From an uncultured Fibrobacter sp. (lineage in GTDB: Bacteria; Fibrobacterota; Fibrobacteria; Fibrobacterales; Fibrobacteraceae): a DNA stretch of 64,000 bases. Positions 1 through 64,000 of the stretch are shown here, one piece after another. Position numbers and translations under genes: made by a program. Below the pieces are notes generated by a model. That model searched no databases, was not told the DNA's origin, and was given only the letters and a program-made list of their open reading frames with translations. Position 1 is the stretch's first letter, and the number at the start of each line of letters is the position of its first letter. The stretch lies in contig NZ_CAMVDO010000001.1 in the NCBI RefSeq assembly GCF_947166265.1, positions 1-64,000 of the forward strand. The letters run 5' to 3'.

Positions 1-155
1 AAGGCATGGCGCGCCCGATTCTGCAAGCAACCTAAAAAGGATTAGAAAATTTTTATATTCTTTCTGTGAAAGAAATCCTGAAAGATATTCCCGGAGCGAA
101 ATACCCGTAAAATCTTATAGGGGCTCTTTATGTTATTATCTTTTCAAGGTCCCTG

Positions 156-1082
156 ATGAAGAGCGTCCTGAAAATATTCCTGTTTGCCCTGGTGTTCGCA
201 GGGTTTGCCTTTGCCAAAGCGCAAGACAGCGACGAGCCCTCGGTTTCCAAGTTCCGTGAACGGTTCTCGCTGCGTTTCTTGTGCGATTACAATTTCGTGG
301 CTATCTGGAATTCCGCCTACAACAACTCGATGCTCAATTCGAACCGCCCGGTCGATGTGGGCCTCGGCGTCGGTTACGACAGTCTGTTTACCACATTCGG
401 AATTTCGTGGGACGTGTCCGCCGATTTCAAGTACAGCCTCCCTTTTACCACCTCGAATGGGAAATCGGACACCCAGGCTTTCGAGACGGGACTCGACTTT
501 TTCCCGGGAAACTGGTGGCTTGCGGCAAAGCTCCGCTTTTACAGCGGCTTTACCACGGAAGTCGAACACGACGGCGAAAAGGAGCAGGAATTCATTGATC
601 TCTGGTTTGCGGACATGTATTTCTCGATGCTCTGGATGGCGACCGCGAAAGGAAATTTCGCACCCAGGAGCGCCTACTTTTTGGATCGCCGCCAAAAGAA
701 ATCAGCCGGGAGTTTGATTATCGGCGGGCGACTGCAGCGAAACATTGCCGAAGACAACGACGGGGTTCTCGGCTACGAAAACGACAAGCGCGACATCACC
801 TCCATCTGGGGTGACGTCGGATACACCTACACCTTCGTTTTCAGCAACGGGTATTTCTGGAATCTCTGGGGCGTTGTAGGCATCGCGTACGGCCGCGAAC
901 ACGCAGACGACGGCAACCTGCTCTTACCCGAATCGGACATAAAGACCGCTTTTGGCTACATCGGCGAAAAATGGGCATGGAACATCGTTCTTAAAAGCGG
1001 GTATTCCGCCATCGCGTTTGGCGAGCACCTGGAACAAAAATACATAGCGGCCTTCGAAATCCTTGTGGTACGCAGGTTCTAG
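156..1082 (+). CDS. Secreted outer-membrane barrel-like protein, unknown role
   Basis: The protein has 308 residues. Residues 1-22 look like a Sec signal peptide, with a basic start, a hydrophobic FLFALVFAGFAFA core and likely cleavage near AKAQ-D. The mature part is rich in short alternating aromatic and polar strands and ends in Arg-Arg-Phe. A terminal aromatic residue is typical of outer-membrane barrels. Segments such as GLGVGYD and QKKSAGSLIIGG resemble the DUF4421 family as I remember it, but I could not search. The ATG at 156 is preferred because a TATCTTTT box lies at 137-144 and an AAGGT ribosome-binding sequence at 146-150. No enzymatic motif is visible. It stands alone upstream of the alcohol dehydrogenase. 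Confidence 0.75.
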   Translation: MKSVLKIFLFALVFAGFAFAKAQDSDEPSVSKFRERFSLRFLCDYNFVAIWNSAYNNSMLNSNRPVDVGLGVGYDSLFTTFGISWDVSADFKYSLPFTTSNGKSDTQAFETGLDFFPGNWWLAAKLRFYSGFTTEVEHDGEKEQEFIDLWFADMYFSMLWMATAKGNFAPRSAYFLDRRQKKSAGSLIIGGRLQRNIAEDNDGVLGYENDKRDITSIWGDVGYTYTFVFSNGYFWNLWGVVGIAYGREHADDGNLLLPESDIKTAFGYIGEKWAWNIVLKSGYSAIAFGEHLEQKYIAAFEILVVRRF

Positions 1083-1149
1083 CCTGCAAAATATTCCAAC
1101 CTCGATTTACTATTTTTTTTGCATACTATCATAACTTCAGGACAATTCT

Positions 1150-2256
1150 ATGCGTTTCTACGTCCCTACGGATATCTATGTTGAAAAAGACTGCGTGAAG
1201 AACCATGCGCAGAACTTGCTTACGGTTGGAAAGCGCGCATTCATCATGACGGGCAAGACTTCTGCCAAACGGAATGGTTCTCTAAACGATGTTACCTCCG
1301 TTCTGGATGCGGGCCATGTGCCATACCAGGTTTTTGACCAGGTCGAAGAAAACCCATCCACCGATACCGTGGGAAACGCCGCAAAACAAGCCCGCGAATT
1401 CGGCGCCGATTACATCATCGGCATCGGGGGCGGTTCCGCTATCGATGCAGCAAAGGCCGCCGCACTACTACTTGCAAACCCGAGTGTTGACGCAGACAAC
1501 TTGCACAAGGCTCCCGAAAAGCCGCTCGGCCACGTACCCGTCGTTGCCGTTCCGACTACCTGCGGAACGGGTTCCGAGGCAACTCCAGTCGCCATCATCA
1601 CGAATCACAAGATTCACCTAAAAAAGAGCATTCCGCACCGCATTTTCCCCGCACTCGCACTTGTCGACGGCAAGTACCTCGCTTCAGCCAAGAAAACGCT
1701 GATTATCAACACCGCGGTCGATGCGCTCGCCCACATGATCGAAAGCATCCTGAACGTCTATTCCAACGCATTCAACCGCATGTGTCCCGAATACGGTCTC
1801 AAACTCTGGGGTGAATTCAAGGACGCGCTCCTTTCCGACGTTCCCGTCGACGAATGCCTTTACGAAAAACTCATGCTCACCTCGACTATCGCGGGCATGT
1901 CCATCGCGCATACCAGTACCTCCGTACCGCACGGCATGAGCTACGATCTCACGCTTCATCAGGGCGTGCCGCACGGCCCCGCCGTCGGCTACTTTCTCGC
2001 AGCCTACGTAGAAGTCTGCGAAAAGAAAGTTCCCGAAGATGTCAAGCGCATCTTGGCACTTTTAGGCCTCAAAAACACCGCCGATTTCACCGAAATGCTT
2101 GACAAACTCATCGGCAAATGCAAGGTTTCTCGCAAAATGCGCGACCAGTTCGCCGCCGCCATGAAGGTGAACCGTTCCAAGCTCGACCTTGTCCCCGGCG
2201 GAATCACGCCCGAAGAAGTCGACTCTATTTACGACAAGTCCCTAGTCGTGGAATAG
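1150..2256 (+). CDS. Iron-containing alcohol dehydrogenase (group III)
   Basis: This is an NAD(P)-dependent, metal-dependent alcohol/aldehyde oxidoreductase of the cytoplasm. At 368 residues it matches the usual family length of about 380. The nucleotide-binding GGGSAID motif is at residues 93-99 and the PTTCGTGSE motif at 135-143. The four expected metal ligands are present as Asp191, His195, His261 and His275, so the active site looks intact. The substrate cannot be told from sequence; a role in fermentative alcohol or aldehyde handling is an inference. The next gene on the same strand, a formate/nitrite-type channel, is about 150 bp away and has its own promoter-like box, so the two are probably separate transcripts. 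Confidence 0.9.
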   Translation: MRFYVPTDIYVEKDCVKNHAQNLLTVGKRAFIMTGKTSAKRNGSLNDVTSVLDAGHVPYQVFDQVEENPSTDTVGNAAKQAREFGADYIIGIGGGSAIDAAKAAALLLANPSVDADNLHKAPEKPLGHVPVVAVPTTCGTGSEATPVAIITNHKIHLKKSIPHRIFPALALVDGKYLASAKKTLIINTAVDALAHMIESILNVYSNAFNRMCPEYGLKLWGEFKDALLSDVPVDECLYEKLMLTSTIAGMSIAHTSTSVPHGMSYDLTLHQGVPHGPAVGYFLAAYVEVCEKKVPEDVKRILALLGLKNTADFTEMLDKLIGKCKVSRKMRDQFAAAMKVNRSKLDLVPGGITPEEVDSIYDKSLVVE

Positions 2257-2390
2257 TTTTTCCGTTAACGCGCCGTCGGGCCCACCGCATTGTTTTACGG
2301 AAAATGTCGTATCGACAAAATCCGTAAATTCCAAAATAAAGAAAGAAAAAATTATTTCATTTAAAAGTTAGACACGGGTATAAATTTTTC

Positions 2391-2398
2391 TAAATTTG
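2391..2398 (+). promoter_or_regulatory. -7 promoter box, near-leaderless start
   Basis: TAAATTTG matches the Bacteroidota-type TAnnTTTG box. The GTG of the FNT gene starts 6 nt after it, leaving no room for a ribosome-binding site. Confidence 0.6.
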
Positions 2399-2404
2399 CC
2401 GTCC

Positions 2405-3025
2405 GTGATTAAAAATCTTATTCTATCGATTTACTCAGGCCTTTGCATCGGTCTTGGCGGAACAGTCTACCTTTCTTGCGACAACAAGATTCTAGGTTCC
2501 TTCCTTTTCGGTCTCGGGCTCTTTACCATCCTAAACTTCGGCTTCAACCTTTTCACGGGTAAAGTCGGCTATTTCGTCAACAACAAGCCCAGCTACTGGG
2601 GATTCCTCGGAATCGTATGGCTCGGCAACTTTATCGGGACATTCCTCTTTGCCAAAATGATTGCAGCCACGCGTTACGGTGCCACCCTGCAAGCCAAGGC
2701 GAACGCCCTCTGCCTCGTCAAGGATGGTGACAGCATCGTAAGTCTCCTCGTACTGGGTATTTTCTGCGGAATGCTGATGTTCATTGCTGCCGACGGTTAC
2801 AAGAACATCGAGAACCAAGTCGGAAAAGTCGTTGCCGTTTTTCTCCCAGTCATGGTCTTTATCTTGAGCGGATTTGAGCACTGCATCGCCGACATGTTCT
2901 ACTTCTCGCTCGCCGGAGATTTTTCAGCACTGATGCTTAAATCCCTAATCGTAATTACCGTGGGAAATTCCATTGGCGGCGGACTCATTCCGCTGGCGAG
3001 AAAATTCGCGCCTGCGCGGGGATGA
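2405..3025 (+). CDS. Formate/nitrite transporter (FNT) family channel
   Basis: This is a small integral membrane protein of about 206 residues with six hydrophobic segments, expected to conduct a small monovalent anion such as formate or nitrite across the inner membrane. The first segment (IYSGLCIGLGGTVYLSC) and the segment around GFNLFTGKVGYF match the FNT repeat pattern. The substrate is not determinable. I chose the GTG at 2405 over the in-frame TTG at 2396 because the TTG lies inside a TAAATTTG promoter box (2391-2398), so the mRNA should begin at or very near the GTG. The last codons and the TGA stop lie in a sequence matching half of a REP-like element (GCGGGGATGAC) found elsewhere in the window. 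Confidence 0.85.
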   Translation: MIKNLILSIYSGLCIGLGGTVYLSCDNKILGSFLFGLGLFTILNFGFNLFTGKVGYFVNNKPSYWGFLGIVWLGNFIGTFLFAKMIAATRYGATLQAKANALCLVKDGDSIVSLLVLGIFCGMLMFIAADGYKNIENQVGKVVAVFLPVMVFILSGFEHCIADMFYFSLAGDFSALMLKSLIVITVGNSIGGGLIPLARKFAPARG

Positions 3026-3033
3026 CCGCAGGT

Positions 3034-3939
3034 CTACTCCACGAATCCAGGAGGCGGAAGGTGCATTCCTGCCATCAGGAGATTGTTGTCGCGGGCGTAC
3101 TGCATTAGGCGCTTACGACTTTCGGCAGATTTTTCCTTATCCATGTCGTAGTTGGAATTGATTTCGGGGTGATCCTTCTGCAAGGCGTAACCATGCATCA
3201 GGTCGCCCACCACAAGTAGGTTTGCCATCTGGAACGCTGTATGGCCTGGCGTATGGCCCACGGCATCCATCGCAAGCACGCCATGCGGGAGCGTGTCGCC
3301 GAAAGCAAACAAGTGAAGACTATCCCTGTAAAGTTCCATGACGTTTTTCTGCAAATCATTCTTCGGAATATCGTTCATCCAAGCGTCATACTCGACTTTA
3401 CCCGCATAGATTGCGGCATTATTGAAAATTTTTTCCAGTTTTCCGGCAGCGCCCGGTTTCACGAGCCCCGCAATATGATCCACATGGAAATGCGTCAGGT
3501 AGACAAGCCCGATAGAATCCGGATTTACACCCAGAGCAGCAAGGCGTTTCATCAACTGGCCCCCAAAGGTGCCAAGGCCCGCATCAAACAAGATGTATTC
3601 GCCGTCAACCTGCACTAGGAAGGTACTGACCGAAGCGGGAATTCCTGACGGCAAATTCAGGCTTTCGTAAAGGGAATCACTCGCATCGCTGAAAAGTTCA
3701 CGTTGCATTCGCTTTTCGCCCATATTGTCCTGAATCCAGGTGACCTTCGCCCCATTCGCGAGCGAAACCGTTTTCGTCCCGTCAACGGCCTCTACAGTTT
3801 CAGCAACAGGCTCGGCCTTTTTTGTGGTTTCGGGCACCGCACTTGTTTTAGCGGGTTCCTTAAGCGTTTTCGTATCGCTGCAACCAGCCACTGTCAAGGC
3901 CAGCGCAACCGCAAATAAAGAAGCAAAGGCTTTTTTCAT
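3034..3939 (-). CDS. Metallo-beta-lactamase-fold hydrolase, lipoprotein
   Basis: This is a probable periplasmic or outer-membrane-anchored Zn hydrolase. The signal peptide ends in a lipobox LTVAGC with acylated Cys20, followed by a linker of about 35 residues rich in Lys, Pro and Glu. The MBL fold begins near residue 55. The metal-binding HxHxDH motif is His150-Phe-His152-Val-Asp154-His155. The later GHTPGHT and VVGDLMHG segments supply the remaining ligands. The substrate is unknown; the family includes quorum-quenching lactonases and glyoxalase-II-like enzymes. A GAGGAG ribosome-binding sequence precedes the ATG. It converges with the FNT gene, with only 8 bp between their ends. Confidence 0.85.
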   Translation of the reverse strand: MKKAFASLFAVALALTVAGCSDTKTLKEPAKTSAVPETTKKAEPVAETVEAVDGTKTVSLANGAKVTWIQDNMGEKRMQRELFSDASDSLYESLNLPSGIPASVSTFLVQVDGEYILFDAGLGTFGGQLMKRLAALGVNPDSIGLVYLTHFHVDHIAGLVKPGAAGKLEKIFNNAAIYAGKVEYDAWMNDIPKNDLQKNVMELYRDSLHLFAFGDTLPHGVLAMDAVGHTPGHTAFQMANLLVVGDLMHGYALQKDHPEINSNYDMDKEKSAESRKRLMQYARDNNLLMAGMHLPPPGFVE

Positions 3940-4062
3940 ATAAACTCCTCAAATTCTTTTGCAATATTTATGCATCGCTATACTTTTGAAATATAATAAT
4001 CTTGAATCTATTCTAGACACCCTCCCCCATGATTTTTACTTTTAGCGCAAAAGAGACTCCTA

Positions 4063-4968
4063 ATGACTATCTACTACCACCTTCCCGGACTGTTTGAATT
4101 CTACGAGTTGTACAAGGCGTTTTTGCCGCTATTCCGCGAGTACCGGGAATTCTTTTACGACTGGTGCGAAATCGGCTCTATATACGGAGCGCCCAGCGAC
4201 TGTATTTGGGGAGGTGGGCGCGTAGGCTTCGGAGACGCCGATCCCGAAGCGGTTGCAGCCCTCGTGAAGGAATACGGCATTTCAGCGCGGCTTACTTTCA
4301 GCAATTCCCTGCTCCGCGAAGAACACCTTGCCGATGCACGGTGCAACGCCTTATGTCGACTTTTTAAAACCGACGGCGCAACCCCCGACGCACCACAAAG
4401 CGGAATCATCGTTCATTCCGACCTGTTGCTGAACTACCTCAAGGCCAAATATCCCGACTTTTATTTCGTTTCATCCACTACAAAAGTCATTACCGATTTC
4501 GAACAGTTCAAGGCAGAGCTGAATCGCGAAGAATTCCGCTACGTCGTTCCCGATTTCAGGCTGAACAAGCAATTCGACAAGTTGAACGCACTTACGGATG
4601 CCCAGAAGCAAAAGGTCGAATTCCTGTGCAATGAATGTTGCTGGTTCGGCTGCTTTGACCGGAAAAAATGCTACGAGAACGTGAGCCAGAAATCCCTCGG
4701 AGAAGACTCTTCCGACCACATCTGCGTCTCACCCACAGCACAAAGGGGCTACCGGTTCTCCGACGCCATGAAAAATCCCGGCTTTATCGGAATCGAAGAC
4801 ATCCAGAACACGTACGCTCCCGCCAGGTTTCGCCACTTTAAAATCGAGGGTCGAAGCCTCGGCAGCGCGCTCATTCTGGAATTTCTGCTCTACTACATGA
4901 CCAAGCCCGAGTACCAGCTCAAGGTACGTGAAGAAATCTACCTGGACAGTTCGCTGGATTTGTTCTAA
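4063..4968 (+). CDS. U32-peptidase-like barrel protein, unknown role
   Basis: The protein has 301 residues, is soluble and has no signal peptide. The N-terminal half reads like a TIM barrel: a GSIYGAPSDCIWGGGR segment, then ISARLTFSNSLL, DARCNALC, GIIVHSDLLLNYL, and FYFVSSTTKVI followed by a YVVPDF strand. This is reminiscent of U32 collagenase-like proteins. A Cys-rich loop near residues 190-206 (CNECCWFGCF, then KKCY) could bind a metal or iron-sulfur cluster. The C-terminal half contains FKIEGRSLGSALILEFLLYY, which resembles the KIEGR motif of the U32 family. No catalytic role can be assigned. Genes on both sides are unrelated. Confidence 0.6.
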   Translation: MTIYYHLPGLFEFYELYKAFLPLFREYREFFYDWCEIGSIYGAPSDCIWGGGRVGFGDADPEAVAALVKEYGISARLTFSNSLLREEHLADARCNALCRLFKTDGATPDAPQSGIIVHSDLLLNYLKAKYPDFYFVSSTTKVITDFEQFKAELNREEFRYVVPDFRLNKQFDKLNALTDAQKQKVEFLCNECCWFGCFDRKKCYENVSQKSLGEDSSDHICVSPTAQRGYRFSDAMKNPGFIGIEDIQNTYAPARFRHFKIEGRSLGSALILEFLLYYMTKPEYQLKVREEIYLDSSLDLF

Positions 4969-5024
4969 TTTGCCCGTTTTGTAAACATTTACTAGATTTT
5001 TCGAAACAATTAAGGTAAAAAAAT

Positions 5025-6578
5025 ATGATAGAAGGCTTACTATCTTCCATTGAATTCTGCGGACTGTCCGGAAACGCGTGGTTTTCAATTGCCGTTGCAC
5101 TAGCCGTCTTTGCAACCCTGATGTTTACGAAACTGAAGGCGGACATCGTTTTTCTTGCTGGGATGTGCGCACTCTTTGTAAGCGGCGTTCTGAACATCAC
5201 CGAGTCCTTCGGCGGATTCATTTCGCCCTCGGTGCTTGTCATCGCGGCCCTCTACGCCGTCATTGCAGGCCTTAACCACACGGGCGTCCTCAACTGGATT
5301 GTAAAGCACATGATGGGGTCTCCCAAAACGACGACTGGCGCTATCGTTCGCACCATGCTTCCTGTCGCCCTGCTCAGTTCTATCCTTACCAATACAACAG
5401 TGGTCGCCCTTTTCATCGACGTCGTAAAAATTTGGTCGAAACGATTGGGGATTTCTCCATCGAAGCTTTTGATTCCGCTGAGCTACGCCTCGGGAATGGG
5501 CGGCATCTGCACCTTGATCGGAACCCCCACGAACCTTATTATTTCGGGAATGTACACCGATAAAACGGGAGTCCATCTGAGTATCTTTACGACAACGGTT
5601 TGCGGACTTTTCTGCTTGGCTGTCGGAATCCTTTCGGTAATCGCCATGCAAAAACTTCTACCGAAATGCACCTCCCCCCTCAGCAGTGGCGAAGATGACG
5701 AATTGACCATGGAACTCCGGGTTCCCTCCAAGCATCCGTTCATCGGCATGACCCTTCAGGAAATCTACGAAAACAATCCGAAAGGTTTCCAAAAAGACAA
5801 AAACTCCATCCTTTCTATCCGCCGTTTTGACAACGAAGTCGAAGTCGCCACGCCAGATACGTTCATTATGGGCGGAGACCACATCATTGTTTCCGGCAAG
5901 CCGAAAACGCTCCAGTGGATTTGCAACAACTTAAACCTGAAAAACGAACACCTGGACGGCATCCTCGAAAATTCGACAAGCAATAAAATCGGGAAAAAGA
6001 CTCTTATCTCGGCAATCATCATGATTGCCATGGTGCTGTTGCCGGCTTTCGGAGTACTGCCCCTTCTTTCGGCATGTATGCTTGCTGCCGCCGCCATGAT
6101 TATTTTCCATTGTTGTTCAAGCCAACAAGCAATGGATTCCATCAACTTGTCGATCCTTATCGTCTTTGCAGGGAGTATCTGCATAGGCAAGTCATTTGAA
6201 GATACGGGTGTTGCCAAAGCGATTGCAGACGCTCTTTTGACTCTCTGCGGAAGCAACCCCTACATAGCGCTTATCAGTATGTGCGTTGTTGCAACGATCA
6301 TCACAGAATTCATCAGCAACTCCGCCACGGCGGCCATGTTCTGCCCCATCGCAATTAGCGCAGCGACATCGCTCGGCGTAAACCCGATGACCTTCTGCAT
6401 CGCCCTGATGATTTCCGTGAGCAGCAGCTTTGCCACCCCCATCGGTTCGCCCACCCACATGCTCGTTTACGGTGCAGGCGGCTACCGCTTTACGGATTTT
6501 ATAAAAATTGGCCTTCCCATGAACTTCATTATCCTTGCGGCCAACATTTTCATAACCTTGATCATTTTCCCGTTTTAA
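5025..6578 (+). CDS. SLC13/DASS-family anion symporter with RCK_C domain
   Basis: This 517-residue inner-membrane transporter probably couples uptake of a dicarboxylate, sulfate or similar anion to Na+. About ten hydrophobic segments are split into two halves. The first half contains the SNT-type signature SILTNTTVVALF and GTPTNLIISG, the second EFISNSATAAMF and GSPTHMLVYG. Between them, at about residues 225-305, a soluble stretch (RVPSKHPFIGMTLQEIY through GGDHIIVSG) reads as a TrkA-C/RCK_C regulatory domain, which is common in bacterial members. The specificity is not decidable. The ATG at 5025 follows an A-rich leader with AAGG upstream. Confidence 0.9.
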   Translation: MIEGLLSSIEFCGLSGNAWFSIAVALAVFATLMFTKLKADIVFLAGMCALFVSGVLNITESFGGFISPSVLVIAALYAVIAGLNHTGVLNWIVKHMMGSPKTTTGAIVRTMLPVALLSSILTNTTVVALFIDVVKIWSKRLGISPSKLLIPLSYASGMGGICTLIGTPTNLIISGMYTDKTGVHLSIFTTTVCGLFCLAVGILSVIAMQKLLPKCTSPLSSGEDDELTMELRVPSKHPFIGMTLQEIYENNPKGFQKDKNSILSIRRFDNEVEVATPDTFIMGGDHIIVSGKPKTLQWICNNLNLKNEHLDGILENSTSNKIGKKTLISAIIMIAMVLLPAFGVLPLLSACMLAAAAMIIFHCCSSQQAMDSINLSILIVFAGSICIGKSFEDTGVAKAIADALLTLCGSNPYIALISMCVVATIITEFISNSATAAMFCPIAISAATSLGVNPMTFCIALMISVSSSFATPIGSPTHMLVYGAGGYRFTDFIKIGLPMNFIILAANIFITLIIFPF

Positions 6579-6649
6579 ACAAATCCCAACCCCTGCGTAA
6601 AGCCTAGATTTTTTTACATTTACAAGGTATCAACAAGAAAGGAGAAACC

Positions 6650-7405
6650 ATGCATACATCCTTCGTCGTGTTCAACATCATCGGCCTTGCAATCATTGTC
6701 ATTGCGGCATTCCGCATTGGTGTGAAAGTCAGCAAAGCTTCCAAAAGAGAAGCCCCCGAAGCCCAGAACAAGGTAACCCCCGAAGAAAGCTTCGCCAAGA
6801 ATAATGAAAAGTTCAAATACGGAACGTTCACGGACGCCCGTGACGGCGAGACCTACCACACCGTACAAATCGGCAACCAAGTCTGGATGGTCGAGAACCT
6901 GCGTTTCAAGACGGAAGGCAGCTACGCCCCCGGCAACGAAGAAGAAAACGTAAAGACTTACGGACGCCTCTACACGTGGACGGCAGCCCTGAACATTCCG
7001 TCGGAATACACGGAACAGTCCCCGGCAAAAGACCTCAACATGTACCACAAGATAAAAGAGGACAACTACCAGGGTATCGCCCCCGAAGGTTGGCACATTC
7101 CGAGCCTCAAGGAATGGGAACAGCTGATGGACAACCTCCCCGCAAAGTCTGGCGGAAAAGAACTGCGCAGCGAAAGCGCGTGGCTGAACCCCGGTACCGA
7201 CTCCTTGGGATTCTTCGCGCTCCCTGCCGGATACCGTTTCGACAACGGCACCTATTGCCAGTTCGGCAAGCGCGCCCGTTTCTGGTGCAAGGACGAATAC
7301 GGCAAGTCTAACGCCTACCGCCTGAGCCTCACCATCAATTCCATGGACATCGAAGGCGTCTACAGGTCCGACGCCATCTCGGTACGTTGCGTGAAAAACG
7401 TTTAA
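6650..7405 (+). CDS. FISUMP-domain protein with N-terminal membrane anchor
   Basis: The protein has 251 residues. Residues 6-24 are a single hydrophobic helix (FNIIGLAIIVIAAFRIGV) without a lipobox, so the protein is probably anchored in the inner membrane with the rest outside. A Lys/Glu-rich linker leads to one FISUMP domain from about residue 60. Its landmarks are GETYHTVQIGNQVWMVENL, GRLYTWTAA, APEGWHIPSLKEW and the final AISVRC. FISUMP is a fibrobacterial paralogous domain of unknown function found on secreted proteins. A GAAAGGAG ribosome-binding sequence precedes ATG 6650. A strong terminator follows at 7428-7457. It is the only FISUMP gene here without a Ser-rich linker or lipobox. 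Confidence 0.85.
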   Translation: MHTSFVVFNIIGLAIIVIAAFRIGVKVSKASKREAPEAQNKVTPEESFAKNNEKFKYGTFTDARDGETYHTVQIGNQVWMVENLRFKTEGSYAPGNEEENVKTYGRLYTWTAALNIPSEYTEQSPAKDLNMYHKIKEDNYQGIAPEGWHIPSLKEWEQLMDNLPAKSGGKELRSESAWLNPGTDSLGFFALPAGYRFDNGTYCQFGKRARFWCKDEYGKSNAYRLSLTINSMDIEGVYRSDAISVRCVKNV

Positions 7406-7427
7406 CCTCTACTCGCGATTTTTCAGC

Positions 7428-7457
7428 ATCCTTCACGACTCCCGTGAAGGATTTTTT
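7428..7457 (+). terminator. Rho-independent terminator after FISUMP gene
   Basis: ATCCTTCACG pairs with CGTGAAGGAT around a short loop and is followed by TTTTTT. Confidence 0.9.
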
Positions 7458-7473
7458 ATAACCGGATTATCGA

Positions 7474-8442
7474 ATGATTTTACGCAAGCCAGACTTTTAC
7501 GACAAATTCAAGTGTATCGCCGAGCGCTGCAGCGACACATGCTGTGTCGGCTGGGAAATCGACATAGACAAGGCCTCGCAGGACGCCTACCGCAAAGTAG
7601 CGGGAACATTCGGCGACAAGCTTCGCGAAAACATCGAAGACGGGCATTTCAAGTTGCTCCCCCACGATCGTTGCCCTTTTCTTACCAAAGACAATCTCTG
7701 CGAAATATACACCCACCTGGGCGAAGGCGCCCTGTGCGAAATCTGCACGGAACACCCGCGGTTCGTAGAAGTCTACGGAGACATCATGGAACGTGGACTC
7801 GGACTCTGCTGCGAAGAGGCTGCCAGGCTTTTGCTTACAGGCGAAGGGCCACTCCAGTTCACCGCCTGCGAATGTGACGAAATCGAGGACGAACTGAGCG
7901 AAGACGACATCGACATCCGCAACCAGGTCTTTTACGAACGGGAACAGATTTTTAGCGCCCTAGCCGATTCCACGAAACCTCTTGCCGACAGATTCTACGT
8001 TGCCTTCGGTTACACCCCCGAAAACCCCTTCGCGCCGCTAAAGAATGCGGACGCCTATCTGGAACTCCTTTCCAAGACAGAAAGTTTCGGCCCCGCATGG
8101 GACGACGCCCTTGCACGAATCCGTAATCGCATCGAGGCAAGCCCTTCGGAACAAGCAGCTGAAATCGAGGACGAAGGATACTTTTCCGAAAACGAGGGCG
8201 CACGCCTACTCGCCTACCTTATTTACCGGCATTACGCCAAATGCCTTTTCGAAGGCTACGAACAAGGAAAGCGACTGTTCCCCTTGTTTTTCTGGAATAC
8301 GGTAAGGTTCTTTGCTCGCGAACTTGCCGGGGAATGTTCTCCTGAGCAAATCAAGATAAACGCCGTCAAGATTCTTTCAAGGCAGTTGGAATACTGCGAA
8401 GAAAACATGACGCTAATCGAAAGCACCCTGGATATGCTTTAG
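7474..8442 (+). CDS. FliB-family Cys-cluster protein (lysine-N-methylase-like)
   Basis: The protein has 322 residues and is cytoplasmic. It carries the Cys pattern of the FliB/YkgJ zinc-iron-chelating family: Cys14, Cys19, Cys23 and Cys24, then Cys67, Cys76, Cys88 and Cys91 in a CPFL..LCEIYTHLGEGALCEIC layout. FliB methylates flagellin lysines in enterobacteria. No flagellar gene is seen here and fibrobacters are not known to be flagellated, so the substrate is probably another protein, or the role is different. The gene follows a terminator directly and has no obvious ribosome-binding sequence. Its stop overlaps the end of the convergent membrane-protein gene. Confidence 0.75.
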   Translation: MILRKPDFYDKFKCIAERCSDTCCVGWEIDIDKASQDAYRKVAGTFGDKLRENIEDGHFKLLPHDRCPFLTKDNLCEIYTHLGEGALCEICTEHPRFVEVYGDIMERGLGLCCEEAARLLLTGEGPLQFTACECDEIEDELSEDDIDIRNQVFYEREQIFSALADSTKPLADRFYVAFGYTPENPFAPLKNADAYLELLSKTESFGPAWDDALARIRNRIEASPSEQAAEIEDEGYFSENEGARLLAYLIYRHYAKCLFEGYEQGKRLFPLFFWNTVRFFARELAGECSPEQIKINAVKILSRQLEYCEENMTLIESTLDML

Positions 8443-8744
8443 GAAATCATCGGGGCAACCGTCAAAATGACAAGCCCGATGAGCACCGCGTTCAAAAAGA
8501 AAAACGTACGACGGACAATCTTGTAGAAAAGCGGAAGCCAGTGGAAAACGTGGTCTGAGGGCTGCAAAAGTTCCTTGAAACCGAGAAACACACTGATCGC
8601 ACCAGTCACGATCATCATCATCGCACCCACGTAGTAGCCCTGATTCCACACGGCCACGGTAAGCGCAATCCCCATAAGCATGGCGATAACGCCGATAACG
8701 ACTCCGATACGTAAAACTAACCTATTCAGCTTTTCCCTATTCAT
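8439..8744 (-). CDS. Small three-helix membrane protein, unknown
   Basis: This is a 101-residue inner-membrane protein with three predicted helices: about residues 10-30 (LRIGVVIGVIAMLMGIALTV), 37-55 (YVGAMMMIVTGAISVFLGF) and 80-98 (FFFLNAVLIGLVILTV). The short polar N-terminus is basic, suggesting it stays inside. No family was recognised. The stop overlaps the stop of the convergent FliB-like gene by 3 nt. A TATATTTC box sits 8 nt before the ATG, so the transcript should have almost no leader. Upstream lies the 80-bp repeat array. Confidence 0.7.
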   Translation of the reverse strand: MNREKLNRLVLRIGVVIGVIAMLMGIALTVAVWNQGYYVGAMMMIVTGAISVFLGFKELLQPSDHVFHWLPLFYKIVRRTFFFLNAVLIGLVILTVAPMIS

Positions 8745-8752
8745 ATCTTGCT

Positions 8753-8760
8753 GAAATATA
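8753..8760 (-). promoter_or_regulatory. -7 box for the small membrane protein
   Basis: On the minus strand this reads TATATTTC, 8 nt before the ATG at 8744, with no ribosome-binding sequence between. Confidence 0.5.
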
Positions 8761-8770
8761 AAAAAGGAGA

Positions 8771-9038
8771 AGGCCTCTGCGTAAAGCGGAGGCTCGCTGA
8801 ATTTGGGAAAGGAGGGTGTTAGGGAGGGCGGAGCCTTCCCTTGTTGGGGAAGGCCTCTGCGTAAAGCAGAGGCTCGCTGAATTTGGAAAAGGAGGGTGTT
8901 AGGGAGGGCGGAGCCTTCCCTTGTTGGGGAAGGCCTCTGCGTAAAGCGGAGGCTCGCTGAATTTGGGAAAGGAGGGTGTTAGGGAGGGCGGAGCCTTCCC
9001 TTGTTGGGGAAGGCCTCTGCGTAAAGCAGAGGCCTTCA
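8771..9038. repeat. 80-bp tandem repeat array, three full units plus a partial fourth
   Basis: Units start at 8771, 8851, 8931 and 9011 and abut without spacers. Units 1 and 3 are identical; unit 2 differs at two positions. Each unit has two hairpin-forming parts: CCTCTGC-GTAAA-GCRGAGG at its start, and CCTTCCC-TTGTT-GGGGAAGG across the junction with the next unit. The partial fourth unit ends as a perfect 12-bp inverted repeat (GAAGGCCTCTGC with GCAGAGGCCTTC) directly downstream of the RNase P RNA. The period of 80 is not a multiple of three, so the array is not coding. Confidence 0.9.
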
Positions 9039-9040
9039 TA

Positions 9041-9427
<387 letters not shown>

Positions 9428-9435
9428 CAAATATA
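9428..9435 (-). promoter_or_regulatory. -7 box of rnpB
   Basis: Minus-strand TATATTTG abuts the inferred RNA 5' end. Because the product is a structural RNA with a recognisable P1 helix, transcription must start within a few bases of the box. Confidence 0.7.
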
Positions 9436-9495
9436 GAAAAACGAAGCATCTAGTACAAGTCTTAGGCAGATGCATTTTTCTATATTGTCCGCGTC

Positions 9496-11253
9496 ATGCC
9501 GATTATTTTGTTCATTCTCTTGCTTGTACCCTTCGTTGCCCTTGCACAAGACACCCCCGGTGCATTCAAGATCGACTCTATCCGATACAACATCGGCGAC
9601 GCCTTTGACGACTCCAAGTACCACACCAAGTACGACAAGTGGGCCTACGACCTCCTGAACGGAATCCATATCGAAACCCGCGAATCAACCGTCAGAAAGC
9701 TGTTGCTTTTCAATCAGGGAGACACCGTCACCAAGCTCCAAGTACAAGAAGCCGAACGATTCTTGCGTAGCCAGAATTTCCTTTCGGACGCAAGCATTGA
9801 CATTTCTAGCGAAGAAGGCAAGAACATCGCAACGGTCACCACGAGCGACAACTGGACACTTGCCGTACCGGTCAGTTTCGGCTTTTCCGGCAGCGAATGG
9901 AACTACGACAATCTTAGCTACGGCATCGGCATCCAGGAAAGCAATTTCCTCGGACTCGGGCAAAAGCTCGGTTTCTATTTCGGCCACGACGAATTCCGCG
10001 ACATGTGGCAGGTGGAATACGGCGACCCGCATTTCCTGTTCCGCTACAACCACCTCGACTTCCTGTACAGCAAAAATACCGACGGCTACCTCGCCTACTG
10101 GAAAATGTACATGCCCTTCCTCAGCCGGAGCGTAAACCAGTGGGCCTACACCATCGAAGGAATCAAGAACAAGCGAACGGCCTACTACTACGGCAGCGGT
10201 AAGCTCCCGCCGGGAGCAGTCCTGTACGACGCCAGAGAAAAATTCGGACAAATTCCCATATACAACACCAAGAAAGCGATGCTCGACTCTTTCCCGCTTT
10301 ACAACGGCAAGAAGGCGATGCAGCTGATGAGAGTGAACGACTTTATCAACGACTCGCTCAGCCTTAGGCTCAGCCGTTCCTTTGGCGGCACCTACCGCAA
10401 GCTCTACATCGGCGCAACCTACGACTACCACTACAGCACCGCAAGTGAAGGGACATTTATCCCCACCCGGTTTACCGACGGCGACACCACTTACGTCATA
10501 GATTCAACATTTGCCTACAACGAATGGTTCCCCGACCAGAGGGATTCCCGCCTCGGACTTTACCTCATGGTATCCAACATCCGCTACGAGAAGATCAAGA
10601 ACTTTCACAATGTCAAGTGGACCGAAGATATCGAGAAAGGCTATTCAGTCAAGGCGCAAATTTCAAAGAATTACGAGCAAATCGGAGCAACCGACAATGA
10701 CATCCGTCTAGATTTCTGGACAAACCTGATGCTCGGGCGTCACATGCACCATCTGACGCTTTCGACCGAGATGAACTTTTACCTCGATCATGGAGAAAGC
10801 CACGACTATTACGGAAAAATTTCGGGCGAATACATTTTCCACCCGAGCAATACTTTCTCGACGGCCCTTTCCGGTCTTGCCGACTTTTATGAAGACGCCC
10901 GCTACGGAAAGCAGGTCACACTCGGCGGCATCAACGGTTTTGCAGGATTCCCCACCGGATTCTATGCAGGACAGGCGCGCGTATTCGCGAACCTGGAGCA
11001 GCGCTATTTCTTTGACTTTGAACTTGCCACCCTGCGCCCCGTCTTCGTCATTTTCGAAAGCGTCGGCGAAACCGCCTGGGACCTTTCCGATATCAACCGC
11101 AAGGACCTGATTTACCTTACGGGCTTCGGCGTACGTTTTGCCCAGACCAAGTCCATCAGCCGACTCATCAACAAGATAGACGTGAGCATCCCCCTGAACG
11201 GAGAACGCAAGGGCGAACCCCACTACTCCATCATCACGACGTATAACTTGTAG
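9496..11253 (+). CDS. Omp85/BamA-superfamily outer-membrane protein
   Basis: The protein has 585 residues. Residues 1-17 are a signal peptide (PIILFILLLVPFVALA). Residues about 50-115 read as one POTRA domain (RKLLLFNQGDTVTKLQVQEA, then ERFLRSQNFLSDASIDI). The remainder is a long series of amphipathic strands. The last 110 residues match the conserved Omp85 barrel end, with GGINGFAGFPTGFYAG, then a LEQRYFF strand and the terminal TTYNL. A single POTRA argues against BamA itself and suggests a TamA-like or two-partner-like member. No partner gene is adjacent. The ATG is 8 nt after a TATATTG sequence and diverges from rnpB. Confidence 0.8.
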   Translation: MPIILFILLLVPFVALAQDTPGAFKIDSIRYNIGDAFDDSKYHTKYDKWAYDLLNGIHIETRESTVRKLLLFNQGDTVTKLQVQEAERFLRSQNFLSDASIDISSEEGKNIATVTTSDNWTLAVPVSFGFSGSEWNYDNLSYGIGIQESNFLGLGQKLGFYFGHDEFRDMWQVEYGDPHFLFRYNHLDFLYSKNTDGYLAYWKMYMPFLSRSVNQWAYTIEGIKNKRTAYYYGSGKLPPGAVLYDAREKFGQIPIYNTKKAMLDSFPLYNGKKAMQLMRVNDFINDSLSLRLSRSFGGTYRKLYIGATYDYHYSTASEGTFIPTRFTDGDTTYVIDSTFAYNEWFPDQRDSRLGLYLMVSNIRYEKIKNFHNVKWTEDIEKGYSVKAQISKNYEQIGATDNDIRLDFWTNLMLGRHMHHLTLSTEMNFYLDHGESHDYYGKISGEYIFHPSNTFSTALSGLADFYEDARYGKQVTLGGINGFAGFPTGFYAGQARVFANLEQRYFFDFELATLRPVFVIFESVGETAWDLSDINRKDLIYLTGFGVRFAQTKSISRLINKIDVSIPLNGERKGEPHYSIITTYNL

Positions 11254-11583
11254 TAGATAGTGACACGAACGTGTCTTCCTGAGCGGAGGGCAATGCCCGG
11301 AGTCGAAGGATCTCTAGCAGAAAAGCTTTGATGGATCCCCTCCCGTTGGTCGAGGATGACTCTGCGAATTAAGTCATCCTGAAGCGATGCGACGGGATCC
11401 AGGAATAAGGTTCCTGAGCAGCGTGTTTTTTTTCACATTTTGGCCGATTTCGAGGCTTTCTTTTTACAAAATTTGATTTTTTTTGAAGTTTTTCCGTCTT
11501 ACGGGGCATTTTTTTCGTATTTTAATGAAGTCGGGTCCAGCAAGCGCTAGCCCCTGGTGTTTTGTCTTTGAAAGGTATCGAAA
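11254..11583. other. 330-bp intergenic region with dispersed repeats and a promoter-like box
   Basis: No gene is seen. It begins with a small palindrome GACACGAACGTGTC and a stretch (AGTCGAAGGATCTCTAGCA) that partly recurs at about 14815-14835 as GAAGCAATCTCTAGCA. Two GGATCC sites and inverted GTCATCCT segments lie between 11335 and 11402. The second half is very T-rich. TATTTTAA at 11518-11525 is a candidate -7 box for the thioredoxin-like gene, which would leave a leader of about 55 nt. Confidence 0.5.
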
Positions 11584-12132
11584 ATGCGATTTGTATCGAA
11601 GTTATTGAGTGTTATAGCCGTTGCCACAGTAGTCCCCTTCGCGCAGCTTGCCCCTGAGCCCCAAATGGCGGATGTGCAGCTGATGCAGGACAGCTCAACA
11701 AACCAGCCCATGAAGATGGACTTTTCCAAGCCACTCACAGGCATTAGCGATCCGGGTATTTTATTCAGCCACTTCGCCAACAAGCCGCTTTTGATTTACT
11801 ACTTCAGCCCCAAATGCCCGCATTGTCAACGCCATATCTCCGAAATTCAGGACCTGGTCAAGGAATACGAACCGGCGGGCCTCACGGGGATAGCCATTGG
11901 CCTTGGCGGGGGCATCAAGAAAAACGACATTCGCCTTTTTATCGACCAGTTCCATGTATCTATTCCCGTATTCCAGGATAGCGACTACAAGTTCGGGCCT
12001 GCCTACGGAACAGGTTACATTCCGGTGGTCTTCGTGGTGCAAAAAGACGGCACTTTCTACCGTTACGAAACCCTGAACGAAGCAAACATGAACCACATGC
12101 GCGCAACGCTCAACAAGATGTTCGGCAAATAA
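11584..12132 (+). CDS. Exported TlpA/thioredoxin-like protein
   Basis: The protein has 182 residues. Residues 1-20 act as a signal peptide (MRFVSKLLSVIAVATVVPFA). The thioredoxin-like domain begins near residue 55. The redox motif is Cys78-Pro-His-Cys81 in YYFSPKCPHCQRHI, and the conserved cis-proline is Pro147 in TGYIPVVFV. It should reduce or isomerise disulfides in exported proteins, or support cytochrome maturation, but no cytochrome genes are nearby. The catalytic pair CPHC is the one also found in DsbA-type oxidases. The gene stands alone between repeat-rich spacers. Confidence 0.85.
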   Translation: MRFVSKLLSVIAVATVVPFAQLAPEPQMADVQLMQDSSTNQPMKMDFSKPLTGISDPGILFSHFANKPLLIYYFSPKCPHCQRHISEIQDLVKEYEPAGLTGIAIGLGGGIKKNDIRLFIDQFHVSIPVFQDSDYKFGPAYGTGYIPVVFVVQKDGTFYRYETLNEANMNHMRATLNKMFGK

Positions 12133-12142
12133 ACGGCTAAAA

Positions 12143-12306
12143 GGGCGCATATAGCACGGTTCGGTCATGTCAATTCGTGCAAGCACGATTGACGCGACTC
12201 TCGCCTTAAGCTAAATTGGCGCCCTTTCTGGGCGCATATAGCACGGTTCGGTCATGTCAATTCGTGCAAGCACGATTGACGCGACTCTCACCTTAAGCTA
12301 TATTTG
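12143..12306. repeat. 87-bp direct duplication carrying the cmk promoter
   Basis: GGGCGCATATAGCACGGTTC starts copy 1 at 12143 and copy 2 at 12230. Each copy holds GTCAATTCGTGC-AA-GCACGATTGAC, an inverted repeat with one bulged T. Copy 1 ends in CTAAATTGGCGCCC, while copy 2 ends in CTATATTTGTCCCC. Thus only the second copy has a good TATATTTG box. AAAGGGCGC at 12140 and GCGCCCTTT at 12219-12227 bracket copy 1 as inverted repeats. Confidence 0.9.
12299..12306 (+). promoter_or_regulatory. -7 box of cmk
   Basis: TATATTTG lies 9 nt before the ATG at 12316, in the second copy of the 87-bp duplication. Confidence 0.6.
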
Positions 12307-12315
12307 TCCCCACTC

Positions 12316-12984
12316 ATGAGTAATTCTGAAAACTTTGTCATCGCCCTTGACGGGGGATCCGGTACCGGTAAGAGTACCACCGCAAAAATCATTGCCAAGA
12401 AATTGGGTATTACCTACCTCGACACAGGCGCCATGTACCGCGCCGTGACGCTTGCCGCCCTCGACGCAGGACTCAGCGCCGAAGAAGGCCCCGCAATGGA
12501 CGAATTGCTCAAAGGCCTCACCCTCGGGTTCGACTCCGAAAACCGCATCCTCATTAATGGCATCTGCCGCGAATCTGAAATCCGCGGGATGCGCGTTTCT
12601 AGCAACGTGAGCATCTACTGCGCCCTCCCGTCGGTTCGCGCCGCCATGACAACGCAGCAGCGCGAAATCGGCAAGAAGCAGAGCTGCATCCTGGATGGCC
12701 GCGATATCGGAACAGTCGTTTTCCCCGATGCCAAGTACAAGTTTTTCATGGTGACGGACGTAAAGGTCCGCGCCGAACGCCGCTACAAGGAACTCCTTGA
12801 AAAAGGCGAAAAAGTTACCCTCGAAGAAGTCCTCAATAATCTGGTCGAACGCGACCGCCTGGACTCCTCTCGTGCGACCGCCCCGTTGAAAAAGGCGGAC
12901 GATGCTATTGAAATTGACACTACACACATCTCAATCGAACAACAGGTTCAAAAGATTCTCGACTACGTAGGTGTAGTGGCGTAG
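12316..12984 (+). CDS. cmk: Cytidylate kinase
   Basis: Cmk phosphorylates CMP and dCMP to the diphosphates. The P-loop GGSGTGKST is at residues 13-21. The family motifs TYLDTGAMYRAVTL, LDGRDIGTVVFPDAKYKFF and RDRLDSSRATAPL are all present, and the length of 222 residues is normal. The ATG at 12316 is chosen because the upstream in-frame TTG at 12304 lies inside the TATATTTG box. It is followed after 35 bp by rpsA; the cmk-rpsA order is widely conserved, including in Escherichia coli. The transcript should have almost no leader. Confidence 0.95.
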   Translation: MSNSENFVIALDGGSGTGKSTTAKIIAKKLGITYLDTGAMYRAVTLAALDAGLSAEEGPAMDELLKGLTLGFDSENRILINGICRESEIRGMRVSSNVSIYCALPSVRAAMTTQQREIGKKQSCILDGRDIGTVVFPDAKYKFFMVTDVKVRAERRYKELLEKGEKVTLEEVLNNLVERDRLDSSRATAPLKKADDAIEIDTTHISIEQQVQKILDYVGVVA

Positions 12985-13019
12985 CCTGAATTTTTTGTTC
13001 CACAACCCAACTAAACAAT

Positions 13020-14783
13020 ATGTCTCAAAATCTCAAATTCGGTACCGCTGAAGATCTCGCTGAAATCCTCGCCGCTCAGGGCGAATGCAGCCCCGACTTC
13101 CGTAAGCAGAACGCTGACGTTTACGCTGGCATGGATTGCCTCGAACAGGGCAAGCTCGTCACCGGTAAGATCAGCCAGGTGAACGACCAGGAAGTCCTGA
13201 TCGACGTGAACTACAAGTCCGAAGGTGTCATTGACCGTGCTGAATTCAAGGACACGGACTCCCTCGAAATCGGTTCCGAAATCGAAGTGTTTGTCGAAAA
13301 GCTCGAAGATGAAGACGGCCGTCTTATCCTCTCGAAGCAGAAGGCCGACTTCGTGCGCGTGTGGGATCGCATCCACGCTGCATTCGAAAACAACGAAGTC
13401 GTGCGCGGTACGCTCACGAAGCGTATCAAGGGCGGTGTGGTTGTCGACCTGTTCGGCATCGACGCCTTCCTCCCGGGTTCCCAGATCGACCTCCGTCAGA
13501 TCCCGGACATCAACGCTCTCATCGGCCAGGAATTCGACCTCAAGGTTATCAAGGTCAACAAGGCTCGTCGCAACATCGTCGTTTCTCGCCGTGTCGTTCT
13601 CGAAGAAGAACGCAACAAGCAGCGTGGCGACGTTCTCGAAACTCTCGAGAAGGGTCAGGTCCGCAAGGGTATCGTCAAGAACATCACCGACTTCGGTGCA
13701 TTCATTGACCTCGGCGGCGTAGACGGCCTCCTCCACATCACCGACATGAGCTACAAGCGCATCAACCACCCGACCGAAATGCTCCAGCTCGGCCAGGAAG
13801 TCGAAGTTATGGTTCTCGACTTCAACGACAAGAAGGAACGCATCTCTCTCGGCATGAAGCAGCTTAAGCCGCATCCGTGGAAGGATATCGCCGAACGTTA
13901 TCCGGAAGGCGCTATCGTTAAGGGTAAGGTTGTTTCCATTACCGATTACGGTGCATTCGTTGAACTGGATAGCGGCGTCGAAGGCCTCATCCACGTTTCC
14001 GAAATGTCCTGGACCCAGCATGTCAAGCACCCGTCCAAGATCCTCGCTGTGGGTCAGGAAGTGGAAGCTGTCGTGCTCAAGGTTGAAGAAGATGCAGAAC
14101 GCATCTCTCTCGGCATGAAGCAGCTCGAATCCGATCCGTGGGATTCCATCGAAACCGAACTTCCGCCGGGCGCACGCGTCGTTGGCGAAATCCGCAACCT
14201 CGCTTCCTTCGGCGCATTCGTCGAAATCAAGGAAGGTGTGGACGGTCTCATCCACGTGTCCGACATGTCCTGGACCAAGAAGATCACTCACCCGAACGAA
14301 ATGGTCAAGAAGGGCGACAAGGTCGAATGCGTCGTGCTCGCTGTCGATAAGGAAAAGCGTCGCATTTCTCTGTCCATGAAGCACCTCACCGAAGATCCGT
14401 GGGACACCATCGATTCCACCTACCCGGTGAACAGCGAAGTGAAGGGCAAGATCGTTCGCATGCTCGACCGCGGCGTCGTGGTTGAACTTGCCGACGGCAT
14501 CGAAGGCTTCATCCCGGTTTCCAAGCTCACCACCGAATACATCAAGGTTCCGGCCGATGCATTCAAGGTTGGCGACGAAGTTCCGGCTACCGTGACCGAA
14601 ATCGATCAGAACAACCGTAAGATCTTCCTCTCTGTGGTTGACTACTTCAAGAGCCGCGAATCCGCCGAACTGAAGGCTTGGATGGACGCTCACAAGCCGG
14701 GCGAATCTGGCACCACCATCGGTGAAGCCGCCGCCCCGAAGAAGAAGGCTTCCAAGAAGAAGGCTGACGAAGCTGAAGCTTAA
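13020..14783 (+). CDS. rpsA: 30S ribosomal protein S1
   Basis: S1 is an RNA-binding protein of the small ribosomal subunit that helps mRNA docking. The protein has 587 residues with six S1 (OB-fold) repeats. The later repeats carry clear signatures such as GAFIDLGGVDGLLHITDMS, GAFVELDSGVEGLIHVSEMS and GAFVEIKEGVDGLIHVSDMS, each followed by RISLGMKQL or RISLSMKHL. The C-terminus is Lys/Ala-rich (KKKASKKKADEAEA). Codon use is strongly biased (AAG for Lys, CTC for Leu, GGT/GGC for Gly) compared with its neighbours, as expected for high expression. No ribosome-binding sequence is obvious before the ATG. A terminator follows at 14857-14882. Confidence 0.97.
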   Translation: MSQNLKFGTAEDLAEILAAQGECSPDFRKQNADVYAGMDCLEQGKLVTGKISQVNDQEVLIDVNYKSEGVIDRAEFKDTDSLEIGSEIEVFVEKLEDEDGRLILSKQKADFVRVWDRIHAAFENNEVVRGTLTKRIKGGVVVDLFGIDAFLPGSQIDLRQIPDINALIGQEFDLKVIKVNKARRNIVVSRRVVLEEERNKQRGDVLETLEKGQVRKGIVKNITDFGAFIDLGGVDGLLHITDMSYKRINHPTEMLQLGQEVEVMVLDFNDKKERISLGMKQLKPHPWKDIAERYPEGAIVKGKVVSITDYGAFVELDSGVEGLIHVSEMSWTQHVKHPSKILAVGQEVEAVVLKVEEDAERISLGMKQLESDPWDSIETELPPGARVVGEIRNLASFGAFVEIKEGVDGLIHVSDMSWTKKITHPNEMVKKGDKVECVVLAVDKEKRRISLSMKHLTEDPWDTIDSTYPVNSEVKGKIVRMLDRGVVVELADGIEGFIPVSKLTTEYIKVPADAFKVGDEVPATVTEIDQNNRKIFLSVVDYFKSRESAELKAWMDAHKPGESGTTIGEAAAPKKKASKKKADEAEA

Positions 14784-14856
14784 TTAGAGCAACTACGTCA
14801 TTGCGAACCCGAAAGGGTGAAGCAATCTCTAGCAAGCATTAAATAAAAGCTTAAGG

Positions 14857-14882
14857 AATCCCGCGGGTAACCGCGGGGTTTC
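14857..14882 (+). terminator. Terminator-like hairpin after rpsA
   Basis: CCCGCGG-GTAA-CCGCGGG is followed by GTTTCTTATAT. Confidence 0.75.
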
Positions 14883-14898
14883 TTATATGACCGCTCGG

Positions 14899-14984
14899 CT
14901 CTATCGCACGAACAAGAATGTGATATCGCCTCGCTCTCGCAACCGCCCTCGGTTAACACCCGAGGGCTTTGTTGCTCACGAAAT
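14899..14984 (+). repeat. Dispersed two-stem element, copy A
   Basis: The outer stem GCAAC (14939-14943) pairs with GTTGC (14971-14975). The inner stem GCCCTCGG (14945-14952) pairs with CCGAGGGC (14960-14967) around a TTAACAC loop. The flanks CTCTCGC and GCTCACG are shared with copy B at 63911-64000 on the opposite strand. Paired bases differ between copies in a compensatory way. Confidence 0.7.
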
Positions 14985-15010
14985 GACAGAGCGTGGGGGA
15001 ATGAAATTTC

Positions 15011-15018
15011 TATCTTAG
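15011..15018 (+). promoter_or_regulatory. -7 box of coaBC
   Basis: TATCTTAG lies 5 nt before the ATG at 15024; no ribosome-binding sequence is present between. Confidence 0.5.
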
Positions 15019-15023
15019 GTAGC

Positions 15024-16544
15024 ATGAATCTCGCTGGAAAGAAAATTTTGCTCGGAGTCTCGGGCGGCATTGCCGTGTATAAGAGCTGCGAGCTGTTGCG
15101 CCTGCTGCAAAAGAAGGGCGCCGAAGTGCGCGTGTGCATGACCGACGCAGCGACAGAGTTCGTAGCGCCGCTGACTTTTGCAAGCCTCTCCAAGTGCCCC
15201 GTGTACCTGAAGAACGGAGCCGTCGAGGCGCGCCCTTTCCAGCACATTGATTTTCCGCGATGGGCAGACCTTTACCTAGTGGTGCCCGCGACAGCGAACG
15301 TCATCGGTAAATTTGCCTGCGGCATTGCCGACGATCCGGTGAGCCTTTGCTTTATGAGCTGCACGTGCCCGCGGGTGATTGCGCCTGCGATGAATGTGGC
15401 CATGTACAATTCTCCGGCGGTAAAGCGCAACCTCGAGATTTTGCGCGGATTTGAAAACACGACCGTGTTGGAATCGCCTGCAGGGGAACTCGCCTGTGGC
15501 GAAGTCGGACAAGGTCGCCTGATGGAACCGGCAGAAATTGTCGCTTATTTGGAGACGAGAGACGACAAATGCGTAGATCGAGTGTCGCGACCAAGCTTGC
15601 TTGGGCATGACCGAGATCAGCATTTGGGACAAGAGCGAAGCGATTGTCCAAAGACGAGAGACGAGAGTAGGAATTCGGCAACAAACAAGTTCACAGAGCC
15701 TGCCGAAATGAACGCTGCCGAGAAGGGGGCAAGCCTGCCCCTCGCTGCAGCCGCTTGCGCGTCTTCCGCTACCCCATCTAACGGGGGACACCCCCGTAAC
15801 GCCCCCGCGCCAGCTTGTCCTGTCGCAAAGGACATCGCCCCGACGAAAGACGCGACACTCCCCGGCTACGGCAAGAAAGTCCTGTTGACTGCTGGCCGCA
15901 CCGAAGAAGCAATCGACCCGGTGCGCTACATCAGCAACCGCAGCAGCGGAAAGACCGCCGTCGCACTCGCCTCGGTATTCTACGCCAACGGTTTCAGCGT
16001 CGAAGTCGTCGCGGGCCCGATGGAGGCGGCGTTCCCGGGCGGAGTGAAAGTGACCCGCGTGAAAAGCGCCCGGGACATGCACGACGCCGTGATGGAGCGA
16101 CTCCAAGATGCAGACGCCGTCGTGCATTGCGCAGCGGTAGCGGACTACCGCCCCGCCCACGCCGCCACCGAGAAAATCAAGGATAGCCGCAGCCAGCTGA
16201 CTATAGAACTTGTACCGAATCCAAACATTCTCCGCGACTGCACCGCCGCCCGCAAGGCAAACACCGAATCCGCATCAGGAAACGCGGTGCATAAGCAGGT
16301 GATTATCGGATTCGCTCTTGAAACGGACCACTTCGAAGAACACGCCGCTGAAAAATTGGAAAAGAGCAGCGCCGACGCACTTCTACTAAACGCACCCGTG
16401 GCCGCCGATTCGGGCTTTGGCCGCGACTGCGTACGCTTCGCCCTGGTGAAAAAGGGAAGTCCCGTTCCACCACTCGCCATGGGCGAAAAGGTCGATTTGG
16501 CCGAGACGATTTTGAACTTTTGCCTGGAGCGCCTGAATGGCTGA
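15024..16544 (+). CDS. coaBC: Phosphopantothenoylcysteine decarboxylase/synthase CoaBC
   Basis: CoaBC makes 4'-phosphopantetheine for coenzyme A: CoaB joins cysteine to phosphopantothenate and CoaC decarboxylates the product. The CoaC flavoprotein domain (residues 1-175) has GVSGGIAVYK, active-site His74 in FQHIDFPRW, PAMN at 121-124, and the flap GELACGEVGQGRL with Cys158. The CoaB domain (about 282-506) starts with KVLLTAGRTEEAIDPVRYIS and has SNRSSGK and NPNILRD. The protein is about 100 residues longer than usual. The excess is residues 178-281, encoded by repetitive DNA (15560-15866) inserted in frame between the domains. The last 8 nt overlap the next gene. Confidence 0.95.
   Translation: MNLAGKKILLGVSGGIAVYKSCELLRLLQKKGAEVRVCMTDAATEFVAPLTFASLSKCPVYLKNGAVEARPFQHIDFPRWADLYLVVPATANVIGKFACGIADDPVSLCFMSCTCPRVIAPAMNVAMYNSPAVKRNLEILRGFENTTVLESPAGELACGEVGQGRLMEPAEIVAYLETRDDKCVDRVSRPSLLGHDRDQHLGQERSDCPKTRDESRNSATNKFTEPAEMNAAEKGASLPLAAAACASSATPSNGGHPRNAPAPACPVAKDIAPTKDATLPGYGKKVLLTAGRTEEAIDPVRYISNRSSGKTAVALASVFYANGFSVEVVAGPMEAAFPGGVKVTRVKSARDMHDAVMERLQDADAVVHCAAVADYRPAHAATEKIKDSRSQLTIELVPNPNILRDCTAARKANTESASGNAVHKQVIIGFALETDHFEEHAAEKLEKSSADALLLNAPVAADSGFGRDCVRFALVKKGSPVPPLAMGEKVDLAETILNFCLERLNG
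15560..15866 (+). repeat. In-frame palindromic repeat insert in coaBC
   Basis: The insert contains ACGAGAGACGA words, GTGTCGCGACCAAGCTTGCT followed by GGGCATGACCGAG, the word GAGCCTGCCGAA (15697-15708), and a block that starts AGGGGGCAAGCCTGCCCCT and ends CGGGGGACACCCCCGTAACG. The last block and the GTCG..ATGACCGAG block both recur in priA (37440-37735). The translated product is low-complexity (Ala, Pro, Asp, Arg) and lies exactly between two conserved domains. Confidence 0.85.
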
Positions 16545-17508
16545 CGAATTTGACTTTAGCGAACTGCGCAACTACCTTTCAGGACAAATCGACCTGGGCG
16601 AAGCGGAACTCTTGCTAGACGAGCCGTGGACGCTTACGCGCAAGCCTGCAGCACCAGGAGCGTCCGCACCCACTGCACGCCCAGCGGCAGCCCCTCGACC
16701 TGTTCCGCCGACTCCGGCCGCTGCCTCCGCAGTACGCCCGGTGCCGCGCAACCTGCCACCACAATTTCCAAACAGCACGGTACCCGGCGCCTCCAGCGCA
16801 CCCGCCGATATTCCACAGGCCCCGATTCCGGATACCACCGGATTCGCACCGTCCCTTTTCGGTGCCGTCGACTCCAAGGCAACCGCCATTCCTGCCGCCA
16901 ATATGCCGACCGCACGTACCGTCAAGCGCACCGCATCCGCATACGAATCAGCAGGAACCCTTGACGCCTTCTACGACGCCATCAAGGGCGAAGCCCTATA
17001 CGCAAAAGAAGCAGCACTCGCCCACTACACAGGCCCCGCCAAGCCGAAATTGCTTTTCCTGCTCCCCGCCATTAAAATGGCCGAGGCAGCAAACATCTCT
17101 GCGACAAGCACCGACGTTTTCTTCGGGACAGCTGTCGGACAGATGCTTTCGCGCCTGTTCGCAAGCCTAAGCATCGAACAAAAGGACATCGGCATCACGT
17201 ATTTCTTCAAGTCGACTGAACGTGCGCTCGCGCCGCTTCTCGAAGCTGCGCTCCGCAAGATGCTCACCAAGGAATTAAGCTTCATCCAGCCCGAAATCAT
17301 GGTGACCTTCGGGCAGCCGCTCTTCTACCAGGTCTTCGGCAAGGGCAAGAATTTCGACGACAACGCAGGTACCGCGATGGATTTTGCAGGGACCAAGAGC
17401 GTTGCTCTCGTAGATCCGTATGCCATGGTGAATGACAAGCAGATGAAATGGCTCACTTGGAAGGTTCACATCCCGCGCAGCGGAATGTTTACCGTAGCAG
17501 CTAAATAA
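16537..17508 (+). CDS. Degenerate uracil-DNA-glycosylase-like protein
   Basis: The protein has 323 residues. Residues 1-35 are acidic and residues 36-130 are a Pro/Ala-rich low-complexity linker. From about residue 165 the order of elements matches family-4 uracil-DNA glycosylases: LLFLLP, then VFFGTAVGQMLSRLFASL (compare the family's GxAGQLL), a strand-helix, and FIQPEIMVTFGQPLFYQVFG (compare the family's PxVIVTLG). The usual N-terminal catalytic loop and Fe-S cysteines are not visible, so glycosylase activity is doubtful. Its ATG overlaps the coaBC stop region by 8 nt, so the two are translationally coupled. Identification by fold pattern only. Confidence 0.55.
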   Translation: MADEFDFSELRNYLSGQIDLGEAELLLDEPWTLTRKPAAPGASAPTARPAAAPRPVPPTPAAASAVRPVPRNLPPQFPNSTVPGASSAPADIPQAPIPDTTGFAPSLFGAVDSKATAIPAANMPTARTVKRTASAYESAGTLDAFYDAIKGEALYAKEAALAHYTGPAKPKLLFLLPAIKMAEAANISATSTDVFFGTAVGQMLSRLFASLSIEQKDIGITYFFKSTERALAPLLEAALRKMLTKELSFIQPEIMVTFGQPLFYQVFGKGKNFDDNAGTAMDFAGTKSVALVDPYAMVNDKQMKWLTWKVHIPRSGMFTVAAK

Positions 17509-17552
17509 CTTTTCGTTGATTACAGATAAAGTTCTGAAATGATAATACAAAA

Positions 17553-17573
17553 GCCAGCCCGAGGAGGGCTGGC
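17553..17573. terminator. Bidirectional terminator
   Basis: GCCAGCCC-GAGGA-GGGCTGGC lies between convergent genes, followed by AAATTTATTCAGTTTTTTT on the plus side. Confidence 0.75.
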
Positions 17574-17603
17574 GAAATTTATTCAGTTTTTTTATTCAAG
17601 CAA

Positions 17604-18128
17604 TTAAAGTTCGCGAATTTCTTTTTCGGAAAGCTTAGTAGCTTCCTTTATAACGGAAATATCAACGCCATTATCGCGCAGGTTCTTCGCAATTTCGCAG
17701 GCTGTTTGATGTTTTAGCCAAGCTTCATCAAAGTCTTTCATCAATTCGCAACGCATATACCTAGCACTAAAATTACACAACTTCACCTCGTTTTGCAAGA
17801 CCTTGAATACGGGGTCGGCTGCAAACTCGCTAAAATCGGCTTCACGGTTGAGCGTATCGATGGCACGAAGCCATTGAGCAATGCGGCTATTGTCGCCTTC
17901 GAACTTTTCCTTCTGCTTGAGGAACTTGTTCACTTCGATGAGAGTCACCGTCTGCCGATCGAAATACACACGCTGCTCTTGATTGCGCAACTGCACCTTA
18001 TGACGATAATTCGGGGATTTCTTGAACGCATCGAAGAACTGGAAACTGACTACATGCAAGTTTTCCAGGCGCGTAAACTGTCCAACCTTTTCCATAGCGC
18101 TCGTAAGACGAGCCACATAAAGAACCAA
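17604..18128 (-). pseudogene. N-truncated PD-(D/E)XK nuclease-family transposase remnant
   Basis: The surviving 174 residues match the C-terminal part of Rpn/YhgA-type PD-(D/E)XK transposase-nucleases: a FFDAFKKSPNYRHK segment, YFDRQTVTLIEVNKF, RIAQWLRAIDTLN, a VFKVLQNEVKLC helix, and a C-terminal EIAKNLRDNGVDI ending in LSEKEIREL. These proteins are normally about 300 residues and carry the catalytic D..(D/E)xK residues in the N-terminal half, which is absent. The reading frame runs upstream only to about 18128, where the end of the next gene (18154) begins. It is most likely a decayed fragment without activity. Confidence 0.6.
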
Positions 18129-18153
18129 ACGGTCATACTACTAACAGAGACCG

Positions 18154-20790
18154 CTAATCCTGCCCGTCCGCAAAGCACCGGACCGAGAACAAATAGTTCA
18201 ATCCAAAAAATGAATTGTTGAAATCATCGATATCTACTTTATCCGTATGAATGAATATTCCCTTGGCACTCGGTCGCAATTCACCGTATTCCGGTGTCGG
18301 ATACCACGTCGATGTCCAGAAAATGGCATACAAATCGGTATCAGTACATTCCGATGAGCAATTGCCAGTACGAGAGCATTGCGATGTGCAATAGCCCGCA
18401 GGAATTGCCGAAATGTGACTCGTATTTGACGCTCTGAGCCATTCTTTATAGCCAACGGACTGCAATGCATGAGCTACCACGCTGTCAAGATGAGCATTCC
18501 ATCTGTCGTAATCACCAAAAGGAGAAATATTGCTTTCGACACGCTCATTGATAACGTCATCCTCATAAGAATATCTGATTGCATCGAAAAGCCCTTTCCA
18601 CTCCGTTTCCGTGGGTAAATGCCAACCTTCAGGGCAAATTCCCCGAACAGGATACTCGGGCGAACAATCCAAATTAATTCCACATCCCTTTCCATTTTCA
18701 GAGAACACGCCCGCACTATCCATGGCGGCGGCCCAGGAATAATAGCGTCCATACTTTTTACAATTATCCTTATTGCAAATATTTCCGTAAGCTACAGAAT
18801 CATCGCTATCTTCGGGCTTTATCTTGTATTCATACCTCAGGTTCTCCACCATCACAGCAACGCCTTTTGAAAAATCTATAATCTGGTATTCATTGCCATC
18901 GCGAGAATCCTTAAACGTACTCAATTTCCCATCCAAGAGGAACGACCATACCCAACCAGACTCGGTGCATTTATAGTTAGAGAACATACCATTCGGTACA
19001 ATAGTCTCATCGAGGATATAGCTTACGCATCCTCTGTTAAATTCAATTTCTTTATCGTTTGCATACCTAAGCGTATCTGCATCCCATACCATTTTCTTTC
19101 CCGTTATCGGGCCTGTCAACAAGGTACCATCTTTTTTCTTCTTCGGTTTCCAGCCATATCGATCTTTTTCAAGATCACTAGCCAATCGCCACTTAGCATC
19201 GTCAGCGCAGGTAAAGCGCAGCATACCGCCCTTATGCTCCGTATCCAAATATTTTTCAGCATAAAAACCGGATCCTGAATTCGAAACATTCTTCACCATC
19301 CCTACAGGAACGCTGTCACTGCCACATACGCCCAAGCCAAGTTCCACACTCCAGAACCTATGAACAAACTTTTCAAATTCCGGAGCCTTTTTCGAAAGTT
19401 TCCACTTTTCCACATTGCTGCGGTATAAGGCAAGCTTACCAGCCGTATCCGCAATAGCCGCCCAATCAGCAATCCGCACCTTAGCCGAGGCATCATCCCA
19501 GGTTCCGTCAAGCGCCATATCGTTTGAAAATTCTGTCAGCAAGACAGACAAATCCGTTTCGGAATCATTTCCCTGCAAAAGAATCGATATCGCAAGCAAA
19601 GCCGCATCGGCATCCGTCTTACCAAACACGTCGAGGTCTTCGGATTCCATCTTAAACTGGCTCGCATCGATATGGAACGCATCAAAGATTTCCGTCTGAG
19701 CCTGCTTTTTGGCGGCCCTTACCGTTTTCGATTCCTTTGTCACCAAGAAATACACGCGGTCTTTTTCAAGGTGAGTCAGCAGATTCACGTTTGCAGACCT
19801 GCGCGAAAGCATATTGGTATAAGCCTCTAGACTAATAGATGTCGCCGTCGGTAATCCCGTGATTTCGTTACGATACTTGCCTTCTACTACGAGCAACGCA
19901 TATTGGCTCACCAAATCACGAGACTGGAACTTGTAGCGGCCGCTGTCACTGGTAATCACGCTCCTAAAATTGCCATTCGTCTGCTTAAGGGTGCGTCCAT
20001 CGGAAAGTTCATACAGGTATACCGTTGACCCCTTGAGGAAAGGCCCCTTCTGAGAAAATCCAGACAAAGTATCAAGAGATATTGCAACTTTTTCGGAATC
20101 AAGTTCCCAAGTGTCACCCGGTACGGAATCTTGCGATGAACCTCCAACCCTAAATTTCAGCGTCATTGTAGAGTCACCGCATTTGATGGTCGCAGAAGAA
20201 TCCGTTTGATTTACAATCGTGCAGCCTACGCCGTCTTTACCTTTTTCTCCAGAATCGCCTTTGTCTCCTTTCGCGCCGGGATCCCCTTTTTCACCCTGCT
20301 CCCCCTTTTCACCAGGCTCGCCCTGAAGGCCTTGTTCTCCGTCGGCACCGTTCTTGCCATCCTTACCGGCAACACCATTTTCACCATTCTTACCGGCATC
20401 TCCCTTATCGCCCTTCGAGCCATTCAGAACAACGCCAATAGAGTCCCCGTTGCAGATAATTTTAAGTCCGCTCTTATCCTTGAGTTCCTGGGTGGTGCAA
20501 CTGAAATCACCTTCCATGAAAACCGTATCCCTGGCCGATTCCTTTGTCGCAAACCACTTCTTATCGATACAGATACGCACCGAGGATTCGCCCTTCACAA
20601 TCGCCTGCTCCCCCTCGTTTTCCTTGGTACACTTCGGGAGATCCTTGACAGACTCAACGACTTCTACACCCCCCGTAGCGGTTTCGACAATCTTTTCAGT
20701 AGTAGTATTTTCACCGCAAGCCGAAAATAAAGCAAGCGCCGTTAGAGATGCAAAGAAAGAATACTTCGCAAGAACCGAATAACTTTTCAT
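18154..20790 (-). CDS. Collagen-like lipoprotein with C-terminal FISUMP domain
   Basis: The protein has 878 residues. The signal peptide ends in the lipobox ALFSAC with Cys25. After about 100 residues, a run of Gly-X-Y triplets at about residues 124-187 (GDKGDAGKNGENG and GEPGEKGEQGEKGD type) should form a collagen-like triple helix. A middle region of about 400 residues follows (FSQKGPFLKGSTVYLYEL starts a beta-rich domain). The FISUMP domain occupies about residues 655-878, with VMVENLRYEY, YYSWAAAMDSAG, GICPEGWHLPTETEW and a final FSVRC. The layout suggests a trimeric surface stalk displaying a FISUMP head. AGGA lies about 8 nt before the ATG. The function is unknown. Confidence 0.85.
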   Translation of the reverse strand: MKSYSVLAKYSFFASLTALALFSACGENTTTEKIVETATGGVEVVESVKDLPKCTKENEGEQAIVKGESSVRICIDKKWFATKESARDTVFMEGDFSCTTQELKDKSGLKIICNGDSIGVVLNGSKGDKGDAGKNGENGVAGKDGKNGADGEQGLQGEPGEKGEQGEKGDPGAKGDKGDSGEKGKDGVGCTIVNQTDSSATIKCGDSTMTLKFRVGGSSQDSVPGDTWELDSEKVAISLDTLSGFSQKGPFLKGSTVYLYELSDGRTLKQTNGNFRSVITSDSGRYKFQSRDLVSQYALLVVEGKYRNEITGLPTATSISLEAYTNMLSRRSANVNLLTHLEKDRVYFLVTKESKTVRAAKKQAQTEIFDAFHIDASQFKMESEDLDVFGKTDADAALLAISILLQGNDSETDLSVLLTEFSNDMALDGTWDDASAKVRIADWAAIADTAGKLALYRSNVEKWKLSKKAPEFEKFVHRFWSVELGLGVCGSDSVPVGMVKNVSNSGSGFYAEKYLDTEHKGGMLRFTCADDAKWRLASDLEKDRYGWKPKKKKDGTLLTGPITGKKMVWDADTLRYANDKEIEFNRGCVSYILDETIVPNGMFSNYKCTESGWVWSFLLDGKLSTFKDSRDGNEYQIIDFSKGVAVMVENLRYEYKIKPEDSDDSVAYGNICNKDNCKKYGRYYSWAAAMDSAGVFSENGKGCGINLDCSPEYPVRGICPEGWHLPTETEWKGLFDAIRYSYEDDVINERVESNISPFGDYDRWNAHLDSVVAHALQSVGYKEWLRASNTSHISAIPAGYCTSQCSRTGNCSSECTDTDLYAIFWTSTWYPTPEYGELRPSAKGIFIHTDKVDIDDFNNSFFGLNYLFSVRCFADGQD

Positions 20791-20842
20791 AGGAAAATCC
20801 TAAATAAGGCTGAATATTTGAAAATATAAAATAATTATTTCT

Positions 20843-21796
20843 CTACACTTCAATGAGCGTAGCGACTAAGCAACTGTCTTTGGTATGGCCGGAGCCGACG
20901 AAATCGATATCCTGCGACTTGTTCCAAAGAGTCTTCGCTTTCGGATGAACGGACGCAACCGATGCGAGAGCATTCCGCGAGAAAGCAGACAAATTAAATT
21001 CGCTATAGTTGGAACTCACCATAAAGAGGCCACCCTTGTTCAGGAGAGTCGCACAGTCGGCGACGAGCGGCATCAGGTGTTCGCGCACGTTAAAGTTTTT
21101 GCCCTTGAAGCGAGCAAAGCTCGGCGGGTCGAGCACGATGGCATCGAACTTGAGGCCTTTCTTTTGCGCCCAGTGAACATATTCGACGGCGTTGCCCCTG
21201 AAAAATTCGCCCTGCTTGGGTTCGAGCCCGTTGAGCGCGTAGTTTTCGCGGCCCTTGTCCAGAATCTTTGCGCTGATATCTGCGTTTGCCGAGATTTCAG
21301 CGCCACCGAGGCGGCCATGCACCGAGAATGCGCAGGTGTAGCTGAACAAATTAAGCATGCGACGCCCAGCAGCGCGTTCGCCCATTTCCAATCGAATCGC
21401 ACGCATGTCGAGGAACAGCCCCGGATTCACCGTATCGAGCAAATCGATGTGGAACTTCGCAGAACCTTCGCGGACAACGCCTATAGAATCTTCGGGGCGG
21501 CCCACCAGCACTTCCATCGGCGGGTTTTCAAGCGATTTGCCGGAACGAGAAAGGCGTTCCTTGACGACAAGGCAAACGGGAGAAAATTTCTGCGCAATCG
21601 CATCGGCAATAGCACACTTTTCGCGGAGCAGTTCATCACCGAAAAACTGAATCTGGTAACGGTCGCCGAACTTGTCGAGCGTCATGCCTGGGAAACCATC
21701 AGGTGCCCCGTTCACAATGCGGAAAGCCTCCGTCGTTTCGAACAACGGAGCACGTCTTTTATAAGCCGCATCCAAATTATTGATTAAATCTTTCAT
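20843..21796 (-). CDS. Class I SAM-dependent rRNA methyltransferase (RlmI/YccW-like)
   Basis: The 317-residue cytoplasmic enzyme probably methylates a cytosine or other base in rRNA. The SAM-binding motif is in RRMLNLFSYTCAFSVHGRLG, and the catalytic-site region is FDAIVLDPPSFARFKGKNFN, typical of the RlmI/RlmK-type Rossmann domain. GGLFMVSSNYSEFN follows. The N-terminal PUA domain seen in RlmI is not recognisable, so it belongs with the shorter SAM-dependent methyltransferases of this group. The target position cannot be told. A repeat-containing spacer separates it from nrdR. Confidence 0.85.
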   Translation of the reverse strand: MKDLINNLDAAYKRRAPLFETTEAFRIVNGAPDGFPGMTLDKFGDRYQIQFFGDELLREKCAIADAIAQKFSPVCLVVKERLSRSGKSLENPPMEVLVGRPEDSIGVVREGSAKFHIDLLDTVNPGLFLDMRAIRLEMGERAAGRRMLNLFSYTCAFSVHGRLGGAEISANADISAKILDKGRENYALNGLEPKQGEFFRGNAVEYVHWAQKKGLKFDAIVLDPPSFARFKGKNFNVREHLMPLVADCATLLNKGGLFMVSSNYSEFNLSAFSRNALASVASVHPKAKTLWNKSQDIDFVGSGHTKDSCLVATLIEV

Positions 21797-21948
21797 AGGT
21801 ATGAGCTCGGTCGCCTTCAGTTCCCTATGAGGAATGAGGCCTTAGTCAAAAAATAAATTTTTATTCCTAACTGAGTCCTCAAAGGTGCGTAGCACCGACC
21901 TCAAAGTGTGAGTTTATGAACGCGCTCAAAACTCATCGGCGCGCAGCG
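21797..21948. repeat. Dispersed intergenic repeat, TGAGG/GCACCGACCTCA family, copy 1
   Basis: GGTATGAGCTCGGTCGCCTT, TATGAGGAATGAGGC and GGTGCGTAGCACCGACCTCA recur in the same order in the spacer at 22400-22548. CGTAGCACCGACCTCA is identical in both. Related TATGAGG words appear at 56315-56355 and 57929-57960. No gene is seen. Confidence 0.75.
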
Positions 21949-22392
21949 CTACTTGTCCATGCTCTTAATCTGGTCCACGAATTCGCCGACTTCCTTGAAT
22001 TCGCGGTAAATCGAGGCAAAGCGCACGTAGGCGACGGCATCGAGTTTCTTGAGTTCCTGCATCACCAGGTTACCGATCTGTTCGTAGCTGACTTCGAAGT
22101 TTTCGGTAACGGTCAGGGCGTTTTCCACGTTGGTCGCAAGCTGTTCGATATCGGCGACCGAAACGGGGCGTTTCTTGCAGGAGTTCATGATACCGCGCAG
22201 GAGCTTTTCACGCTGGAACGGTTCATGTTCGCCGCTGCGCTTGATTACGGTCAGTGGCTGGACTTCGATGTATTCTCGAGTGGTAAAGCGTTTGCCGCAT
22301 TCGCAGCATTCACGACGGCGACGGATAGACGAACCGCTCACGCGGCTGTCCACCACCTTGTCGTTATCTTTTTTGCAGAACGGGCAAATCAT
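21949..22392 (-). CDS. nrdR: Ribonucleotide reductase regulator NrdR
   Basis: NrdR is a zinc-ribbon, ATP-cone repressor of ribonucleotide reductase genes that binds NrdR boxes. The protein has 147 residues, the standard length. The zinc-ribbon cysteines are Cys3, Cys6, Cys29 and Cys32, within the invariant MICPFC and RRRRECCECGKRFTTRE segments. The ATP-cone covers about residues 46-137, from VIKRSG through VAYVRFASIYREF. No ribonucleotide reductase gene or NrdR box is visible in this window. Confidence 0.97.
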   Translation of the reverse strand: MICPFCKKDNDKVVDSRVSGSSIRRRRECCECGKRFTTREYIEVQPLTVIKRSGEHEPFQREKLLRGIMNSCKKRPVSVADIEQLATNVENALTVTENFEVSYEQIGNLVMQELKKLDAVAYVRFASIYREFKEVGEFVDQIKSMDK

Positions 22393-22399
22393 ATCACTT

Positions 22400-22548
22400 A
22401 TTGTAGGTCTGAGATTTGAGCGCGGTCGCCTTCGGCTCCCTTTGAGGTTTGAGGCTTTAGTAGAAATTTAATTATTCTAGCTGAACCTCAAAAGTGCGTA
22501 GCACCGACCTCAGAGCTCAAAGCCTTGCAAAGCAAGGCGACCTCATCG
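22400..22548. repeat. Dispersed intergenic repeat, TGAGG/GCACCGACCTCA family, copy 2
   Basis: GAGCGCGGTCGCCTTCGGCT, TTTGAGGTTTGAGGC and AAGTGCGTAGCACCGACCTCA match the copy at 21797-21948. AAGCCTTGCAAAGCAAGGC near the right end is an extra palindrome. No gene is seen. Confidence 0.75.
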
Positions 22549-24621
22549 CTAGTTGTTCTTCTTAAATTCCTCGACGTTTGCCTTGAATTCAGCAAGGTAT
22601 TCCTTCGCGGCGGCCACGACGGCTTCCGGAGTGTAACCGAATTCCTTCTCGAGCACTGCAGCCGGAGCAGAGGCGCCGAAGCGTTCGAGACCAGAGACCT
22701 TGCCGAAGCCACCCACAATCTGGGCGAACAGGAGCGGAAGGCCGCTGGACTTCGCGAACACCGGAGTCCAAGGAACAATCACGGATTCGCGGTAAGCCTT
22801 ATCCTGAGCCATGAAGAGGGCCGGGCTGATCATCGAGACCACGCGGACCTTGAGGCCTTCGCCACGGAGGATTTCGGCGGCGTCGTGAGTCAGGAGCACG
22901 TCGGAACCGTTAGACACGAAGGTCAGGTCCGGGCGTGCGGAGCCACAGTTGTCGCTCACGATGTAGGCGCCCTTGCGGCATGCCTTGGAGGCTTCGTAGC
23001 GCTTGTCGCCAGGGAGCGTCTTCACGTTCTGGCGGGTAAGGATGATCGCGGTCGGGCGATCGTTGTTTTCAAAAGCCATTTCCCAGGCAGTCACGGTTTC
23101 GAAGGCGTCGGCCGGACGGAGCACCAGCATTTCGGACTTGCCGTCTTCGCGCTTGAGACCTTCGAGCAAACGGATCTGGGTTTCGTGTTCAATCGGCTGG
23201 TGCGTCGGGCCGTCTTCGCCCACGCGGAAACTGTCATGCGTGTACATGAACTTGACCGGAAGTTTCATGAGGGCAGCCATACGGATAGCCGGCTTCATGA
23301 AGTCGCTGAACACGAAGAATGTAGCACAAATCGGATAGAGGCCGCCGTGCAGTGCGATACCGCAGCAGATGGCGCCCATGGTCAGTTCGGCAACGCCCAC
23401 CTGAACGAAGGCGCCCTTGAAGTCGCCTGCGCGGAAGATGCCGGTCTTGTTGAGGAAGGCCTGGGTGTTGTCGGAGTTAGAAAGGTCAGCAGAGCTGCAA
23501 ATGCAGTTCTTCACGTTTTCGGCGAGGTAGCCGAGCACGGTGCCGGAAGTCACGCGGGTAGCGACGCCTTCCTTGAGTTCGAGGCCAGAAAGGTCGATCT
23601 TCGGAGCCTTGCCCGAGAGCCATTCCTTGAGGGTGGCAGACTTTTCGGGGTTCTTGGCATCCCAAGCGGCCTTGGCCTTCTTCCATTCGGCAACCTGCTT
23701 GCGGAGCTCTTCCTTGCGAGCTTCGAAGCCAGCCTTCACGTCGTCAAAGATCTTGAATGCATCGGCCGGATCGCCACCGAGGTTTTTGACGGTAGCATCG
23801 GTAGAAGCACCTGCTGCGTTGAGCGGCTGACCGTGAGTAGAAACGGCACCTTCGAAGGACTTGCCGTCTTCGGCGATAGCGCCCTTGGCCATGGTGGTGT
23901 GACCGATGATGATGGTCGGCTTTTCAGTTTCGGCCCAGGCGGCCTTGAAAGCCTTGCGGAGTTCTGCAATGTTGTGACCATCGGCCACGTCAATCACGCG
24001 GAAGCCCCATGCTTCGTACTGCTTCTTGAAGTCGTGGCTCATCACGTCTTCAACCCTGCAGGACAGCTGCACCTGGTTGGCGTCGTAGAAGAAAATGAGG
24101 TTCGAAAGCTTGAGGTGACCGGCAATGCGGCCCACGCCATAAGCGATTTCTTCTTCGAGGCCGCCGTCAGACACGAGGCATACGACCTTGTGCTGCAGAA
24201 TGTCGCCAAAACGTTCGACCATGAAGCGTTCGGCAATTGCGTTACCGAGGGCTACAGCATGACCGATACCGAGCGGGCCCGAGGAGTTTTCGATGCCGAG
24301 GGCGACTTCGACTTCGGGGTGACCCGGCGTACGGGAGCCGAGCTGGCGGAAATTCTTGAGATCATCCATCGAGAGGTTGCCGAGCATGGCCAGCTCGCCA
24401 TACAGGAGCGCGGACATGTGGCCCGGATCCATAAAGAAACGGTCACGGGCTTCCCAGTAGGGATTTTCGGGGTCAAAACGGAGAAATTCCGAATACAGGA
24501 GCGTAATGGCGTCTGCTGCGCCCATGGCTCCACCCGGGTGACCGGACTTTGCCTTCTGCACCATGGCAGCGGAAAGGATTCGAATGTTGTCAGCCGCTTT
24601 TGTAACCAGCCTGTCTTCCAC
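22549..24621 (-). CDS. tkt: Transketolase
   Basis: This is a thiamine-diphosphate enzyme that moves two-carbon units between sugar phosphates in the non-oxidative pentose phosphate pathway. It has 690 residues in the usual three-domain order. The N-terminal domain has SGHPGGAMGAADAITLLY, then DPGHMSALLY and a GTP/ThDP region (VVCLVSDGGLEEE) that is less canonical than the usual GDGCLMEG. The middle domain has KTGIFRAGDFKGAFVQVGVAE-like pyrimidine-binding sequence and YTHDSFRVGEDGPTHQP. The start is a GTG at 24621, 10 nt after GAGAGG. The codon bias is strong, as in rpsA, which suggests high expression. Confidence 0.93.
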   Translation of the reverse strand: MEDRLVTKAADNIRILSAAMVQKAKSGHPGGAMGAADAITLLYSEFLRFDPENPYWEARDRFFMDPGHMSALLYGELAMLGNLSMDDLKNFRQLGSRTPGHPEVEVALGIENSSGPLGIGHAVALGNAIAERFMVERFGDILQHKVVCLVSDGGLEEEIAYGVGRIAGHLKLSNLIFFYDANQVQLSCRVEDVMSHDFKKQYEAWGFRVIDVADGHNIAELRKAFKAAWAETEKPTIIIGHTTMAKGAIAEDGKSFEGAVSTHGQPLNAAGASTDATVKNLGGDPADAFKIFDDVKAGFEARKEELRKQVAEWKKAKAAWDAKNPEKSATLKEWLSGKAPKIDLSGLELKEGVATRVTSGTVLGYLAENVKNCICSSADLSNSDNTQAFLNKTGIFRAGDFKGAFVQVGVAELTMGAICCGIALHGGLYPICATFFVFSDFMKPAIRMAALMKLPVKFMYTHDSFRVGEDGPTHQPIEHETQIRLLEGLKREDGKSEMLVLRPADAFETVTAWEMAFENNDRPTAIILTRQNVKTLPGDKRYEASKACRKGAYIVSDNCGSARPDLTFVSNGSDVLLTHDAAEILRGEGLKVRVVSMISPALFMAQDKAYRESVIVPWTPVFAKSSGLPLLFAQIVGGFGKVSGLERFGASAPAAVLEKEFGYTPEAVVAAAKEYLAEFKANVEEFKKNN

Positions 24622-24831
24622 TTTTTTAACCTCTCTTTATAATGTCGGGCGATGAGCCGCCCATAAAATAAGCGCCCCAAATTTAGTTTTTTTACACAGC
24701 CCTCTCAAGGTTATAAGACGCAAAACACCGTAAAAAAGCCAAAAATATGTAAAAATTTGCCAAATGAAAAATAAGTGTTACTTATGGAAAACATACAAAA
24801 AATTATCTATTTTTAGCCGCAAGGAAAAATT

Positions 24832-25914
24832 ATGTCCAAAAGATTGATCAAGCCCATTATTATACTGCTCGCAGGCATGTTCTGTTCTGCCCAGGCAATC
24901 GAAATCAGACCCCTCGCCCAAATCCAGTTCCCAGCCAAGACCAATGTCGCATGGGAAATCCACGGTAAAAAAGACAATACCAAAATGGACGCCGACCTGG
25001 TATACGAAATTGGCTCCGAATTTCTGTGGTACACCAACTATATCCGCTACGGAGCAGGCCTCGCCTACAAGAGCCCTCAAAAGAAAGGGAGCGTAACAGC
25101 CGCCCCCGGAGCCATTCCCGTATGGCTGTCCGCCGGATTCGGCCTGTTCAACAAACAAGCGGTTGTCCAGCCGTACGCAGCAGTAAGGTTCGGCACCCTC
25201 GCCCCCCTCAGTAGCGACGGCAACTGGTGGGAAAGCCCCCTCAACTACTTTGTAAGCGGAGGAGTCGGTGCCATATTCCCCTACGGCATCGGTCTCGAAG
25301 TCGTCTACGACTATTCCTCCCTCAAGAAGTCCTTCAAGAGCATCGAAAAAGAATACCGCGTCTCTTCGGGCCGCATAGGCATCCAGCTATCCGTCGGGTT
25401 TAGCCTCGGCGACGACGCAAAGCCCACCGAAAACAGCACCAAGAACAGCCCAAAAGATTCCGCACAAAGTAACACCCCCGCAGAAGGAACTCAAGAAAAC
25501 ACCTGGTCCGCACTCGAAACCGAAATGGACAATTCTACAAGCGAAGACACCAACACGGCAGATTCCACGGCAAGCGAAGCTCCTTCAGAAACCGACCCCG
25601 CCGAAGCGTCCGTGACAGAAGAAAACGCCACCGAAACAGACACCGTTGCAACCGAGCCTCAAGAAGACGCTCCCGTCGAAGAAACTCCTGCAGAAGCCCC
25701 TACTGAAGAAGTTTCCGAAAACGCAGAAGAAAGCGCCGCCGAAACCGTAGCGGAGAGCGAACCTGAAGCAGCCCCCGCCCCGGTGGAAGAACCCAAGCCC
25801 GCAGCAAAGCCTGCCAAAAAGGCCGCAAAAAAATCCAGCAAAAAATCGACCAAGAAATCTACAAAGAAGTCCTCCAAGAAGTCGAGCAAAAAGGCAACAA
25901 AGAAGAAAAAATAG
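24832..25914 (+). CDS. Exported barrel protein with acidic linker and lysine-rich tail
   Basis: The protein has 360 residues. Residues 1-22 are a signal peptide (KPIIILLAGMFCSAQA). Residues about 25-185 are beta-rich with Tyr/Gly-containing strands, like a small outer-membrane barrel. Residues about 190-315 form an acidic Glu/Ala/Thr/Pro linker. The C-terminus is about 35 residues of Lys/Ser/Ala (KKSSKKSTKKSTKKSSKK type), similar in composition to eukaryotic H1 or bacterial histone-like tails. On an exported protein such a tail could bind peptidoglycan, nucleic acid or acidic glycans; that is only inference. AAGGA lies just before the ATG, and a TATTTTTA-type box is near 24806. Confidence 0.75.
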   Translation: MSKRLIKPIIILLAGMFCSAQAIEIRPLAQIQFPAKTNVAWEIHGKKDNTKMDADLVYEIGSEFLWYTNYIRYGAGLAYKSPQKKGSVTAAPGAIPVWLSAGFGLFNKQAVVQPYAAVRFGTLAPLSSDGNWWESPLNYFVSGGVGAIFPYGIGLEVVYDYSSLKKSFKSIEKEYRVSSGRIGIQLSVGFSLGDDAKPTENSTKNSPKDSAQSNTPAEGTQENTWSALETEMDNSTSEDTNTADSTASEAPSETDPAEASVTEENATETDTVATEPQEDAPVEETPAEAPTEEVSENAEESAAETVAESEPEAAPAPVEEPKPAAKPAKKAAKKSSKKSTKKSTKKSSKKSSKKATKKKK

Positions 25915-25963
25915 TTGGTAGAATTTAGAAGTATCATCTAATCTCTAAATTCTAAGATCCAAT

Positions 25964-25983
25964 AGCAGCAGGTTCCTGCTGCT
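25964..25983 (+). terminator. Terminator fused to next promoter
   Basis: AGCAGCAGG-TT-CCTGCTGCT is followed by TTATTTTATATTTA, so the T-tract continues into the -7 box of the next gene. Confidence 0.75.
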
Positions 25984-25989
25984 TTATTT

Positions 25990-25997
25990 TATATTTA
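25990..25997 (+). promoter_or_regulatory. -7 box of the GT39 gene
   Basis: TATATTTA ends 4 nt before the ATG at 26002. Confidence 0.55.
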
Positions 25998-26001
25998 GCC
26001 C

Positions 26002-28572
26002 ATGAAATCCTACATTCTCGGAATTTTGAAAAATCTCGCCCACCCGGGCACCATTATCGGCCTCCTGGTCTCTATCGCGATTCCCTTCCTCATTTACCTA
26101 GGTCCAAATGTCGGCCACAAATCGACCATCAGAAACCTAGACCTCTATTTACCGCTTCCGCTGTTCATTGTACAGCTTATCGCAGGAATCGTCCTTTTCG
26201 CCCTGATGCAAAAGGATTTCAGGGAATGGCTCAAGGGAATCCTCCCCGAAAAGAAAATTTCGATTTTAATGCTTATCTTCACGGCGGTCATTACGATTTT
26301 TGCGGCCACCCAGATCGAGGCCCGTCACCGTGTACAAAGCGACGAAAGCGTGTTCATGTCGGTTGCCCAGAACATGTACTACAACCATGAATCGGCCACC
26401 TGCAACCAAGGATATTTCGAAGATGGCAAACTGAAATGCATCGCGACCTCCAACAGTTTCAAGACCAAGGGACTCGCCTTCCTGTACCTGCTCGGCATGC
26501 CGCTTCTAGGAAACGACCTGCACTGGATTTTCCACATGGAACTCCTGATGCTTCCGCTCGCGGTACTCCTGATGTTCCTTGCGATTGTCGCCTGGACAAG
26601 GCAGCCCCTGCTAGCCTTCTTTGCAGCCCTCCTCACGGCATTACAGCCCACGGTGCTTTTCCAATTCCGCGCCATGTCCGTAGAACCGCTCTACATTTTC
26701 CTTTCCGCCCTTTCGCTCCTGATTTTCAAATGGGCCTACGACCGTAACACCGTCAAGCACTGGGCTCTTCTCGCCCTTTCGCTCGCCTTCTTTGCGCAGA
26801 CCCGTCAAGAAACCGCTTTCTGCCTGCTCGCCTTTATCGTGTTTGCGCTCCCCAAGATTCTCGACAGCAAGAGCGCCAAGGCCCCCACATTCTTTGTAAC
26901 GCTTTCGCTGTTCTCGGTTCCGGCACTTCTTACCATCAGCTACTTCCAGGGATTCGGTTTCCAGGGGGGCGAATTCGAGGCCCACGGGCATTTCCTCGAA
27001 GACCTTTCGCGCAATTGGACCGAAATGACCAAGCCACTCAACAAGAACGGCGAACTCGAAAACCCCTTCCTCACCTATTTCAACTACCTCTTTGCCATTG
27101 GCGCCATCGACCTGCTTGTACGCGCCTTCTGGGGAATAAAGAAAAAGGACTTTTTCTATCTCGAAATTCTTGCTTTCCTGCTCCTGTACCATATTCAGAC
27201 ATACGTCATTCTCGAAAACGTCTCGGGCGATTTCAGCATCCAGATTAACCAGCGCTACAGCCTGGTGATGCTTCCGTCCATGGCGTTTGTAGGCGCCCTC
27301 CCCGTGGCACACCTCGTAAGGTTGACGATTGAATCGATGAGCGGAAAAGACGCAAAGCAGAACGCCCTCACCGCAGCCATCGCAACGTTTATTACCGCCA
27401 CCCTCTTTACCGGTTGGACATTCCACTACAAGGAAGACTTCAACAAGAACATCATGTACAACCGAAACCACCTCACCACCGAGGAACACGAAATTCTCGG
27501 ATGGCTCGCGGAACAGCCCCAGAAGAACAGGTTCTTTATTTACGGCCGTCCCTGGCATTTTGTCGGTTACGGCATGTCCTCCATTCACTATGACCGAGCC
27601 CGCCAAATGAGTTCCGAAGAACTCAAAAAACTCGTCGACAAGTACGAAGGCGAAGTTTACTACATCCGCGGTCTCGACTGCTGGGACAGCCACACCTACC
27701 ACAAGAAGGCCGTAGAACACCGTATTGCCACGACCTGCGACATCTTTGAACGCGATATGGACCTGGAAGGCGTCAAGAACATCCTGATTACCAACAACTA
27801 CTGGGTGCAGATAGCCAAGTTCAACGGGCGCAAGGAATTCAACCCCAAAAACGTCATCGCCGTCAACGACCTCGAACTCGTACAGGAAACATCCGAAGAC
27901 TCGCTCTCAACTACATCGGCGCTCCAGTACAGTTTCAGCCTCAACGAAAAGGCCTCTATCGCAAGACGCTGGATCTATTCCGTGCAAGTCAACGGAGCCA
28001 TCAATTCCCGCGCACCTTACGCCTACGGGAAATTCAACGGCAAAGTCCAAGAAGAAAAGCTTCTCCCCGGTTACAACCAGGTGGAATTTATCGTCCATGA
28101 TCTCGAAAAGAAGAAAGTCCTAGCCGACATCCAGAAATTCTACTTCAACGACAAGAGCGGCGCCGTTAAAATGACTTCCATTCCCTACGCAAGCCATAAA
28201 CAAGGCTGGGGAAATTTGCACAAGAACGAAAGCATCGAAGCTCACGCCTTCAAGATCGGCGGTAAAATCTACGAAGCCGACGGTTTCGGCACCCATGCAT
28301 CCTCCGAAACGACTTTCAAAATCGGCGGCAAGTACAAGACGCTCAAGATGGGTTACGGACTTGACGAAGAATCACTCTGTAGCGACGGAGCCGAGCTACA
28401 AATCTTTGCCGACGGCAACAAGGTTTACGACAGCGGAAAATTCTCGTACGAAACCCTGCGTACTGCGGAGTTGAACATCGAAAACGTCCAGACGCTCACC
28501 CTCAAGACGCTTTCGCTCGAAAACATCGACTGCGACCACGTCGACATCGTGAACCCGGCACTTATCCCATAG
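26002..28572 (+). CDS. Membrane glycosyltransferase (GT39-like) with C-terminal NPCBM domain
   Basis: The protein has 856 residues. About twelve membrane helices fill residues 1-490. A periplasmic acidic loop after the third or fourth helix contains QSDESVFMSVAQNMYYNHE, the DE-type catalytic motif expected of lipid-linked-sugar mannosyltransferases such as PMT/ArnT-like GT39/GT83. After a large soluble region, residues about 745-852 read as an NPCBM carbohydrate-binding domain (EAHAFKIGGKIYEADGFGTH and YKTLKMGYGLDEESL). It probably moves a sugar from a polyprenyl carrier to a protein or glycan outside the membrane. The GT2 gene 8 bp downstream is a likely supplier of the carrier-linked sugar. 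Confidence 0.8.
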   Translation: MKSYILGILKNLAHPGTIIGLLVSIAIPFLIYLGPNVGHKSTIRNLDLYLPLPLFIVQLIAGIVLFALMQKDFREWLKGILPEKKISILMLIFTAVITIFAATQIEARHRVQSDESVFMSVAQNMYYNHESATCNQGYFEDGKLKCIATSNSFKTKGLAFLYLLGMPLLGNDLHWIFHMELLMLPLAVLLMFLAIVAWTRQPLLAFFAALLTALQPTVLFQFRAMSVEPLYIFLSALSLLIFKWAYDRNTVKHWALLALSLAFFAQTRQETAFCLLAFIVFALPKILDSKSAKAPTFFVTLSLFSVPALLTISYFQGFGFQGGEFEAHGHFLEDLSRNWTEMTKPLNKNGELENPFLTYFNYLFAIGAIDLLVRAFWGIKKKDFFYLEILAFLLLYHIQTYVILENVSGDFSIQINQRYSLVMLPSMAFVGALPVAHLVRLTIESMSGKDAKQNALTAAIATFITATLFTGWTFHYKEDFNKNIMYNRNHLTTEEHEILGWLAEQPQKNRFFIYGRPWHFVGYGMSSIHYDRARQMSSEELKKLVDKYEGEVYYIRGLDCWDSHTYHKKAVEHRIATTCDIFERDMDLEGVKNILITNNYWVQIAKFNGRKEFNPKNVIAVNDLELVQETSEDSLSTTSALQYSFSLNEKASIARRWIYSVQVNGAINSRAPYAYGKFNGKVQEEKLLPGYNQVEFIVHDLEKKKVLADIQKFYFNDKSGAVKMTSIPYASHKQGWGNLHKNESIEAHAFKIGGKIYEADGFGTHASSETTFKIGGKYKTLKMGYGLDEESLCSDGAELQIFADGNKVYDSGKFSYETLRTAELNIENVQTLTLKTLSLENIDCDHVDIVNPALIP

Positions 28573-28580
28573 GCGAACCC

Positions 28581-29495
28581 ATGCTCCTGTCAGTCATCAT
28601 TCCTGTCTTTAACGAAGAAGAAATCGTTGCGGAAACTTACCGCGTCCTCGAAGAGGAACTCAAGGATGTCGAGCACGAGCTCATTTTCGTGAACGACGGA
28701 TCCAAGGACAAGACGCGCGAAATCGTCGAGGGGCTCCTCCCGGGAAACCCGAACAACAGGATTATCAACTTCAGCCGCAACTTCGGGCACCAGGCGGCAT
28801 TCAGTGCAGGCCTTGACCATTCCAAGGGAGACGCGGTGGTGATTATCGACGGTGACCTTCAGGATCCGCCGAGCCTGATTCACGAAATGCTCGAAAAATG
28901 GCGCGAAGGTTACCAGGTGGTTTACGCCCAGAGGAACAAGCGCAAAGGCGAAACCATCTTCAAGCGCTTTACCGCATTCGCTTTCTACCGTCTGATAGGA
29001 AAGCTCACAAGCATCGACATTCCGCCTGACACCGGCGACTTCCGCCTGATGGACCGCTGCGTGGTAAATCAGCTCACGAACCTGCCCGAACGCAGCCGAT
29101 TCCTGCGCGGGCTCGTATGCTGGGTTGGCTTCAAGAAAATCGGCGTCAAGTACGACCGCGCCGAACGCACCGCTGGCACCTCCAAGTACCCGCTCAAGAA
29201 AATGGTCCGCCTTGCTTTTGACGGCATCACCGGATTCAGTTCCGCACCGCTCAAGCTCAGCTTCTACCTGGGACTTTTCGCCGCCATCGTAGGTTTCGGA
29301 GTTTTCGTCTGGTCGATTCTCGAAAAGATCCTCAGTCCATCTACTACAGTTCCAGGCTGGGCATCGCTCATGACCGCCATCGTATTCTTCGCGGGAGTGC
29401 AGCTCATTTCAATCGGCATCCTCGGGGAATACATCGGGCGCATTTACGACGAAGTCAAGCAGCGTCCGCTGTATATCGAAGACAAGAAGAACTAA
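28581..29495 (+). CDS. GT2 glycosyltransferase, polyprenyl-phosphate sugar synthase type
   Basis: The protein has 304 residues. The catalytic GT2 domain has LSVIIPVFNEEEI at the start, FVNDGSKDKT, the metal-binding DGDLQDPP, and the acceptor region TGDFRLMDR. Two C-terminal helices (about residues 232-254 and 268-292) anchor it in the inner membrane. This is the layout of DPM1, GtrB and ArnC, which load a hexose or pentose onto polyprenyl phosphate. It lies 8 bp after the GT39-like gene, so the two are very probably one operon and act in sequence. A bidirectional terminator follows. Confidence 0.9.
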   Translation: MLLSVIIPVFNEEEIVAETYRVLEEELKDVEHELIFVNDGSKDKTREIVEGLLPGNPNNRIINFSRNFGHQAAFSAGLDHSKGDAVVIIDGDLQDPPSLIHEMLEKWREGYQVVYAQRNKRKGETIFKRFTAFAFYRLIGKLTSIDIPPDTGDFRLMDRCVVNQLTNLPERSRFLRGLVCWVGFKKIGVKYDRAERTAGTSKYPLKKMVRLAFDGITGFSSAPLKLSFYLGLFAAIVGFGVFVWSILEKILSPSTTVPGWASLMTAIVFFAGVQLISIGILGEYIGRIYDEVKQRPLYIEDKKN

Positions 29496-29503
29496 CCATT
29501 ACA

Positions 29504-29529
29504 AAAAACCGGCCTTACAGCCGGTTTTT
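29504..29529. terminator. Bidirectional terminator
   Basis: AAAAACCGGC-CTTACA-GCCGGTTTTT lies between the GT2 gene and the convergent FISUMP gene, with A/T runs on both sides. Confidence 0.9.
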
Positions 29530-29554
29530 CATACGAGGTCACCTGACTGCTGGA

Positions 29555-31036
29555 CTAGGGTTCGCCCTCCACGCAACGAACAGAAAACGCGATGTCATCC
29601 TTATCGTCACGGTCTTCATTAGTCGCGGAATCCTTTTTCCCTCTCAATGTAAAAACATACGCCGAGTCACTGTCGACTTCAGAAGAACTCCAGAAAAATC
29701 CTGTATATCCTAATTCATAGAAGTTTACAAAATCGTAATACCACTCGCCCGCAGGCAATGCAGAAAAAGCATACGAATCCGTACCACTACCATCACTATC
29801 GTTACCACCGCCGTGGCTAATTTTCCAGCCAGTCGTTGCTTTGAGAGCCTTACCTGCATTTTCCGCACCACCCACAGTTGTAATTAGCTGACCCCATTCG
29901 TCTTTATTCGGCAAATGCCAGCCATTCGGGCAAACGCTCATAGCATCATCCCACTTGTAAAGACGTCCGTATTTTTCACAATAATCTAGGCTATCATTGA
30001 AACAGAAACTGTTTTCGGTTTTATAATTCATATTTTCTGCCGTCCATACCTGGTCACCAATCTTGACCGTTCTGTAAGTCTGGCGATCGCGTTCATCCGT
30101 AATATAATCCATTATACAGCGGACGGAGTAAGCATAGCCAGTAAGGTCATCAGACAATTCTGGATTAGGCATAAAGAAAGCTTGGGGGGCTCCTCTCCGC
30201 AACTCGACAAATTTGACTCCACTATCATCTTTAATCCAAAAATCAGCAACTTTATCAAAAAAGATGAATTTACCAGCGGAATTCCTATAGCCAGCAAACA
30301 TTTCGTTACCCGTTCCATACACGTTTTGGGATTGGAGCACCCCACCCGCGACCTCTATTCCACCGACAGCATCAAACAAGGTTTGCCATTCCAACGAATC
30401 CGGCAGGTGCCAGCCCTCGGGGCAAATCTCTTTTGCTGTTGACCAGTCGTAAAGTCTACCATATCTCCATTTGTTACGATCGCCATCAGGGTAAAAAAAT
30501 GTGGGCTTTTCCTCAGCCATATTGTCCGCCATCCAGGTCTGCTTACCGATAGTCACTACATTGTATAGGATTTCTGGAATACGTAATTGGAAGTGATATG
30601 CTAATGAAGACGAAGACTTCACCGAAGATGAGGACATCATTGAACTACTTGATTCCGCAGAACTTCTGGGCGGTTCTCCAGAACTCGATGCAGGCACAAC
30701 CGCAGAAGACTGCGGCTCGATTCCGCTCGATGTCGGGATGGACGAAGAACTCGCGGATGAATGTTTCACGGAGCTGGAGGACTCGGATGTCTTCCCGGAA
30801 GAAGCCCCGTTGCCATTCGAACTTTTTGGGGACTGAGCATCGGAACTTTCTGGATCCTGGACATCGGAGCTTCCGGAGATTAGGTCGCCGGAGACGTCCG
30901 CATATTCCATTCCGCCAAAGGCATCGTCGAATTCCGCCTGGTAATCGGTACAGGCAGTGAAAAGCATAAAAAGAAGGCTAGCGATTGCCGCTGTCGCCAT
31001 TCTCCCGATTCTCGTCTTAAATCTTTCGTCTAACAT
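29555..31036 (-). CDS. Lipoprotein with two FISUMP domains and Ser-rich linker
   Basis: The protein has 493 residues. A long signal peptide (MATAAIASLLFMLFTAC) gives acylated Cys28. Residues about 60-145 are a Ser-rich flexible linker with repeated SSSS runs. Two FISUMP domains follow. The first (about 150-312) has VVTIGKQTWMADN, GRLYDWSTA and ICPEGWHLPDSLEW. The second (about 313-490) has YRTVKIGDQVWTAENMNY, GRLYKWDDA, VCPNGWHLPNKDEW and IAFSVRC. AGGAGGAG lies 4 nt before the ATG. It is 9 bp downstream of the 31046-32305 gene on the same strand, so the pair is an operon. It is probably surface-exposed; the ligand is unknown. Confidence 0.87.
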   Translation of the reverse strand: MLDERFKTRIGRMATAAIASLLFMLFTACTDYQAEFDDAFGGMEYADVSGDLISGSSDVQDPESSDAQSPKSSNGNGASSGKTSESSSSVKHSSASSSSIPTSSGIEPQSSAVVPASSSGEPPRSSAESSSSMMSSSSVKSSSSLAYHFQLRIPEILYNVVTIGKQTWMADNMAEEKPTFFYPDGDRNKWRYGRLYDWSTAKEICPEGWHLPDSLEWQTLFDAVGGIEVAGGVLQSQNVYGTGNEMFAGYRNSAGKFIFFDKVADFWIKDDSGVKFVELRRGAPQAFFMPNPELSDDLTGYAYSVRCIMDYITDERDRQTYRTVKIGDQVWTAENMNYKTENSFCFNDSLDYCEKYGRLYKWDDAMSVCPNGWHLPNKDEWGQLITTVGGAENAGKALKATTGWKISHGGGNDSDGSGTDSYAFSALPAGEWYYDFVNFYELGYTGFFWSSSEVDSDSAYVFTLRGKKDSATNEDRDDKDDIAFSVRCVEGEP

Positions 31037-31045
31037 AAGCTCCTC

Positions 31046-32305
31046 CTAGAACGCGATGCTCAGGCCAAGGCCAATTCCACCCAAAACCGCAATTCCGATA
31101 CCGACCGTACGAACCGTCTGATACGCGCCGATGTCATCGTGGCGGCTATCGTATTCATCCTGCGAGGCAGGCTTCTTTTCGCTTTCATTTTTCGCCTTGT
31201 TGTTGTAGACAATCGCAAGTGTCGTACCCGCGACAAGCACCGCAGACGAAATTCCAATCAGCAACCAATGCGGGCCATCGCCCTTTTTCGCCTCAGGAAT
31301 TTCCGAATTCACCTTGTCGCCAACAATTTTCGAATCCATCTTCGGCATCGCCTTGATCGCAGAGGAATCCCGATTCCAAATCCAGCGACCCACCAAATCG
31401 TCGCTCGCCTTCTCAAATTCCACACGGCCCTTGTAAGTCGCCATTTCACCATCGCGCCCCTTCGGGAAAACGACAGATTTGTCCTTCATATTCACGAGCA
31501 GGTGCGCGTTATCCTTTCCGTCGGGAATCTGCGTCACGTTGAAAAGTTCGGCACCACTCAAATAGTACGCACCCGCCACAGGCCGGTTCAAGTCGAGATA
31601 AAGGGAAAGATCCGCCGTATCGAGCACCACCTTCAAATTCGTCTTCGTATGCAAAAGCGAATCGTTCATGCGCGCTAGAGCGTGTTCAAAGAGGGGCGCA
31701 AATTCGTCACCGGACTTACGGAGCACAATGTCTCCACACTTGGAAAGCCAAAGTTCCGTAAAATGTTTCTGTTGGTCCATTCGACGTTCATCGTAGCGGA
31801 GCTTGAAATTGTACGACGCGTCAAAGGCTCCCGAATGCGAAAGCGGTTCCAAGTCTACACCACCCTCGATTTTCAAAAGGTTTTCCTTAGAAGCGATAAT
31901 TCTCGAAAAAGCATCGGTACAGGCGTCAATCTGCTGCGTACGCTGTTCCAGGTCATTCGCCATCGTCACCACGCCCAAGCGAAGTTCGCCAGTCACTTCC
32001 ATGTAGCGAGCCTCGAATTCGGGGAGATCCACGGCATAAAAGTGTCCGCATTCCTCGTCCAGCACATCGTTGATAGAGACCATTCCGCAGCGGTCATTCA
32101 TCTTCGCAATGCGGTTTGCCCGGTGAATCAACGAATCCAATTCAGGATTATCGCTACCGATTCCCGCCTTCAACTGTTGCAAGTCATTCTGTATCGCCTG
32201 AAACTCGGACGCGTCTTTAACAAAAATCGAAACGGTCGGGTCGGCAAGCGCTACCCCCACAAAAATCAAGTTCCACAACAATATTAAGGAAACATAAGAC
32301 TTCAT
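31046..32305 (-). CDS. Exported protein with C-terminal membrane helices, unknown
   Basis: The protein has 419 residues. Residues 1-21 are a signal peptide (SLILLWNLIFVGVALA). The exported middle part is helix-rich with Cys73 and Cys86 as a possible disulfide. Near the C-terminus, PHWLLIGISSAVLVAGTTLAIVY (about 340-362) and VGIGIAVLGGIGLGLSIAF (the last 19 residues) are hydrophobic. The first is followed by a Lys/Glu-rich stretch. No family was recognised; the overall plan resembles PEGA-type or TPR-linked fibrobacterial exported proteins with a two-helix end, but no PEGA repeat is visible. It is the first gene of an operon with the two-domain FISUMP lipoprotein. Confidence 0.65.
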   Translation of the reverse strand: MKSYVSLILLWNLIFVGVALADPTVSIFVKDASEFQAIQNDLQQLKAGIGSDNPELDSLIHRANRIAKMNDRCGMVSINDVLDEECGHFYAVDLPEFEARYMEVTGELRLGVVTMANDLEQRTQQIDACTDAFSRIIASKENLLKIEGGVDLEPLSHSGAFDASYNFKLRYDERRMDQQKHFTELWLSKCGDIVLRKSGDEFAPLFEHALARMNDSLLHTKTNLKVVLDTADLSLYLDLNRPVAGAYYLSGAELFNVTQIPDGKDNAHLLVNMKDKSVVFPKGRDGEMATYKGRVEFEKASDDLVGRWIWNRDSSAIKAMPKMDSKIVGDKVNSEIPEAKKGDGPHWLLIGISSAVLVAGTTLAIVYNNKAKNESEKKPASQDEYDSRHDDIGAYQTVRTVGIGIAVLGGIGLGLSIAF

Positions 32306-32309
32306 AGTT

Positions 32310-32317
32310 TAAATATA
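32310..32317 (-). promoter_or_regulatory. -7 box of the exported-protein/FISUMP operon
   Basis: Minus-strand TATATTTA ends 4 nt before the ATG at 32305. Confidence 0.55.
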
Positions 32318-32362
32318 GTAGTTTGCGAAAAACTTACAATGCACAGTACCGCCTAAAAAAAG

Positions 32363-32370
32363 TATATTTG
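32363..32370 (+). promoter_or_regulatory. -7 box of gmk
   Basis: TATATTTG ends 4 nt before the ATG at 32375. With the spacing seen at rnpB, transcription would start at or next to the A of the start codon. Confidence 0.65.
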
Positions 32371-32374
32371 CGCT

Positions 32375-32938
32375 ATGCGTAACAAGTTATTCGTGATGAG
32401 TGCCGCAAGCGGCGCAGGCAAGACCACCCTCAAGGATTTGGTCATCAAGGATTTTCCCGACATCAAGTATTCCATCTCGGCCACCACTCGCGCCCCGCGC
32501 GAAGGCGAAGTCAACGGAGTCCATTACTTTTTCAAGACAAAGGAAGAATTCGAAAAACTCATCAAGGAAAACGGACTTATCGAATGGAACGAAGTCCACG
32601 GTAACTACTACGGAACACCCAAGAGTTTCGTGGAGCAAACCCTTGCCGAAGGAAACCGCGTCCTGTTCGACCTCGACGTTTTTGGCAAGGTGAACTTCGA
32701 CAAGGTCTACCCCGACGCCACTGGCATCCTGATTCTGCCGCCGAGCGAAGAGGAACTCGAAAAGCGCCTGCGTGGTCGCGGAACCGACTCCGAAGAAGTG
32801 ATTCAGCTGCGTCTCAAGAACGCCAAGAAAGAAATGGAATTCGCAAAGACGCAGGGCAAGTACGAATACGTCATCATCAACGACGACTTGCAGCGCGCCG
32901 CGAACGAACTCCGCGAAATTTTAAAGAAGAAAGACTAA
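32375..32938 (+). CDS. gmk: Guanylate kinase
   Basis: Gmk converts GMP or dGMP to the diphosphate. The protein has 187 residues. The P-loop is SAASGAGKTTL (residues 7-17); the GMP-binding part has YSISATTRAPREGEVNGVHY and EWNEVHGNYYGTP, and RLRGRGTDSEE is the lid. The start is near-leaderless. The last 4 nt overlap the end of the convergent tsaC/sua5 gene. No rpoZ gene follows, unlike the common gmk-rpoZ arrangement. Confidence 0.96.
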   Translation: MRNKLFVMSAASGAGKTTLKDLVIKDFPDIKYSISATTRAPREGEVNGVHYFFKTKEEFEKLIKENGLIEWNEVHGNYYGTPKSFVEQTLAEGNRVLFDLDVFGKVNFDKVYPDATGILILPPSEEELEKRLRGRGTDSEEVIQLRLKNAKKEMEFAKTQGKYEYVIINDDLQRAANELREILKKKD

Positions 32939-33894
32939 AGCTTGATGCTCGCCCGTTTGAGGCGATCATTCAAGGCCATACCGACTCCGACATTCGGAAT
33001 CGGGTCTACCAGAATCAAGTCGTACTTAGGATTGTCCAGGTCGTGCATATAGGCGTACAGTTTCGCCGTTGCTTCTAGCATATCGCCAGATTCAGACAAA
33101 TTAAGCGTCGCGGGAATCACGCCGGGGCAATTGCCAAAGGCAATCCGCACACAGTTTTTCGGCAGTTCAAAGCCCTCGGGGATTTTACCGTAAAGCAGCG
33201 GTACCTGCGGGCGGTAGTGCGTATCGCACTGCCCCGGCGCAGCCATCGCCTGCCCAGGCTTCGAGGTAGACTCCTTGATTTTCACGTCACCGATGACCTT
33301 TGCAATCATCTCGGGCGTAATCGCCCCCGGCCTAAGCACAGTCGGCTCGCCCACCAAAGAGACAATCGTACTTTCTACGCCCACGTTGCAAGGGCCGCCA
33401 TCCACGATTCCCGCAAGGCCGCGGTCGGCCAGCTGTGCGGCCACATGTTCGGCGGTCGTCGGGCTTACATGCTTGAACAAGTTCGCGCTAGGAGCGGCAA
33501 GCGGCACGCCCGCCTTCCAGATGATTTCCTGCGCCACCGGATGCGACGGAAAGCGCACCGCTACAGACGGGAGTCCGCTCGTACACAGGTCAGGAATACA
33601 TTCCTTCTTAGGGAGAATCATCGTCATCGGGCCCGGCCAATAGGCTTTTGCCAAGGCGAAGGCCGCATCGGGGATATTTTCGGCAATATCCGAGAGCTGT
33701 GCGATTTCGCAAATATGTACAATCAGCGGGTCAAAAGTCGGACGTTCCTTAATCGCAAAAATCTGCGCCAGGGCCGACGGTAAATAGGCGTTTCCCGCCA
33801 AGCCGTAAACGGTCTCGGTCGGAATCGCCACCACCTGCCCATCGTGGAGCAGGCGCGCAGCATCGTCAATACTTGTCCAAGGAGGAAATTGCAT
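32935..33894 (-). CDS. tsaC: L-threonylcarbamoyladenylate synthase (Sua5 type)
   Basis: This enzyme makes threonylcarbamoyl-AMP from threonine, bicarbonate and ATP for the universal t6A37 tRNA modification. The YrdC-like domain (residues 1-205) has VAIPTETVYGLAGNA, the KERPTFDPLIVH loop and SANLFKHVSPTTAEHV. At 319 residues it is long enough for the extra C-terminal Sua5 domain (about 225-319), linked by PGQAMAAPGQCDTHYRPQVP, which closes over the active site. The start is the ATG at 33894, 7 nt after a TATTTTTG box and without a ribosome-binding sequence. Confidence 0.92.
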   Translation of the reverse strand: MQFPPWTSIDDAARLLHDGQVVAIPTETVYGLAGNAYLPSALAQIFAIKERPTFDPLIVHICEIAQLSDIAENIPDAAFALAKAYWPGPMTMILPKKECIPDLCTSGLPSVAVRFPSHPVAQEIIWKAGVPLAAPSANLFKHVSPTTAEHVAAQLADRGLAGIVDGGPCNVGVESTIVSLVGEPTVLRPGAITPEMIAKVIGDVKIKESTSKPGQAMAAPGQCDTHYRPQVPLLYGKIPEGFELPKNCVRIAFGNCPGVIPATLNLSESGDMLEATAKLYAYMHDLDNPKYDLILVDPIPNVGVGMALNDRLKRASIKL

Positions 33895-33901
33895 GATAGA
33901 C

Positions 33902-33909
33902 CAAAAATA
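33902..33909 (-). promoter_or_regulatory. -7 box of tsaC, merged with upstream terminator
   Basis: Minus-strand TATTTTTG is the end of the T-tract of the hairpin at 33915-33935. The ATG follows after 7 nt. Confidence 0.55.
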
Positions 33910-33914
33910 AAAAA

Positions 33915-33935
33915 ATCGCGAGACATGCTCGCGAT
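33915..33935 (-). terminator. Terminator of the DUF349 gene
   Basis: ATCGCGAG-CATGT-CTCGCGAT on the minus strand is followed by TTTTTTTATTTTTG. Confidence 0.8.
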
Positions 33936-33950
33936 CAAAAATTGATAAAA

Positions 33951-33978
33951 GGAGATCCCCGCCTTCGCGGGGATGACT
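33951..33978. repeat. REP-like palindrome, GGAGAT...ATGAC type
   Basis: GGAGATCCCC and GGGGATGAC flank a short loop. The same frame with a different but complementary core occurs at 39351-39377 and, inside a coding region, at 44914-44962. Confidence 0.8.
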
Positions 33979-33985
33979 TCAAAGG

Positions 33986-36910
33986 CTATGCTTCTGCCGG
34001 GGCTTCCGGAGCAGACGGAGCTGCATCCTGGGAGGCGTTAGCAGCATCGCCTTCGGGCTGATCCTTACGGCCAAAGGCAAACACCTTGTCGCAGGCGCTG
34101 TTAAAGCGGTGCCACGTCTTTTCGGAATGTTCGCGAGGCACAGCCCCGACTTCCTTCCACAAACGACGCAGATGCTTCACCTTGTTCATCGAAGCCACTA
34201 CCGTCTGTTCGTTCAAGTCGGTGAGCAGGTCTTCGGCCTGTTCGCAGAGCAAGAGCTTTTTCTGCAGGTTGTTCTGACGAGCCTGTTCCTGAATGTCGAG
34301 CTGATCGCGACGGCGGGTAAAGAAGTCATCGCAGGCTTCGCGGAACTTCTTGTACAGGTCCATATCTTCAAGACCGCAGAATCCGAGTTCACGCCATTCC
34401 TTCTGGAGTTCGCGAACGGCATCGGCAAGCTGGTTACTGCCAGCGCTTTCGGCAAACTGGCGCACCTTGTCGATCATCGCCGTCTTCTTTTCCTTGATTA
34501 CATCAAGTCCCTGGGCAAGCGTAGAATCCGTATGGGCAAGACGATCGAGAATCTTGTTATAAACCGTATTATAGCGGTTGCTAATCGTCTCGATGGCATC
34601 CTTGGGTACCATACCGATATTCTTCCATTCCTCTTCCATCGCCTTGAGGTCTTCAAGCGTACCCGCTCCGTTTGCATCCAACGCCTCGAGCTTTTCGCAC
34701 AGGGCATTCTTTGCATCCAGATTCTTCTGCTTCGAAGCATCCATTTCTTCAAAGTGGGCGCGCTTCTTTTCAAAGAAGCTGTCGCAGGCGGTGCGGAAGC
34801 GGTTCCAGATTTCGTCGGACTTGCTCTTGGGTACAGGACCGACAGACTTCCAGGAATCCTGGAGTTGTTTTAATTTGTTCGAAGTCGCATTCCAGTCATT
34901 GGATTCCTTAAGAGCTTCGGCTTCCATGCAGAGAGCCACCTTCTTTTCGTAGTTGGCTTCGCGGGATTCGTCCTCATGCTTCAGGTTTTCCTTATGCTGG
35001 GCGTAGAATGCGCTTGTCGCCGCCTTGAAGCGTTCGGTCAGGGCAGCCACATTGTCCTTGGGGACCATGCCGATGTTCTTCCAGTTTTCCTGGATTTCCT
35101 GCATCGCCTTGTACTTGTCCTTCCAGAACATTTCTGCATTTTGAACAAGTTCTTCAATCTTTGCGCACAGGGCTTCCTTATCGGCCAAGTTCTTCTGGCG
35201 TTCCACATTCATCTCTTCGATAAAGGCGGCGCAATTTTCCTTGATCTTTTCGTAATTGCTCTGGAAATGGTCGCGGTATTCCTGCAGCTTGGCCGCAGAA
35301 ATAGGTCCGATTTCTTTCCAGCGGTTGGTAATTTCCTTAAGCTTCGTGAGAACGGCCTGGCTACCTTCTTCCTTGGTGAGCGCATCCATTTCAAGGAGCA
35401 GGTCATCGCGGTCCTTTTCGTTGTACCAGTTTTCCCACTGCTGCATTTCCTGGAAACGGGCCGTAGCAGCCTTGTATTCCTGCCACAGGTCGTGGTACTT
35501 GAACTTGTTGTCGCCAACGATTTCCTTCCACTGCTGGTAGAAGTCGCGAACCTTCTTGTTCAGTTCGCGGAAATCATCGTTTTCGTCGAGAGACTTTACC
35601 TTTTCGATAATAGCCTTGAGCTTTTCGGAATTTTCTTCGAAGCGCTTCTGGGAATCTTCGTCAAAGGCAGAAATCTTCACCGAAAGCGTGTTGCGGAGAG
35701 AATTGTAAGACTGCAGCATCGGGTCTTCGCCTTCCAGCAGCGGAAGCTTTTCCCATTCACGCACAATGGCGTGCAAATGCTTTTTCGTCATCTCGTTCAC
35801 GTCTGTATCGGCAAGAGCCTTAAGGCGTTCCAGCAGTTCCGGTCGAACCGATTCGTCATTTCCTTCGGGAACATCGACAACAACTTCTTTCGCCTTGTTC
35901 AATTCCTGCAACTTGAAGAACGCATTGTTGAAACGCTTAATCCAGGCGGCATCCATCAAGGACTTGCCTTCGTTGCATTCCGCAAGAATGGCTTCGACAC
36001 GTTCAGCGTTGTCAGCCGTCTTGTTTTCAGAAATCATCAATTCGAGTTCTTCGAGGCTTGCCGCAAGTGCGGACACCTTCGCCTGCTTTTCGGCTTCGGC
36101 CTTTTCGGCGGCGATACGGGCAGCGTCGGCTTCATCGCAGAACTTCTTGAAGCTTGCATAGACTTCGTCAATCGTCGCCTGCTTGTCGCCCATGCCAAGG
36201 TTCTTCGCCTCTTCCATCAAGGCTTCAAACTGAGCCTTTACGGCCAGGGGATCTTTCTGTGCCGCATAGAAATGAGCCTGCTTTACAAGAGCTTCGCGCT
36301 TGCTTGCCAAAAGTTCTGCAGCCTTCTTGCCGTTATCTTCGGCATCCTTTCTTGCGCGAATCCTTTCGCTTGCGGCCTTGCGAACTTCGGACTGCTTGGA
36401 ATTCTTAGCAATATCCTGGAGCAGAGTATCGGAGGTCACCTTGCGGGCCGCAGCCATCGCAATTTCGGCACTTGCGTCGCGCGATGCAGCAAGAGCAAGA
36501 ATAGACTGCTTTTCACAAAGTTTCACCAGTTCCATGCGCACGGCCTCGGAAGTATTTGCTCCCTTGAGCAAATCTTCGGCATAGTGCGTATCCTTGAGGT
36601 CCTTCAGATAAGACAGGTCCTCGGCACTCGGTTGAGCCTCGGATTTGAGTTTCTTGACAACTTCATCCAAATAGCGGCTCTTGGCAAGGCGCTTTACATC
36701 GGCATCATTATCTTCGTTCGAAATCTTGAGCAACGAAGGGATAATGGAAAGCTTCTTAATGGCGGCATTCCTTACGGAAGCATCGGTATCGGAACTGGCG
36801 ATGCGATCCAGGATATCCTGATTGTCGGCACCCAGTTCGGCAATAGCTTCGAGACGCTTGGCGGGGTTAGAATTCTGCCATTTCGGTTTAAAGACGTCAA
36901 ATACACTCAT
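33986..36910 (-). CDS. Large DUF349 repeat protein with N-terminal HEAT-like region
   Basis: The protein has about 974 residues, is cytoplasmic and almost wholly alpha-helical and charged. Residues 1-200 contain HEAT-like helical pairs (RLEAIAELGADNQDILDRIA and similar). The rest holds many DUF349 modules, each with a W..(W/F) pattern such as NRWKEIGPISAAKLQEY, ENWKNIGMVPKDNVAAL, DSWKSVGPVPKSKSDEIW and KEWRELGFCGLEDMDLY. The last 30 residues are Ala/Pro/Glu-rich. DUF349 is found on bacterial proteins of unclear function, sometimes linked to ribosome or stress roles. The ATG at 36910 is preferred, with GGAGAT just upstream; a longer reading to 36940 is possible but lacks such a signal. Confidence 0.85.
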   Translation of the reverse strand: MSVFDVFKPKWQNSNPAKRLEAIAELGADNQDILDRIASSDTDASVRNAAIKKLSIIPSLLKISNEDNDADVKRLAKSRYLDEVVKKLKSEAQPSAEDLSYLKDLKDTHYAEDLLKGANTSEAVRMELVKLCEKQSILALAASRDASAEIAMAAARKVTSDTLLQDIAKNSKQSEVRKAASERIRARKDAEDNGKKAAELLASKREALVKQAHFYAAQKDPLAVKAQFEALMEEAKNLGMGDKQATIDEVYASFKKFCDEADAARIAAEKAEAEKQAKVSALAASLEELELMISENKTADNAERVEAILAECNEGKSLMDAAWIKRFNNAFFKLQELNKAKEVVVDVPEGNDESVRPELLERLKALADTDVNEMTKKHLHAIVREWEKLPLLEGEDPMLQSYNSLRNTLSVKISAFDEDSQKRFEENSEKLKAIIEKVKSLDENDDFRELNKKVRDFYQQWKEIVGDNKFKYHDLWQEYKAATARFQEMQQWENWYNEKDRDDLLLEMDALTKEEGSQAVLTKLKEITNRWKEIGPISAAKLQEYRDHFQSNYEKIKENCAAFIEEMNVERQKNLADKEALCAKIEELVQNAEMFWKDKYKAMQEIQENWKNIGMVPKDNVAALTERFKAATSAFYAQHKENLKHEDESREANYEKKVALCMEAEALKESNDWNATSNKLKQLQDSWKSVGPVPKSKSDEIWNRFRTACDSFFEKKRAHFEEMDASKQKNLDAKNALCEKLEALDANGAGTLEDLKAMEEEWKNIGMVPKDAIETISNRYNTVYNKILDRLAHTDSTLAQGLDVIKEKKTAMIDKVRQFAESAGSNQLADAVRELQKEWRELGFCGLEDMDLYKKFREACDDFFTRRRDQLDIQEQARQNNLQKKLLLCEQAEDLLTDLNEQTVVASMNKVKHLRRLWKEVGAVPREHSEKTWHRFNSACDKVFAFGRKDQPEGDAANASQDAAPSAPEAPAEA

Positions 36911-37024
36911 AGAGATCTCCAATAGTATGGCAAAGCCCAAAGGGGTTTTGCACCCTATAATCTAACAAAAAAAGTTTTTTGAAACAAAAAAGATTGAAAA
37001 ACAGGCGCATTTTGCGGTATTAAC

Positions 37025-37032
37025 TATCTTTT
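37025..37032 (+). promoter_or_regulatory. -7 box of priA
   Basis: TATCTTTT ends 5 nt before the GTG at 37038. Confidence 0.5.
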
Positions 37033-37037
37033 AGGCC

Positions 37038-39326
37038 GTGACAAAGCGAATTCCCAAACTAAACGCCCCCGAAGAAGTACATCAGAAGCTCAAGTCCGCC
37101 ACGCTTACGGACTTTTGCGAAGTCTACATCCCCATGGCCCCCGACATGTACACTTACGGGGTTCCTGCAGGAACAAGTCTCGTACGCGGCGACGTTGTAT
37201 GGGTCCAGTTCGCCACACGTAAAAAACCGGCACTCGCCGTCGTGGCACGCGTCCACAAGGACCGCCCCCCGTTCGATGTGCGCCCCGCCTACCCGCACCA
37301 GTCGCACTACCGCTTTAGCGAACGCTACATGGAAACGCTCGAATGGACCGCACGCTACTATATAAGTACGCCCATGAAGGCCCTGTTCGTGTTCTGGCCT
37401 AGCGATTTCGAGAAATATCTGGATGCCTTGGCATTTACAAAGGGGGAAGCCTCCCCCTGCCTTCAGCCTCAGCTCGGCCTGCACCGCACGCAAACATGGC
37501 CTCAGCCTTCGGCTGACGAATGTTCGCTTAGCGGTCAGGCTTTCGCCGAGTCTTACAGCACCCCTACAGCGGGGGACACCCCCGCAACGCCCCCTATACT
37601 AGACGAGAGAACGGCCCAAATGGGCCTACAGACGAAAAGGTTGCAAGGCGAGAGTCGCATCGACAAGTTCGCTTGTCGGTATGACCGAGCCGTAGCACCG
37701 GACGCCGAAGGCGTCAAAGACGAAAGAAATGCTCCGGCACTAACGTTAGAACAAACTAACGCATTCCACACGCTTTGCGAAGAATTGAACAAGACGGGCT
37801 TCCGCGGCGTGTTGCTCCACGGCGTCACGGGCTCGGGCAAGACACGCGTTTACCAGGAACTCGCCCTAGAGGCTCTCCAGCAGAACAAGAGAGTCTTGAT
37901 CCTCGTGCCCGAAATCGGGCTTACCCCGCAGACGCTCAAGCGCTTCGAAGATTTTCTGCAAGTTCCGATTGTGGTTTTGCACTCCGCCCTTTCTGCACCC
38001 AAGAAACGCGAAGGCTACCTTTCGATTTTGAGGGGAGATGCGCAAGTGGTTCTCGGCACCCGCAGCGCGATTCTTGCGCCGTTCGATTTCGACCTGGTGA
38101 TTCTCGACGAAGAACACGACACCTCCTTCAAGCAACAGGACCCGGCGCCTCGTTACCATACTCGAGAAATGGCTTTCCATTTGGCATACAAGTACGGAGC
38201 CCTCGTGGTTCTCGGGAGCGCCACCCCTTGCCTTGAAACCTTCTATAACGCGCAGGCGAAAAATTTAAAGACCGTCACGCTCAAGGAACGCGCTACGCAG
38301 GCGCCGCTTCCGAAGGTGCAAATCGTGGACATGGGCAAGATGCGCCAGCAAAAGGGAATTCTTCTGTCGCCCGCGCTCCGCGAAGCTTTGACCGACTGCA
38401 TGGAGCGCGGGGACCAGGCGATTATCCTCATGAACCGCCGCGGCTTTTCGAAGATGCGCGTGTGTACCGAATGCGGCGAGACGCTTTACTGCAAGCACTG
38501 CCACATTCCGCTGGTGTACCACAAGCAATACCGTTCGCTGATGTGCCACTACTGCGCCGCCCTTTACCCGGTGAACACACCGTGTAGCGCCTGCGGCGCC
38601 GAAACCTACGAGTTTGTGGGCGGCGCCATCGAGATGCTCGAAGAAGAAATCGCCGAATGGATTCCAAACGCGAAAGTCATCCGCATGGACCGCGACACCA
38701 CGCAGAACGTTGGCGCCAGCGAAAAGATTCTTGACGCCTTCCGCAACCGCGAATACAATATTCTGATTGGAACGCAGATGGTCGCCAAGGGCCACGACTT
38801 TCCGGGTGTGCAACTCGTCGGGGTCGTTGGCGCCGATAGCGGTCTCGGCATTCCCGACTTCCGCTCCACCGAAAGACTTTTCCAGCTCCTCAGCCAAACC
38901 GCTGGGCGCGCGGGTCGTGCAGGCGGAGAAGGTTTGGTGCTTATCCAAACGCTCAAGCCCTCTGAACCCGTAATGCAGTTCGCCGTGAACCACGACTTCA
39001 ACGGATTTGCGAACAAGGAAATGGAAGACCGGCGCGCCGCATTCTACCCACCCTTCTGCAAGCTTGTGGAAATCAGCTGCGGTAGCCGCGACGAAGATCT
39101 ACTGCGGCACACCGTCGAGCGACTGGAATCACTCTTACGCGCCGACAAGAAGCTCATGGTGCTCGGCCCTGTGGACGCCTTCGTGCCCATTGTCCAAAAT
39201 GTCCACTGGGCAAAACTCTACATCAAGACACAAGACCTCGCCCCTGTCCGCAAGATTCTGCATCCGATTATAAATGCACCCAAGCCCTGGGTGCAAAACG
39301 TAGAAATCAAAGTAGAAATCGAGTAA
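37038..39326 (+). CDS. priA: Primosomal helicase PriA
   Basis: PriA is a 3'-5' helicase that reloads the replisome at stalled forks. The protein has 762 residues. The 3'-DNA-binding domain is at about 25-115. The helicase core starts near residue 235 and has Walker A GVTGSGKT (about 257-264), DEEH, and motifs IGTQMVAKGHDFPGVQLVG and QTAGRAGRAG. The zinc-binding insert has the usual eight cysteines (CTECGETLYCKHC, then CHYCAALYPVNTPCSACG). Between residues 134 and 234, where other PriA proteins have a winged-helix domain, there is repeat-derived low-complexity sequence. The GTG start follows a promoter box directly. Confidence 0.95.
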   Translation: MTKRIPKLNAPEEVHQKLKSATLTDFCEVYIPMAPDMYTYGVPAGTSLVRGDVVWVQFATRKKPALAVVARVHKDRPPFDVRPAYPHQSHYRFSERYMETLEWTARYYISTPMKALFVFWPSDFEKYLDALAFTKGEASPCLQPQLGLHRTQTWPQPSADECSLSGQAFAESYSTPTAGDTPATPPILDERTAQMGLQTKRLQGESRIDKFACRYDRAVAPDAEGVKDERNAPALTLEQTNAFHTLCEELNKTGFRGVLLHGVTGSGKTRVYQELALEALQQNKRVLILVPEIGLTPQTLKRFEDFLQVPIVVLHSALSAPKKREGYLSILRGDAQVVLGTRSAILAPFDFDLVILDEEHDTSFKQQDPAPRYHTREMAFHLAYKYGALVVLGSATPCLETFYNAQAKNLKTVTLKERATQAPLPKVQIVDMGKMRQQKGILLSPALREALTDCMERGDQAIILMNRRGFSKMRVCTECGETLYCKHCHIPLVYHKQYRSLMCHYCAALYPVNTPCSACGAETYEFVGGAIEMLEEEIAEWIPNAKVIRMDRDTTQNVGASEKILDAFRNREYNILIGTQMVAKGHDFPGVQLVGVVGADSGLGIPDFRSTERLFQLLSQTAGRAGRAGGEGLVLIQTLKPSEPVMQFAVNHDFNGFANKEMEDRRAAFYPPFCKLVEISCGSRDEDLLRHTVERLESLLRADKKLMVLGPVDAFVPIVQNVHWAKLYIKTQDLAPVRKILHPIINAPKPWVQNVEIKVEIE
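37440..37735 (+). repeat. In-frame palindromic repeat insert in priA
   Basis: The insert shares two blocks with the coaBC insert. One starts AGGGGGAAGCCTCCCCCT and ends GCGGGGGACACCCCCGCAACG. The other reads GAGAGTCGCATCGACAAGTT, then CGCTTGTCGGTATGACCGAG. It also has CTAGACGAGAGAACG and several small palindromes (GGCCCAAATGGGCC, GCCTTCGGCTGA). The two blocks occur in the opposite order to that in coaBC. Confidence 0.85.
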
Positions 39327-39350
39327 TCGTCTTCCCTGTGCAACTAAAAG

Positions 39351-39377
39351 GGAGATGCCCGCCTACGCGGGCATGAC
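39351..39377. repeat. REP-like palindrome, GGAGAT...ATGAC type
   Basis: GGAGATGCCCGCCTACGCGG, then GCATGAC. The 20-bp palindrome at 39355-39374 lies between the convergent priA and dipeptidase genes and may also end transcription. Confidence 0.8.
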
Positions 39378-39387
39378 AAGTTCGCAA

Positions 39388-40107
39388 TTACAGCGGGAAC
39401 TTCGGATAGTTTTCGCGAACGTACTTGCTCGGGTAGGCGTTAAAATGCCACCATTCGCTGCCAAGCGGCACCCAACCCGCCCCGCGCATAATCTTGCGGA
39501 GCTTGTTGCGGTTATCAACCTGCTGTTGAGTCAAGCGACCGCTCTTTAAGGCTTCGGCCTCGCCCACTTCACCGGCACAGCGTTCAAAAGAATCAAAGTC
39601 CGTGCCCATGTCAAGCAAGGCCCCGGTACTGTCGGTAATACTCAAGTCAAGCGCCAAACCAAAGTTATGGAGTCCACCCGTCGCAGGCGACGACACATAG
39701 GCAGAATACGGAGTTCCACGCACCGTCTCGCGCAGCGCCTCCTGCGCATACAGCGGGCGCGATGCATCAAAAATGACGAGTTCCGAGCCAGGCATTTCAC
39801 GCTGCATCATCTTGATTGCCTTGCGAAGCTTTGATGCAGCATCCTTATGCACAAAGGCGCGCTGCACCCCACAGTACAAGTCATGCCCCGTCACGTTTTC
39901 AAAAGTCGCATAGCGCAAGTCCATCCGAACGCCCTTCAAATGCGTGATTTCTACCATGTTGGAATCGGCGGTCGCAAACGCAATCCACTTCTTGACAGAA
40001 CTGCAATAACGCAAGGGCTTTTCCGGTTTCGGCGGAACAAAGAGCGAATCCGTCTCGTGCGAGAACGAAAGAGTCGCCAGAAAAATAATGAGAAAGAAGA
40101 ACGGCAC
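39388..40107 (-). CDS. D-alanyl-D-alanine dipeptidase (VanX-like, M15)
   Basis: This is a zinc dipeptidase that splits D-Ala-D-Ala or related cell-wall dipeptides. The protein has 239 residues with an N-terminal signal peptide (FFFLIIFLATLSFS), so it acts in the periplasm. The metal and catalytic residues are visible: His147 and Asp154 in GLHNFGLALDLS, and Glu218 and His221 in EWWHFN. Arg117 in DASRPLY matches the family's substrate-binding Arg. The start is a GTG immediately after the stop of the TonB-type receptor gene, so translation is probably coupled. A role in wall turnover is more likely than vancomycin resistance because no vanH/vanA genes are present. Confidence 0.88.
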   Translation of the reverse strand: MPFFFLIIFLATLSFSHETDSLFVPPKPEKPLRYCSSVKKWIAFATADSNMVEITHLKGVRMDLRYATFENVTGHDLYCGVQRAFVHKDAASKLRKAIKMMQREMPGSELVIFDASRPLYAQEALRETVRGTPYSAYVSSPATGGLHNFGLALDLSITDSTGALLDMGTDFDSFERCAGEVGEAEALKSGRLTQQQVDNRNKLRKIMRGAGWVPLGSEWWHFNAYPSKYVRENYPKFPL

Positions 40108-42468
40108 CTAGAACTGCACTTCCACGCCGAAATCTACAAAGCGGCCCATGCCCTTCGCCATAAAGGGAACCAGATCGTAGCCATCGGAAGAATCCTTGTT
40201 TTCGTCGCGGGTCACCCAGGAACGTTCGCGGGCATTCTCGCTTCCCAAGAACCTAAGGGCACCCATTTCTAAGTCAGCAAAGATGTTATCTACACCTACA
40301 TAGAAACGAACACTCTTAAAGACGTACTTACTGCTAATCAAGTCCAAGTTCACGCGGGCATCGGTACGGAACATGTCCGTAAATTCGTGATAGTCCTTAA
40401 GGCGACGGGTTCCGTTAGATTGATCTTCGGATTCAGCCGGGCGAACTTCGTAGTAATAAAGCGGACGGTGCAAGGCGGCATGATGCGTAATAATCACAGA
40501 AACAATCGAGTCCTTACGCGGGTAATAGCGGAAGTGCGACAAGATGTCCAAACGGGAATTCGCTTCCCAGGGAATCGAGTGACCTTGCGTGAGCTCGTAT
40601 TCACCGTACACCGAACTTACGTTCGTCGCCATTGAGAAATGATGCGAGGTCTTAAGTTCAAGCGTACCGGATACCCCCGCCACCCAGGCGAAATCGATCG
40701 GGGTCACATCATCGTACTGGGCGTACGCCTTGGGCATCGGCAATAACGGGTCCGGATAGTAGCGGCCAAAACCAGAACCCTGCGCAATCAGGTACTTGGA
40801 ATTGTAGCCCAGGCCAAGCTTCGCGGAAAGGCCCGATTCGAGACGTCCCGTCAGTTCGCCATCATCGTAGTAAGGTTTCCAGTCACTCCTGTAAGCCGCA
40901 TTTGCAATCAACCTCCAGAACGCCGTGTCCACCCTAGAAAGATTCTTGTCGAAATCAATAGAGGCCGTCGGAGCCGCTTCGTGGCGGTCAATGGCGTCGG
41001 CGACCGCCCCCACAGAAAGGATTTTCTGCGAATAACCGTCATTCCAGTTCAAGCGGCCAACACCCGAAAGCACACCCGTCTGGAAATCGTCGGACTGCGT
41101 TCCTCCAAATTCGGGATACCCGCGTTCCACGATGTGGTGTTCATAAAGCAAAGCTCCACTCAACTTGGACCCCAGAATGTGTCCCTTGAAATTCTTATCG
41201 AGACCGGCAGTCAAAGTCGTATGCGTCTGCTCGTAGGCATCGATAAAGGGCTTCGCCTCGTCCACTTCTGTGGTGTTGCGGAAACCCGTCGTATCACGGA
41301 GCGTATCGGCCAGCACCTCGCGCACAAAGCCTGCATGAGCAGACGTTCCGAATCGGGAATTGTATTCGGCGCCAATCACCAGGTACTGTTGCTTGCCTTC
41401 AAGAATGTCAATCGAACTCACCTGGTCGACAGCTTTCGACGTATCCTGATGAATGCCATACTCATCGGAACTGTACAAGGTACGCAATGCCCAGGTATTT
41501 CCGCTGCTGTCAGAGCCGTTAAACTGCGCATAGAGATCGTAGGCCGACAAGTCATACGAATCCGAGGACTTCACCTTACAGTCATCTACACATTCAGCAT
41601 CACGCTGCTTGCGGAATTCGGTAAAGAACTTCTCACCCAGGTTTTCAAGCAGGTCATTGTCGAGCATACGGAACGAAAAGCGGAAACTATCCCAAAAGAG
41701 CCATGGGGCATCGACAACGACCTCTCGAAGCGTAAGGCCCGCGGTTCCCTTGAGCCCCCAGCCGCCCTTGGTCTGTTCGGGAATATACTGAACCGACGTC
41801 GCAAGCCCCTGACCGATAGGCCCTTCACCATAATGGTCATGAATTTCGATTGCGCTCAGGATATGCGGATTGATCACCGAAAGGTTTCCCGGAAATCCGA
41901 CATCCAGATGACGCATATTCGGAATACGGAGCCTGCCTAAATGGTAAGCCACATCGCCTGCACGCGAACCTTCGTAGTAGAGCGCGCTGCTAAAATCCTT
42001 CTGCCCCGAAATTCCGGGCATCTGGCTCAGATGTTCGGCAACGTCAAAGCGCATACCGGCGGCATCTTCAAGCTTGTCGAGATTCACCTTGCGTTCAAAA
42101 GTCCACTGGACCTTGTCTCCGCCACCGCCTATCACGGTACTTGTACCCAGGTTACGAATATCGGCAGTCGTCTGCATCGTAATCACCATGTCAAACAAGT
42201 CGGCAAAATCCTGCAACTCCACCTGTACGCTATCAAATCCGTCTTTCTTAAAGACCAATATGGCATTCTTGGAATCAACCGTCAATTCAAAACGGCCATC
42301 GGAATCCGTATTTCCCAATTTTTTCCCGGACACGTAGGTAATGGTCGCATCCTTTATCGGCAAGTCCGTTTCGGATTCTAGAACCACACCCACAATCAAG
42401 GTCGGGGTGGCCGCAAACAGGAACGTCGCAAAGAGCAGGACAAAAACGAGCAGGGAACGAAATTTCAT
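40108..42468 (-). CDS. TonB-dependent receptor-like protein with carboxypeptidase-regulatory plug domain
   Basis: The protein has about 786 residues. Residues 1-20 are a signal peptide (RSLLVFVLLFATFLFA). Residues about 25-100 read as a CarboxypepD_reg-like beta-sandwich (TLIVGVVLESETDLPIKDAT to GRFELTV). A plug domain follows with MRFDVAEHLSQMPGISGQ and AIEIHDHYGEGPIGQ. The rest is a 22-strand-type barrel ending in VDFGVEVQF. It probably binds a ligand at the cell surface. No TonB box was identified with certainty. The dipeptidase gene follows without a gap. The ATG at 42468 is preferred to one 30 nt upstream because TATTTTAA sits just before it. Confidence 0.85.
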   Translation of the reverse strand: MKFRSLLVFVLLFATFLFAATPTLIVGVVLESETDLPIKDATITYVSGKKLGNTDSDGRFELTVDSKNAILVFKKDGFDSVQVELQDFADLFDMVITMQTTADIRNLGTSTVIGGGGDKVQWTFERKVNLDKLEDAAGMRFDVAEHLSQMPGISGQKDFSSALYYEGSRAGDVAYHLGRLRIPNMRHLDVGFPGNLSVINPHILSAIEIHDHYGEGPIGQGLATSVQYIPEQTKGGWGLKGTAGLTLREVVVDAPWLFWDSFRFSFRMLDNDLLENLGEKFFTEFRKQRDAECVDDCKVKSSDSYDLSAYDLYAQFNGSDSSGNTWALRTLYSSDEYGIHQDTSKAVDQVSSIDILEGKQQYLVIGAEYNSRFGTSAHAGFVREVLADTLRDTTGFRNTTEVDEAKPFIDAYEQTHTTLTAGLDKNFKGHILGSKLSGALLYEHHIVERGYPEFGGTQSDDFQTGVLSGVGRLNWNDGYSQKILSVGAVADAIDRHEAAPTASIDFDKNLSRVDTAFWRLIANAAYRSDWKPYYDDGELTGRLESGLSAKLGLGYNSKYLIAQGSGFGRYYPDPLLPMPKAYAQYDDVTPIDFAWVAGVSGTLELKTSHHFSMATNVSSVYGEYELTQGHSIPWEANSRLDILSHFRYYPRKDSIVSVIITHHAALHRPLYYYEVRPAESEDQSNGTRRLKDYHEFTDMFRTDARVNLDLISSKYVFKSVRFYVGVDNIFADLEMGALRFLGSENARERSWVTRDENKDSSDGYDLVPFMAKGMGRFVDFGVEVQF

Positions 42469-42580
42469 ATCGTTTAAAATAGTAAAAACCAGTAGCACGC
42501 AGTAAAAAGAATTCCGTCAACAACTCCATTCTAGCAACTTGTAATTAGGAACAGATGATTAATAATAGGGAACTTGTAAC

Positions 42581-42588
42581 TATATTTA
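42581..42588 (+). promoter_or_regulatory. -7 box of the nitrilase-family gene
   Basis: TATATTTA ends 4 nt before the ATG at 42593. Confidence 0.55.
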
Positions 42589-42592
42589 GAAC

Positions 42593-43414
42593 ATGCTCGA
42601 TATCTACCTAGTACAGATGGGCGTCGTTTCTAACGACAAGGAAAAAAATTTCGCCAAGGTGCGCGAACTTACGGCGAATACGCACAAGGAAAAAGACGCC
42701 CCCATTGCGGGATTGATCATTCTCCCCGAAATGTTTGCCACGGGCTACTTGCCACTGCACCCGGAAAGTGTCGCCGAGGATTTTTCGACAAAGGATTCCG
42801 GCAAGACCGCAAACTTTCTTTACGAGCTCGCCAACCAAACGGGTTGCGCCGTCATGGGTGCAGGCATCGCCAAAAACACGCTACAAGACAATACGAACAG
42901 CAAGCTGTTGCTAAACCGTAGCAGCATCTATTTACCAGGATGCCCTCAGGAATACGCCCATTATGACAAGCGCCACCCCTTCTTTATGGAACAGGGGAAA
43001 TTCGATGCCGGGAATAAAGTTAATTTATTCAAAATAAAGCAATGGAATATCGCTGCAACCATCTGTTTTGACCTCAGATTCCCTGAACTTTACCGAGATG
43101 CCGTCAAGGCAGGAGCCCAAGTCATCACCGTACAGGCCGCATGGCCCGCCGCACGAATCGCCCACTGGAAAACTCTGCTCCAGGCACGCGCCATAGAAAA
43201 CCAGGTCTATATCGCCGCCGTGAATGTCGCCCAAGACGCAAAGGACGAAAAGAAAGAAAACGCTTATGGGGGATGTTCCATGATTATAGACCCCAAAGGC
43301 GAAATCATCGCCCAACGCGAGGAAAAAAGCGAAGGGATTGTATATGCACGCATCGAATCGGCTCCACAAGAGGAATACCGCAAAAAATTCCCCGTTTTAC
43401 GAGAAATCATCTAA
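42593..43414 (+). CDS. Carbon-nitrogen hydrolase (nitrilase superfamily, omega-amidase-like)
   Basis: The 273-residue cytoplasmic enzyme is expected to hydrolyse an amide. The catalytic triad of the superfamily is present: Glu46 in ILPEMFATGY, Lys126 in YDKRHPFF, and Cys158 in ATICFDLRFPELYR. The KRHPF segment after the lysine is typical of the omega-amidase/YafV-like branch, which acts on alpha-ketoglutaramate. The substrate here is not proven. It diverges from the TonB-type receptor gene. Confidence 0.9.
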   Translation: MLDIYLVQMGVVSNDKEKNFAKVRELTANTHKEKDAPIAGLIILPEMFATGYLPLHPESVAEDFSTKDSGKTANFLYELANQTGCAVMGAGIAKNTLQDNTNSKLLLNRSSIYLPGCPQEYAHYDKRHPFFMEQGKFDAGNKVNLFKIKQWNIAATICFDLRFPELYRDAVKAGAQVITVQAAWPAARIAHWKTLLQARAIENQVYIAAVNVAQDAKDEKKENAYGGCSMIIDPKGEIIAQREEKSEGIVYARIESAPQEEYRKKFPVLREII

Positions 43415-43619
43415 GCCGGGATTTTTTCGAGAAAAATCGTTCCACTTATAAAAAAAATCAGATTTTCAAAAATCACACTAACTCACGGTCTATCAACAAG
43501 ATAGATTCATTTCCCCAAGAGTTGGTTCCCAAAAAAATTTTAGGGAGGTATTGCATTATTGAAAATTAAATGTATCTTTTTTGTAGGGTTTGACAGCGTC
43601 TAAACATGTGAGGTAATTT

Positions 43620-43751
43620 ATGTCATCCACAAGTAGACTCCAGTATGCGAAGGCGTTAATCAAGGCAGGCATCACGCGGGAGCTGATTCTGAAAATCACG
43701 TCGATTTCCAGTTATCAGTATTCGCAAATTGCGCGAGAACTCACTGCCTAA
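43620..43751 (+). CDS. Small basic helical protein, possible helix-turn-helix
   Basis: This is a 43-codon frame with a good ribosome-binding sequence (GAGG 8 nt before the ATG) and a TATCTTTT box near 43572. The peptide has helical, basic composition (KALIKAGITRELILKIT then SYQYSQIAREL). The order helix, Gly-turn, helix, Ser-turn, helix is compatible with a small DNA-binding helix-turn-helix, but this is only a pattern reading. It may regulate its neighbours. It is too short to exclude chance, although the translation signals are better than for most genes here. Confidence 0.5.
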   Translation: MSSTSRLQYAKALIKAGITRELILKITSISSYQYSQIARELTA

Positions 43752-43768
43752 GGTTTCGTACCTTGAAA

Positions 43769-44116
43769 ATGGTGTTAGTCATTCCAGCACAGCCCGCGAC
43801 CTCGAACGAGGAACGACAGGCTGTGCTTTTCAGTTGTAACAGGGACGGCTCCCTGTTGCTCGAAGGGAAAGACGGCAAGAAACCCGCCCGTTTTTCGCTA
43901 AAACCGGGCGACCGCTTTCCATGGGAACAGTTTCTCCCCAAGCTCCTCGTAAACTGGCAACTGAGCGACTACAAAGACATCCCCAAGGAATTCGTACCGC
44001 AAAAGCGGATTCCCGAGTTCGTGACGGAAGGACTTCTGGGCGAACCCCTTGAAAACCAGTTGAAAATTTTGGCCACCTTAAGAAAACAAGGTTATTTTCC
44101 GCCACTGAAAAAGTAA
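43769..44116 (+). CDS. Short conserved-looking protein coupled to maltokinase, unknown
   Basis: The protein has about 115 residues. The first 20 codons overlap a palindrome (AGCACAGCC at 43787-43795 with GGCTGTGCT at 43821-43829) that looks like a dispersed repeat, so the true start is unsure and may lie inside or after it. The remainder, from LLLEGKDGKKPARFSLKPGD through PWEQFLPKLLVNWQL to ATLRKQGYFPPLKK, is balanced, soluble and protein-like. The stop TAA is directly followed by the GTG start of the maltokinase gene. The tight junction suggests a related role, but no family was recognised. Confidence 0.55.
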   Translation: MVLVIPAQPATSNEERQAVLFSCNRDGSLLLEGKDGKKPARFSLKPGDRFPWEQFLPKLLVNWQLSDYKDIPKEFVPQKRIPEFVTEGLLGEPLENQLKILATLRKQGYFPPLKK

Positions 44117-45454
44117 GTGAGCGCAAAAAAAATGCATTCCATTACAGAAAAACGCTGGTTCCTTGGCAAAGGAAAACAGATCCGTCACATTTCCGAATTT
44201 GACAGCGCCAACATAGGCGACACAGCCCTCACCCTTTTACAAGTCGAATTCACCGACGGACAGATCGACTACTACACCGTCATCAAAGACGAAATCAAGA
44301 TTGCGTCCATCCTCTCTGAGGGCTTTGGAAACGGGCAGACCCATTTTTTTAGAGGAACGAAAGGGATTTTCAAGTTCTTTAGCCCCTGGATGCCCTCTAA
44401 AGAGACCATGCGATCGGTAAAACTCCTTGACACAGAGCAAAGCAATTCCGCCTTTTACTCCAAAGGGATTTTTCTTTTCAAGATTTTCCGGCGAGTACAA
44501 AAGGGGTTCGACCATCCCGAAATAGAGATTCTTGAACACCTCACCAAGTACGCCGAACAACATTCGGAAAAAGCTTTCTTTCCAAGGATTCTTGGTTACC
44601 TAGAGTATTGCCGCCCAGAAAACGACGAACGATTCGCCCTTGGAATTCTCGAAGAACACATTCCCGACGCGAAAAACGTATGGGAAATGTTCACGGACAA
44701 GGAAAACACGGATGCGGAATTCTTCAGGAACGCATCTCATGAACTCGGGCGCACGACGGCAAAAATGCACCAAGCCCTCAAGGACTTAAAGGGAACTCCC
44801 CCGCAACCCGAAACGCCGCCATTCGACAGACTTATTACACTGCTGAAGGAAAACGGTAAAGAAGAACTGGTGCCGATTGTTCAGGAAAAACAATTGCTTT
44901 TCCGACAAAAAAAGGAGATTCCCGACCATCCCCGTCAAGCGAGGACAGGCGTCGGGAATGACATATCGAGCAACAGTGATAGCAAATTGGTTCCGCAGCG
45001 GATTCACGGAGATTACCATCTGGGCCAGCTGCTGTATAAAGACGGGCAATTTATCGTTCTCGACTTTGAAGGCGAACCCATCCAAACGCTTTCTTACCGG
45101 CGTCGCCTGCGGTCCCCCGCCGCAGATATCGCAGGAATGCTCAGGAGCTTTGCATACGCGAACGCCGTGCGGTCCTTCGTCCCTTCGGCAGGCTCACTTC
45201 GGCCATGCTCAGTGCAGGCAGGAACCTTATTTCAAACAAGTTCGTCGAATAACGAAGGCGTTCTTGACCATTTCGAGCAGATTACCTCTGAAGCATTTTT
45301 GCAAGGCTACAGCCAAGAAACAGGAATTTCGGTAGAGCAACTAAAAGAAAAGGCCAAGCCGTATGTTCTCGGCAAGGCCATCTACGAAGCTTGTTACGAA
45401 CTGGAATGCCGCCCCGACTGGTTCTGGATTCCAGAAGCAGCTCTAAAGAATTAA
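44117..45454 (+). CDS. Maltokinase (Mak/Pep2-like)
   Basis: Maltokinase phosphorylates maltose to maltose-1-phosphate, the donor for GlgE glucan synthesis. The N-terminal cap has KRWFLGKGKQIRHI, as in the maltokinase N-terminal domain. The kinase core has ELGRTTAKMHQAL, the catalytic RIHGDYHLGQLLY, and the Mg-binding VLDFEGEP, then RSPAADIAGMLRSFAYANAV. Two repeat-derived inserts are present: residues 266-282 (from a REP-like palindrome) and about 355-375. Neither breaks a motif. Maltodextrin-1-phosphate metabolism has been reported in Fibrobacter, which fits. The GTG start at 44117 follows the upstream stop without a gap. The 3' end overlaps queA by 12 nt. No glgE or treS lies in this window. 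Confidence 0.8.
   Translation: MSAKKMHSITEKRWFLGKGKQIRHISEFDSANIGDTALTLLQVEFTDGQIDYYTVIKDEIKIASILSEGFGNGQTHFFRGTKGIFKFFSPWMPSKETMRSVKLLDTEQSNSAFYSKGIFLFKIFRRVQKGFDHPEIEILEHLTKYAEQHSEKAFFPRILGYLEYCRPENDERFALGILEEHIPDAKNVWEMFTDKENTDAEFFRNASHELGRTTAKMHQALKDLKGTPPQPETPPFDRLITLLKENGKEELVPIVQEKQLLFRQKKEIPDHPRQARTGVGNDISSNSDSKLVPQRIHGDYHLGQLLYKDGQFIVLDFEGEPIQTLSYRRRLRSPAADIAGMLRSFAYANAVRSFVPSAGSLRPCSVQAGTLFQTSSSNNEGVLDHFEQITSEAFLQGYSQETGISVEQLKEKAKPYVLGKAIYEACYELECRPDWFWIPEAALKN
44914..44962 (+). repeat. REP-like palindrome inside maltokinase gene
   Basis: GGAGATTCCCGAC at the left pairs with GTCGGGAATGAC at the right, the same frame as the intergenic copies at 33951 and 39351 but with a longer stem. 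It is read in frame as residues 266-282. Confidence 0.8.
45181..45240 (+). repeat. CCCTTCGGCAGGCTCA repeat inside maltokinase gene
   Basis: CCCTTCGGCAGGCTCA (45181-45196) recurs on the minus strand in the metal-permease gene (52973-52990), and its core in coaBC (15697-15708). It is read in frame and followed by CTCAGTGCAGGCAGG. Confidence 0.7.
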
Positions 45455-46489
45455 CATTCCGTCGCCGTAGCTGAAAAGCTTCATCTTGTTTTCTACAGCC
45501 ATCTTGTAGGCAGCCAAGGTATTTTCACGACCGTAGAACGCGGACACCAAGAGAATCAGCGAACTTTTCGGCCAGTGGAAATTCGTCAGGAGACCATCCA
45601 CAATCTTGTAGCGGTAACCCGGATAGAAGAACGCATGGGTCACCCCCTTCTGCGCCTTCACGATTCCGTTCGCATCGGCAATCGTCTCGACAACGCGGGT
45701 ACTCGTGGTACCTACCGTCACGATGCGACCCCCTTCGCGTTTCGCCTTGTTGATGATTTCGGCGTTTTCCTTGGTGAGCTCGTAATGTTCGCCGTGCATC
45801 TTGTGCTGCGTGAAGTCTTCGACCGAGATATTCTGGAAAGTTCCCGGCCCCACATGCAGCGTAACTTCAGCGACATACACGCCCTTCGCCTTTAAGGCAT
45901 CGAGCATTTCTTCGCTAAAGTGGAGGCTTGCCGTAGGGGCCGCCACCGCACCGGAATACTTCGCAAAAATCGTCTGATACGCCTTCTTGTCGTCTTCGTC
46001 ATCAGGGCGGTCAATGTAGGGCGGGAGCGGCACGTGGCCTTCACGGTTCATGACCGCTTCAAGTTCCACCGGAGTCACCGCAAAGCGGAGCACTCGCGCA
46101 CCGTCTTCCTTAATGTCTTCGACAACCGTCTTGACACCCGCAATATCAAGTTCGCGGCCGATCTTGAAAGCCTTGCCGGGGCGTACCTGGGCCTCGTAAC
46201 GGGCGGAACCGTCTTCGGAGGGAATCAGCGCCTGCACCAAAAGCGTTTCCACTTCGCCACCATGCAACGTATGTCCGTAAAGGCGGGCAGGAATCACCTT
46301 CGTGTTGTTTACCACCAGACAGTCGCCCGGCTTGAACAGGTCCACAATTTCAGGAGCCTTCATGATACGGCGTTCGCCGCCATCTTTGGGGCAATGCAAA
46401 ATACGGGTTTTTCCCTTGCCAGCCGTGCGGCTTGCAATCAGTTCCTTCGGGAACTCAAAATTATAATCGGAAAGTTTATGGTCTTCCAT
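45443..46489 (-). CDS. queA: tRNA preQ1 ribosyltransferase-isomerase QueA
   Basis: QueA transfers the ribosyl part of S-adenosylmethionine to preQ1-tRNA, giving epoxyqueuosine. The protein has 348 residues. Characteristic segments are DYNFEFPKELIASR, DCLVVNNTKVIPARLYG, VAAPTASLHFSEEML, VTLHVGPGTFQNI and FHWPKSSLILLVSAFYGRE. It is the last gene of a three-gene minus-strand operon, starting 1 nt after the WYL-protein stop. Its 3' end overlaps the maltokinase gene. No other queuosine genes are present. Confidence 0.96.
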   Translation of the reverse strand: MEDHKLSDYNFEFPKELIASRTAGKGKTRILHCPKDGGERRIMKAPEIVDLFKPGDCLVVNNTKVIPARLYGHTLHGGEVETLLVQALIPSEDGSARYEAQVRPGKAFKIGRELDIAGVKTVVEDIKEDGARVLRFAVTPVELEAVMNREGHVPLPPYIDRPDDEDDKKAYQTIFAKYSGAVAAPTASLHFSEEMLDALKAKGVYVAEVTLHVGPGTFQNISVEDFTQHKMHGEHYELTKENAEIINKAKREGGRIVTVGTTSTRVVETIADANGIVKAQKGVTHAFFYPGYRYKIVDGLLTNFHWPKSSLILLVSAFYGRENTLAAYKMAVENKMKLFSYGDGMLIL

Positions 46490-46490
46490 T

Positions 46491-47474
46491 TTAGCGGTCC
46501 ATTTCGGACAAAGCGTCTTTCAGTTTCTGCTTGACGGTTTCCTTAAGCGAAGCCGGTTTCAAAATGCGAACATCCGTGGCAACTCCCATGAGCCAAGAAA
46601 CAAAATCCGGCGTAATGCGGAGTTTCATGTCCACAATCATATTCTTGTTCTTATCGTAACGCCTCGTAATCTCGGGATTAAAATGAGAGCGTTCGAACTG
46701 GGTCTGCAGCCACTTGTTGCGAACTTCGAGCGTAATGTCTTCCGGTTTGTCTTTTCCCGTGTACTTACCGAACGCATACTTGTAATGCGTAGCGGCATCA
46801 AAGACAAACTTCGGCATTGCACGGTTTGTTTCCTGCACGTTCTTGATCTGTTCGAACAGGTAGTTCTTGAAAATCTGGTTTCCCTTTTCGTCTTCTTCGC
46901 CGGCAATCAGGTACAAGGTATCCATTCGCATAATCACCTTGACCGGATTCACTAGCTTAACTTCTTCGGGAACAGAGGAATGGTCCGTCGCATGGGAATA
47001 CTGAATCTTGATCGCAAAGCCGTCGTGAATGGCCTTGAGTACCCGATTGACCATGGTATCCTGCAATTTGTCATCACTGAACGGGCCGTAATCCAGCACG
47101 TAATCCGGGTCTGTCGAAATGGCATCGGGCTTAAAATCTTCGGGATTGGTCGTCTGCATCGTCTTGATGAGCTTATCCAAAAGCTTGACGGTCTTTATTT
47201 CGGGGGCCGAAGTTGCAGGCAAGTTTTTCTTGATTTTTTCGAGCTGCTTGACAACATCCTGATTGAAGGTCACTTCTTTATCGGATTGAATGATATAGAA
47301 AGTTTCGCCATTTTCCTTGAACTTGCGAAGGCCGCAGTTTTCGTTGGCAATCACCTCCAGGTGACGAAAGATGGTACGCGGTCCGCAATTCATCAAGTAC
47401 GCGAGGCTGTTCACCGTCTGTTTGACTTTCAACTTATTCTTTATCGCATTGATTTTTTCGTATCCAGTTGCCAT
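46491..47474 (-). CDS. WYL-domain transcriptional regulator
   Basis: The protein has about 327 residues. The N-terminal 65 residues form a helix-turn-helix (QTVNSLAYLMNCGPRTIFRHLEVI). From about residue 130 the WYL domain appears (VNRVLKAIHDGFAIKIQYSH, then PVKVIMRMDTLYLIAG), which usually senses a nucleotide or nucleic-acid ligand. The C-terminal WCX-like part ends with FVSWLMGVATDVRILKPASL. The ATG at 47474 has AGGAGG 5 nt upstream. WYL regulators often control DNA-repair or defence genes, but here the neighbours are a BON protein and queA. Its target is unknown. Confidence 0.85.
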   Translation of the reverse strand: MATGYEKINAIKNKLKVKQTVNSLAYLMNCGPRTIFRHLEVIANENCGLRKFKENGETFYIIQSDKEVTFNQDVVKQLEKIKKNLPATSAPEIKTVKLLDKLIKTMQTTNPEDFKPDAISTDPDYVLDYGPFSDDKLQDTMVNRVLKAIHDGFAIKIQYSHATDHSSVPEEVKLVNPVKVIMRMDTLYLIAGEEDEKGNQIFKNYLFEQIKNVQETNRAMPKFVFDAATHYKYAFGKYTGKDKPEDITLEVRNKWLQTQFERSHFNPEITRRYDKNKNMIVDMKLRITPDFVSWLMGVATDVRILKPASLKETVKQKLKDALSEMDR

Positions 47475-47483
47475 AGGCACCTC

Positions 47484-48722
47484 CTATACAATTCTTAAGC
47501 GATTCTCGATCGCTGTTGTCTTAATTTTTTTCAGCAGGGCCAAAAAGGCCCACTGCTTTTGAACCGAGGAATGCACACGACCTTCGAGCAAAAATTTCTG
47601 CTGATTACAGGAGACTCTGATATAGCAGTCCTGCAACATTATATTCGAGGAAAGTTCTACCTCGGCATCCCTGCAAAGATCCTCGTTTACGGGTTCAAAG
47701 ACATCCGTCACCAGACAAATTAAATCACGCACACCGTGAATTTCACCCAGACGATTTTCCAAATCCTTGGGGTGATCCTTTTCCATGCAGGAGGCCTGAA
47801 CCTGAACCTTTCCATTAGAGACATCCACCCGATAATCGAACAGGCGCATTCCCGAAGATTCCAAAAGCTCATAGACATCCTTTTCAACTTGGGCGTCCGT
47901 AATAAACGGAGAAACCTGAACGCGGGTAAAATCGACGCAACCACGAACCTTGGGAATCGCGTTCACGCATTTTTCGATTGCCTGCTGCAAGGAATAATTT
48001 CTGACCAGTCCCTTCAAATAGACAATGCCCTGCCCGACTTCGACTGAAATATTGGCACAATCATCCGGAAATACCTGTGCAAGCTTACTTTGTACAATCG
48101 CACTTAATTTGTCATTAGGCAGGTTCTGCGCCAAAGGTGGTAAAGTAATGAAAACGAGCATCCCGTTTTTCAACAAGACCACCAACTTATCCTTTTCTCC
48201 GTCATTCACAAAACCGACGGCCACACCAAACTGGTTCCGGATGGCGTGGTAGATGTAATCGCCTAGCAAGGTATGGGCACTCTGCACCGGCAAAAGACGA
48301 TAACCACCGGGAGATTCTTCCCATTCGATAACGACCTTGGGCTTCTCTATTTTCTGGTCGGGGCCGCCATCGTAATTTACGACAATAATTTCTTTGCTCG
48401 GACCCTGGAAAAAGCTCTTGACAATTCCAGGCTTTGGCGACCCTTGGAAATAAATCCAGTTACCTGGTATGATACGGTTGTACCCGTAAATCTTAGTGTA
48501 GTCCTGATTGACGCAGTCGTGCCGGCAAAAAATAAATTCATGCGAAAAAGCGACAAACATGGTGTCGCAAGTATCGCAACAACATAAAAGCGGAATATGC
48601 GGATCCATTCCCCCAAAGGTCGAATAAGCCTCTCGGGCAAAAATGCCGTGTTCCGTCACCTTCTGGCAACGGCGGCAAAAGAGCCTTTGAGAATAAAGAC
48701 GATGGGGAAACTGGGAACGCAT
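47484..48722 (-). CDS. Protein with N-terminal Cys-rich region and BON-like domains
   Basis: The protein has 412 residues and no signal peptide. Residues 15-75 contain two possible zinc-binding groups, CRRC (16-19) and CCCDTC (48-53), with another Cys/His group in FIFCRHDC. Residues about 80-190 are a soluble beta-rich region. The second half contains two or three BON-like modules, shown by alternating LGDYIYHAIR, ISVEVGQGIVYLKGLVRNYS and VEKDVYELL, then VQVQASCMEKDHPKDLENRL. BON modules usually bind membranes or lipids, so a cytoplasmic zinc-BON protein is unusual. It starts the operon BON-WYL-queA; the WYL gene begins 9 nt after its stop. Confidence 0.6.
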   Translation of the reverse strand: MRSQFPHRLYSQRLFCRRCQKVTEHGIFAREAYSTFGGMDPHIPLLCCCDTCDTMFVAFSHEFIFCRHDCVNQDYTKIYGYNRIIPGNWIYFQGSPKPGIVKSFFQGPSKEIIVVNYDGGPDQKIEKPKVVIEWEESPGGYRLLPVQSAHTLLGDYIYHAIRNQFGVAVGFVNDGEKDKLVVLLKNGMLVFITLPPLAQNLPNDKLSAIVQSKLAQVFPDDCANISVEVGQGIVYLKGLVRNYSLQQAIEKCVNAIPKVRGCVDFTRVQVSPFITDAQVEKDVYELLESSGMRLFDYRVDVSNGKVQVQASCMEKDHPKDLENRLGEIHGVRDLICLVTDVFEPVNEDLCRDAEVELSSNIMLQDCYIRVSCNQQKFLLEGRVHSSVQKQWAFLALLKKIKTTAIENRLRIV

Positions 48723-48840
48723 GAGAAGTGGTTAGTGGTTGGTGGTTAGTGGTTAGTGATTAGTGGTTAGGTTTAAATAATCGAGGCTTTACCGCCCAAC
48801 TATTCCTGTTTACTAACCACTGTTTACTAATCACTTTTTA
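48723..48840. repeat. TTAGTGG heptamer-like repeat and imperfect palindrome upstream of the BON operon
   Basis: GTGGTTAGTGGTTGGTGGTTAG continues as five related units to 48770. After a 40-bp centre, CTAACCACTGTTTACTAATCAC runs in the opposite sense. Both arms could pair over about 20 bp with mismatches. A second group of the same heptamers occurs at 56284-56316. No gene is seen. Confidence 0.75.
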
Positions 48841-50313
48841 CTATTTCATCAGCGGCATTGCTACGTCGATGCGGCGCAGCACTTCTTCCTTACCGATGAT
48901 TTCGAACATTTCCCAGAGGCCGGGGCCGGCGGTCACGCCAGAGACGGCAAGACGCGGAGCACCGACGAGTTCACCAACCTTGTGGCCGCAGCGTTCGGCG
49001 AGGTCGTAGAAACCCTTTTCGATGACCGGAGTCTTGAAGTCCTCGATGGAGGCGAGCATGTCACGCACGAGCGTGGCGACTTCCTTGGAGCCTTCGCCAA
49101 AGTGCTTCTTGGCACCCTTTTCATCGTAGGTGGTCGGAGCCACAAAGAAATACACGGCCATGTCGGCGAGGTCCTGCACAAAGTGGGCACGCGGCTTGAG
49201 CTGCTTTACGATTTCGTCAAGGCGAGCTTCCGGTTCGTTGGAGAGGTCAATACCCTTCGCAACGAGGCCTTCCTTCATGATACCCTTGAGGAATGCGTCG
49301 TCGCACAGGTGAATGTGCTGACCGTTCATCCACTGCAACTTCTTTTCGTCGAAGCTTGCGGACTTGGGGTTGATGCGTTCGAGCGTGAAGCTGTCGACCA
49401 TTTCCTTGATGGTCATGACTTCGCGGTCGTCGCCCGGGTTCCAGCCGAGGAGAGCGAGGTAGTTCACGAGCGTTTCGGGCAGGTAGCCGAGGTCGCGGAA
49501 GTCACCCACAGAGGCAGCACCCTTGCGCTTGGAAAGCTTACCGCCGTTCTTGTCGAGAATCACCGGCAGGTGGCACCATACGGGCGGCTGCCAGCCAAAT
49601 GCCTTGTACAAGAGTTCGTGCTTCGGCGTGGAGCTGATCCATTCGTCACCGCGGAGCACATGCGTCGTACCCATGTAGTGGTCATCCACAACGCTTGCAA
49701 AGTGGTAAGTCGGATAACCGTCGCGCTTGATGAGCACGAGGTCGTCCAGGAGTTCGTTCTGGTAGCTGATGTGGCCACGGATCATGTCATCGAATTCCGT
49801 GACGCCCGTTTCCGGGACCTTGAAGCGGATGACAGCCTTTTCGCCAGCGGCAATGCGGGCTTCGGCTTCTTCGCGGCTGATGTTACGGCAGTGGCGGTCA
49901 TAACCGGTCACCGGCACATGCGTCTTTTCCTGTTCGGCGCGGACTTCCTGCAGGCGTTCTTCGGAGCAGAAGCAGTAGTAGGCATAGCCCGCATCAAGAA
50001 GCTTCTTGATTTCGCGGTGGTAGATGTCCAGACGTTCGCTCTGGAAGTACGGACCGCAGTCACCTTCGCAACCCGGACCTTCGTCCCACTGGAGCCCCAG
50101 CCACTTGAGGTCGCGCATCAAGTCGTGCAAAGCTGTTTCGTTATAGCGCTTGCGGTCGGTATCTTCGATACGCAGGTAGAACGTGCCACCCATGTGCTTT
50201 GCAAAGAAGTAGTTGTAGATGGCCGTACGCGCACCGCCCACATGCAGGTAACCCGTAGGACTCGGGGCAAAACGGACACGGACTGGACGGTTAGAATTGC
50301 AATTTTCGCACAT
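48841..50313 (-). CDS. gltX: Glutamyl-tRNA synthetase
   Basis: GltX charges tRNA-Glu with glutamate. The protein has 490 residues. Class I signatures are present: the HIGH-type motif in FAPSPTGYLHVGGAR (residues 15-29) and the KMSKS-type motif KLSKR (259-263). A Cys/His group (CFC at 114-116 and HC at 141-142) lies in the zinc-binding region. The anticodon-binding C-terminal domain is complete. AGAGGAAA precedes the ATG. Strong codon bias suggests high expression. No glnS or gatCAB is in the window, so whether it also mischarges tRNA-Gln cannot be judged. Confidence 0.96.
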   Translation of the reverse strand: MCENCNSNRPVRVRFAPSPTGYLHVGGARTAIYNYFFAKHMGGTFYLRIEDTDRKRYNETALHDLMRDLKWLGLQWDEGPGCEGDCGPYFQSERLDIYHREIKKLLDAGYAYYCFCSEERLQEVRAEQEKTHVPVTGYDRHCRNISREEAEARIAAGEKAVIRFKVPETGVTEFDDMIRGHISYQNELLDDLVLIKRDGYPTYHFASVVDDHYMGTTHVLRGDEWISSTPKHELLYKAFGWQPPVWCHLPVILDKNGGKLSKRKGAASVGDFRDLGYLPETLVNYLALLGWNPGDDREVMTIKEMVDSFTLERINPKSASFDEKKLQWMNGQHIHLCDDAFLKGIMKEGLVAKGIDLSNEPEARLDEIVKQLKPRAHFVQDLADMAVYFFVAPTTYDEKGAKKHFGEGSKEVATLVRDMLASIEDFKTPVIEKGFYDLAERCGHKVGELVGAPRLAVSGVTAGPGLWEMFEIIGKEEVLRRIDVAMPLMK

Positions 50314-50380
50314 AATTTCCTCTTTTGTTTATTCCGTGTCAAAAAATAGCAATTTAGGACGAAGCCGTTCCCTACTTTTC

Positions 50381-50388
50381 TATCTTTG
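50381..50388 (+). promoter_or_regulatory. -7 box of the AGCS symporter gene
   Basis: TATCTTTG lies 42 nt before the ATG at 50431. A GTG follows it immediately but is too close to the box to be transcribed. Confidence 0.5.
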
Positions 50389-50430
50389 GTGCCGTTAATT
50401 AAAACAGCCACCCTTTTCATGGGATTATTT

Positions 50431-51870
50431 ATGGAAACCTTAAATTCCATCCTAGATACCATTGACGGCTACGTGTGGGGAATCCCGCTCATCGCGGTCA
50501 TCCTGTTTGTCGGAATCCTGCTCACAAGCCGCCTTGGCGTACTTCAGGTGACAAACCTCGGTAACGCGCTGCGTTACATGCTCCACAACGAAAAGCACGG
50601 CGAAGGCGAAGTGTCTAGCTTTGCAGCCCTCTGCACAGCCCTTGCAGCGACAGTCGGCACGGGTAACATTGTGGGTGTTGCGACCGCTATCGGAACCGGT
50701 GGCCCGGGCGCACTCTTCTGGATGGAAGTCGCCGCCTTCTTTGGCATGGCAACCAAATACGCCGAAGGCCTTTTGGCGGTCAAGTACCGCAAGGTCGACA
50801 CCGATGGCAAGGTACTGGGCGGTCCGTTCTACTACATCGAAACCGGCATCAAGGAACGTTTCGGCCTCAACTTTAAGTGGCTCGCCGTTCTGTTCGCCAT
50901 CTTCGGCGTACTCGCAGGCCTTCTCGGTATCGGTACCATTACGCAGGTCAACGGCATCACGTCGGCAGTGGCAACCATTTTCCCCACGGGCGAATTCGTC
51001 AACATCGGTGGGAACTCCGTTTCCATTTCCACCGCAGTTGCAGGCCTTTGCTGCGCCGGATTCACCGCCATGGTGATTATCGGCGGACTCAAGCGCATCG
51101 CCAAAGTTTCGCTCTACATTGTGCCGATCATGGCAATCTTCTACATTCTGTTCTGCCTGCTGATTCTCGGATTCAACTTCTCCAAGATTTCGGGCGCTAT
51201 CGAAATGATTATCCGCGCAGCCTTCAACCCAAGCGCCGTAACCGGCGGTATGGTCGGTACAATTTTCATTGCCATGCAAAAGGGTATTGCCCGCGGTATT
51301 TTCAGTAACGAAGCAGGCCTCGGTTCTGCCCCGATTGCAGCCGCAGCCGCTAAGACCAAGGAACCTGTTCGCCAGGGTCTCGTTTGCATGACCGGTACCT
51401 TTATCGACACCATCATCATTTGCTCTATGACTGGCCTTGCCATTGTAGTGACAGGCGCTTGGACTCCGGAACTCGGTCTCCAAGGCGTGAACATCACCAT
51501 GGAAGCCTTTACTCGCGGCCTCGAAAACTTGCCCGGTGGTGCAAGCGTTGCCCCCATTATCCTTATGACGGCACTCGTATTCTTTGCCTTCACAACGATT
51601 CTTGGCTGGGCTTACTATTCTGAACGCTGCCTGGAATACCTCGTGGGTCGCGGTAAGAAGGGCGCCATTCTCACCTTCCGCTGGCTGTATGTTGCCGCCG
51701 TGTTCATTGGCCCGTACCTCACGGTGAGTGCCGTGTGGACTAGCGCCGACATCTTTAACGGCCTGATGGCATTCCCGAACCTGGTCGCCTTGATTCTGCT
51801 TTCCGGCATTGTCGCCCGCGAAACCAAGAATTTCTTGGACCGTCTCCACAACGGACATGTGGGCGATTAA
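50431..51870 (+). CDS. Sodium:alanine symporter family (AGCS) transporter
   Basis: The protein has about 479 residues and imports alanine or glycine with Na+ or H+. It has about ten helices. Family signatures are GTGNIVGVATAIGTGGPGAL, FWMEVAAFFGMATKYAEGLL, GGPFYYIETG and FSNEAGLGSAPIAAAAA. In-frame starts are also possible at 50419 (ATG) and 50389 (GTG). The GTG directly abuts the TATCTTTG box and would not be in the mRNA; 50431 has GGGA about 8 nt upstream and gives the usual family N-terminus. ispD follows after 34 bp on the same strand and may be cotranscribed. Confidence 0.93.
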   Translation: METLNSILDTIDGYVWGIPLIAVILFVGILLTSRLGVLQVTNLGNALRYMLHNEKHGEGEVSSFAALCTALAATVGTGNIVGVATAIGTGGPGALFWMEVAAFFGMATKYAEGLLAVKYRKVDTDGKVLGGPFYYIETGIKERFGLNFKWLAVLFAIFGVLAGLLGIGTITQVNGITSAVATIFPTGEFVNIGGNSVSISTAVAGLCCAGFTAMVIIGGLKRIAKVSLYIVPIMAIFYILFCLLILGFNFSKISGAIEMIIRAAFNPSAVTGGMVGTIFIAMQKGIARGIFSNEAGLGSAPIAAAAAKTKEPVRQGLVCMTGTFIDTIIICSMTGLAIVVTGAWTPELGLQGVNITMEAFTRGLENLPGGASVAPIILMTALVFFAFTTILGWAYYSERCLEYLVGRGKKGAILTFRWLYVAAVFIGPYLTVSAVWTSADIFNGLMAFPNLVALILLSGIVARETKNFLDRLHNGHVGD

Positions 51871-51904
51871 GGAGTGACGGAATCCAGAAAAAAGGAGCGC
51901 GATT

Positions 51905-52594
51905 ATGGCAGACGCAAACTTGAAAGGCAGATTTGCGGCAGTACTCCCCGCCGGGGGGCTTGGCAAACGCATGGGCGGAAACATTCCCAAGCAGTTGATG
52001 CTCTTGGGAGGTAAACCCGTTTACCAGTACTGCCTCGAGACTTTTCTTTCGATGGATGAAATCGCCGAAGTCGTGATGGCCGTACCCGCTGACTGGAAGG
52101 ACCATTTCGAAAAGGATTTTTCACACGAAAAGCTGAAAATTGTCGTGGGCGGTGCAGAGCGTTGGCAGTCCGTCGAAAACGGTGTGAATGCGCTTACGAG
52201 CAAAGCCGAATTCGTGTTGGTGCACGACGTGGCGCGTCCGTTCATCAGCAAGGAAATCATCCTTGATGTCTGCAAGACACTTGTCGAAAAAGGCAATTGT
52301 CTTGTGGCAAAGCCTGCGGTCGACACCATCAAGATTGCAAAAGACGGTTGTGTGCAACAGACCATCGACCGCAATACCGTATGGATGGCACAGACCCCGC
52401 AGGCGGCCTCGATTGCGTTACTGAAAAAGCTCTACGGGCGTATTGCCGCAGAGCCTTTAAACTTTACGCCCACCGACGAAGCTAGCATACTTGAATACTT
52501 TGGCGAAAGCGTCTACATCGTCAAGGGAAACAGCCTAAACGACAAGCTTACGACTCCCGAAGACTTCGAGATTTTCGCAAGCCGCGCGAAATAG
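51905..52594 (+). CDS. ispD: 2-C-methyl-D-erythritol 4-phosphate cytidylyltransferase
   Basis: IspD joins CTP and MEP in the MEP isoprenoid pathway. The protein has 229 residues. The nucleotide-binding P-loop-like motif is PAGGLGKRMGGNIPKQ, followed by LVHDVARPFIS and the substrate-binding TPTDEASILEYFG. AGGAGCG is 8 nt before the ATG. No other MEP-pathway gene is in the window. The 3' end converges with the metal permease gene, with a short CCCACTTCGCGGG palindrome between. Confidence 0.95.
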   Translation: MADANLKGRFAAVLPAGGLGKRMGGNIPKQLMLLGGKPVYQYCLETFLSMDEIAEVVMAVPADWKDHFEKDFSHEKLKIVVGGAERWQSVENGVNALTSKAEFVLVHDVARPFISKEIILDVCKTLVEKGNCLVAKPAVDTIKIAKDGCVQQTIDRNTVWMAQTPQAASIALLKKLYGRIAAEPLNFTPTDEASILEYFGESVYIVKGNSLNDKLTTPEDFEIFASRAK

Positions 52595-52620
52595 ACCACC
52601 ACCCCACTTCGCGGGATTCT

Positions 52621-54177
52621 TTATACTTCCCCGCCGAACTCAAATCCGGCTTCATCAACCGCCTTCTTGAGGGCGGTTTCGTTTATATCGTCTTCATCAT
52701 GCCACACCACACGGAGTTCCTTTTTCGAGACATCAGCTTCAGCCGAAATCACGCCGTCTAGCGCCCTTACCGCCTTCTCGACGCAAGCCTTGCAGTGACT
52801 GCAGTTCATGCCGTTCACGCGATAAGTTTCGACAACATGTTCGTCATGATGGTGATGCTCATGATGACCGCATTTGCAAGGTGGTTCGGCAAGCTCACCA
52901 TCCTTGCCATGTTCATGGTGATGATGTTCTTCGCATTCGCAATGATCTTCTCCTTCGCAGCAATCACAGGTCCCTGAGCCTGCCGAAGGGCCATCGCAGC
53001 AGCAATCATGATCGCCACAACCACAGCCGCAATGTCCGCAGCCACAGCCCTTATGCGCAAACTTCGCATAAATAATCAATGCGGCAAACAGCGCAGCGCA
53101 GATATAATCAAATACACCGAGCGCACCATGACCGTGACATTCTGCAGAACCATGCGGAAGCATCGATGCAAGGAACGTATCCATCAGGAACGTGTCGACA
53201 ATAAAGCCAAAGAACATCGCACCGAAAGCAATCGAAACAAGGTAAGCCACGAGAGTACGCTTGCCAAAGGCCTTGCCCACCACCAGCATGCTAGCGATAC
53301 TCGTTGCAGGGCCCGCCATCAACAGCACCAGAGCCGCACCCGGCGTAACGCCTTTTTCAACAAGAGCCAAAGCCAGCGGAATAGAGCCCGTTGCGCAAGT
53401 GTACATGGGCATAGCAAGCACCAGCACCACCAACATGCAAAGCAGCGGGTATTCGTGCAGGAACAAAAAGAAATCATCCGGGACAAAGGCGGCAATCAAG
53501 GCGCCCAGCAAAAGACCTATAATCAGCCACTTGCTCACATCGCCAATCATGTTCACAAAGCCATATTCAAAGGTTTCTTTCACCTTTTGCGCAAAAGACT
53601 TTTTTTCCTGTTCATCGTGGTCATCATGGCCGCAGGAACAATGTTCGCCTTCACAATGTTCGCTTTCGCAGCCGCAATGTTCATGCTCATGATGATGTTC
53701 GTGGTGATGCTCGTCGCCTCGACCATGCTCAACGACCTTATCGTCCGTTTCCCCCTTCGTCGCCAGATTCGTAAACACACCGCCAATCATCGCCGTCACA
53801 AAAGCGGCTACCGGGCGCAAAATCGCAAAGGGTCCACCGAGCAGAGAATATGTCGCCAAAATAGAATCCACACCTGTCGCAGGCGTCGAAATCAAGAAGC
53901 TCACGCTCGCGCCCTTGCTCGCCCCTTCTTTACGGAGTGCAATCGACGTCGGAATCACGCCACAGCTGCAAATCGGGAGCGGTACCCCAAACAACGCCGA
54001 CCAAAGCACCGACTTAAAGTTCGGCTTCGAAATTTTAGGTACATACAAGTGGTTCGGTACCCACACATGCAAAATGCCGGCAAGCAAAAAGCCGAGCAGC
54101 AGGAACGGCGCCATCTCCGAAAACAGCGTAATGAATTGCCAAACAAACTTTTCCAGAATTTCTAAAACCGCAGGCAT
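52621..54177 (-). CDS. SO_0444-type Cu/Zn efflux permease with His-rich loops and HMA domain
   Basis: The protein has 518 residues and exports a metal ion across the inner membrane. Two permease halves (DUF318/ArsP-like) contain VPLPICSCGVIPTSIALR and the second-half MYTCATGSIPLALALVEKG, the paired Cys-Gly and Thr-Gly motifs of this family. A cytoplasmic loop (about 155-190) and a second region (about 375-450) are very rich in His, Cys, Glu and Gly. The C-terminal HMA domain has GMNCSHCKAC. It abuts the ArsR-type regulator stop (TAA then ATG), so the two form one operon. A short repeat (52973-52990) is read in frame inside the second His/Cys region. Confidence 0.88.
   Translation of the reverse strand: MPAVLEILEKFVWQFITLFSEMAPFLLLGFLLAGILHVWVPNHLYVPKISKPNFKSVLWSALFGVPLPICSCGVIPTSIALRKEGASKGASVSFLISTPATGVDSILATYSLLGGPFAILRPVAAFVTAMIGGVFTNLATKGETDDKVVEHGRGDEHHHEHHHEHEHCGCESEHCEGEHCSCGHDDHDEQEKKSFAQKVKETFEYGFVNMIGDVSKWLIIGLLLGALIAAFVPDDFFLFLHEYPLLCMLVVLVLAMPMYTCATGSIPLALALVEKGVTPGAALVLLMAGPATSIASMLVVGKAFGKRTLVAYLVSIAFGAMFFGFIVDTFLMDTFLASMLPHGSAECHGHGALGVFDYICAALFAALIIYAKFAHKGCGCGHCGCGCGDHDCCCDGPSAGSGTCDCCEGEDHCECEEHHHHEHGKDGELAEPPCKCGHHEHHHHDEHVVETYRVNGMNCSHCKACVEKAVRALDGVISAEADVSKKELRVVWHDEDDINETALKKAVDEAGFEFGGEV
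52973..52990. repeat. CCTGAGCCTGCCGAAGGG repeat inside the metal-permease gene
   Basis: The word is shared with maltokinase (reverse complement at 45181-45196) and, in its GAGCCTGCCGAA core, with coaBC (15697-15708). It is read in frame as part of a Gly/Ser-rich segment. Confidence 0.65.
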
Positions 54178-54510
54178 TTACTTACCCTTCTTGTGCAGAA
54201 TATGCGTGAGACCCGTATTGAAAATCAAGCCGATGTGATCATCATCGAGCGAATAGAACATTTTGCGACCATCGCGACGCGGCTTCACCAAGTTTGCCGT
54301 ACGCAAAATACGCAACTGGTGGCTCACCACCGACTGCTCCAGGTTCAACTTTTCGGCAATGTCATTCACCGAAATTTCCCCAGAAAGCATCAAGTGGATA
54401 ATACGGATACGCGTGGTATCGCCAAAGAACTTGAAGAACTCCGAAAGCTCAAAAAGAACATCCATCGAGACTTCATTTTTCGCATTTTTAATATATGAAC
54501 AAGTATTCAT
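54178..54510 (-). CDS. ArsR/SmtB-family metal-responsive repressor
   Basis: The protein has up to 110 residues. The winged-helix core is FFKFFGDTTRIRIIHLMLSG, then ISVNDIAEKLNLEQSVVSHQ and LRILRTANLVKPRRDGRKMF, the standard ArsR pattern with recognition helix SVVSHQLRIL. It should repress the operon until metal binds. Two starts are possible: 54510 (which puts the operator across the start codon) and 54465, giving MDVLFELSE. If the TATATTAA at the edge of the operator is the -7 box, 54465 is more likely. The permease gene follows without a gap. Confidence 0.87.
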   Translation of the reverse strand: MNTCSYIKNAKNEVSMDVLFELSEFFKFFGDTTRIRIIHLMLSGEISVNDIAEKLNLEQSVVSHQLRILRTANLVKPRRDGRKMFYSLDDDHIGLIFNTGLTHILHKKGK

Positions 54511-54512
54511 AT
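54493..54512. promoter_or_regulatory. SmtB/ArsR-type operator
   Basis: ATATGAACAAGTATTCATAT is an imperfect 20-bp palindrome with the TGAA-n6-TTCA spacing known for ArsR/SmtB 12-2-12 operators. It overlaps one possible start codon and a possible promoter of the regulator gene. Confidence 0.8.
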
Positions 54513-54609
54513 TTACATATTTACATAATTTCAAGTTTATTGTCAAGGGGAAAGCCCTTTTTTTCTAAAAAAAACGTAATACACCCCCTGCAGATAGTTT
54601 TTGGTGTAT

Positions 54610-54640
54610 AAAAAAATCCCTGACTTTTTACATCAGGGAT
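54610..54640 (-). terminator. Terminator of trpE-trpGD
   Basis: On the minus strand, ATCCCTGA and TCAGGGAT flank a short loop and are followed by TTTTTTT. Confidence 0.9.
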
Positions 54641-54677
54641 CATAGTCTCGCTAAATCAGGCCGAGCGCATTTTCGAC

Positions 54678-56273
54678 TTACGAATTCGTCGCTGTGGCGA
54701 CTTCTTCGATCTTCTTGAGGACGGAACCGTCTTCCATGGCCTTCATGGCCTTGTCGAAGCCTTCCTTGATGCTGGTTGCCTTCTTGCTGATGTAGAGGGC
54801 GGCACCGGCGTTCAGGGCGCAGGCGTACTTGATGCCCGGGCGGCCCTTGCCGTTCAGCACGTCGAGAGCGAGGTTGAAGTTGTCGACACCCGTACCGCCG
54901 GCGAGGTCTTCGGGGTCCACAGCCGGGACGCCGAATTCCTTCGGATCGATGCGGTATTCGCGATATTCACCGTCTTCGAGGATTTCGGCAATGGTCGTCG
55001 GGACGCACGGAGAGATTTCGTCGTAGCCGTCGTCGGAGATGGCGACCATCACGCGCTTGGCACCGAGGGACTTTGCAGCCTTGGTGAACGGTTCCAGAAT
55101 CGACTTGCTGTAAACGCCGAGCATCAGGTACTTGGCTTCGGCCGGGTTCGTGAGGGGGCCGAGCAGGTTCATGATGGTTTTGACGCCGAGGGCACCGCGA
55201 ACCGGGCCTGCAAAACGCATGGCGCTGTGATAGACCGGAGCCATGAGGAACACGAAGTTCGTCTTGTCGATGACAGAGGCTGCCTTTTCCGGAGTCATGT
55301 CGAGCTTGAAGCCCGCTGCAGTGTAGAAGTCTGCAGCACCGGACTTGCTGGAAACAGCGCGGTTACCGTGCTTGGCCACCTTGGCGCCACAGCTTGCAGC
55401 GATAAGGCCAGAGAGCGAGCTCACGTTGAAGCTACCCTTGCCGTCGCCACCGGTACCCACGATGTCGGTGAGTTCGTCACCGCTGTACGGGAACTTGCGC
55501 TTCTTGCTGCTGAGCACCTTGGCGCAGCCTGCAATTTCTTCGGTCACGGGACCCTTGCTGGAAAGGGCGGTAAGGATAGCGGCCATCTGGCGTTCGTCCA
55601 TGATACCGTCGGTCAGGTCTTCCATGAACATTTCGGCAGTTTCGCGGCTCAGGTCCTTGCCTGCGGTAAGCGTGTTCAGGATTCCGCGGATATCGAGCGG
55701 TTCACGGCGGTAGTTGAGGAAAGCCTTGAAGAATTCGTCGGCGCGACCGCTGGCGATAGATTCCGGGTGGAACTGCACGCCTTCAATCGGGAGCTTCTTG
55801 TGACGAATGCCCATGATGTCGCCGTCGGTCGCGCGGGCGGTCACTTCGAAGTCAGAAGAGAGCGTCGATTCGTCGATGACCAAGCTGTGGTAACGCGTGA
55901 AGATGTTCTTCTTGCCGATGGTGCGGAAGAGGCCCTTGCCGTCGAGGTCGATTTCTTCGGCGATGCCGTGCTTGATGAACTTGGCCTGCACAATCTTTGC
56001 GCCGAAAGCGTAACCGATGGCCTGATGGCCGAGGCAAACGCCCAAAATCGGGAGCTTTCCCGCAAAGTGCTTGATGGCTTCCACGGATATGCCGGCATCT
56101 TCGGGGCGGCCCGGGCCCGGACTCACGATGAGGCGGCTCGGATTCAGCTTTTCGATGTCGGCAATGGTGCATTCGCGGCTACGGAGCACGCGGATTTCTT
56201 CAGTGGTAATCTTGGCCAACGCCTGATAAACGTTGTAAGTAAAAGAGTCGTAGTTATCGATAATGACGATCAT
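54678..56273 (-). CDS. trpGD: Fused anthranilate synthase glutaminase / anthranilate phosphoribosyltransferase TrpGD
   Basis: The 531-residue fusion does two early steps of tryptophan synthesis. The glutaminase (TrpG) domain, residues 1-190, has SPGPGRPEDAG, the nucleophile in LGVCLGHQAIGYAFG (Cys79) and the His/Glu pair in VQFHPES. The phosphoribosyltransferase (TrpD) domain, about 200-531, has DIVGTGGDGKGSFNVSS and AAKVAKHGNRAVSSKSGAAD-like sequence with the PRPP-binding GTGGDG loop. The same fusion order is known in enterobacteria. The strong codon bias is like that of tkt. It lies 174 bp downstream of trpE with repeats between. trpC, trpF, trpB and trpA are not in the window. Confidence 0.95.
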   Translation of the reverse strand: MIVIIDNYDSFTYNVYQALAKITTEEIRVLRSRECTIADIEKLNPSRLIVSPGPGRPEDAGISVEAIKHFAGKLPILGVCLGHQAIGYAFGAKIVQAKFIKHGIAEEIDLDGKGLFRTIGKKNIFTRYHSLVIDESTLSSDFEVTARATDGDIMGIRHKKLPIEGVQFHPESIASGRADEFFKAFLNYRREPLDIRGILNTLTAGKDLSRETAEMFMEDLTDGIMDERQMAAILTALSSKGPVTEEIAGCAKVLSSKKRKFPYSGDELTDIVGTGGDGKGSFNVSSLSGLIAASCGAKVAKHGNRAVSSKSGAADFYTAAGFKLDMTPEKAASVIDKTNFVFLMAPVYHSAMRFAGPVRGALGVKTIMNLLGPLTNPAEAKYLMLGVYSKSILEPFTKAAKSLGAKRVMVAISDDGYDEISPCVPTTIAEILEDGEYREYRIDPKEFGVPAVDPEDLAGGTGVDNFNLALDVLNGKGRPGIKYACALNAGAALYISKKATSIKEGFDKAMKAMEDGSVLKKIEEVATATNS

Positions 56274-56447
56274 AGTAAAACTCAGTGGTTAGTGGTTAGT
56301 GATTAGTGGTTAGGAGGTATGAGCCCGCTTCGCTTTGAGGTATGAGGTCGTTCATGTCTTCGACATTCACTTTGAGCTTTTTATAGTCGCAGCTTCGCTG
56401 CCAAAATATTACTCATTGCTCACTGCTCATTGCTCACTGCTATTCGT
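56274..56447. repeat. Repeat-rich trpE-trpGD spacer
   Basis: TTAGTGGTTAGTGATTAGTG (56287-56316 region) matches the heptamers at 48723. It is followed by TATGAGCCCGCTTCGCTTTG plus AGGTATGAGG words, related to those at 21797 and 57929, and by CATTGCTCACTGCTCATTGC (near 56414). No gene is seen. Confidence 0.7.
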
Positions 56448-57896
56448 CTAATTCTCCCCCTCCAGTACAGCCCTGATTGCTCCGAGCTTTTCATTCGTTT
56501 CTTCAAATTCGCGGTCGGCGTTGCTGGCCGCGACAATGCCACCACCGGCCTGCAGGCTGATGGTCTTACCCTGCTTGAGGCAGCAACGGATAGCGATGCA
56601 GAAATCCAAATCGCCGTCGGATTCCATGTAACCTACTGCACCAGCGTAGAAGCGACGCTTGACCTTTTCGAGGCCAGAAAGGATTTCGATAGCGCTGATT
56701 TTCGGGGCACCGCTCACCGTACCTGCCGGGAAGCTGGAGCGCAGCACTTCAATCGCCTTCTTGGTCTTGGAAACCTTGCCCTGCACGTCAGAGACCAGGT
56801 GAATCACGTGGCTGAACTTTTCGCATTCCATGTACTTGGTGGTTTCCACCGTACCGGCTTCGCAGACGCGGCCAAGGTCATTACGGGCCAGGTCCACGAG
56901 CATCAAGTGTTCGGCGCGTTCCTTCGGGTCACCCTTCAGGTTCTTCATCAGGGCTTCATCTTCTACATCATCCTTGCCGCGGCGGCGAGTGCCTGCAATC
57001 GGATGAATCGTCGCGATACCATCACGCACACGTACCAGGCTTTCCGGCGAAGCACCGATAAACTGGTGCGTACCGTAATCGAGGAAGAACATGTACGGAG
57101 ACGGGTTCACCGTGCGGAGGCGGCGGTAAATGTCAAGCGCTTCGATATCGCTTGCGAACTGGATGCGGCGAGAAGGCACGGCCTGCACAATGTTACCAGC
57201 AATGATATGCTTCTGCAAAGCTTCGACCTTTTCCACGTATTCCTTGCGGGACTGTTCCAGGTCGGTCATCGTGATGCCCTTGCCGTACTGCTGTTCCGGG
57301 GCGAGGTAGCTGAAGTCGAGGTCAGCGAGGCGAGCCTTCACCTTTTCAATCGCGGCCTTCAAATCAATCTGGTGTTCTTCGTAGTTCAGGGCGAACAGGT
57401 GAAGCTTTTCGGTAAAGTGGTCAAACACAATGTAGATGTGACCCACCAGGAATTCCGCTTCAGGAATGTTGAGTTCGTCCACCTGCGGGGCAAGGCGAAT
57501 GGTATCGCAACGGGCGCAGAATTCGTAACCGAGGTAGCCCACGCCCGAAGACGGAATAGGAATCTGGTTAGGCGGCACCGTATTTTCCGCAGAAATGAGC
57601 GTCAGGGCGTCCAAAATATCGCCCTCGCCTTCCTTCAGGAACACGCTTTCCTTACCGTCGACAACGATGCTCACGTCCTTTTCATTCTGGCGCAGACGGA
57701 AACCTTCGTCCACCATCAGGGTCGAATAACGGCTACGACCGTGGGAGAAACTTGCGGATTCAAAGATTGCCTTCGCACCGAGCTTCTTGCCGAGCGAAAA
57801 CGGGGTGTAACGTTCACCGGGCAGCGCCACGTAGATACTGTCGGTACGGGGTTCGAAGTTAGGGCTTTCAGTAATGTGCCTTATGTTCGTTGTCAT
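56448..57896 (-). CDS. trpE: Anthranilate synthase component I
   Basis: TrpE converts chorismate plus ammonia (from TrpG) to anthranilate. The protein has 482 residues. The chorismate-binding core is complete: NPSPYMFFLDY, GASPESLVRVRDG, HPIAGTRRRGKD, HLMLVDLARNDLGRVCEAGT, FPAGTVSGAPKISAIEIL and GAVGYMESDGDLDFCIAIR. An N-terminal FESASFSHGRSRYS segment probably forms the tryptophan feedback site. GAGG lies 9 nt before the ATG. Transcription is expected to be controlled by the attenuator 180-310 nt upstream. Confidence 0.96.
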   Translation of the reverse strand: MTTNIRHITESPNFEPRTDSIYVALPGERYTPFSLGKKLGAKAIFESASFSHGRSRYSTLMVDEGFRLRQNEKDVSIVVDGKESVFLKEGEGDILDALTLISAENTVPPNQIPIPSSGVGYLGYEFCARCDTIRLAPQVDELNIPEAEFLVGHIYIVFDHFTEKLHLFALNYEEHQIDLKAAIEKVKARLADLDFSYLAPEQQYGKGITMTDLEQSRKEYVEKVEALQKHIIAGNIVQAVPSRRIQFASDIEALDIYRRLRTVNPSPYMFFLDYGTHQFIGASPESLVRVRDGIATIHPIAGTRRRGKDDVEDEALMKNLKGDPKERAEHLMLVDLARNDLGRVCEAGTVETTKYMECEKFSHVIHLVSDVQGKVSKTKKAIEVLRSSFPAGTVSGAPKISAIEILSGLEKVKRRFYAGAVGYMESDGDLDFCIAIRCCLKQGKTISLQAGGGIVAASNADREFEETNEKLGAIRAVLEGEN

Positions 57897-58071
57897 TTTT
57901 AATCCTCTGGTTTTAAAAAGGTTTAGGGTATGAGGTCGCTCGCAAGCTCGCTTTGAGGTTTAATGAATTGACATCTCAAGAGCAACGAGGGCTATATCCA
58001 TTCTGTTTAAACTTTTGCGTTCCTTGGTTTAGGGTTCCGCAAAGGCTTAGGTCCCGGAGGATTTCGATATT
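57897..58071 (-). other. trpE leader, distal part
   Basis: This is the 175-nt stretch between the attenuator and trpE. It holds a TGAGG-type dispersed repeat (57929-57960, with GCTCGCAAGCTCGC as a small palindrome) and the trpE ribosome-binding sequence. No gene is seen. Confidence 0.5.
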
Positions 58072-58105
58072 AAAAAAGGAAGGCCTCCGTGAGTCCGGAA
58101 GCCTT
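58072..58105 (-). terminator. trp attenuator terminator
   Basis: On the minus strand AAGGCTTCCG-GACTCA-CGGAGGCCTT, a 10-bp stem with one G-T wobble, is followed by CCTTTTTT. Its left arm and loop (CCGGACTC) can instead pair with GAGCCCGG at 58139-58146 in 7 of 8 positions, giving an antiterminator. GGACTCTA next to the Trp codons can in turn pair with TAGAGCCC. Confidence 0.88.
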
Positions 58106-58150
58106 TGCTTTAAAATCTTGGGTGATTTGCGACAAATACCGGGCTCTATG

Positions 58151-58207
58151 TTAGAGTCCGCGCCACCAACGACGATTAAGGGTTGCTGTTGTCACAAAGT
58201 TCATCAT
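58151..58207 (-). CDS. trpL: trp operon leader peptide
   Basis: A 17- or 18-codon frame starts at tandem in-frame ATGs (58207 or 58204) and reads (M)MNFVTTATLNRRWWRGL before TAA. The two adjacent TGG codons (58163-58168) sit just before the segment that forms the first attenuator hairpin, the classical design for stalling on uncharged tRNA-Trp. A TATTTTTA box ends 4 nt before the first ATG, so the leader peptide itself should be translated from a near-leaderless mRNA. The peptide has no role beyond control. The stop is 46 nt before the terminator stem. Confidence 0.88.
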   Translation of the reverse strand: MMNFVTTATLNRRWWRGL

Positions 58208-58211
58208 ACCA

Positions 58212-58219
58212 TAAAAATA
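58212..58219 (-). promoter_or_regulatory. -7 box of the trp operon
   Basis: Minus-strand TATTTTTA ends 4 nt before the first ATG of the leader peptide. Confidence 0.55.
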
Positions 58220-58390
58220 CCAATCAAAAAAGCAGATGGCAAGGGGTTCTCCATAAATTTTCGTAAAAAAACAAATTATTTTTCAAATTCGGCAAAAAAG
58301 TACACCCTCCTATCACACATTTTTGCCCCTTAGTTGCAAGGTTTGCGTCATTTATATATATTCTTATAGATACAAGGAAGGAATAGAGGT

Positions 58391-59140
58391 ATGTTCTATA
58401 AGCATTGGAAAAAGATCGCTCTTGCACTAACTGGGTACTTTTGGGCAGGTTGTGAAAACGACACCACCTCTGCTAACGAAGCCGAAGATCCTAGTTCCAG
58501 TAGCATTGTAACCCCCAAGTCCAGTTCTAGCGTAAAACGGACCCCGGCATCCAGTTCCAGCGAAGCTTCCAGCAAGAAAAAGAATTCTAGCTCTAGCACA
58601 GCCACCGATAAAAAAGGGAAATCCAGTTCTAGCGCAGCTACCGACAAAAAACAAGGTTCCAGCTCCTCTGAAGCGACCAACCCCGAAAGCTCCAGCAACG
58701 AATTCGAAATGATTATGCCGTTGTACGGCATCGAAATGAGCAAAACCATTTGCACCCAGGTAAAAGGTGATTCTACCATAAACTGCGGCGACGGCGTGAC
58801 CTGTACAGAAAAAATCGCCACGCAAATGATGGCGCCCCCCTGCAGTGTTGAAAAAAATGAAAAAGGCGAATTCACCACAATCTGTCCCGATTATGGAATT
58901 GTGCGAATTTCCGATAGCACCTACGAATGCGACGGAAAGGTTTATAGCGAAGCCGAATTCAAAGCCCGTTATATGACAACGATTATCGAAGGCAATCCCC
59001 AAGACCCGCCAAAGGAAGACACTATCAAAGTAGAGCCCATTACCGACACCCTCTTCTTTAAGGATTCCTCCTTTATGCAGCCCGCCCTTTACGGCCCTCC
59101 CTGCGTTTTCAACGGCACCTGTGGCGACAAGGAAGAATAA
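58391..59140 (+). CDS. Ser-rich lipoprotein, candidate rSAM/lipoprotein-system substrate 1
   Basis: The protein has 249 residues. The first ten (MFYKHWKKIA) are identical to those of the next gene's product. The lipobox YFWAGC gives Cys21. Residues 30-103 are a Ser-rich flexible linker with five SSSS-type clusters, after which there are eight further cysteines. Tyr-Gly motifs occur as PLYGIE (110-115), DYGIV (167-171) and ALYGPPC (232-238). YGxP-type motifs are a feature I recall for radical-SAM-associated lipoproteins of Bacteroides. GAGG lies just before the ATG. It is the first gene of a probable three-gene operon that ends with a radical SAM enzyme. A cell-surface location is likely. Confidence 0.82.
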   Translation: MFYKHWKKIALALTGYFWAGCENDTTSANEAEDPSSSSIVTPKSSSSVKRTPASSSSEASSKKKNSSSSTATDKKGKSSSSAATDKKQGSSSSEATNPESSSNEFEMIMPLYGIEMSKTICTQVKGDSTINCGDGVTCTEKIATQMMAPPCSVEKNEKGEFTTICPDYGIVRISDSTYECDGKVYSEAEFKARYMTTIIEGNPQDPPKEDTIKVEPITDTLFFKDSSFMQPALYGPPCVFNGTCGDKEE

Positions 59141-59158
59141 TCGTTACCTGGAGGAGAC

Positions 59159-59977
59159 ATGTTCTACAAACACTGGAAAAAAATAGCACTCACGTTGACC
59201 GCCTTCTTCTGGGCAAGTTGCGATGATTCCTCCTCCGCCGAGGCGGAATGCCTGTACGGGCCACCTCCGGAATACCAAAGTAGCGATTCGAACGACGCTT
59301 CATCTAGCGCAACCAGGGTGAAGAACCAGTCGAGTTCCAGCAAGACAAAAGAAACGTCAAGCGCTAGCAACAAAAGCGTTTCTTCTAGCTCCAAGGAGCA
59401 AAAAAACAAGGACTCCAGTTCCTCCGAAGCGACCGAGCCCAAAAGTTCAAGCAGCAAAACAAGCAAGGTCAAGTCGAGCTCCAGCGAGGAATTTTTCAAT
59501 CCGCCAGTTTACGGAGATGAACCCGTATTCGGAGAATCCAGTTCCAGCGAGGTAACGTGCGTCCCCGTGGATTCTTCCGTCGCATACTTCCAATTGGATT
59601 ACTCCGCAGAGCACTACAAGCGTAACGCCCAAGAAAACGCAAAACACGCGAGCGTTGCCAAAATCGACAGCATCATGCAGACTTTACAGGAAGTCCCGAC
59701 TTGCCTACAAAATCTGCGTATGCAGCTGGATATGTTTGTAGCACTTTATGGCGCCCCGACCATCATCACGAACGCGGTAGAATCTTGCAGCGATGGCACC
59801 ACCAGGCCCAGCGAAGAATACGCCAAGTTCCTTAAGATGAAAGAAGAATGGGAAAAGAACAAGCCCGCCCTGGATGAAGAGCTCAAGCAAATTTACGACG
59901 ACAAAATAAAGGACATCGAACAGCAGGTCAACCAGTGCCTCAATAGTTCTGAAACCGAAGAACAGAAGGGAAAATAA
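59159..59977 (+). CDS. Ser-rich lipoprotein, candidate rSAM/lipoprotein-system substrate 2
   Basis: The protein has 272 residues and is a paralogue of the preceding product: same MFYKHWKKIA start and the lipobox FFWASC with Cys21. Three YGxP motifs are present: CLYGPPP (31-37), PVYGDEP (116-122) and ALYGAPT (195-201). A Ser/Lys-rich linker (45-110) separates the first two. The C-terminal 130 residues are helical and charged (EHYKRNAQENAKHASVAKI and KMKEEWEKNKPALDEELKQ), with Cys at 134, 182, 210 and near 266. GGAGGAG is 4 nt before the ATG, and the gap to the previous gene is 18 bp. It could be a modified surface peptide carrier. Confidence 0.82.
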   Translation: MFYKHWKKIALTLTAFFWASCDDSSSAEAECLYGPPPEYQSSDSNDASSSATRVKNQSSSSKTKETSSASNKSVSSSSKEQKNKDSSSSEATEPKSSSSKTSKVKSSSSEEFFNPPVYGDEPVFGESSSSEVTCVPVDSSVAYFQLDYSAEHYKRNAQENAKHASVAKIDSIMQTLQEVPTCLQNLRMQLDMFVALYGAPTIITNAVESCSDGTTRPSEEYAKFLKMKEEWEKNKPALDEELKQIYDDKIKDIEQQVNQCLNSSETEEQKGK

Positions 59978-60025
59978 AAAATACCTGTCCCCTGACTCCT
60001 ATCCACAGATACCTGTTCCCATTCT

Positions 60026-61102
60026 ATGCAACTTTCGCTTAAAAAGAAACTCGCCCTCGAAGCTTATCGCCTTTACCGTCACAACGAAATCAAGGCGCAC
60101 CCGCTCACGTATTTTTTCTGGGAATGTACACTCCGCTGCAACCTGCACTGTCTGCATTGCGGTAGCGACTGCGTCAAGGACGCCATCCCGGACATGCCCC
60201 GCGAAGACTTTATGGCCGTGCTGGACAAATTGGCCCCGCACATCGACCCGAAGCACTTTATCGTGGTGATTACCGGCGGCGAGCCCCTGATGCGCCCAGA
60301 CCTCGAAGAATGCGGGCAAGAAATCAAGAAACGCGGCTACCCCTGGGGCATGGTTTCTAACGCGCTTGCGATGACCCCCGAACGTTACACGCGCCTGCTG
60401 AACGCAGGTCTCCGCTCGCTCACCATCAGCCTCGACGGTCTGCAGGAGAGTCACAACCATTTCCGCGGTGACCCGCATAGCTTTGAGCGAGCGCTGCGGG
60501 CCATTGACATGGCCGCCCACACCGAAGGTCTGACCTTCGATGTGATGACCTGCGTGAACCGCCAAAACCTGAAGGAGCTCCCGAAGATTCTCGATATGCT
60601 CCTGAAAATAGGCGTCAAACGCTGGAGAATCGCGACGGTATTCCCGAAGGGACGCGCCAAAGACAATCCGCTGTTCCAGCTCACGAACCAGGAATTCCGC
60701 CAGGTATTCGACTTTATCCGCGAAGTGAAAAAGCTGAACGTGATCAACGTGAACTACGGCTGCGAAGGTTTCCTCGGGAGCTACGAGAAAGACGCCCGCA
60801 ATTACCCGTTCTTCTGCCGTGCCGGCGTGAACGTATCCTCTGTGCTTTGCGATGGAAGCATCTCGGCCTGTCCAAGCCTCCGCGGCGACTACATTCAAGG
60901 AAACATCTACAAGGACGACATCTGGGACGTGTGGCAGAACCGCTACCAGGTGATGCGCGACCACAGCTGGGCAAAAATCGGCGACTGCAAGACCTGCAAG
61001 TACTGGCGCTACTGCGAAGGCTCCAGCCTGCATTTACGTGATGAAAAAACGAAGGAACTCGCCTACTGCCACGTCAAACGCCTTGAGGACGCCGGGGCAT
61101 AG
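60026..61102 (+). CDS. Radical SAM/SPASM enzyme, rSAM/lipoprotein system type
   Basis: The protein has 358 residues and is cytoplasmic. The 4Fe-4S motif is Cys38-x3-Cys42-x2-Cys45 in FFWECTLRCNLHCLHCGSDC, followed by TGGEPLMRPDL for S-adenosylmethionine binding. The C-terminal SPASM region has auxiliary-cluster cysteines in FFCRAGVNVSSVLCDGSISA and GDCKTCKYWRYCEGS. SPASM enzymes usually modify ribosomally made peptides or proteins. The start FFWEC with TLRC and the 48-bp distance from two YGxP lipoproteins fit the rSAM/lipoprotein system (TIGR04133 type) first defined by comparative genomics. The modification chemistry is unknown. A terminator follows. Confidence 0.88.
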   Translation: MQLSLKKKLALEAYRLYRHNEIKAHPLTYFFWECTLRCNLHCLHCGSDCVKDAIPDMPREDFMAVLDKLAPHIDPKHFIVVITGGEPLMRPDLEECGQEIKKRGYPWGMVSNALAMTPERYTRLLNAGLRSLTISLDGLQESHNHFRGDPHSFERALRAIDMAAHTEGLTFDVMTCVNRQNLKELPKILDMLLKIGVKRWRIATVFPKGRAKDNPLFQLTNQEFRQVFDFIREVKKLNVINVNYGCEGFLGSYEKDARNYPFFCRAGVNVSSVLCDGSISACPSLRGDYIQGNIYKDDIWDVWQNRYQVMRDHSWAKIGDCKTCKYWRYCEGSSLHLRDEKTKELAYCHVKRLEDAGA

Positions 61103-61152
61103 CCCAATTCACCAGTTTTTAACTCGGAATATTCCAACTTGGAATAAAAAAA

Positions 61153-61183
61153 GGCTCCATTTTTCAAATGGGGTCTTGCTTTT
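61153..61183 (+). terminator. Terminator after the radical SAM gene
   Basis: GGCTCCATTT-TTC-AAATGGGGTC, with two wobble pairs, is followed by TTGCTTTT. Confidence 0.7.
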
Positions 61184-61272
61184 AACAAAATAAAATATAC
61201 ATATAGCAACATAGCACCCTTTTTGCCGACGGCAAAAGGATTTTACAAGTTTTTTATAAGAAGGAGTTCGAT

Positions 61273-62664
61273 ATGCTGAACAAAAAGATTCCCTTCGCCC
61301 TGTTTGGCGCACTCGCTGTATCCGCAGCATTTGCGCAAGCACCGGAACAATCCCCCGCTCCTATTCAAAGGGCAATTGTTTCGCAATCGGCAGCGACAAC
61401 ACCCGCTCCGCAAGAAGCTCCTGCAGCACCCGCTCCAGAAGCGGCGCCAACACCCGCTCCACAGGCTGAACCCGCCCCTGTCCAAGAGGCCCCGGCTCCA
61501 CAGGCTGAGCCCACTCCTGTTCAAGCGGCCCCTGCTCCGCAAGCAGAACCTGCACCCGTGCAGGCATCCCCCGCACAACCTCAAGCCGTAGCGGCCCCTC
61601 AACCCGCTCCGCAACAGTACAATCAGATTCCTCCACAACAGGGAGCTCCGCAACAATATAACCAGGGCTATTACAATCAACAACCCCAAGGATACCCACC
61701 GCAGCAGTACAACCAAGGCTACTACGACCAACAGCCTCAAGGGTATCCGCAGCAGCAATACAATCAGGGCTACTACGGACAGCCGCCCCAAGGGTATCCG
61801 CAGCAACAGTACAACCAGGGCTACAATGAACAGCAACCTCAAGGATATCCGCAACAGTACAATCAGGGTTATTACGGACAGTCTCCCCAAGGGTACCCGC
61901 AACAATACAACCAGCAGGCCTACCCCCCTCCCCAGGAGCAGCCCAAGGCCCACGATGACACCAGGTCACTTCATAGCCTGAACGTTTCCATCCCTATCGA
62001 AAAAGAGACCTACAACGTCAAAAAGCCTGATTACGATATGGATGCAGACATCTTTGGCGTTTACGGCAACTGGAACCGCATCAAGGTCGAAAATTCTGGA
62101 TATTCCTCCATTTTCGGTCTCGGTGGCGGCTACGCCAAGAGCGAACTGGACGCAGGCGGCAGCTCAACTTTGGATTTGAGCGGTTTCGACGTGAACCTTA
62201 AATTCGGTATCGGTTTTGCTCCCCTTACAAGCGACTTCATTCTTGCAATTCATGCCATTATGGGATTTGATTTCAAGATGCTATCGGCGACCATCAAGGA
62301 CGACCCCAAAGACAGCGATAAAGGCAGCTTTGAGTACGACGGCTATACCATAGACATCGAAGAGTTGGAAGAATACGGGGTAGACTACGAACATAAAGCG
62401 GAACTTTCGCTCCTCGCTTTCGACGTGGTTCTGGGTGGCGACCTCGTCCTTGCCTACCAGGTGTTCGAGCACTTTGGCGTCATGGCCGGTGTTGACGTCA
62501 CCTGCAACATGATCGGTGTCGGCTATTTCGGTTACGAAGAATCGGCGACGGTGAGTTACCAAGGGCGATCGGAATCGGATTCCCAAAGCGATAAAAAATT
62601 CCTGATGTATAACCTGACCGGGCCTAACATCATCCCGCGCGCAGGTATATTCTTTGTGTTCTAA
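61273..62664 (+). CDS. Outer-membrane barrel protein with Pro/Ala and YNQGYY repeats
   Basis: The protein has 463 residues. Residues 1-21 are a signal peptide (PFALFGALAVSAAFA). Residues about 40-112 are a Pro/Ala/Gln/Glu repeat (AEPAPVQEAPAPQAEP type). Residues about 115-223 contain about six copies of a 17-18 residue unit, QQYNQGYYxQQPQGYPQ, encoded by degenerate 51-54-bp DNA repeats at 61610-61930. The last 230 residues are beta-rich and contain GLGGGYAKSEL and VNLKFGIGFAPL, and end in GIFFVF, like a small outer-membrane barrel. The Tyr/Gln/Gly repeat recalls prion-like and adhesive sequences. AAGGAG precedes the ATG. A terminator separates it from the radical SAM gene, so cotranscription is doubtful. 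Confidence 0.8.
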   Translation: MLNKKIPFALFGALAVSAAFAQAPEQSPAPIQRAIVSQSAATTPAPQEAPAAPAPEAAPTPAPQAEPAPVQEAPAPQAEPTPVQAAPAPQAEPAPVQASPAQPQAVAAPQPAPQQYNQIPPQQGAPQQYNQGYYNQQPQGYPPQQYNQGYYDQQPQGYPQQQYNQGYYGQPPQGYPQQQYNQGYNEQQPQGYPQQYNQGYYGQSPQGYPQQYNQQAYPPPQEQPKAHDDTRSLHSLNVSIPIEKETYNVKKPDYDMDADIFGVYGNWNRIKVENSGYSSIFGLGGGYAKSELDAGGSSTLDLSGFDVNLKFGIGFAPLTSDFILAIHAIMGFDFKMLSATIKDDPKDSDKGSFEYDGYTIDIEELEEYGVDYEHKAELSLLAFDVVLGGDLVLAYQVFEHFGVMAGVDVTCNMIGVGYFGYEESATVSYQGRSESDSQSDKKFLMYNLTGPNIIPRAGIFFVF

Positions 62665-62715
62665 ACAGTCCCAAGCTAAAGACAATCTCACCCGTTTTTA
62701 GAAAGCGAGGTCACC

Positions 62716-63876
62716 ATGACTCATTTTAAACTATCCTCTGGAGCAGCCCTCCTTGTGGCCGCCTCCTTTAGTGTGGGACTTTTCGGTTGCTCAACAGAAA
62801 ATAGCGTCGATTCGCTCCGCTGCTTTACCGTCAAATGCACCGACAACGACTACGATGACGAAGATGAAAGAGAAGACGATGATGATTACGACAAGGGAAA
62901 ATCATCGTCGAGCACCACCAAGTTGCCTCGGGGCTGCGACAATTACGTAAGCAGTCTTTCAATTGCTCCACACTGCTATCTCGAAGATTTTGGCACCACG
63001 CTCTACGACGAAGACACCAAGACTATTTATTCGTGCGAAGAGAATGGCTATACAATCGAGGGATATTGGCAAGAGCATAATTCGTTCAAGAACTGCGACG
63101 AATATGTATCGCCTTATTCAAACTATAAGGACTGGTTCAGTAGCAGCTCGGACGAGGATTTCGACGACTGGAGTTCCAGCAGTTCTAAAGAAATCCTTCC
63201 AATTATCGAAGGCGAATTGTTCGATGATCGAGATGGCAACATCTATAAGACCGTTACCATAGGAACACAAACCTGGATGGCCGAAAACCTCAGATACCGT
63301 TACCTGCAACCGACCGAAGATCTCGATTCCTCCAGTTTCTGCTATAACGAAACGGTTGAGGACTGCGACAAATACGGACGTTATTATTTATGGTCTGCTG
63401 CCATGGACAGTGCAGGATATTTCACCAATGACGGCCTCGGTTGCGGAAACGGCGTATACTGCGAGCCAACTTACCCGGTACAGGGACTATGTCCAGACGG
63501 ATGGCACTTACCTCGCGAAGAGGAAGTAGAAACATTGCTGGAATACACACATTCCAAATCTGATGGCGGACAATCTTTAAAAGCCACAGACGGTTGGGTC
63601 ATTCCCGGAACAGACGAATACGGCTTCAATGTCCTTGCTAGCGGAATTTGGTACCCAGGCGACAGCATTCACGCGCAAGGAACATACGACGAAGGTTGGT
63701 ATACGGCATTTTGGATTTCAACCGAATTCAATAACACAAACTCCGAACATTCCGGTGAATTCGCCAGCATATTCCGTGTCAATATAAGCGACGACGTTAT
63801 CTCCGAAATTTCCAATGATGAAATCGGACATAAATGGCGTGGTTTGCACATCCGCTGCCTAAAGGACTCTGAATAA
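62716..63876 (+). CDS. FISUMP-domain lipoprotein with acidic/Ser-rich linker
   Basis: The protein has 386 residues. The lipobox SVGLFGC gives Cys25. An acidic stretch (DNDYDDEDEREDDDDYDKGK, about 50-69) may bind calcium or other cations. A small Cys-containing module (about 72-136, GCDNYVSSLSIAPHCYLEDF) follows, then a Ser-rich segment, then one FISUMP domain from about residue 165. The domain landmarks are YKTVTIGTQTWMAENLRYRY, GRYYLWSAAMDSAG, GLCPDGWHLPREEE and LHIRC. GAGG is 8 nt before the ATG. It shows the same head-domain plan as the other FISUMP lipoproteins and probably sits on the surface. Confidence 0.87.
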   Translation: MTHFKLSSGAALLVAASFSVGLFGCSTENSVDSLRCFTVKCTDNDYDDEDEREDDDDYDKGKSSSSTTKLPRGCDNYVSSLSIAPHCYLEDFGTTLYDEDTKTIYSCEENGYTIEGYWQEHNSFKNCDEYVSPYSNYKDWFSSSSDEDFDDWSSSSSKEILPIIEGELFDDRDGNIYKTVTIGTQTWMAENLRYRYLQPTEDLDSSSFCYNETVEDCDKYGRYYLWSAAMDSAGYFTNDGLGCGNGVYCEPTYPVQGLCPDGWHLPREEEVETLLEYTHSKSDGGQSLKATDGWVIPGTDEYGFNVLASGIWYPGDSIHAQGTYDEGWYTAFWISTEFNNTNSEHSGEFASIFRVNISDDVISEISNDEIGHKWRGLHIRCLKDSE

Positions 63877-63910
63877 ACAAGGAACATTGTTGAACAAAGC
63901 CGGTTCCGGT

Positions 63911-64000
63911 CGCCCGTGAGCGACAAAGCCCCATGCGTTAAGCTGGGGCGGTCGCGAGAGCACGAGCCAAGTATAAGAATACACTCATTTGCAGCTCGTG
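63911..64000 (-). repeat. Dispersed two-stem element, copy B
   Basis: On the minus strand, GCGAC (63951-63955) pairs with GTCGC (63920-63924) as an outer stem, and GCCCCA (63944-63949) with TGGGGC (63928-63933) as an inner stem, around a TTAAC-containing loop. The sequences CTCTCGC, ACCGCCC, GGGCTTTGT and GCTCACG match copy A at 14899-14984. The left part may run past the end of the window. Confidence 0.7.

Follow-up and report, generated by a model that had tools for sequence, protein, structure and literature searches.

Rickettsia palindromic elements (RPEs) are palindromic, occur in many copies both within and between genes, and can lie in frame in conserved proteins; two of their families, RPE-4 and RPE-6, are tagged with CGTC (PMC3733652 and PMC2229807). 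For many bacteria, PMC3733652 describes intragenic in-frame REPs, many of them in replication and repair genes including uvrA and polA, and reports that two Xanthomonas recB genes were hit by such REPs at about the same site. In that paper, di Nocera and co-workers (2013) proposed that GTAG/CGTC REPs act as flexible linkers and described the CGTC type as lacking a dedicated transposase. The bacterial MITEs ERIC, Correia (107 bp) and YPAL are short non-autonomous repeats that form in-frame fusions with open reading frames (reviewed in PMC2229807). In-frame palindromic insertion is already known from Rickettsia and some other bacteria.

The window analyzed here is a 64,000-nucleotide stretch (contig C1, positions 1–64000) of a 3.77-Mb draft genome of Fibrobacter in 89 contigs, in which the coaBC and priA genes carry in-frame copies of two hairpin families, F1 and F2. 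Its assignment to Fibrobacter agrees with its relatives and with the names of organisms that have the F1 pattern. The Fibrobacter repeats resemble RPEs in being dispersed palindromes with tens of copies per genome (70 for F1) and in having in-frame copies in protein genes that are absent from some orthologues (CoaBC, PriA and the glycosyltransferase GT4). In addition, the CGTCATTGCGAG repeats are CGTC-tagged like RPE-4 and RPE-6. However, F1 and F2 are without a terminal CGTC tag, a distinction drawn from the published description of RPEs, several families share one site in Fibrobacter, and the host belongs to another phylum and is not an obligate intracellular bacterium. By analogy, the inserts appear to work like RPEs and intragenic REPs. 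The original prediction of RPE-like behavior in an unrelated phylum holds insofar as the inserts behave as described for RPEs, but such behavior is not new outside Rickettsia, as PMC3733652 documents.

With respect to the GTAG/CGTC REPs, PMC3733652 lists five phyla with CGTC repeats, Fibrobacterota not being one of them, and F1 and F2, which carry neither tag at an end, fall outside the class. Two further families, C1 and C2, fit the CGTC type, which that paper defines by a CGTC end, a stem starting with AT and a short tail (such as CCA). Like MITEs, the Fibrobacter repeats are short, non-autonomous and fused in frame to open reading frames; however, the terminal inverted repeats with target-site duplication that define MITEs were not seen in clean form for F1 or F2. 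The dispersal of short hairpins in the genome is shared with REPs that are accompanied by RAYTs (REPtrons), but PF01797 does not track the Fibrobacter repeats. This RAYT-type (Y1) family was detected in 9 of the 37 genomes searched (7 of the 23 from the genus), and here only as an 87-codon open-frame fragment. F1 is present in 37/37 genomes of the genus. Because PF01797 does not track the repeats, a RAYT was rejected as the mobilizer.

In the sections consulted of di Nocera and co-workers 2013 (PMC3733652), no case was encountered of unrelated families refilling a single site across a genus, and a literature search for the literal repeat sequences returned only unrelated papers among the matches listed. 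The new elements are the phylum, the two families F1 and F2, the strength of F1 covariation and its spread across phyla, and the recurrent refilling of a single linker by unrelated families. In-frame palindromic insertion is extended to Fibrobacterota, with two families not found in the literature searched, and the genus offers a natural experiment: from species to species, one and the same joint of a protein is occupied by different mobile DNA. It thereby becomes possible to test whether repeats do no more than persist in linkers or serve proteins as a functional source of them, and what moves palindromes that lack a transposase.

Inserts in the CoaBC and PriA linkers

The coaBC gene (positions 15024–16544, plus strand, 506 aa) was assigned from Pfam and from alignment to CoaBC 6tgv. 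The Flavoprotein domain covers residues 6–173 and the DFP domain residues 283–471, and the insert lies between both; in the PDB comparison, 6tgv aligns with the protein on either side of it. The priA gene (37038–39326, plus strand, 762 aa) encodes the Pfam domains PriA_3primeBD, DEAD, Helicase_C, PriA_C and Zn_ribbon_PriA, with the insert located between the 3′BD (residues 34–121) and DEAD (residues 239–397) domains. Pfam and PDB comparisons indicate that both proteins keep all their domains despite the inserts. According to the original prediction, two repeat blocks are common to the linker of CoaBC and residues 134–234 of PriA, keep the frame and fall between domains. This was confirmed: both blocks are present in frame, and the Pfam boundaries agree in both genes. 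The reference to two essential enzymes was too strong, as essentiality is expected for CoaBC, whereas cells can often do without PriA.

In the CoaBC linker, all features of which lie on the plus strand, F1 is a compound hairpin at 15566–15626 that is read in frame and encodes DKCVDRVSRPSLLGHDRDQHL. It is identified by the covariance model (82.7 bits), its fold and stem covariation, and the folding z-score over the surrounding 116 nt is −3.5. Arrays of the GAGACGA heptamer (H7) flank it on the left (15552–15565, from sequence) and on the right (15650–15667, AAAGACGAGAGACGAGAG), the 18-mer of the latter being found at many other genome positions. In several other species an H7 array without F1 occurs alone in CoaBC. 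Between F1 and the right-hand array is the second small hairpin of the F1 unit, GGACAA..TTGTCC (15627–15649), recognized from its fold and from analogous hairpins after other F1 copies. Further downstream are the F3 palindrome AAGTTCACaGAGCCTGCCGAAaTGAAC, of the GAGCCTGCCGAA type (15687–15713), which has other in-frame copies in PolA, a topoisomerase and YidC, and the F2 double hairpin (15724–15806), which is in frame, encodes GASLPLAAAACASSATPSNGGHPRNAP, has at least 15 further copies in its own genome and is found in CoaBC of 18 of 30 species.

In PriA, again on the plus strand, a long-spacer form of F2 is read in frame at 37441–37594 (KGEASPCLQ..STPTAGDTPATPP; pattern and sequence), and a short form stands at the equivalent place in two other species (G034 and G005). 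It is followed by a heptamer array with an internal hairpin (37599–37635, CTAGACGAGAGAACGGCCCAAATGGGCCTACAGACGA) that is common to PriA of species G010, by an in-frame F1 compound hairpin (37636–37700, KRLQGESRIDKFACRYDRAVAP; covariance model 53.1 bits, E=2e-13) and by the second small hairpin of the F1 unit (37701–37715, GACGCCGAAGGCGTC, from sequence). The order is F1 then F2 in CoaBC and F2 then F1 in PriA, so these coordinates bear out the predicted opposite arrangement. The claim that the blocks move independently is supported, and a number of close relatives lack them at these positions. Between genes, two F1 copies with a longer inner stem stand in tandem at 12149–12303 on the minus strand (50.1 and 56.7 bits; direct repeat D6), upstream of a cytidylate-kinase-like gene, so named from the translation of its open reading frame and not from a family search. 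An intergenic CGTC-type palindrome, CGTCATTGCGAAcccGAAAgggTGAAGCAATCTC, lies at 14796–14829 on the plus strand; it was recognized from sequence, and its family was counted genus-wide.

Structure, copy number and placement of the repeats

When positions 15560–15866 were compared with their own genome, 45 BLAST matches were obtained at E<=10, the best off-site matches having E=1e-21 to 1e-15, and they sort into separate modules. F1, which is 61 nt long in CoaBC, has at least 70 copies in the genome (covariance model, E<=0.01). The F2 core pattern gave 13 matches, one of them an overlapping duplicate, versus 0 in the reversed control. The off-site BLAST matches, the 70 F1 copies and the F2 pattern set against its control show that the shared blocks are not due to chance. 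With 70 F1 copies and dispersed F2, absence of other copies from the genome, which would have spoken against the original prediction, does not apply.

F1 consists of an outer stem followed by a GGC/GCC-type stem, the internal loop GAGA/CGA, a 3–4-bp stem, a second internal loop (GCG/CAT) and an apex formed by a variable inner stem with a CTTG-type tetraloop; a small second hairpin with variable arms often trails it. Folding z-scores range from −2.8 to −4.0. Among 68 own-genome copies (67 distinct), 88% of cells are paired versus 59% after shuffling, and 20 of 21 pairs show changes on both sides. Covariation reaches a score of 0.685, compared with 0.191 +/- 0.010 for shuffled alignments, with 0 of 500 shuffles as high; fitting of the alignment to the covariance model biases this score upward, but sliding the pairing by one base destroys the signal, and the slid controls, at most 0.11, still leave a large gap. 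The stems of F1 vary freely yet stay complementary, and the loops and boxes are fixed. This variability with preserved complementarity, across copies and phyla, points to a structure-recognizing mechanism.

With the covariance model, 8–82 F1 copies were found in each of 37 Fibrobacter genomes, whereas the 23 genomes examined from elsewhere in the class and phylum together yielded one weak match. A strict pattern scan of named genomes returned at least 120 stretches, and most of the matches listed were from Fibrobacter. Among the matches listed, genuine F1-box hairpins were present in termite-gut Treponema, other Spirochaetes, Oscillospiraceae, Clostridiales, Peregrinibacteria and Paceibacterota, and one Gammaproteobacteria match looks like chance. 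No F1 match was found in plasmids and phages, and at the Rfam gathering threshold the whole window contained only RNase P RNA, with F1 left unmatched. F1-type hairpins with boxes GCGAGAGTCGCG and CATGACCGAGCGA were noted at loci L250, L256, L257, L259, L262, L267, L270, L277, L295, L301, L308 and L320, from termite-gut Spirochaetes, Firmicutes and candidate phyla, where the stem arms are quite different.

F2 is a G/C-rich double hairpin that reads AGGGGG-N-CCCCCT, a spacer, and then ACCCC-N-(GC)GGGGG-ACA-CCCCC(GC)-AACGCCCCC; a second subfamily has the arms CTAGGGG..CCCCTAA. The F2 core is present 0–20 times per Fibrobacter genome and in few copies in other genera, and the reversed controls together gave 1 match. 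C1 (GTCATTGCGAG..GAAGCAATC) and C2 (GTCATCCTGAGC..GAAGGATC) reach 52 and 68 copies per genome, respectively, with 0 matches in reversed controls. The C1 consensus, CGTCATTGCGAG..GAAGCAATCCA, is identical at 36/36 positions to a Methylosinus plasmid locus.

Three of about 67 F1 copies lie inside intact genes (CoaBC, PriA and a UvrA-like gene), each of them interior and in frame; the gene finder used for this count marks ∼82% of the window as coding. Between co-directional genes (n = 31), 16 copies run with and 15 against the direction of the genes, 14 copies lie between convergent and 9 between divergent genes. For F2, 8 of 18 mapped copies are interior and in frame, in CoaBC, PriA, GT4, FeoB, an RlmL-like methyltransferase, a peptidase-MA-like protein, a TonB-plug protein and, in reversed orientation, a periplasmic binding protein; all seven forward-strand intragenic copies of the genome read ACC CCN. 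In-frame F3 and C1 copies are found in PolA (L022), a type IA topoisomerase (L017) and YidC (L012), and the PolA insert falls between the 5′-3′ exonuclease, which ends at residue 282, and the 3′-5′ exonuclease, which begins at residue 358. These palindromes, of the GAGCCTGCCGAA and CGTC types, fit the preference that intragenic REPs have been reported to show for genes of replication and repair.

The repeats are also found inside one another. In GT4 of species G019 (L416), F1 interrupts F2 between GGGGACA and CACCCC, and another F1 lies inside an GTCATCCTGA..GTCGAAGGATC element; in the related G014, F2 is uninterrupted at the same place of GT4. In CoaBC of G019 (L038), F1 interrupts the other F2 hairpin. 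Both F1-in-F2 insertions are at a hairpin tip, n = 2 being too small a number to generalize from. From this nesting within other repeats it follows that F1 moves as a unit. At L049, F2 has a further insertion between ACCCCTTCT and AGCGGGGG. The two AGACGA units on either side of F1 in priA of the window genome are direct neighbors in PriA of G010, so F1 sits between heptamer units. All three F1 copies located in intact genes have AGACGA immediately upstream, versus 10 of the 43 copies listed overall (hypergeometric p about 0.01, by hand). The outer stem of F1 acts as an inverted repeat, and the flanking AGACGA units pre-exist as heptamer arrays, so a duplication is indistinguishable from the array.

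Orthologous sites across Fibrobacter

Orthologous sites were compared in CoaBC (30 species), PriA (30 species) and GT4 (C14:5927–7279 in the window genome; 20 species). The proposed alignment of coaBC and priA from related Fibrobacter revealed that the inserts are absent in some of them, and protein-level conservation of the blocks in distant CoaBC and PriA homologues, which would have counted against insertion, was not seen. F1 is absent at both sites in congeneric orthologues with flanks up to 95–98% identical. The frame is kept throughout, whether other species have F2, another palindrome, an array of the GACGAGA heptamer or no repeat at the site. At least one defined repeat occupies the CoaBC linker in 28 of 30 species (F2 in 18, a heptamer array in 8, C2 in 4, GAGCCTG-type palindromes in 3, C1 in 2 and other arrays in 2). 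At stringent patterns F1 is found in CoaBC of this genome only, in addition to a diverged reversed copy inside F2 in G019 (L038). The PriA linker has repeats in 8 of 30 species, one of them (G020) by a weak and doubtful heptamer match; the remaining seven are this genome and its closest relatives, and 22 species have a plain linker of 19–43 residues. F1 in PriA is confined to this genome and absent from 29/29 congeneric PriA proteins. In GT4, repeats are present in the linker between the N- and C-domains in 15 of 20 species (F2, heptamers, F1, C2 or another array) and at a second site, a loop of the C-terminal domain, in 7 of 20 (C1, C2, heptamers or F1).

The same patterns gave 0 matches in 200 equal-length flanking coding control pieces; looser patterns had produced control matches for F1 and tandem repeats, and the stricter set was used. 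The pattern families were partly defined after viewing the linkers, but F1, F2, C1 and C2 were counted independently genome-wide, and the argument therefore rests on these four and not on the class of other tandem repeats. On a tree of the CoaBC and PriA cores, the CoaBC linker content changed at least 14 times over 27 species, a count in which gain and loss are inseparable as the tree is unrooted. G001 and G014, which are close sister species, have different contents at CoaBC and at both GT4 sites. Some seemingly empty sites (GT4 in G003, G005 and G010, GAGACGGGGACGGGGAACGCC) look like remnants of deletions, so gain and loss are not always separable. Being present in 18 of 30 species, F2 in CoaBC is old within the genus, and the block is thus partly inherited rather than freshly inserted; it may be one ancient insertion with later losses.

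Origin of the inserts and alternative explanations

The inserts are most probably non-autonomous mobile palindromes filtered by selection, whose coding survivors lie in frame in linkers (probability roughly 0.8). The repeats exist in many copies, are absent or different at orthologous sites in close relatives, are nested, and in coding sequence are in frame in linkers or in one recurrent loop. Hairpin-forming repeats would have spread through Fibrobacter genomes at the DNA level, landing mostly between genes. Selection would remove insertions that break the frame or the fold, so that the survivors would be stop-free frames at tolerant linkers. Once tolerant, a linker would become a lasting site at which repeats accumulate, nest, are replaced and are lost, and one linker would then hold different repeats in different species. 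The heptamer arrays may assist: (GAGACGA)n is stop-free in six frames and one unit shifts the frame by one, so slippage by a single unit could restore the frame.

The very strong compensatory variation of F1 (0.685 vs 0.191 +/- 0.010), the conservation of its internal boxes and tetraloop, and the same design in other phyla would suit a structured RNA or regulatory hairpin selected primarily for its fold, with the coding copies incidental. We consider this unlikely, though worth keeping in view, because the window has no Rfam match beyond RNase P, F1 has no fixed position or orientation relative to genes, and its copy number varies tenfold between species. The lack of a preferred gene position or direction weakens a regulatory RNA role for F1. 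A cis-regulatory RNA with a fixed place was rejected, as F1 shows no consistent position or orientation. It is still less probable that the inserted peptides are beneficial and that F2 is kept as a flexible linker rich in Pro, Ala, Ser and Gly. Compared with F1, F2 is indeed enriched within genes (8 of 18 mapped copies), is nearly always in the SATPS frame and is retained in CoaBC of 18/30 species. However, the remaining species, close relatives among them, have unrelated sequences in its place, which shows that its particular sequence is dispensable, and the frame bias is expected anyway, since one forward frame of TCTAGC-type copies has a stop.

Linkers evolve fast everywhere, and the heptamers and the ACGAGTT and AACAATT arrays are tandem repeats able to grow by slippage, so one might regard the linkers as ordinary low-complexity or tandem repeats diverged by slippage, with a likeness due to convergence on G/C-rich or charged codons. 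We consider this very improbable: F1 and F2 are long, structured and match intergenic copies, the 200 flanking coding pieces contained 0 repeat matches, and many species have tens of copies per genome of the GTCATTGCGAG and GTCATCCTGAGC elements seen in the linkers, against 0 matches in reversed controls. For F1, F2 and the CGTC-type inserts, slippage is refuted by the dispersed copies. The draft state of the genome, with its 89 contigs, invites the suspicion that repeats were joined into genes by assembly or binning, but the reading frames are intact, each domain picks up again at the correct residue and other, independent Fibrobacter genomes, some in ∼10–20 contigs, carry the same kind of inserts, which leaves an artefact scarcely credible.

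The reading of the inserts as mobile palindromes can be extended, tentatively and somewhat against the odds, to the proposal that defined linker and loop positions of Fibrobacter proteins are recurrent landing sites at which unrelated palindrome families arrive, become nested (to date at hairpin tips) and take one another's place in frame, at a pace exceeding that of speciation. F1 would be a cross-phylum mobile hairpin whose stems are rewritten yet kept complementary by structure-recognizing machinery, and repeats would be a main source of new linker sequence in the genus. The copies common to CoaBC and PriA could in part have spread by recombination between repeats rather than by transposition.

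At L181 (G000:C31, about 10.9–11.8 kb), a 3′ fragment of a valyl-tRNA synthetase gene is fused to foreign sequence upstream and contains F1 in frame, and the C-terminal end of the synthetase is repeated beyond a second F1 copy; F1 may take part in such rearrangements. Within the window, the RNase P RNA gene (9037–9424, minus strand) adjoins three 80-bp tandem copies of a palindromic repeat, GAAGGCCTCTGCGTAAAGCAGAGGC (8766–9424 in all), and GTGGTTAGTGGTTAGTG arrays occur at 48728–48771 and 56285–56314, a motif that is also found near intergenic F1 elsewhere (e.g. L018).

What the first reader, a model, noticed from the sequence alone, without database searches (positions are those of the whole stretch)
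58072..58219. Complete trp attenuator with a leaderless leader peptide
A 17-18 codon peptide with tandem Trp codons (RRWWRGL) precedes four pairing segments: GGACTCTA:TAGAGCCC, the antiterminator GAGCCCGG:CCGGACTC, and the terminator AAGGCTTCCG:CGGAGGCCTT followed by CCTTTTTT. The design matches proteobacterial trp attenuation, but the leader ATG lies only 4 nt after a TATTTTTA box. Ribosome stalling on an mRNA that starts at its own start codon is mechanistically unusual, and attenuation is little described in this phylum.
Basis: partly seen in the sequence, partly recalled or inferred. Interest (0 to 1): 0.7.

Follow-up and report, generated by a model that had tools for sequence, protein, structure and literature searches.

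The report
Leaderless trp attenuator in Fibrobacter
In front of its first tryptophan-making gene this gut bacterium carries a classic RNA switch, in which a ribosome reading a tiny tryptophan-rich peptide decides whether the gene is transcribed; the peptide's start codon appears to be the very first letters of the RNA, and the same design is conserved across its relatives and repeated at two other amino-acid genes.

Summary
On the minus strand, upstream of trpE, lie a promoter (TTGCCA-N17-TATTTT), an 18-codon leader ORF with tandem Trp codons, mutually exclusive hairpins and an intrinsic terminator: a ribosome-mediated trp attenuator of Fibrobacter. 69 of 72 Fibrobacter-type trpE loci carry a WW(W) leader; the other three loci (two genomes) have trpE moved behind trpBA, under a second attenuator. 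The antiterminator and terminator helices covary. In 54 of 54 distinct leaders the ATG lies 6-8 nt after the -10 box, so the leader mRNA is very probably leaderless. The same layout precedes leader peptides of trpB (MKMNSAIRFNRWWWGSTK) and leuA (MMKKNLRLINLLGRCAGAQAGF) in the same genome, both conserved in the genus. WW leaders occur in 13 of 18 trpE upstream regions sampled from other genera of the family and order, and convincingly in 0 of 22 more distant ones. Leaderless leader peptides are not mechanistically new: they are reported for Sinorhizobium meliloti trpL and Streptomyces lividans trpL1/leuL1. What looks new is the phylum, the deep conservation, and three leaderless attenuators in one genome. 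No transcript data were available, so start site and termination are inferred.

The parts
58237..58242 (-). -35 box TTGCCA of the trpL-trpE promoter
   Evidence: TTGCCA/TTGACA/TTGCCG in 54 of 54 distinct leaders
58214..58219 (-). -10 box TATTTT, spacer 17, ending 6 nt before the leader ATG
   Evidence: a TANNTT hexamer at spacer 17 (52) or 18 (2) in 54 of 54
58151..58207 (-). leader peptide ORF MMNFVTTATLNRRWWRGL*, predicted leaderless
   Evidence: WW leader in 69 of 72 Fibrobacter-type trpE loci
58163..58168 (-). tandem Trp codons TGGTGG, the stalling site
58152..58159 (-). segment 1 (GGACTCTA), overlapping the last leader codons and stop
   Evidence: 1:2 hairpin z = -3.0
58139..58148 (-). 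segment 2 (TAGAGCCCGG)
   Evidence: pairs with 1 or 3, covariation of 2:3
58091..58105 (-). segment 3 (AAGGCTTCCGGACTC)
   Evidence: pairs with 2 (antiterminator) or 4 (terminator)
58080..58089 (-). segment 4 (CGGAGGCCTT)
58072..58079 (-). U tract CCTTTTTT of the intrinsic terminator
57904..57908 (-). Shine-Dalgarno-like AGAGG of trpE, in contrast to the leader, which has none
   Evidence: read directly
56448..57896 (-). trpE, anthranilate synthase component I
   Evidence: TIGR00564 E = 1.1e-142, 476 bits against a cut-off of 518, so below the curated cut-off but the best match
54678..56273 (-). trpGD, bifunctional amidotransferase / anthranilate phosphoribosyltransferase
   Evidence: NF011201, 797.6 bits over the cut-off of 670

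Best explanation
This is a ribosome-mediated transcription attenuator of trpE-trpGD. RNA polymerase starts at or next to the A of the leader AUG, and a ribosome loads directly on the 5' AUG of the nascent RNA. If charged tRNA-Trp is scarce, the ribosome stalls at the two Trp codons, covers segment 1, and frees segment 2 to pair with segment 3 (antiterminator), so transcription continues into trpE. If Trp is plentiful, the ribosome runs to the stop codon just before segment 2, the 2:3 pairing is blocked, 3:4 forms, and transcription ends at 58072. Without translation, 1:2 and 3:4 form and transcription also stops. Shown by sequence and comparison: leader frame, Trp codons, alternative helices, covariation of 2:3 and 3:4, conserved promoter spacing. 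Inferred: start site, leaderless initiation, stalling and termination.
For: WW leader in 69 of 72 Fibrobacter-type trpE loci. The three exceptions are two genomes in which trpE follows trpB-trpA, and there a WWW leader precedes trpB (gene names). 54 of 54 distinct leaders have -35, spacer 17-18, -10, then ATG 6 (34), 7 (18) or 8 (2) nt later. Terminator 3:4: 97.6% of cells paired against 93.0% in shuffles, 14 cells with changes on both sides against 2.3, 0 of 500 shuffles as high. Antiterminator 2:3: 84.4% against 79.5%, 4 pairs with double changes against 1.1, 0 of 500. With segment 1 masked and segment 4 not yet complete, the predicted minimum-energy fold is 2:3; it switches to 3:4 once segment 4 is complete. 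Divergent leaders (..NNWWWRTSKSEYAC..FWWWQAL..NNNWWWQTQ) keep the design with different stem letters.
Against: No RNA data: start site, stalling and termination are predicted. The 1:2 helix is not supported by covariation in alignment A1 (81.8% paired against 80.7%, 22 of 500 shuffles as high; pairs with changes on both sides reached by 80 of 500), partly because divergent rows are out of register there. A start site 1-5 nt upstream of the AUG cannot be excluded from sequence. The full-length leader's predicted fold pairs early leader codons (58198-58191) with 58133-58126, which would compete with the canonical folds if translation lags.
Confidence: 0.88

Rival explanations
1. It is a real trp attenuator but not leaderless: transcription starts upstream (for example at the weaker TTGAAA-N18-GAAAAT match) and the ribosome initiates by some other signal or from an upstream start in the open frame.
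For: One search lists another promoter-like match at 58286-58257 (9 of 12). In some relatives the leader frame stays open far upstream, giving longer ORFs with GTG or TTG starts.
Against: The -35, -10 and ATG register at 6-8 nt is kept in 54 of 54 distinct trpE leaders and in 27 trpB leaders, while sequence further upstream varies. Conservation of the upstream GAAAAT site was not tested formally.
Confidence: 0.1
2. The hairpin is only an ordinary terminator between genes, with a chance small ORF, and trpE has its own promoter downstream.
For: A strong intrinsic terminator lies about 175 nt before trpE.
Against: No promoter-like site was found between terminator and trpE on the minus strand. 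The small ORF and the 2:3 and 3:4 helices are conserved and covary. The same module sits before trpB in the same genome.
Confidence: 0.02
3. Another tryptophan sensor (T-box RNA or TRAP-like protein) acts on this terminator, the peptide being incidental.
For: Both are known to control trp genes elsewhere (TRAP: search listing; T-box: general knowledge).
Against: No Rfam family, T-box included, reaches its gathering score; the best chance hit is Phe_leader at 18.8 bits (cut-off 55), because of the terminator. TRAP triplet repeats were not counted. Trp codons are kept in the divergent leaders.
Confidence: 0.02

Closest known systems
Escherichia coli trpL attenuator (recalled; no call)
   Same: Tandem Trp codons three sense codons before the leader stop (WWRTS* against WWRGL*), four segments with 1:2, 2:3 and 3:4 pairing, about 140-nt terminated leader (136 nt here if the start is 58207).
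   Different: E. coli trpL has an untranslated leader with a Shine-Dalgarno site and is also TrpR-repressed; here the start codon is at the predicted transcript start. Different phylum, no sequence homology tested.
Sinorhizobium meliloti trpL (rnTrpL/peTrpL), PMC7298713 (passages read)
   Same: Attenuator RNA whose 5' end is the ATG of the Trp-rich leader ORF upstream of trpE(G).
   Different: Alphaproteobacterium; trans functions of RNA and peptide shown there, untested here. In S. meliloti only trpE(G) of three trp operons is attenuated; here both trpE and trpB have leaders.
Streptomyces lividans trpL1 (trpE) and leuL1 (leuA), PMC8079986 (passages read)
   Same: Leaderless leader peptides with WWW before trpE and LLLL before leuA in one genome.
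   Different: Actinobacterium; leuL1 lacks an intrinsic terminator there, whereas the Fibrobacter leuA leaders are followed by a G+C-rich hairpin and T run.

Membership tests
Ribosome-mediated trp attenuator | Short leader ORF with tandem Trp codons upstream of a trp gene | tested here: met
   (69 of 72 Fibrobacter-type loci)
Ribosome-mediated trp attenuator | Intrinsic terminator between leader ORF and structural gene | tested here: met
Ribosome-mediated trp attenuator | Mutually exclusive antiterminator 2:3 | tested here: met
Ribosome-mediated trp attenuator | Anti-antiterminator / pause hairpin 1:2 | tested here: inconclusive
   folds with z = -3.0 and is predicted in the divergent leaders folded, but covariation does not exceed shuffles
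Ribosome-mediated trp attenuator | Trp-dependent read-through | not testable with these tools
   needs RNA measurements
Leaderless leader peptide (S. meliloti trpL type) | Promoter places transcription start at the leader AUG | tested here: met
   6-8 nt from -10 to ATG in 54 of 54 distinct leaders; sequence prediction only
Leaderless leader peptide (S. meliloti trpL type) | Mapped 5' end at the AUG | not testable with these tools
   needs 5' RACE or dRNA-seq
Any Rfam 15 family (Trp leader or T-box included) | Covariance-model match over the gathering score | tested here: not met
   none of the 7 listed matches reaches its cut-off, and neither a Trp leader nor a T-box is among them

The most novel reading that the evidence does not exclude
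Leaderless initiation is a selected design rule of amino-acid attenuators in Fibrobacteraceae: trpE, trpB and leuA leaders all start at their own AUG, so that a ribosome with initiator tRNA loads as soon as the 5' end emerges. Attenuation would then report not only on the amino acid but also on the cell's capacity for leaderless initiation, a second input that leadered attenuators lack. The released leader RNAs might also act in trans, as in S. meliloti.
Probability: 0.2. Interest if true: 0.6.

Novelty: new member of a known kind. Interest (0 to 1): 0.42.

Why it matters
It extends leader-peptide attenuation to Fibrobacterota, a phylum for which these searches of an open-access library found no report, and shows the leaderless version as a conserved layout of a whole bacterial family rather than an oddity. 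Three leaderless attenuators in one genome, and two genomes where trpE has moved from its own attenuator to that of trpB, make a compact system for asking how ribosomes couple to RNA polymerase when there is no 5' untranslated region. It also names a handle for tryptophan and leucine regulation in a rumen cellulose degrader.

Tried and rejected
Rfam gave nothing above threshold. hisG, ilvB and pheA of the same genome were examined for leaders: no leader peptide was recognised upstream of hisG (a short gene precedes it), ilvB or pheA, so attenuation is not universal there. Treponema-type TrpE homologues (57-65% identical): 0 of 38 loci had a WW leader; three of these had under 200 nt upstream. 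Distant Fibrobacterota: 123 of 150 genomes searched had a TrpE match and I fetched 40 upstream regions. 13 of the 18 within the family and order had a WW leader. In the 22 beyond the order none was convincing; L145 and L150 gave stray WW ORFs without the promoter, and L143 held only 134 bases. The five misses within the family have a TrpE only 35-39% identical. trpB leader: 27 of 30 loci; L185 and L188 lie at contig ends, L167 shows none. leuA leader: 23 of 30 by the strict pattern, the other 7 only with a relaxed promoter pattern. An alternative -10 (TATGAT, 58208-58203, overlapping the ATG) was rejected because relatives lose it (TATGAA, TATGAC) while TANNTT is kept.

The leuA element in the window's genome was found with the promoter-plus-ATG pattern itself, so its leaderlessness is not an independent confirmation of that rule; trpB's leader was also recognised by its WWW frame. 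Structure counting on A1 used 33 sequences, one per distinct 100-nt core of 54 leaders; the divergent rows L059, L060, L066, L072 and L106 are partly out of register for 1:2 there and count as unpaired.

Full report
What is there. The window lies in a Fibrobacter genome (G000; the closest named trpE loci are F. succinogenes and Fibrobacter sp. assemblies). On the minus strand, trpE (57896-56448) is followed by a trpGD fusion (56273-54678). Upstream of trpE the minus strand reads, in order: TTGCCA (58242-58237), 17 nt, TATTTT (58219-58214), 6 nt, ATG (58207), leader ORF MMNFVTTATLNRRWWRGL*, then segments 1 to 4 and a U tract ending at 58072. trpE itself has an AGAGG seven bases before its ATG; the leader has only promoter sequence in that place.

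Is it more than chance. In one genome the pattern scans are weak (terminator-like 1 against 0.5 expected, promoter-like 3 against 0.8), though the folds are good (terminator z = -3.9; 1:2 hairpin z = -3.0; whole leader z = -3.5). Comparison settles it. Of 72 Fibrobacter-type trpE loci (30 and 42 of the 80), 69 carry a short WW or WWW leader upstream. There a leader MKMNSAIRFNRWWWGSRT precedes trpB. The gene names were checked: trpCF, trpB and trpA, with trpB and trpA over their curated cut-offs and trpCF below it.

The alternative structures. In alignment A1 (33 distinct cores) the terminator helix keeps 97.6% of cells paired and has 14 cells with changes on both sides, reached by 0 of 500 shuffles. 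The antiterminator helix keeps 84.4% paired with double changes at 4 of 8 pairs, again 0 of 500. The 1:2 helix is not supported by covariation: 22 of 500 shuffles reach its percentage paired and 189 of 500 its covariation score. It does fold in the window and in divergent leaders. Folding successive lengths of the RNA with segment 1 masked gives 2:3 until segment 4 is nearly complete, then 3:4. This is the order of events that attenuation needs, but it is a prediction from energies.

Leaderless start. In all 54 distinct leaders a -35 of TTGCCA (41), TTGACA (7) or TTGCCG (6) and a TANNTT -10 at spacer 17 (52) or 18 (2) precede the ATG by 6 (34), 7 (18) or 8 (2) nt. From general knowledge of sigma-70 promoters, and from the mostly 5-7 nt spacing measured in S. 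lividans (PMC8079986, passages), this puts the start at or next to the AUG. 27 of 30 trpB loci have the same layout (6-8 nt, spacer 17), among them the window's own genome (contig 20, 14704-14742) with leader MKMNSAIRFNRWWWGSTK and its own 1:2, 2:3 and 3:4 segments.

A third case. A scan of the window's genome for TTGMCR-N17-TANNTT-N(6-8)-ATG gives 19 sites and 0 in the reversed-pattern control. The promoter part alone gives 122 against 34. So start codons at the transcript start are probably a normal, minority feature of this genome. Among the 19 are the trpE and trpB leaders and a leader MMKKNLRLINLLGRCAGAQAGF in front of leuA (2-isopropylmalate synthase), with three CTA codons among four Leu codons and a G+C-rich hairpin plus T run after it. 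Leu-rich leaders occur at 23 of 30 leuA loci by the strict pattern, and at the remaining 7 with a relaxed promoter pattern. Several of the other 19 sites start ordinary long ORFs.

How far it extends. Outside the genus, WW leaders were found in 13 of 18 trpE upstream regions within the family and order and, convincingly, in 0 of 22 beyond. The family misses have a dissimilar TrpE. Treponema-type homologues lack it (0 of 38). The layout is therefore conserved in the Fibrobacteraceae and its order and not shown elsewhere in the phylum; a leader further upstream in a longer operon would have been missed.

What is known. Ribosome-mediated attenuation of trp genes is textbook (general knowledge). 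Leaderless leader peptides are reported: S. meliloti trpL, whose RNA begins with the leader ATG (PMC7298713, passages); S. lividans trpL1, trpL2, leuL1 and leuL2 (PMC8079986, passages); and C. glutamicum ilvBNC is discussed as a leaderless case in which a first hairpin blocks initiation (PMC11857589, passages). A 2010 survey of premature terminators wrote that leader-peptide systems were then known only in Proteobacteria and Actinobacteria and added Firmicutes; it does not mention Fibrobacter (PMC2965389, passages). Searches of the open-access library for Fibrobacter with attenuation and leader peptide, and for Fibrobacterota with attenuation and tryptophan biosynthesis, were empty. Of nine papers holding Fibrobacter and leaderless (listing), the two I looked into by passages did not concern attenuation there. 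Subscription papers were not searched.

Verdict. A genuine trp attenuator with a very probably leaderless leader peptide; a new member of a known kind in a new phylum, made more interesting by its conservation and by the two sister elements at trpB and leuA.

Noticed in passing
G000 contig 20, 14704-14742 and onward (loci L189, L203): Second attenuator in the same genome, before trpB: leader MKMNSAIRFNRWWWGSTK with the same promoter-to-ATG layout, hairpins and terminator.
   Followed up: yes
G000 contig 6, 22392-22429 and onward (L196, L216): Leu-rich leader peptide (CTA-rich) with a leaderless layout and a downstream hairpin before leuA; conserved in the genus.
   Followed up: partly
L117, L118: Two genomes carry leader - trpB - trpA - trpE - trpGD (trpCF upstream, seen in L118): trpE lacks its own attenuator and sits under that of trpB.
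   Followed up: partly
58198-58191 with 58133-58126: Early leader codons can pair with the stretch between segments 2 and 3 (TTTGTGAC:GTCGCAAA) in the full-length fold; a possible block to initiation on a leaderless RNA, not strictly conserved by eye.
   Followed up: no
57919-57964 and about 56310-56345: A short dispersed repeat (GGTATGAGGTCGCTCGCAAGCTCGCTTTGAGGT-like) in the trp intergenic spaces, with further copies on contigs 3, 5, 6, 9 and 14.
   Followed up: no
L074-L116 (Treponema-type loci): Rumen and gut Treponema carry TrpE 57-65% identical to that of Fibrobacter, without the leader; possible gene transfer.
   Followed up: no
58391-59140 and 59159-59977, plus strand: Two tandem, similarly starting (MFYKHWKKIAL), Ser-rich predicted secreted proteins, divergent from the trp leader.
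   Followed up: no

Follow-up and report, generated by a model that had tools for sequence, protein, structure and literature searches.

What does a radical SAM enzyme encoded directly behind two lipoproteins do to them, and at which residues? Systems of this kind (TIGR04133 enzymes with TIGR04134 lipoproteins) are known from gut and rumen bacteria, namely Bacteroidales, Fibrobacter and Treponema, and their current annotation is merely 'radical SAM-associated putative lipoprotein'. Here we analyze one such locus within a 64,000-nucleotide stretch of a Fibrobacter contig, referred to throughout as the window. The host genome comprises 3.77 Mb in 89 contigs, and the host itself is a rumen-type Fibrobacter whose close relatives are Fibrobacter.

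A compact operon and its SPASM enzyme

Positions 58391-61102 hold a compact operon of three genes on the + strand, with intergenic gaps of 18 bases between the two lipoproteins and 48 bases between lipoprotein 2 and the enzyme. The coordinates and the gene order given by the first-pass annotation, two lipoproteins and then a SPASM radical SAM enzyme, are correct. A promoter and terminator scan gave nothing clearly exceeding shuffles.

58391..59140, + strand: lipoprotein 1, 249 aa, predicted substrate (ORF; leader HMM E 7.2e-15; three X-Tyr-Gly sites)
59159..59977, + strand: lipoprotein 2, 272 aa, predicted substrate (ORF; leader HMM E 2.2e-16; three X-Tyr-Gly sites)
60026..61102, + strand: TIGR04133 radical SAM/SPASM enzyme, 358 aa, predicted lipoprotein splicease (TIGR04133 score; clade; signature)
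60137..60166, + strand: CX3CX2C-Gly-Ser segment of the enzyme, residues 38-47, joining the radical SAM cluster motif to the HCGS signature (alignment)
60815..61069, + strand: SPASM region of the enzyme, Cys 264 to Cys 348 (PF13186; conserved Cys)

The enzyme matches TIGR04133 (rSAM_w_lipo), the family to which the earlier reading had looked, over its full length with 619.8 bits, well above the curated cut-off of 425. Both PF04055 (Radical_SAM) and PF13186 (SPASM, residues 264-325) score above their cut-offs; the CX3CX2C motif is formed by Cys38, Cys42 and Cys45, and the SPASM cysteines are residues 264, 282, 321, 324, 330 and 348. A structure predicted from the window and locus proteins only (pLDDT 81) has SuiB, SkfB, PqqE and BlsE as its nearest folds, so that the modeled fold is nearest to RiPP-maturing SPASM enzymes. 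No solved structure of a close relative was found, the best sequence matches being BlsE, SkfB and PqqE. By its domains, cysteines and predicted fold the enzyme fits the SPASM-type class of peptide-modifying radical SAM enzymes.

X-Tyr-Gly sites and a conserved signal peptide

In translation both lipoproteins start with MFYKHWKKIAL, place Cys21 within a W-A-[GS]-C lipobox and contain Ser-rich linkers; the shared start, the lipobox Cys21 and the linkers had been recognized at first reading. Neither matches TIGR04134 (lipo_with_rSAM; curated cut-off 39.8 bits) at all and a search of the whole genome returned zero matches above that cut-off; these profile searches rule out membership in the lipoprotein model that had been expected to correspond. 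TIGR04134 is matched by lipoproteins beside TIGR04133 enzymes in Bacteroidales, in Treponema and in one genome of the window's family. Each window lipoprotein has three X-Tyr-Gly sites, with X at L111, D167 and L233 in lipoprotein 1 and at L32, V117 and L196 in lipoprotein 2.

58391..58453, + strand: signal peptide and presumed recognition leader of lipoprotein 1, MFYKHWKKIALALTGYFWAGC, lipobox Cys21 (leader family)
58493..58696, + strand: Ser-rich linker, lipoprotein 1 (translation)
58721..58729, + strand: predicted splice site 1, L111-Y-G (MPLYGIE), lipoprotein 1
58889..58897, + strand: predicted splice site 2, D167-Y-G (CPDYGIV), lipoprotein 1
59087..59095, + strand: predicted splice site 3, L233-Y-G (PALYGPP), lipoprotein 1
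59159..59221, + strand: signal peptide and presumed recognition leader of lipoprotein 2, MFYKHWKKIALTLTAFFWASC, lipobox Cys21 (leader family)
59252..59260, + strand: predicted splice site 4, L32-Y-G (ECLYGPPP), lipoprotein 2
59279..59494, + strand: Ser-rich linker, lipoprotein 2 (translation)
59507..59515, + strand: predicted splice site 5, V117-Y-G (PPVYGDEP), lipoprotein 2; the weakest match, Asp being rare at +2
59744..59752, + strand: predicted splice site 6, L196-Y-G (VALYGAP), lipoprotein 2

The first-pass annotation had proposed YGxP as the defining motif. The sites that it listed are present; it overlooked PDYGIV in lipoprotein 1 and pooled sites lacking Pro with YGxP. For comparison, 79 related loci were fetched. 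Tyr-Gly is present in 171 of 175 leader-bearing lipoproteins, with 481 occurrences against 95 expected from composition. Across 404 distinct sites the profile is [P 47%/A 27%]-[L 46%/K 17%]-Y-G-[V 50%/I 13%], or more fully [P/A]-[L/K/D/E/A]-Y-G-[V/I/P/A/C], and just 36% of them have Pro at +3. Phe-Gly shows no enrichment, F-G accounting for 3.3% of Phe as against 27% of Tyr for Y-G. The pattern [PA]xYG[VIPACL] reaches 8.9 per 1000 residues in 174 leader-bearing lipoproteins versus 0.18 in 402 other ORFs, and is found zero times in 29 other lipoproteins from the same loci. YGxP itself is frequent (195 observed vs 5.6 in shuffles, in a looser set of 191 proteins with a few spurious ORFs). It is absent from 81 of these 191 proteins, and about 40% of leader-bearing lipoproteins lack it whereas nearly all carry X-Tyr-Gly; Pro at +3 is therefore optional and YGxP was rejected as the motif. 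In the sequences compared, the constant unit is X-Tyr-Gly, with consensus [P/A]-L/K-Y-G-V/I.

The motif also travels with the enzyme. As the first reading had anticipated, motif lipoproteins flank the enzyme in nearly every genome: an X-Tyr-Gly lipoprotein adjoins it in 57 of the 58 Fibrobacter-type loci with enough flanking sequence, and in all 17 loci from other phyla. The lipoproteins number from one to about ten per Fibrobacter locus, which speaks against the suggestion that two substrates with Ser-rich stalks make a new variant. Lipoproteins of 60-85 residues with tandem sites occur in Neomarinimicrobiota and Paludibacter loci (e.g., PAEYGPEPLYGTVEPLYGVSS and VPAYGVKPLYGVLPAK), and one lipoprotein of a Fibrobacter relative contains four copies of VPAYGVPSTSSS. 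X-Tyr-Gly is the feature common to all the substrate types compared.

Among 111 genomes of the window's family, the TIGR04133 enzyme is found in 76, many of which have two, and the leader HMM, which models 24 residues of the signal peptide and nothing else, matches in 80. Both are present in 74 genomes, the enzyme only in 2, the leader only in 6 and neither in 29 (Fisher p 1.6e-18, with genomes counted as independent and phylogeny ignored). In one enzyme-only genome (G041, locus L204) the protein upstream still has three X-Tyr-Gly sites; as a counter-example, one 99% complete genome (G049) has weak leader matches and no enzyme. All readable leader matches distant from the enzyme carry X-Tyr-Gly, a motif that played no part in finding them; in the window's own genome (G000) the HMM matches the two window lipoproteins only. 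The leader follows the pattern K-H-W-K-K ... F-F-W-[AS]-[SG]-C, and the -3 Trp of its lipobox is nearly invariant, being kept in 143 of 144 genuine leaders, with nine further matches having looked like spurious frames. These leader data argue that the signal peptide is read by the enzyme as its recognition leader. The enzyme itself leaves no space for a recognition domain before its radical SAM core, and no gene for a PlpY-type recognition partner (see below) adjoins it within the window.

Kinship with splicease enzymes and alternative readings

PlpXY from Pleurocapsa is described as a two-protein complex, and PlpX is presumably a member of TIGR04103 (InterPro IPR026482). The complex acts on X-Tyr-Gly (PMC10533398; PMC10373908), its splicease chemistry being described also in PMC11002830. 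The published tags are PIRPLYGLPI for PlpA2 (core ...RPLYGLPI) and AVAA-M-YGVVFPG for PlpA3, the latter printed with an M-to-G change (PMC10533398; PMC10373908). The context of X-Tyr-Gly in these tags, GGPIRPLYGLPI and GAVAAGYGVVFPG (the M-to-G variant), is the same as at the Fibrobacter sites. The Fibrobacter and Pleurocapsa systems thus have in common X-Tyr-Gly in a near-identical context (PLYGLP), a SPASM radical SAM enzyme, multi-site substrates, a HCGS signature and a clade. They differ in that PlpXY works with Nif11 or nitrile-hydratase-type leaders and PlpY, whereas the Fibrobacter operon has a lipoprotein signal peptide and no adjacent partner; the chemistry is proven for the former and predicted for the latter. 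A 2022 splicease survey (Scott et al.) counted 939 predicted systems, as cited in PMC10533398, and may already include TIGR04133. In the literature searched, no paper names TIGR04133 or TIGR04134.

With a mere 136.5 bits on the TIGR04103 model (nif11 maturase 3), whose cut-off is 725, the enzyme lies outside TIGR04103; its score on TIGR04053 is slightly higher. Its ancestry was followed by trees, in which TIGR04133, the Fibrobacter enzymes with a zinc-ribbon partner and the TIGR04103, GDL and Agathobacter enzymes form one clade with support of 98/95, or 95/95 with 14 outgroups, values that rest on limited outgroups. A first tree in which long-branch outgroups were kept did not resolve the sister relation of the two X-Tyr-Gly clades. 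Grouping TIGR04133 with the heme enzymes and TIGR04053 instead was rejected (p-AU 0.0007). Gly-Ser straight after CX3CX2C (HCGS) occurs in 22 of 22 X-Tyr-Gly-associated enzymes versus 0 of 18 other SPASM enzymes, and W200, T175, A211 and E254 are distributed in the same way, these signature residues having been chosen after the alignment was viewed. By the two better-supported trees, the enzyme and the TIGR04103 enzymes share an ancestry from which other SPASM families are excluded. Leaving TIGR04133 aside, a plasmid collection gave a Nostoc TIGR04103 enzyme as the best match, and the Nif11 peptide next to it ends in IALYGLPPELF; the next matches are Azospirillum GDL maturases, whose neighboring DUF1843 peptides contain MLYGG and KPYGV, and an Agathobacter enzyme whose upstream ORF ends in VMYGTGVRM.

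Three further systems frame the comparison. The Bacteroidales TIGR04133/TIGR04134 pair (Parabacteroides distasonis, NZ_OY725757.1) has the same enzyme family and a lipoprotein directly upstream, with X-Tyr-Gly near the lipid-bearing Cys (CEYGSPHANF). Its leader is K-x-x-D-K, in contrast to K-H-W...W-x-x-C in Fibrobacter, and X is Glu or Met rather than mostly Leu or Lys; the Fibrobacter lipoproteins, for their part, miss TIGR04134 and have Ser-rich stalks and several sites. The GDL maturase TIGR03913 of Azospirillum oryzae belongs to the same clade and accompanies DUF1843 peptides with LYGG or PYGV, but these are short, cytoplasmic-looking and without a signal peptide. Fibrobacter relatives at 275 bits (loci L134-L137 and L205) form the sister group of TIGR04133 and have a zinc-ribbon X-Tyr-Gly partner with [IL]YGPPI; they fall under the TIGR04133 cut-off, and the partner looks cytoplasmic and leaderless.

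The first-pass annotation had held the chemistry to be unknown. That can be narrowed: the motif, the clade and the signature residues all favor excision of tyramine, the reaction of PlpXY. Since the two lipoproteins ahead of it carry three splicease-type signals each, the enzyme probably removes a piece of tyrosine at each site. We thus regard the operon as most probably a lipoprotein-directed splicease together with two of its substrates, in which there are six predicted sites and the signal peptide serves as the presumed leader. SPASM enzymes also perform cross-linking of the Tyr ring to a neighboring side chain (cyclophane-like), oxidative decarboxylation and epimerization, any of which might instead be directed at X-Tyr-Gly, and the fold search is headed by SuiB (a Lys-Trp cross-linking enzyme), SkfB and PqqE, while the V/I and P enriched at +2 and +3 could be cross-link partners. 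We consider such a reaction rather unlikely, given that the +2 and +3 residues vary whereas X-Tyr-Gly is constant, that Phe does not stand in for Tyr, and that the nearest relatives of the enzyme are linked to the splicease motif.

Quite improbable is a reading in which X-Tyr-Gly stays unmodified as a structural or binding motif, and the enzyme either targets another part of the lipoprotein or is merely served by it. The modification is itself a prediction from sequence, and the non-motif domains differ so widely among the putative substrates that the target could lie close to the lipidated N-terminus; against this, the signal peptide and X-Tyr-Gly are the sole features common to the substrates across phyla, and tandem sites and repeats fit multi-site modification. 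That ordinary lipoproteins merely happen to lie beside an unrelated heme or cofactor enzyme is strongly disfavored by the adjacency conserved in several phyla and by the co-occurrence of leader and enzyme across genomes, for although Ser-rich lipoproteins are plentiful in Fibrobacter genomes and the enzyme shows weak similarity to the AhbD and NirJ models in profile searches, AhbC- and AhbD-like enzymes are distinct genes in this genome, and a heme or cofactor role was rejected on this ground and on the tree.

A possible role at the cell surface

For the splicease reading we envisage the following sequence of events. The TIGR04133 enzyme would encounter the prolipoproteins while they are still in the cytoplasm, ahead of export, and recognize their conserved signal peptide. 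A piece of tyrosine (tyramine) would then be excised at each X-Tyr-Gly site, leaving reactive groups: X would become a ketoamide and occupy the P1 position in what may be an inhibitor of proteases. The products would be exported, lipidated at Cys21 and held outward on the Ser-rich stalks, where the electrophilic ketoamides could inhibit proteases covalently and reversibly, X again being P1. Spliceotides have been reported as protease inhibitors (PMC10373908; PMC11117315), and by analogy a surface inhibitor role is conceivable here, though we hold it with less than even confidence. Pro or Ala ahead of X, together with a variable X (Leu, Lys, Asp, Glu or Ala), would fit a set of inhibitors aimed at several proteases. 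Alternative roles would be to resist proteolysis or to attach covalently at the surface. More tentatively still, Fibrobacter and its relatives may display ribosomally made arrays of ketoamide protease traps on surface lipoproteins, in which the signal peptide doubles as leader, X sets the target protease and the arrays grow to ten or more genes.

Because the predicted reaction is specific and would remove a fixed mass, a single co-expression experiment could put this old orphan system to the test. If the proposal is true, common gut and rumen bacteria would carry alpha-keto-beta-amino acid proteins on their surfaces. There such proteins could block proteases or undergo reactions with other molecules, and the signal peptide would serve both for export and as a modification leader.

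Genes flanking the lipoprotein operon

The operon at 58391-61102, in which two lipoproteins precede a radical SAM/SPASM enzyme of TIGR04133, is bordered in the window by the following genes:

52621-54177 and 54178-54546, minus strand: SO_0444-type Cu/Zn efflux transporter behind an ArsR-type regulator
54678-57896, minus strand: fused TrpG-TrpD and TrpE genes, upstream of the lipoproteins and on the opposite strand
61273-62664, plus strand: Pro/Gln-rich secreted protein with YNQGYY repeats, downstream of the enzyme
62716-63876, plus strand: lipoprotein that has a FISUMP domain and the canonical lipobox LFGC, after the Pro/Gln-rich protein

One segment of the transporter is very rich in Cys and His, and a CopZ-like domain is fused at its C-terminus. 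The Pro/Gln-rich protein returned no family match, and the FISUMP-domain lipoprotein lacks the conserved signal peptide presumed to serve as the recognition leader.

Leader and repeated sites

Among Fibrobacter lipoproteins bearing this leader, including those at 58391 and 59159, the lipobox -3 position is almost invariantly Trp, an unusual residue there. Repeated sites occur in two related loci: one Fibrobacter lipoprotein (L058:2236-3048) contains near-identical tandem repeats, each with VPAYGVPSTSSS, and a leader-bearing one (L061:11896-12588) carries PLYGIKPP, PLYGIKPP and PLYGVRPG in series. Weak leader matches in the 99% complete Fibrobacter genome G049 (L198, L206, L207) carry the predicted X-Tyr-Gly (XYG) splice site; no TIGR04133 enzyme was found in this genome, reflecting either recent loss or an assembly gap.

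Partners of related enzymes

In Neomarinimicrobiota and Paludibacter, lipoproteins of 60-85 residues, each with two or three tandem XYG sites, adjoin TIGR04133 enzymes (L105:2956-3183, L109, L112, L106:5327-5518, L110). A few of their reading frames begin with GTG or TTG, or run into the following gene, and may go unannotated. Beside PlpX-like enzymes, DUF1843 'GDL' peptides and one Agathobacter peptide carry Y-G or Y-A/Y-M variants (LYGG, PYGV, LYAA, MYMA, MYGT; L126:2028-2743, L124:3156-3869, L127:2710).

A further enzyme group, sister to TIGR04133 and scoring approximately 275 bits against it, occurs in Fibrobacter genomes G019, G084, G076, G025 and G046 (L134-L137, L205). Its adjoining partner is a zinc-ribbon protein without the leader that carries [IL]YGPPI[RKT], and the group is possibly a splicease acting on a cytoplasmic protein.
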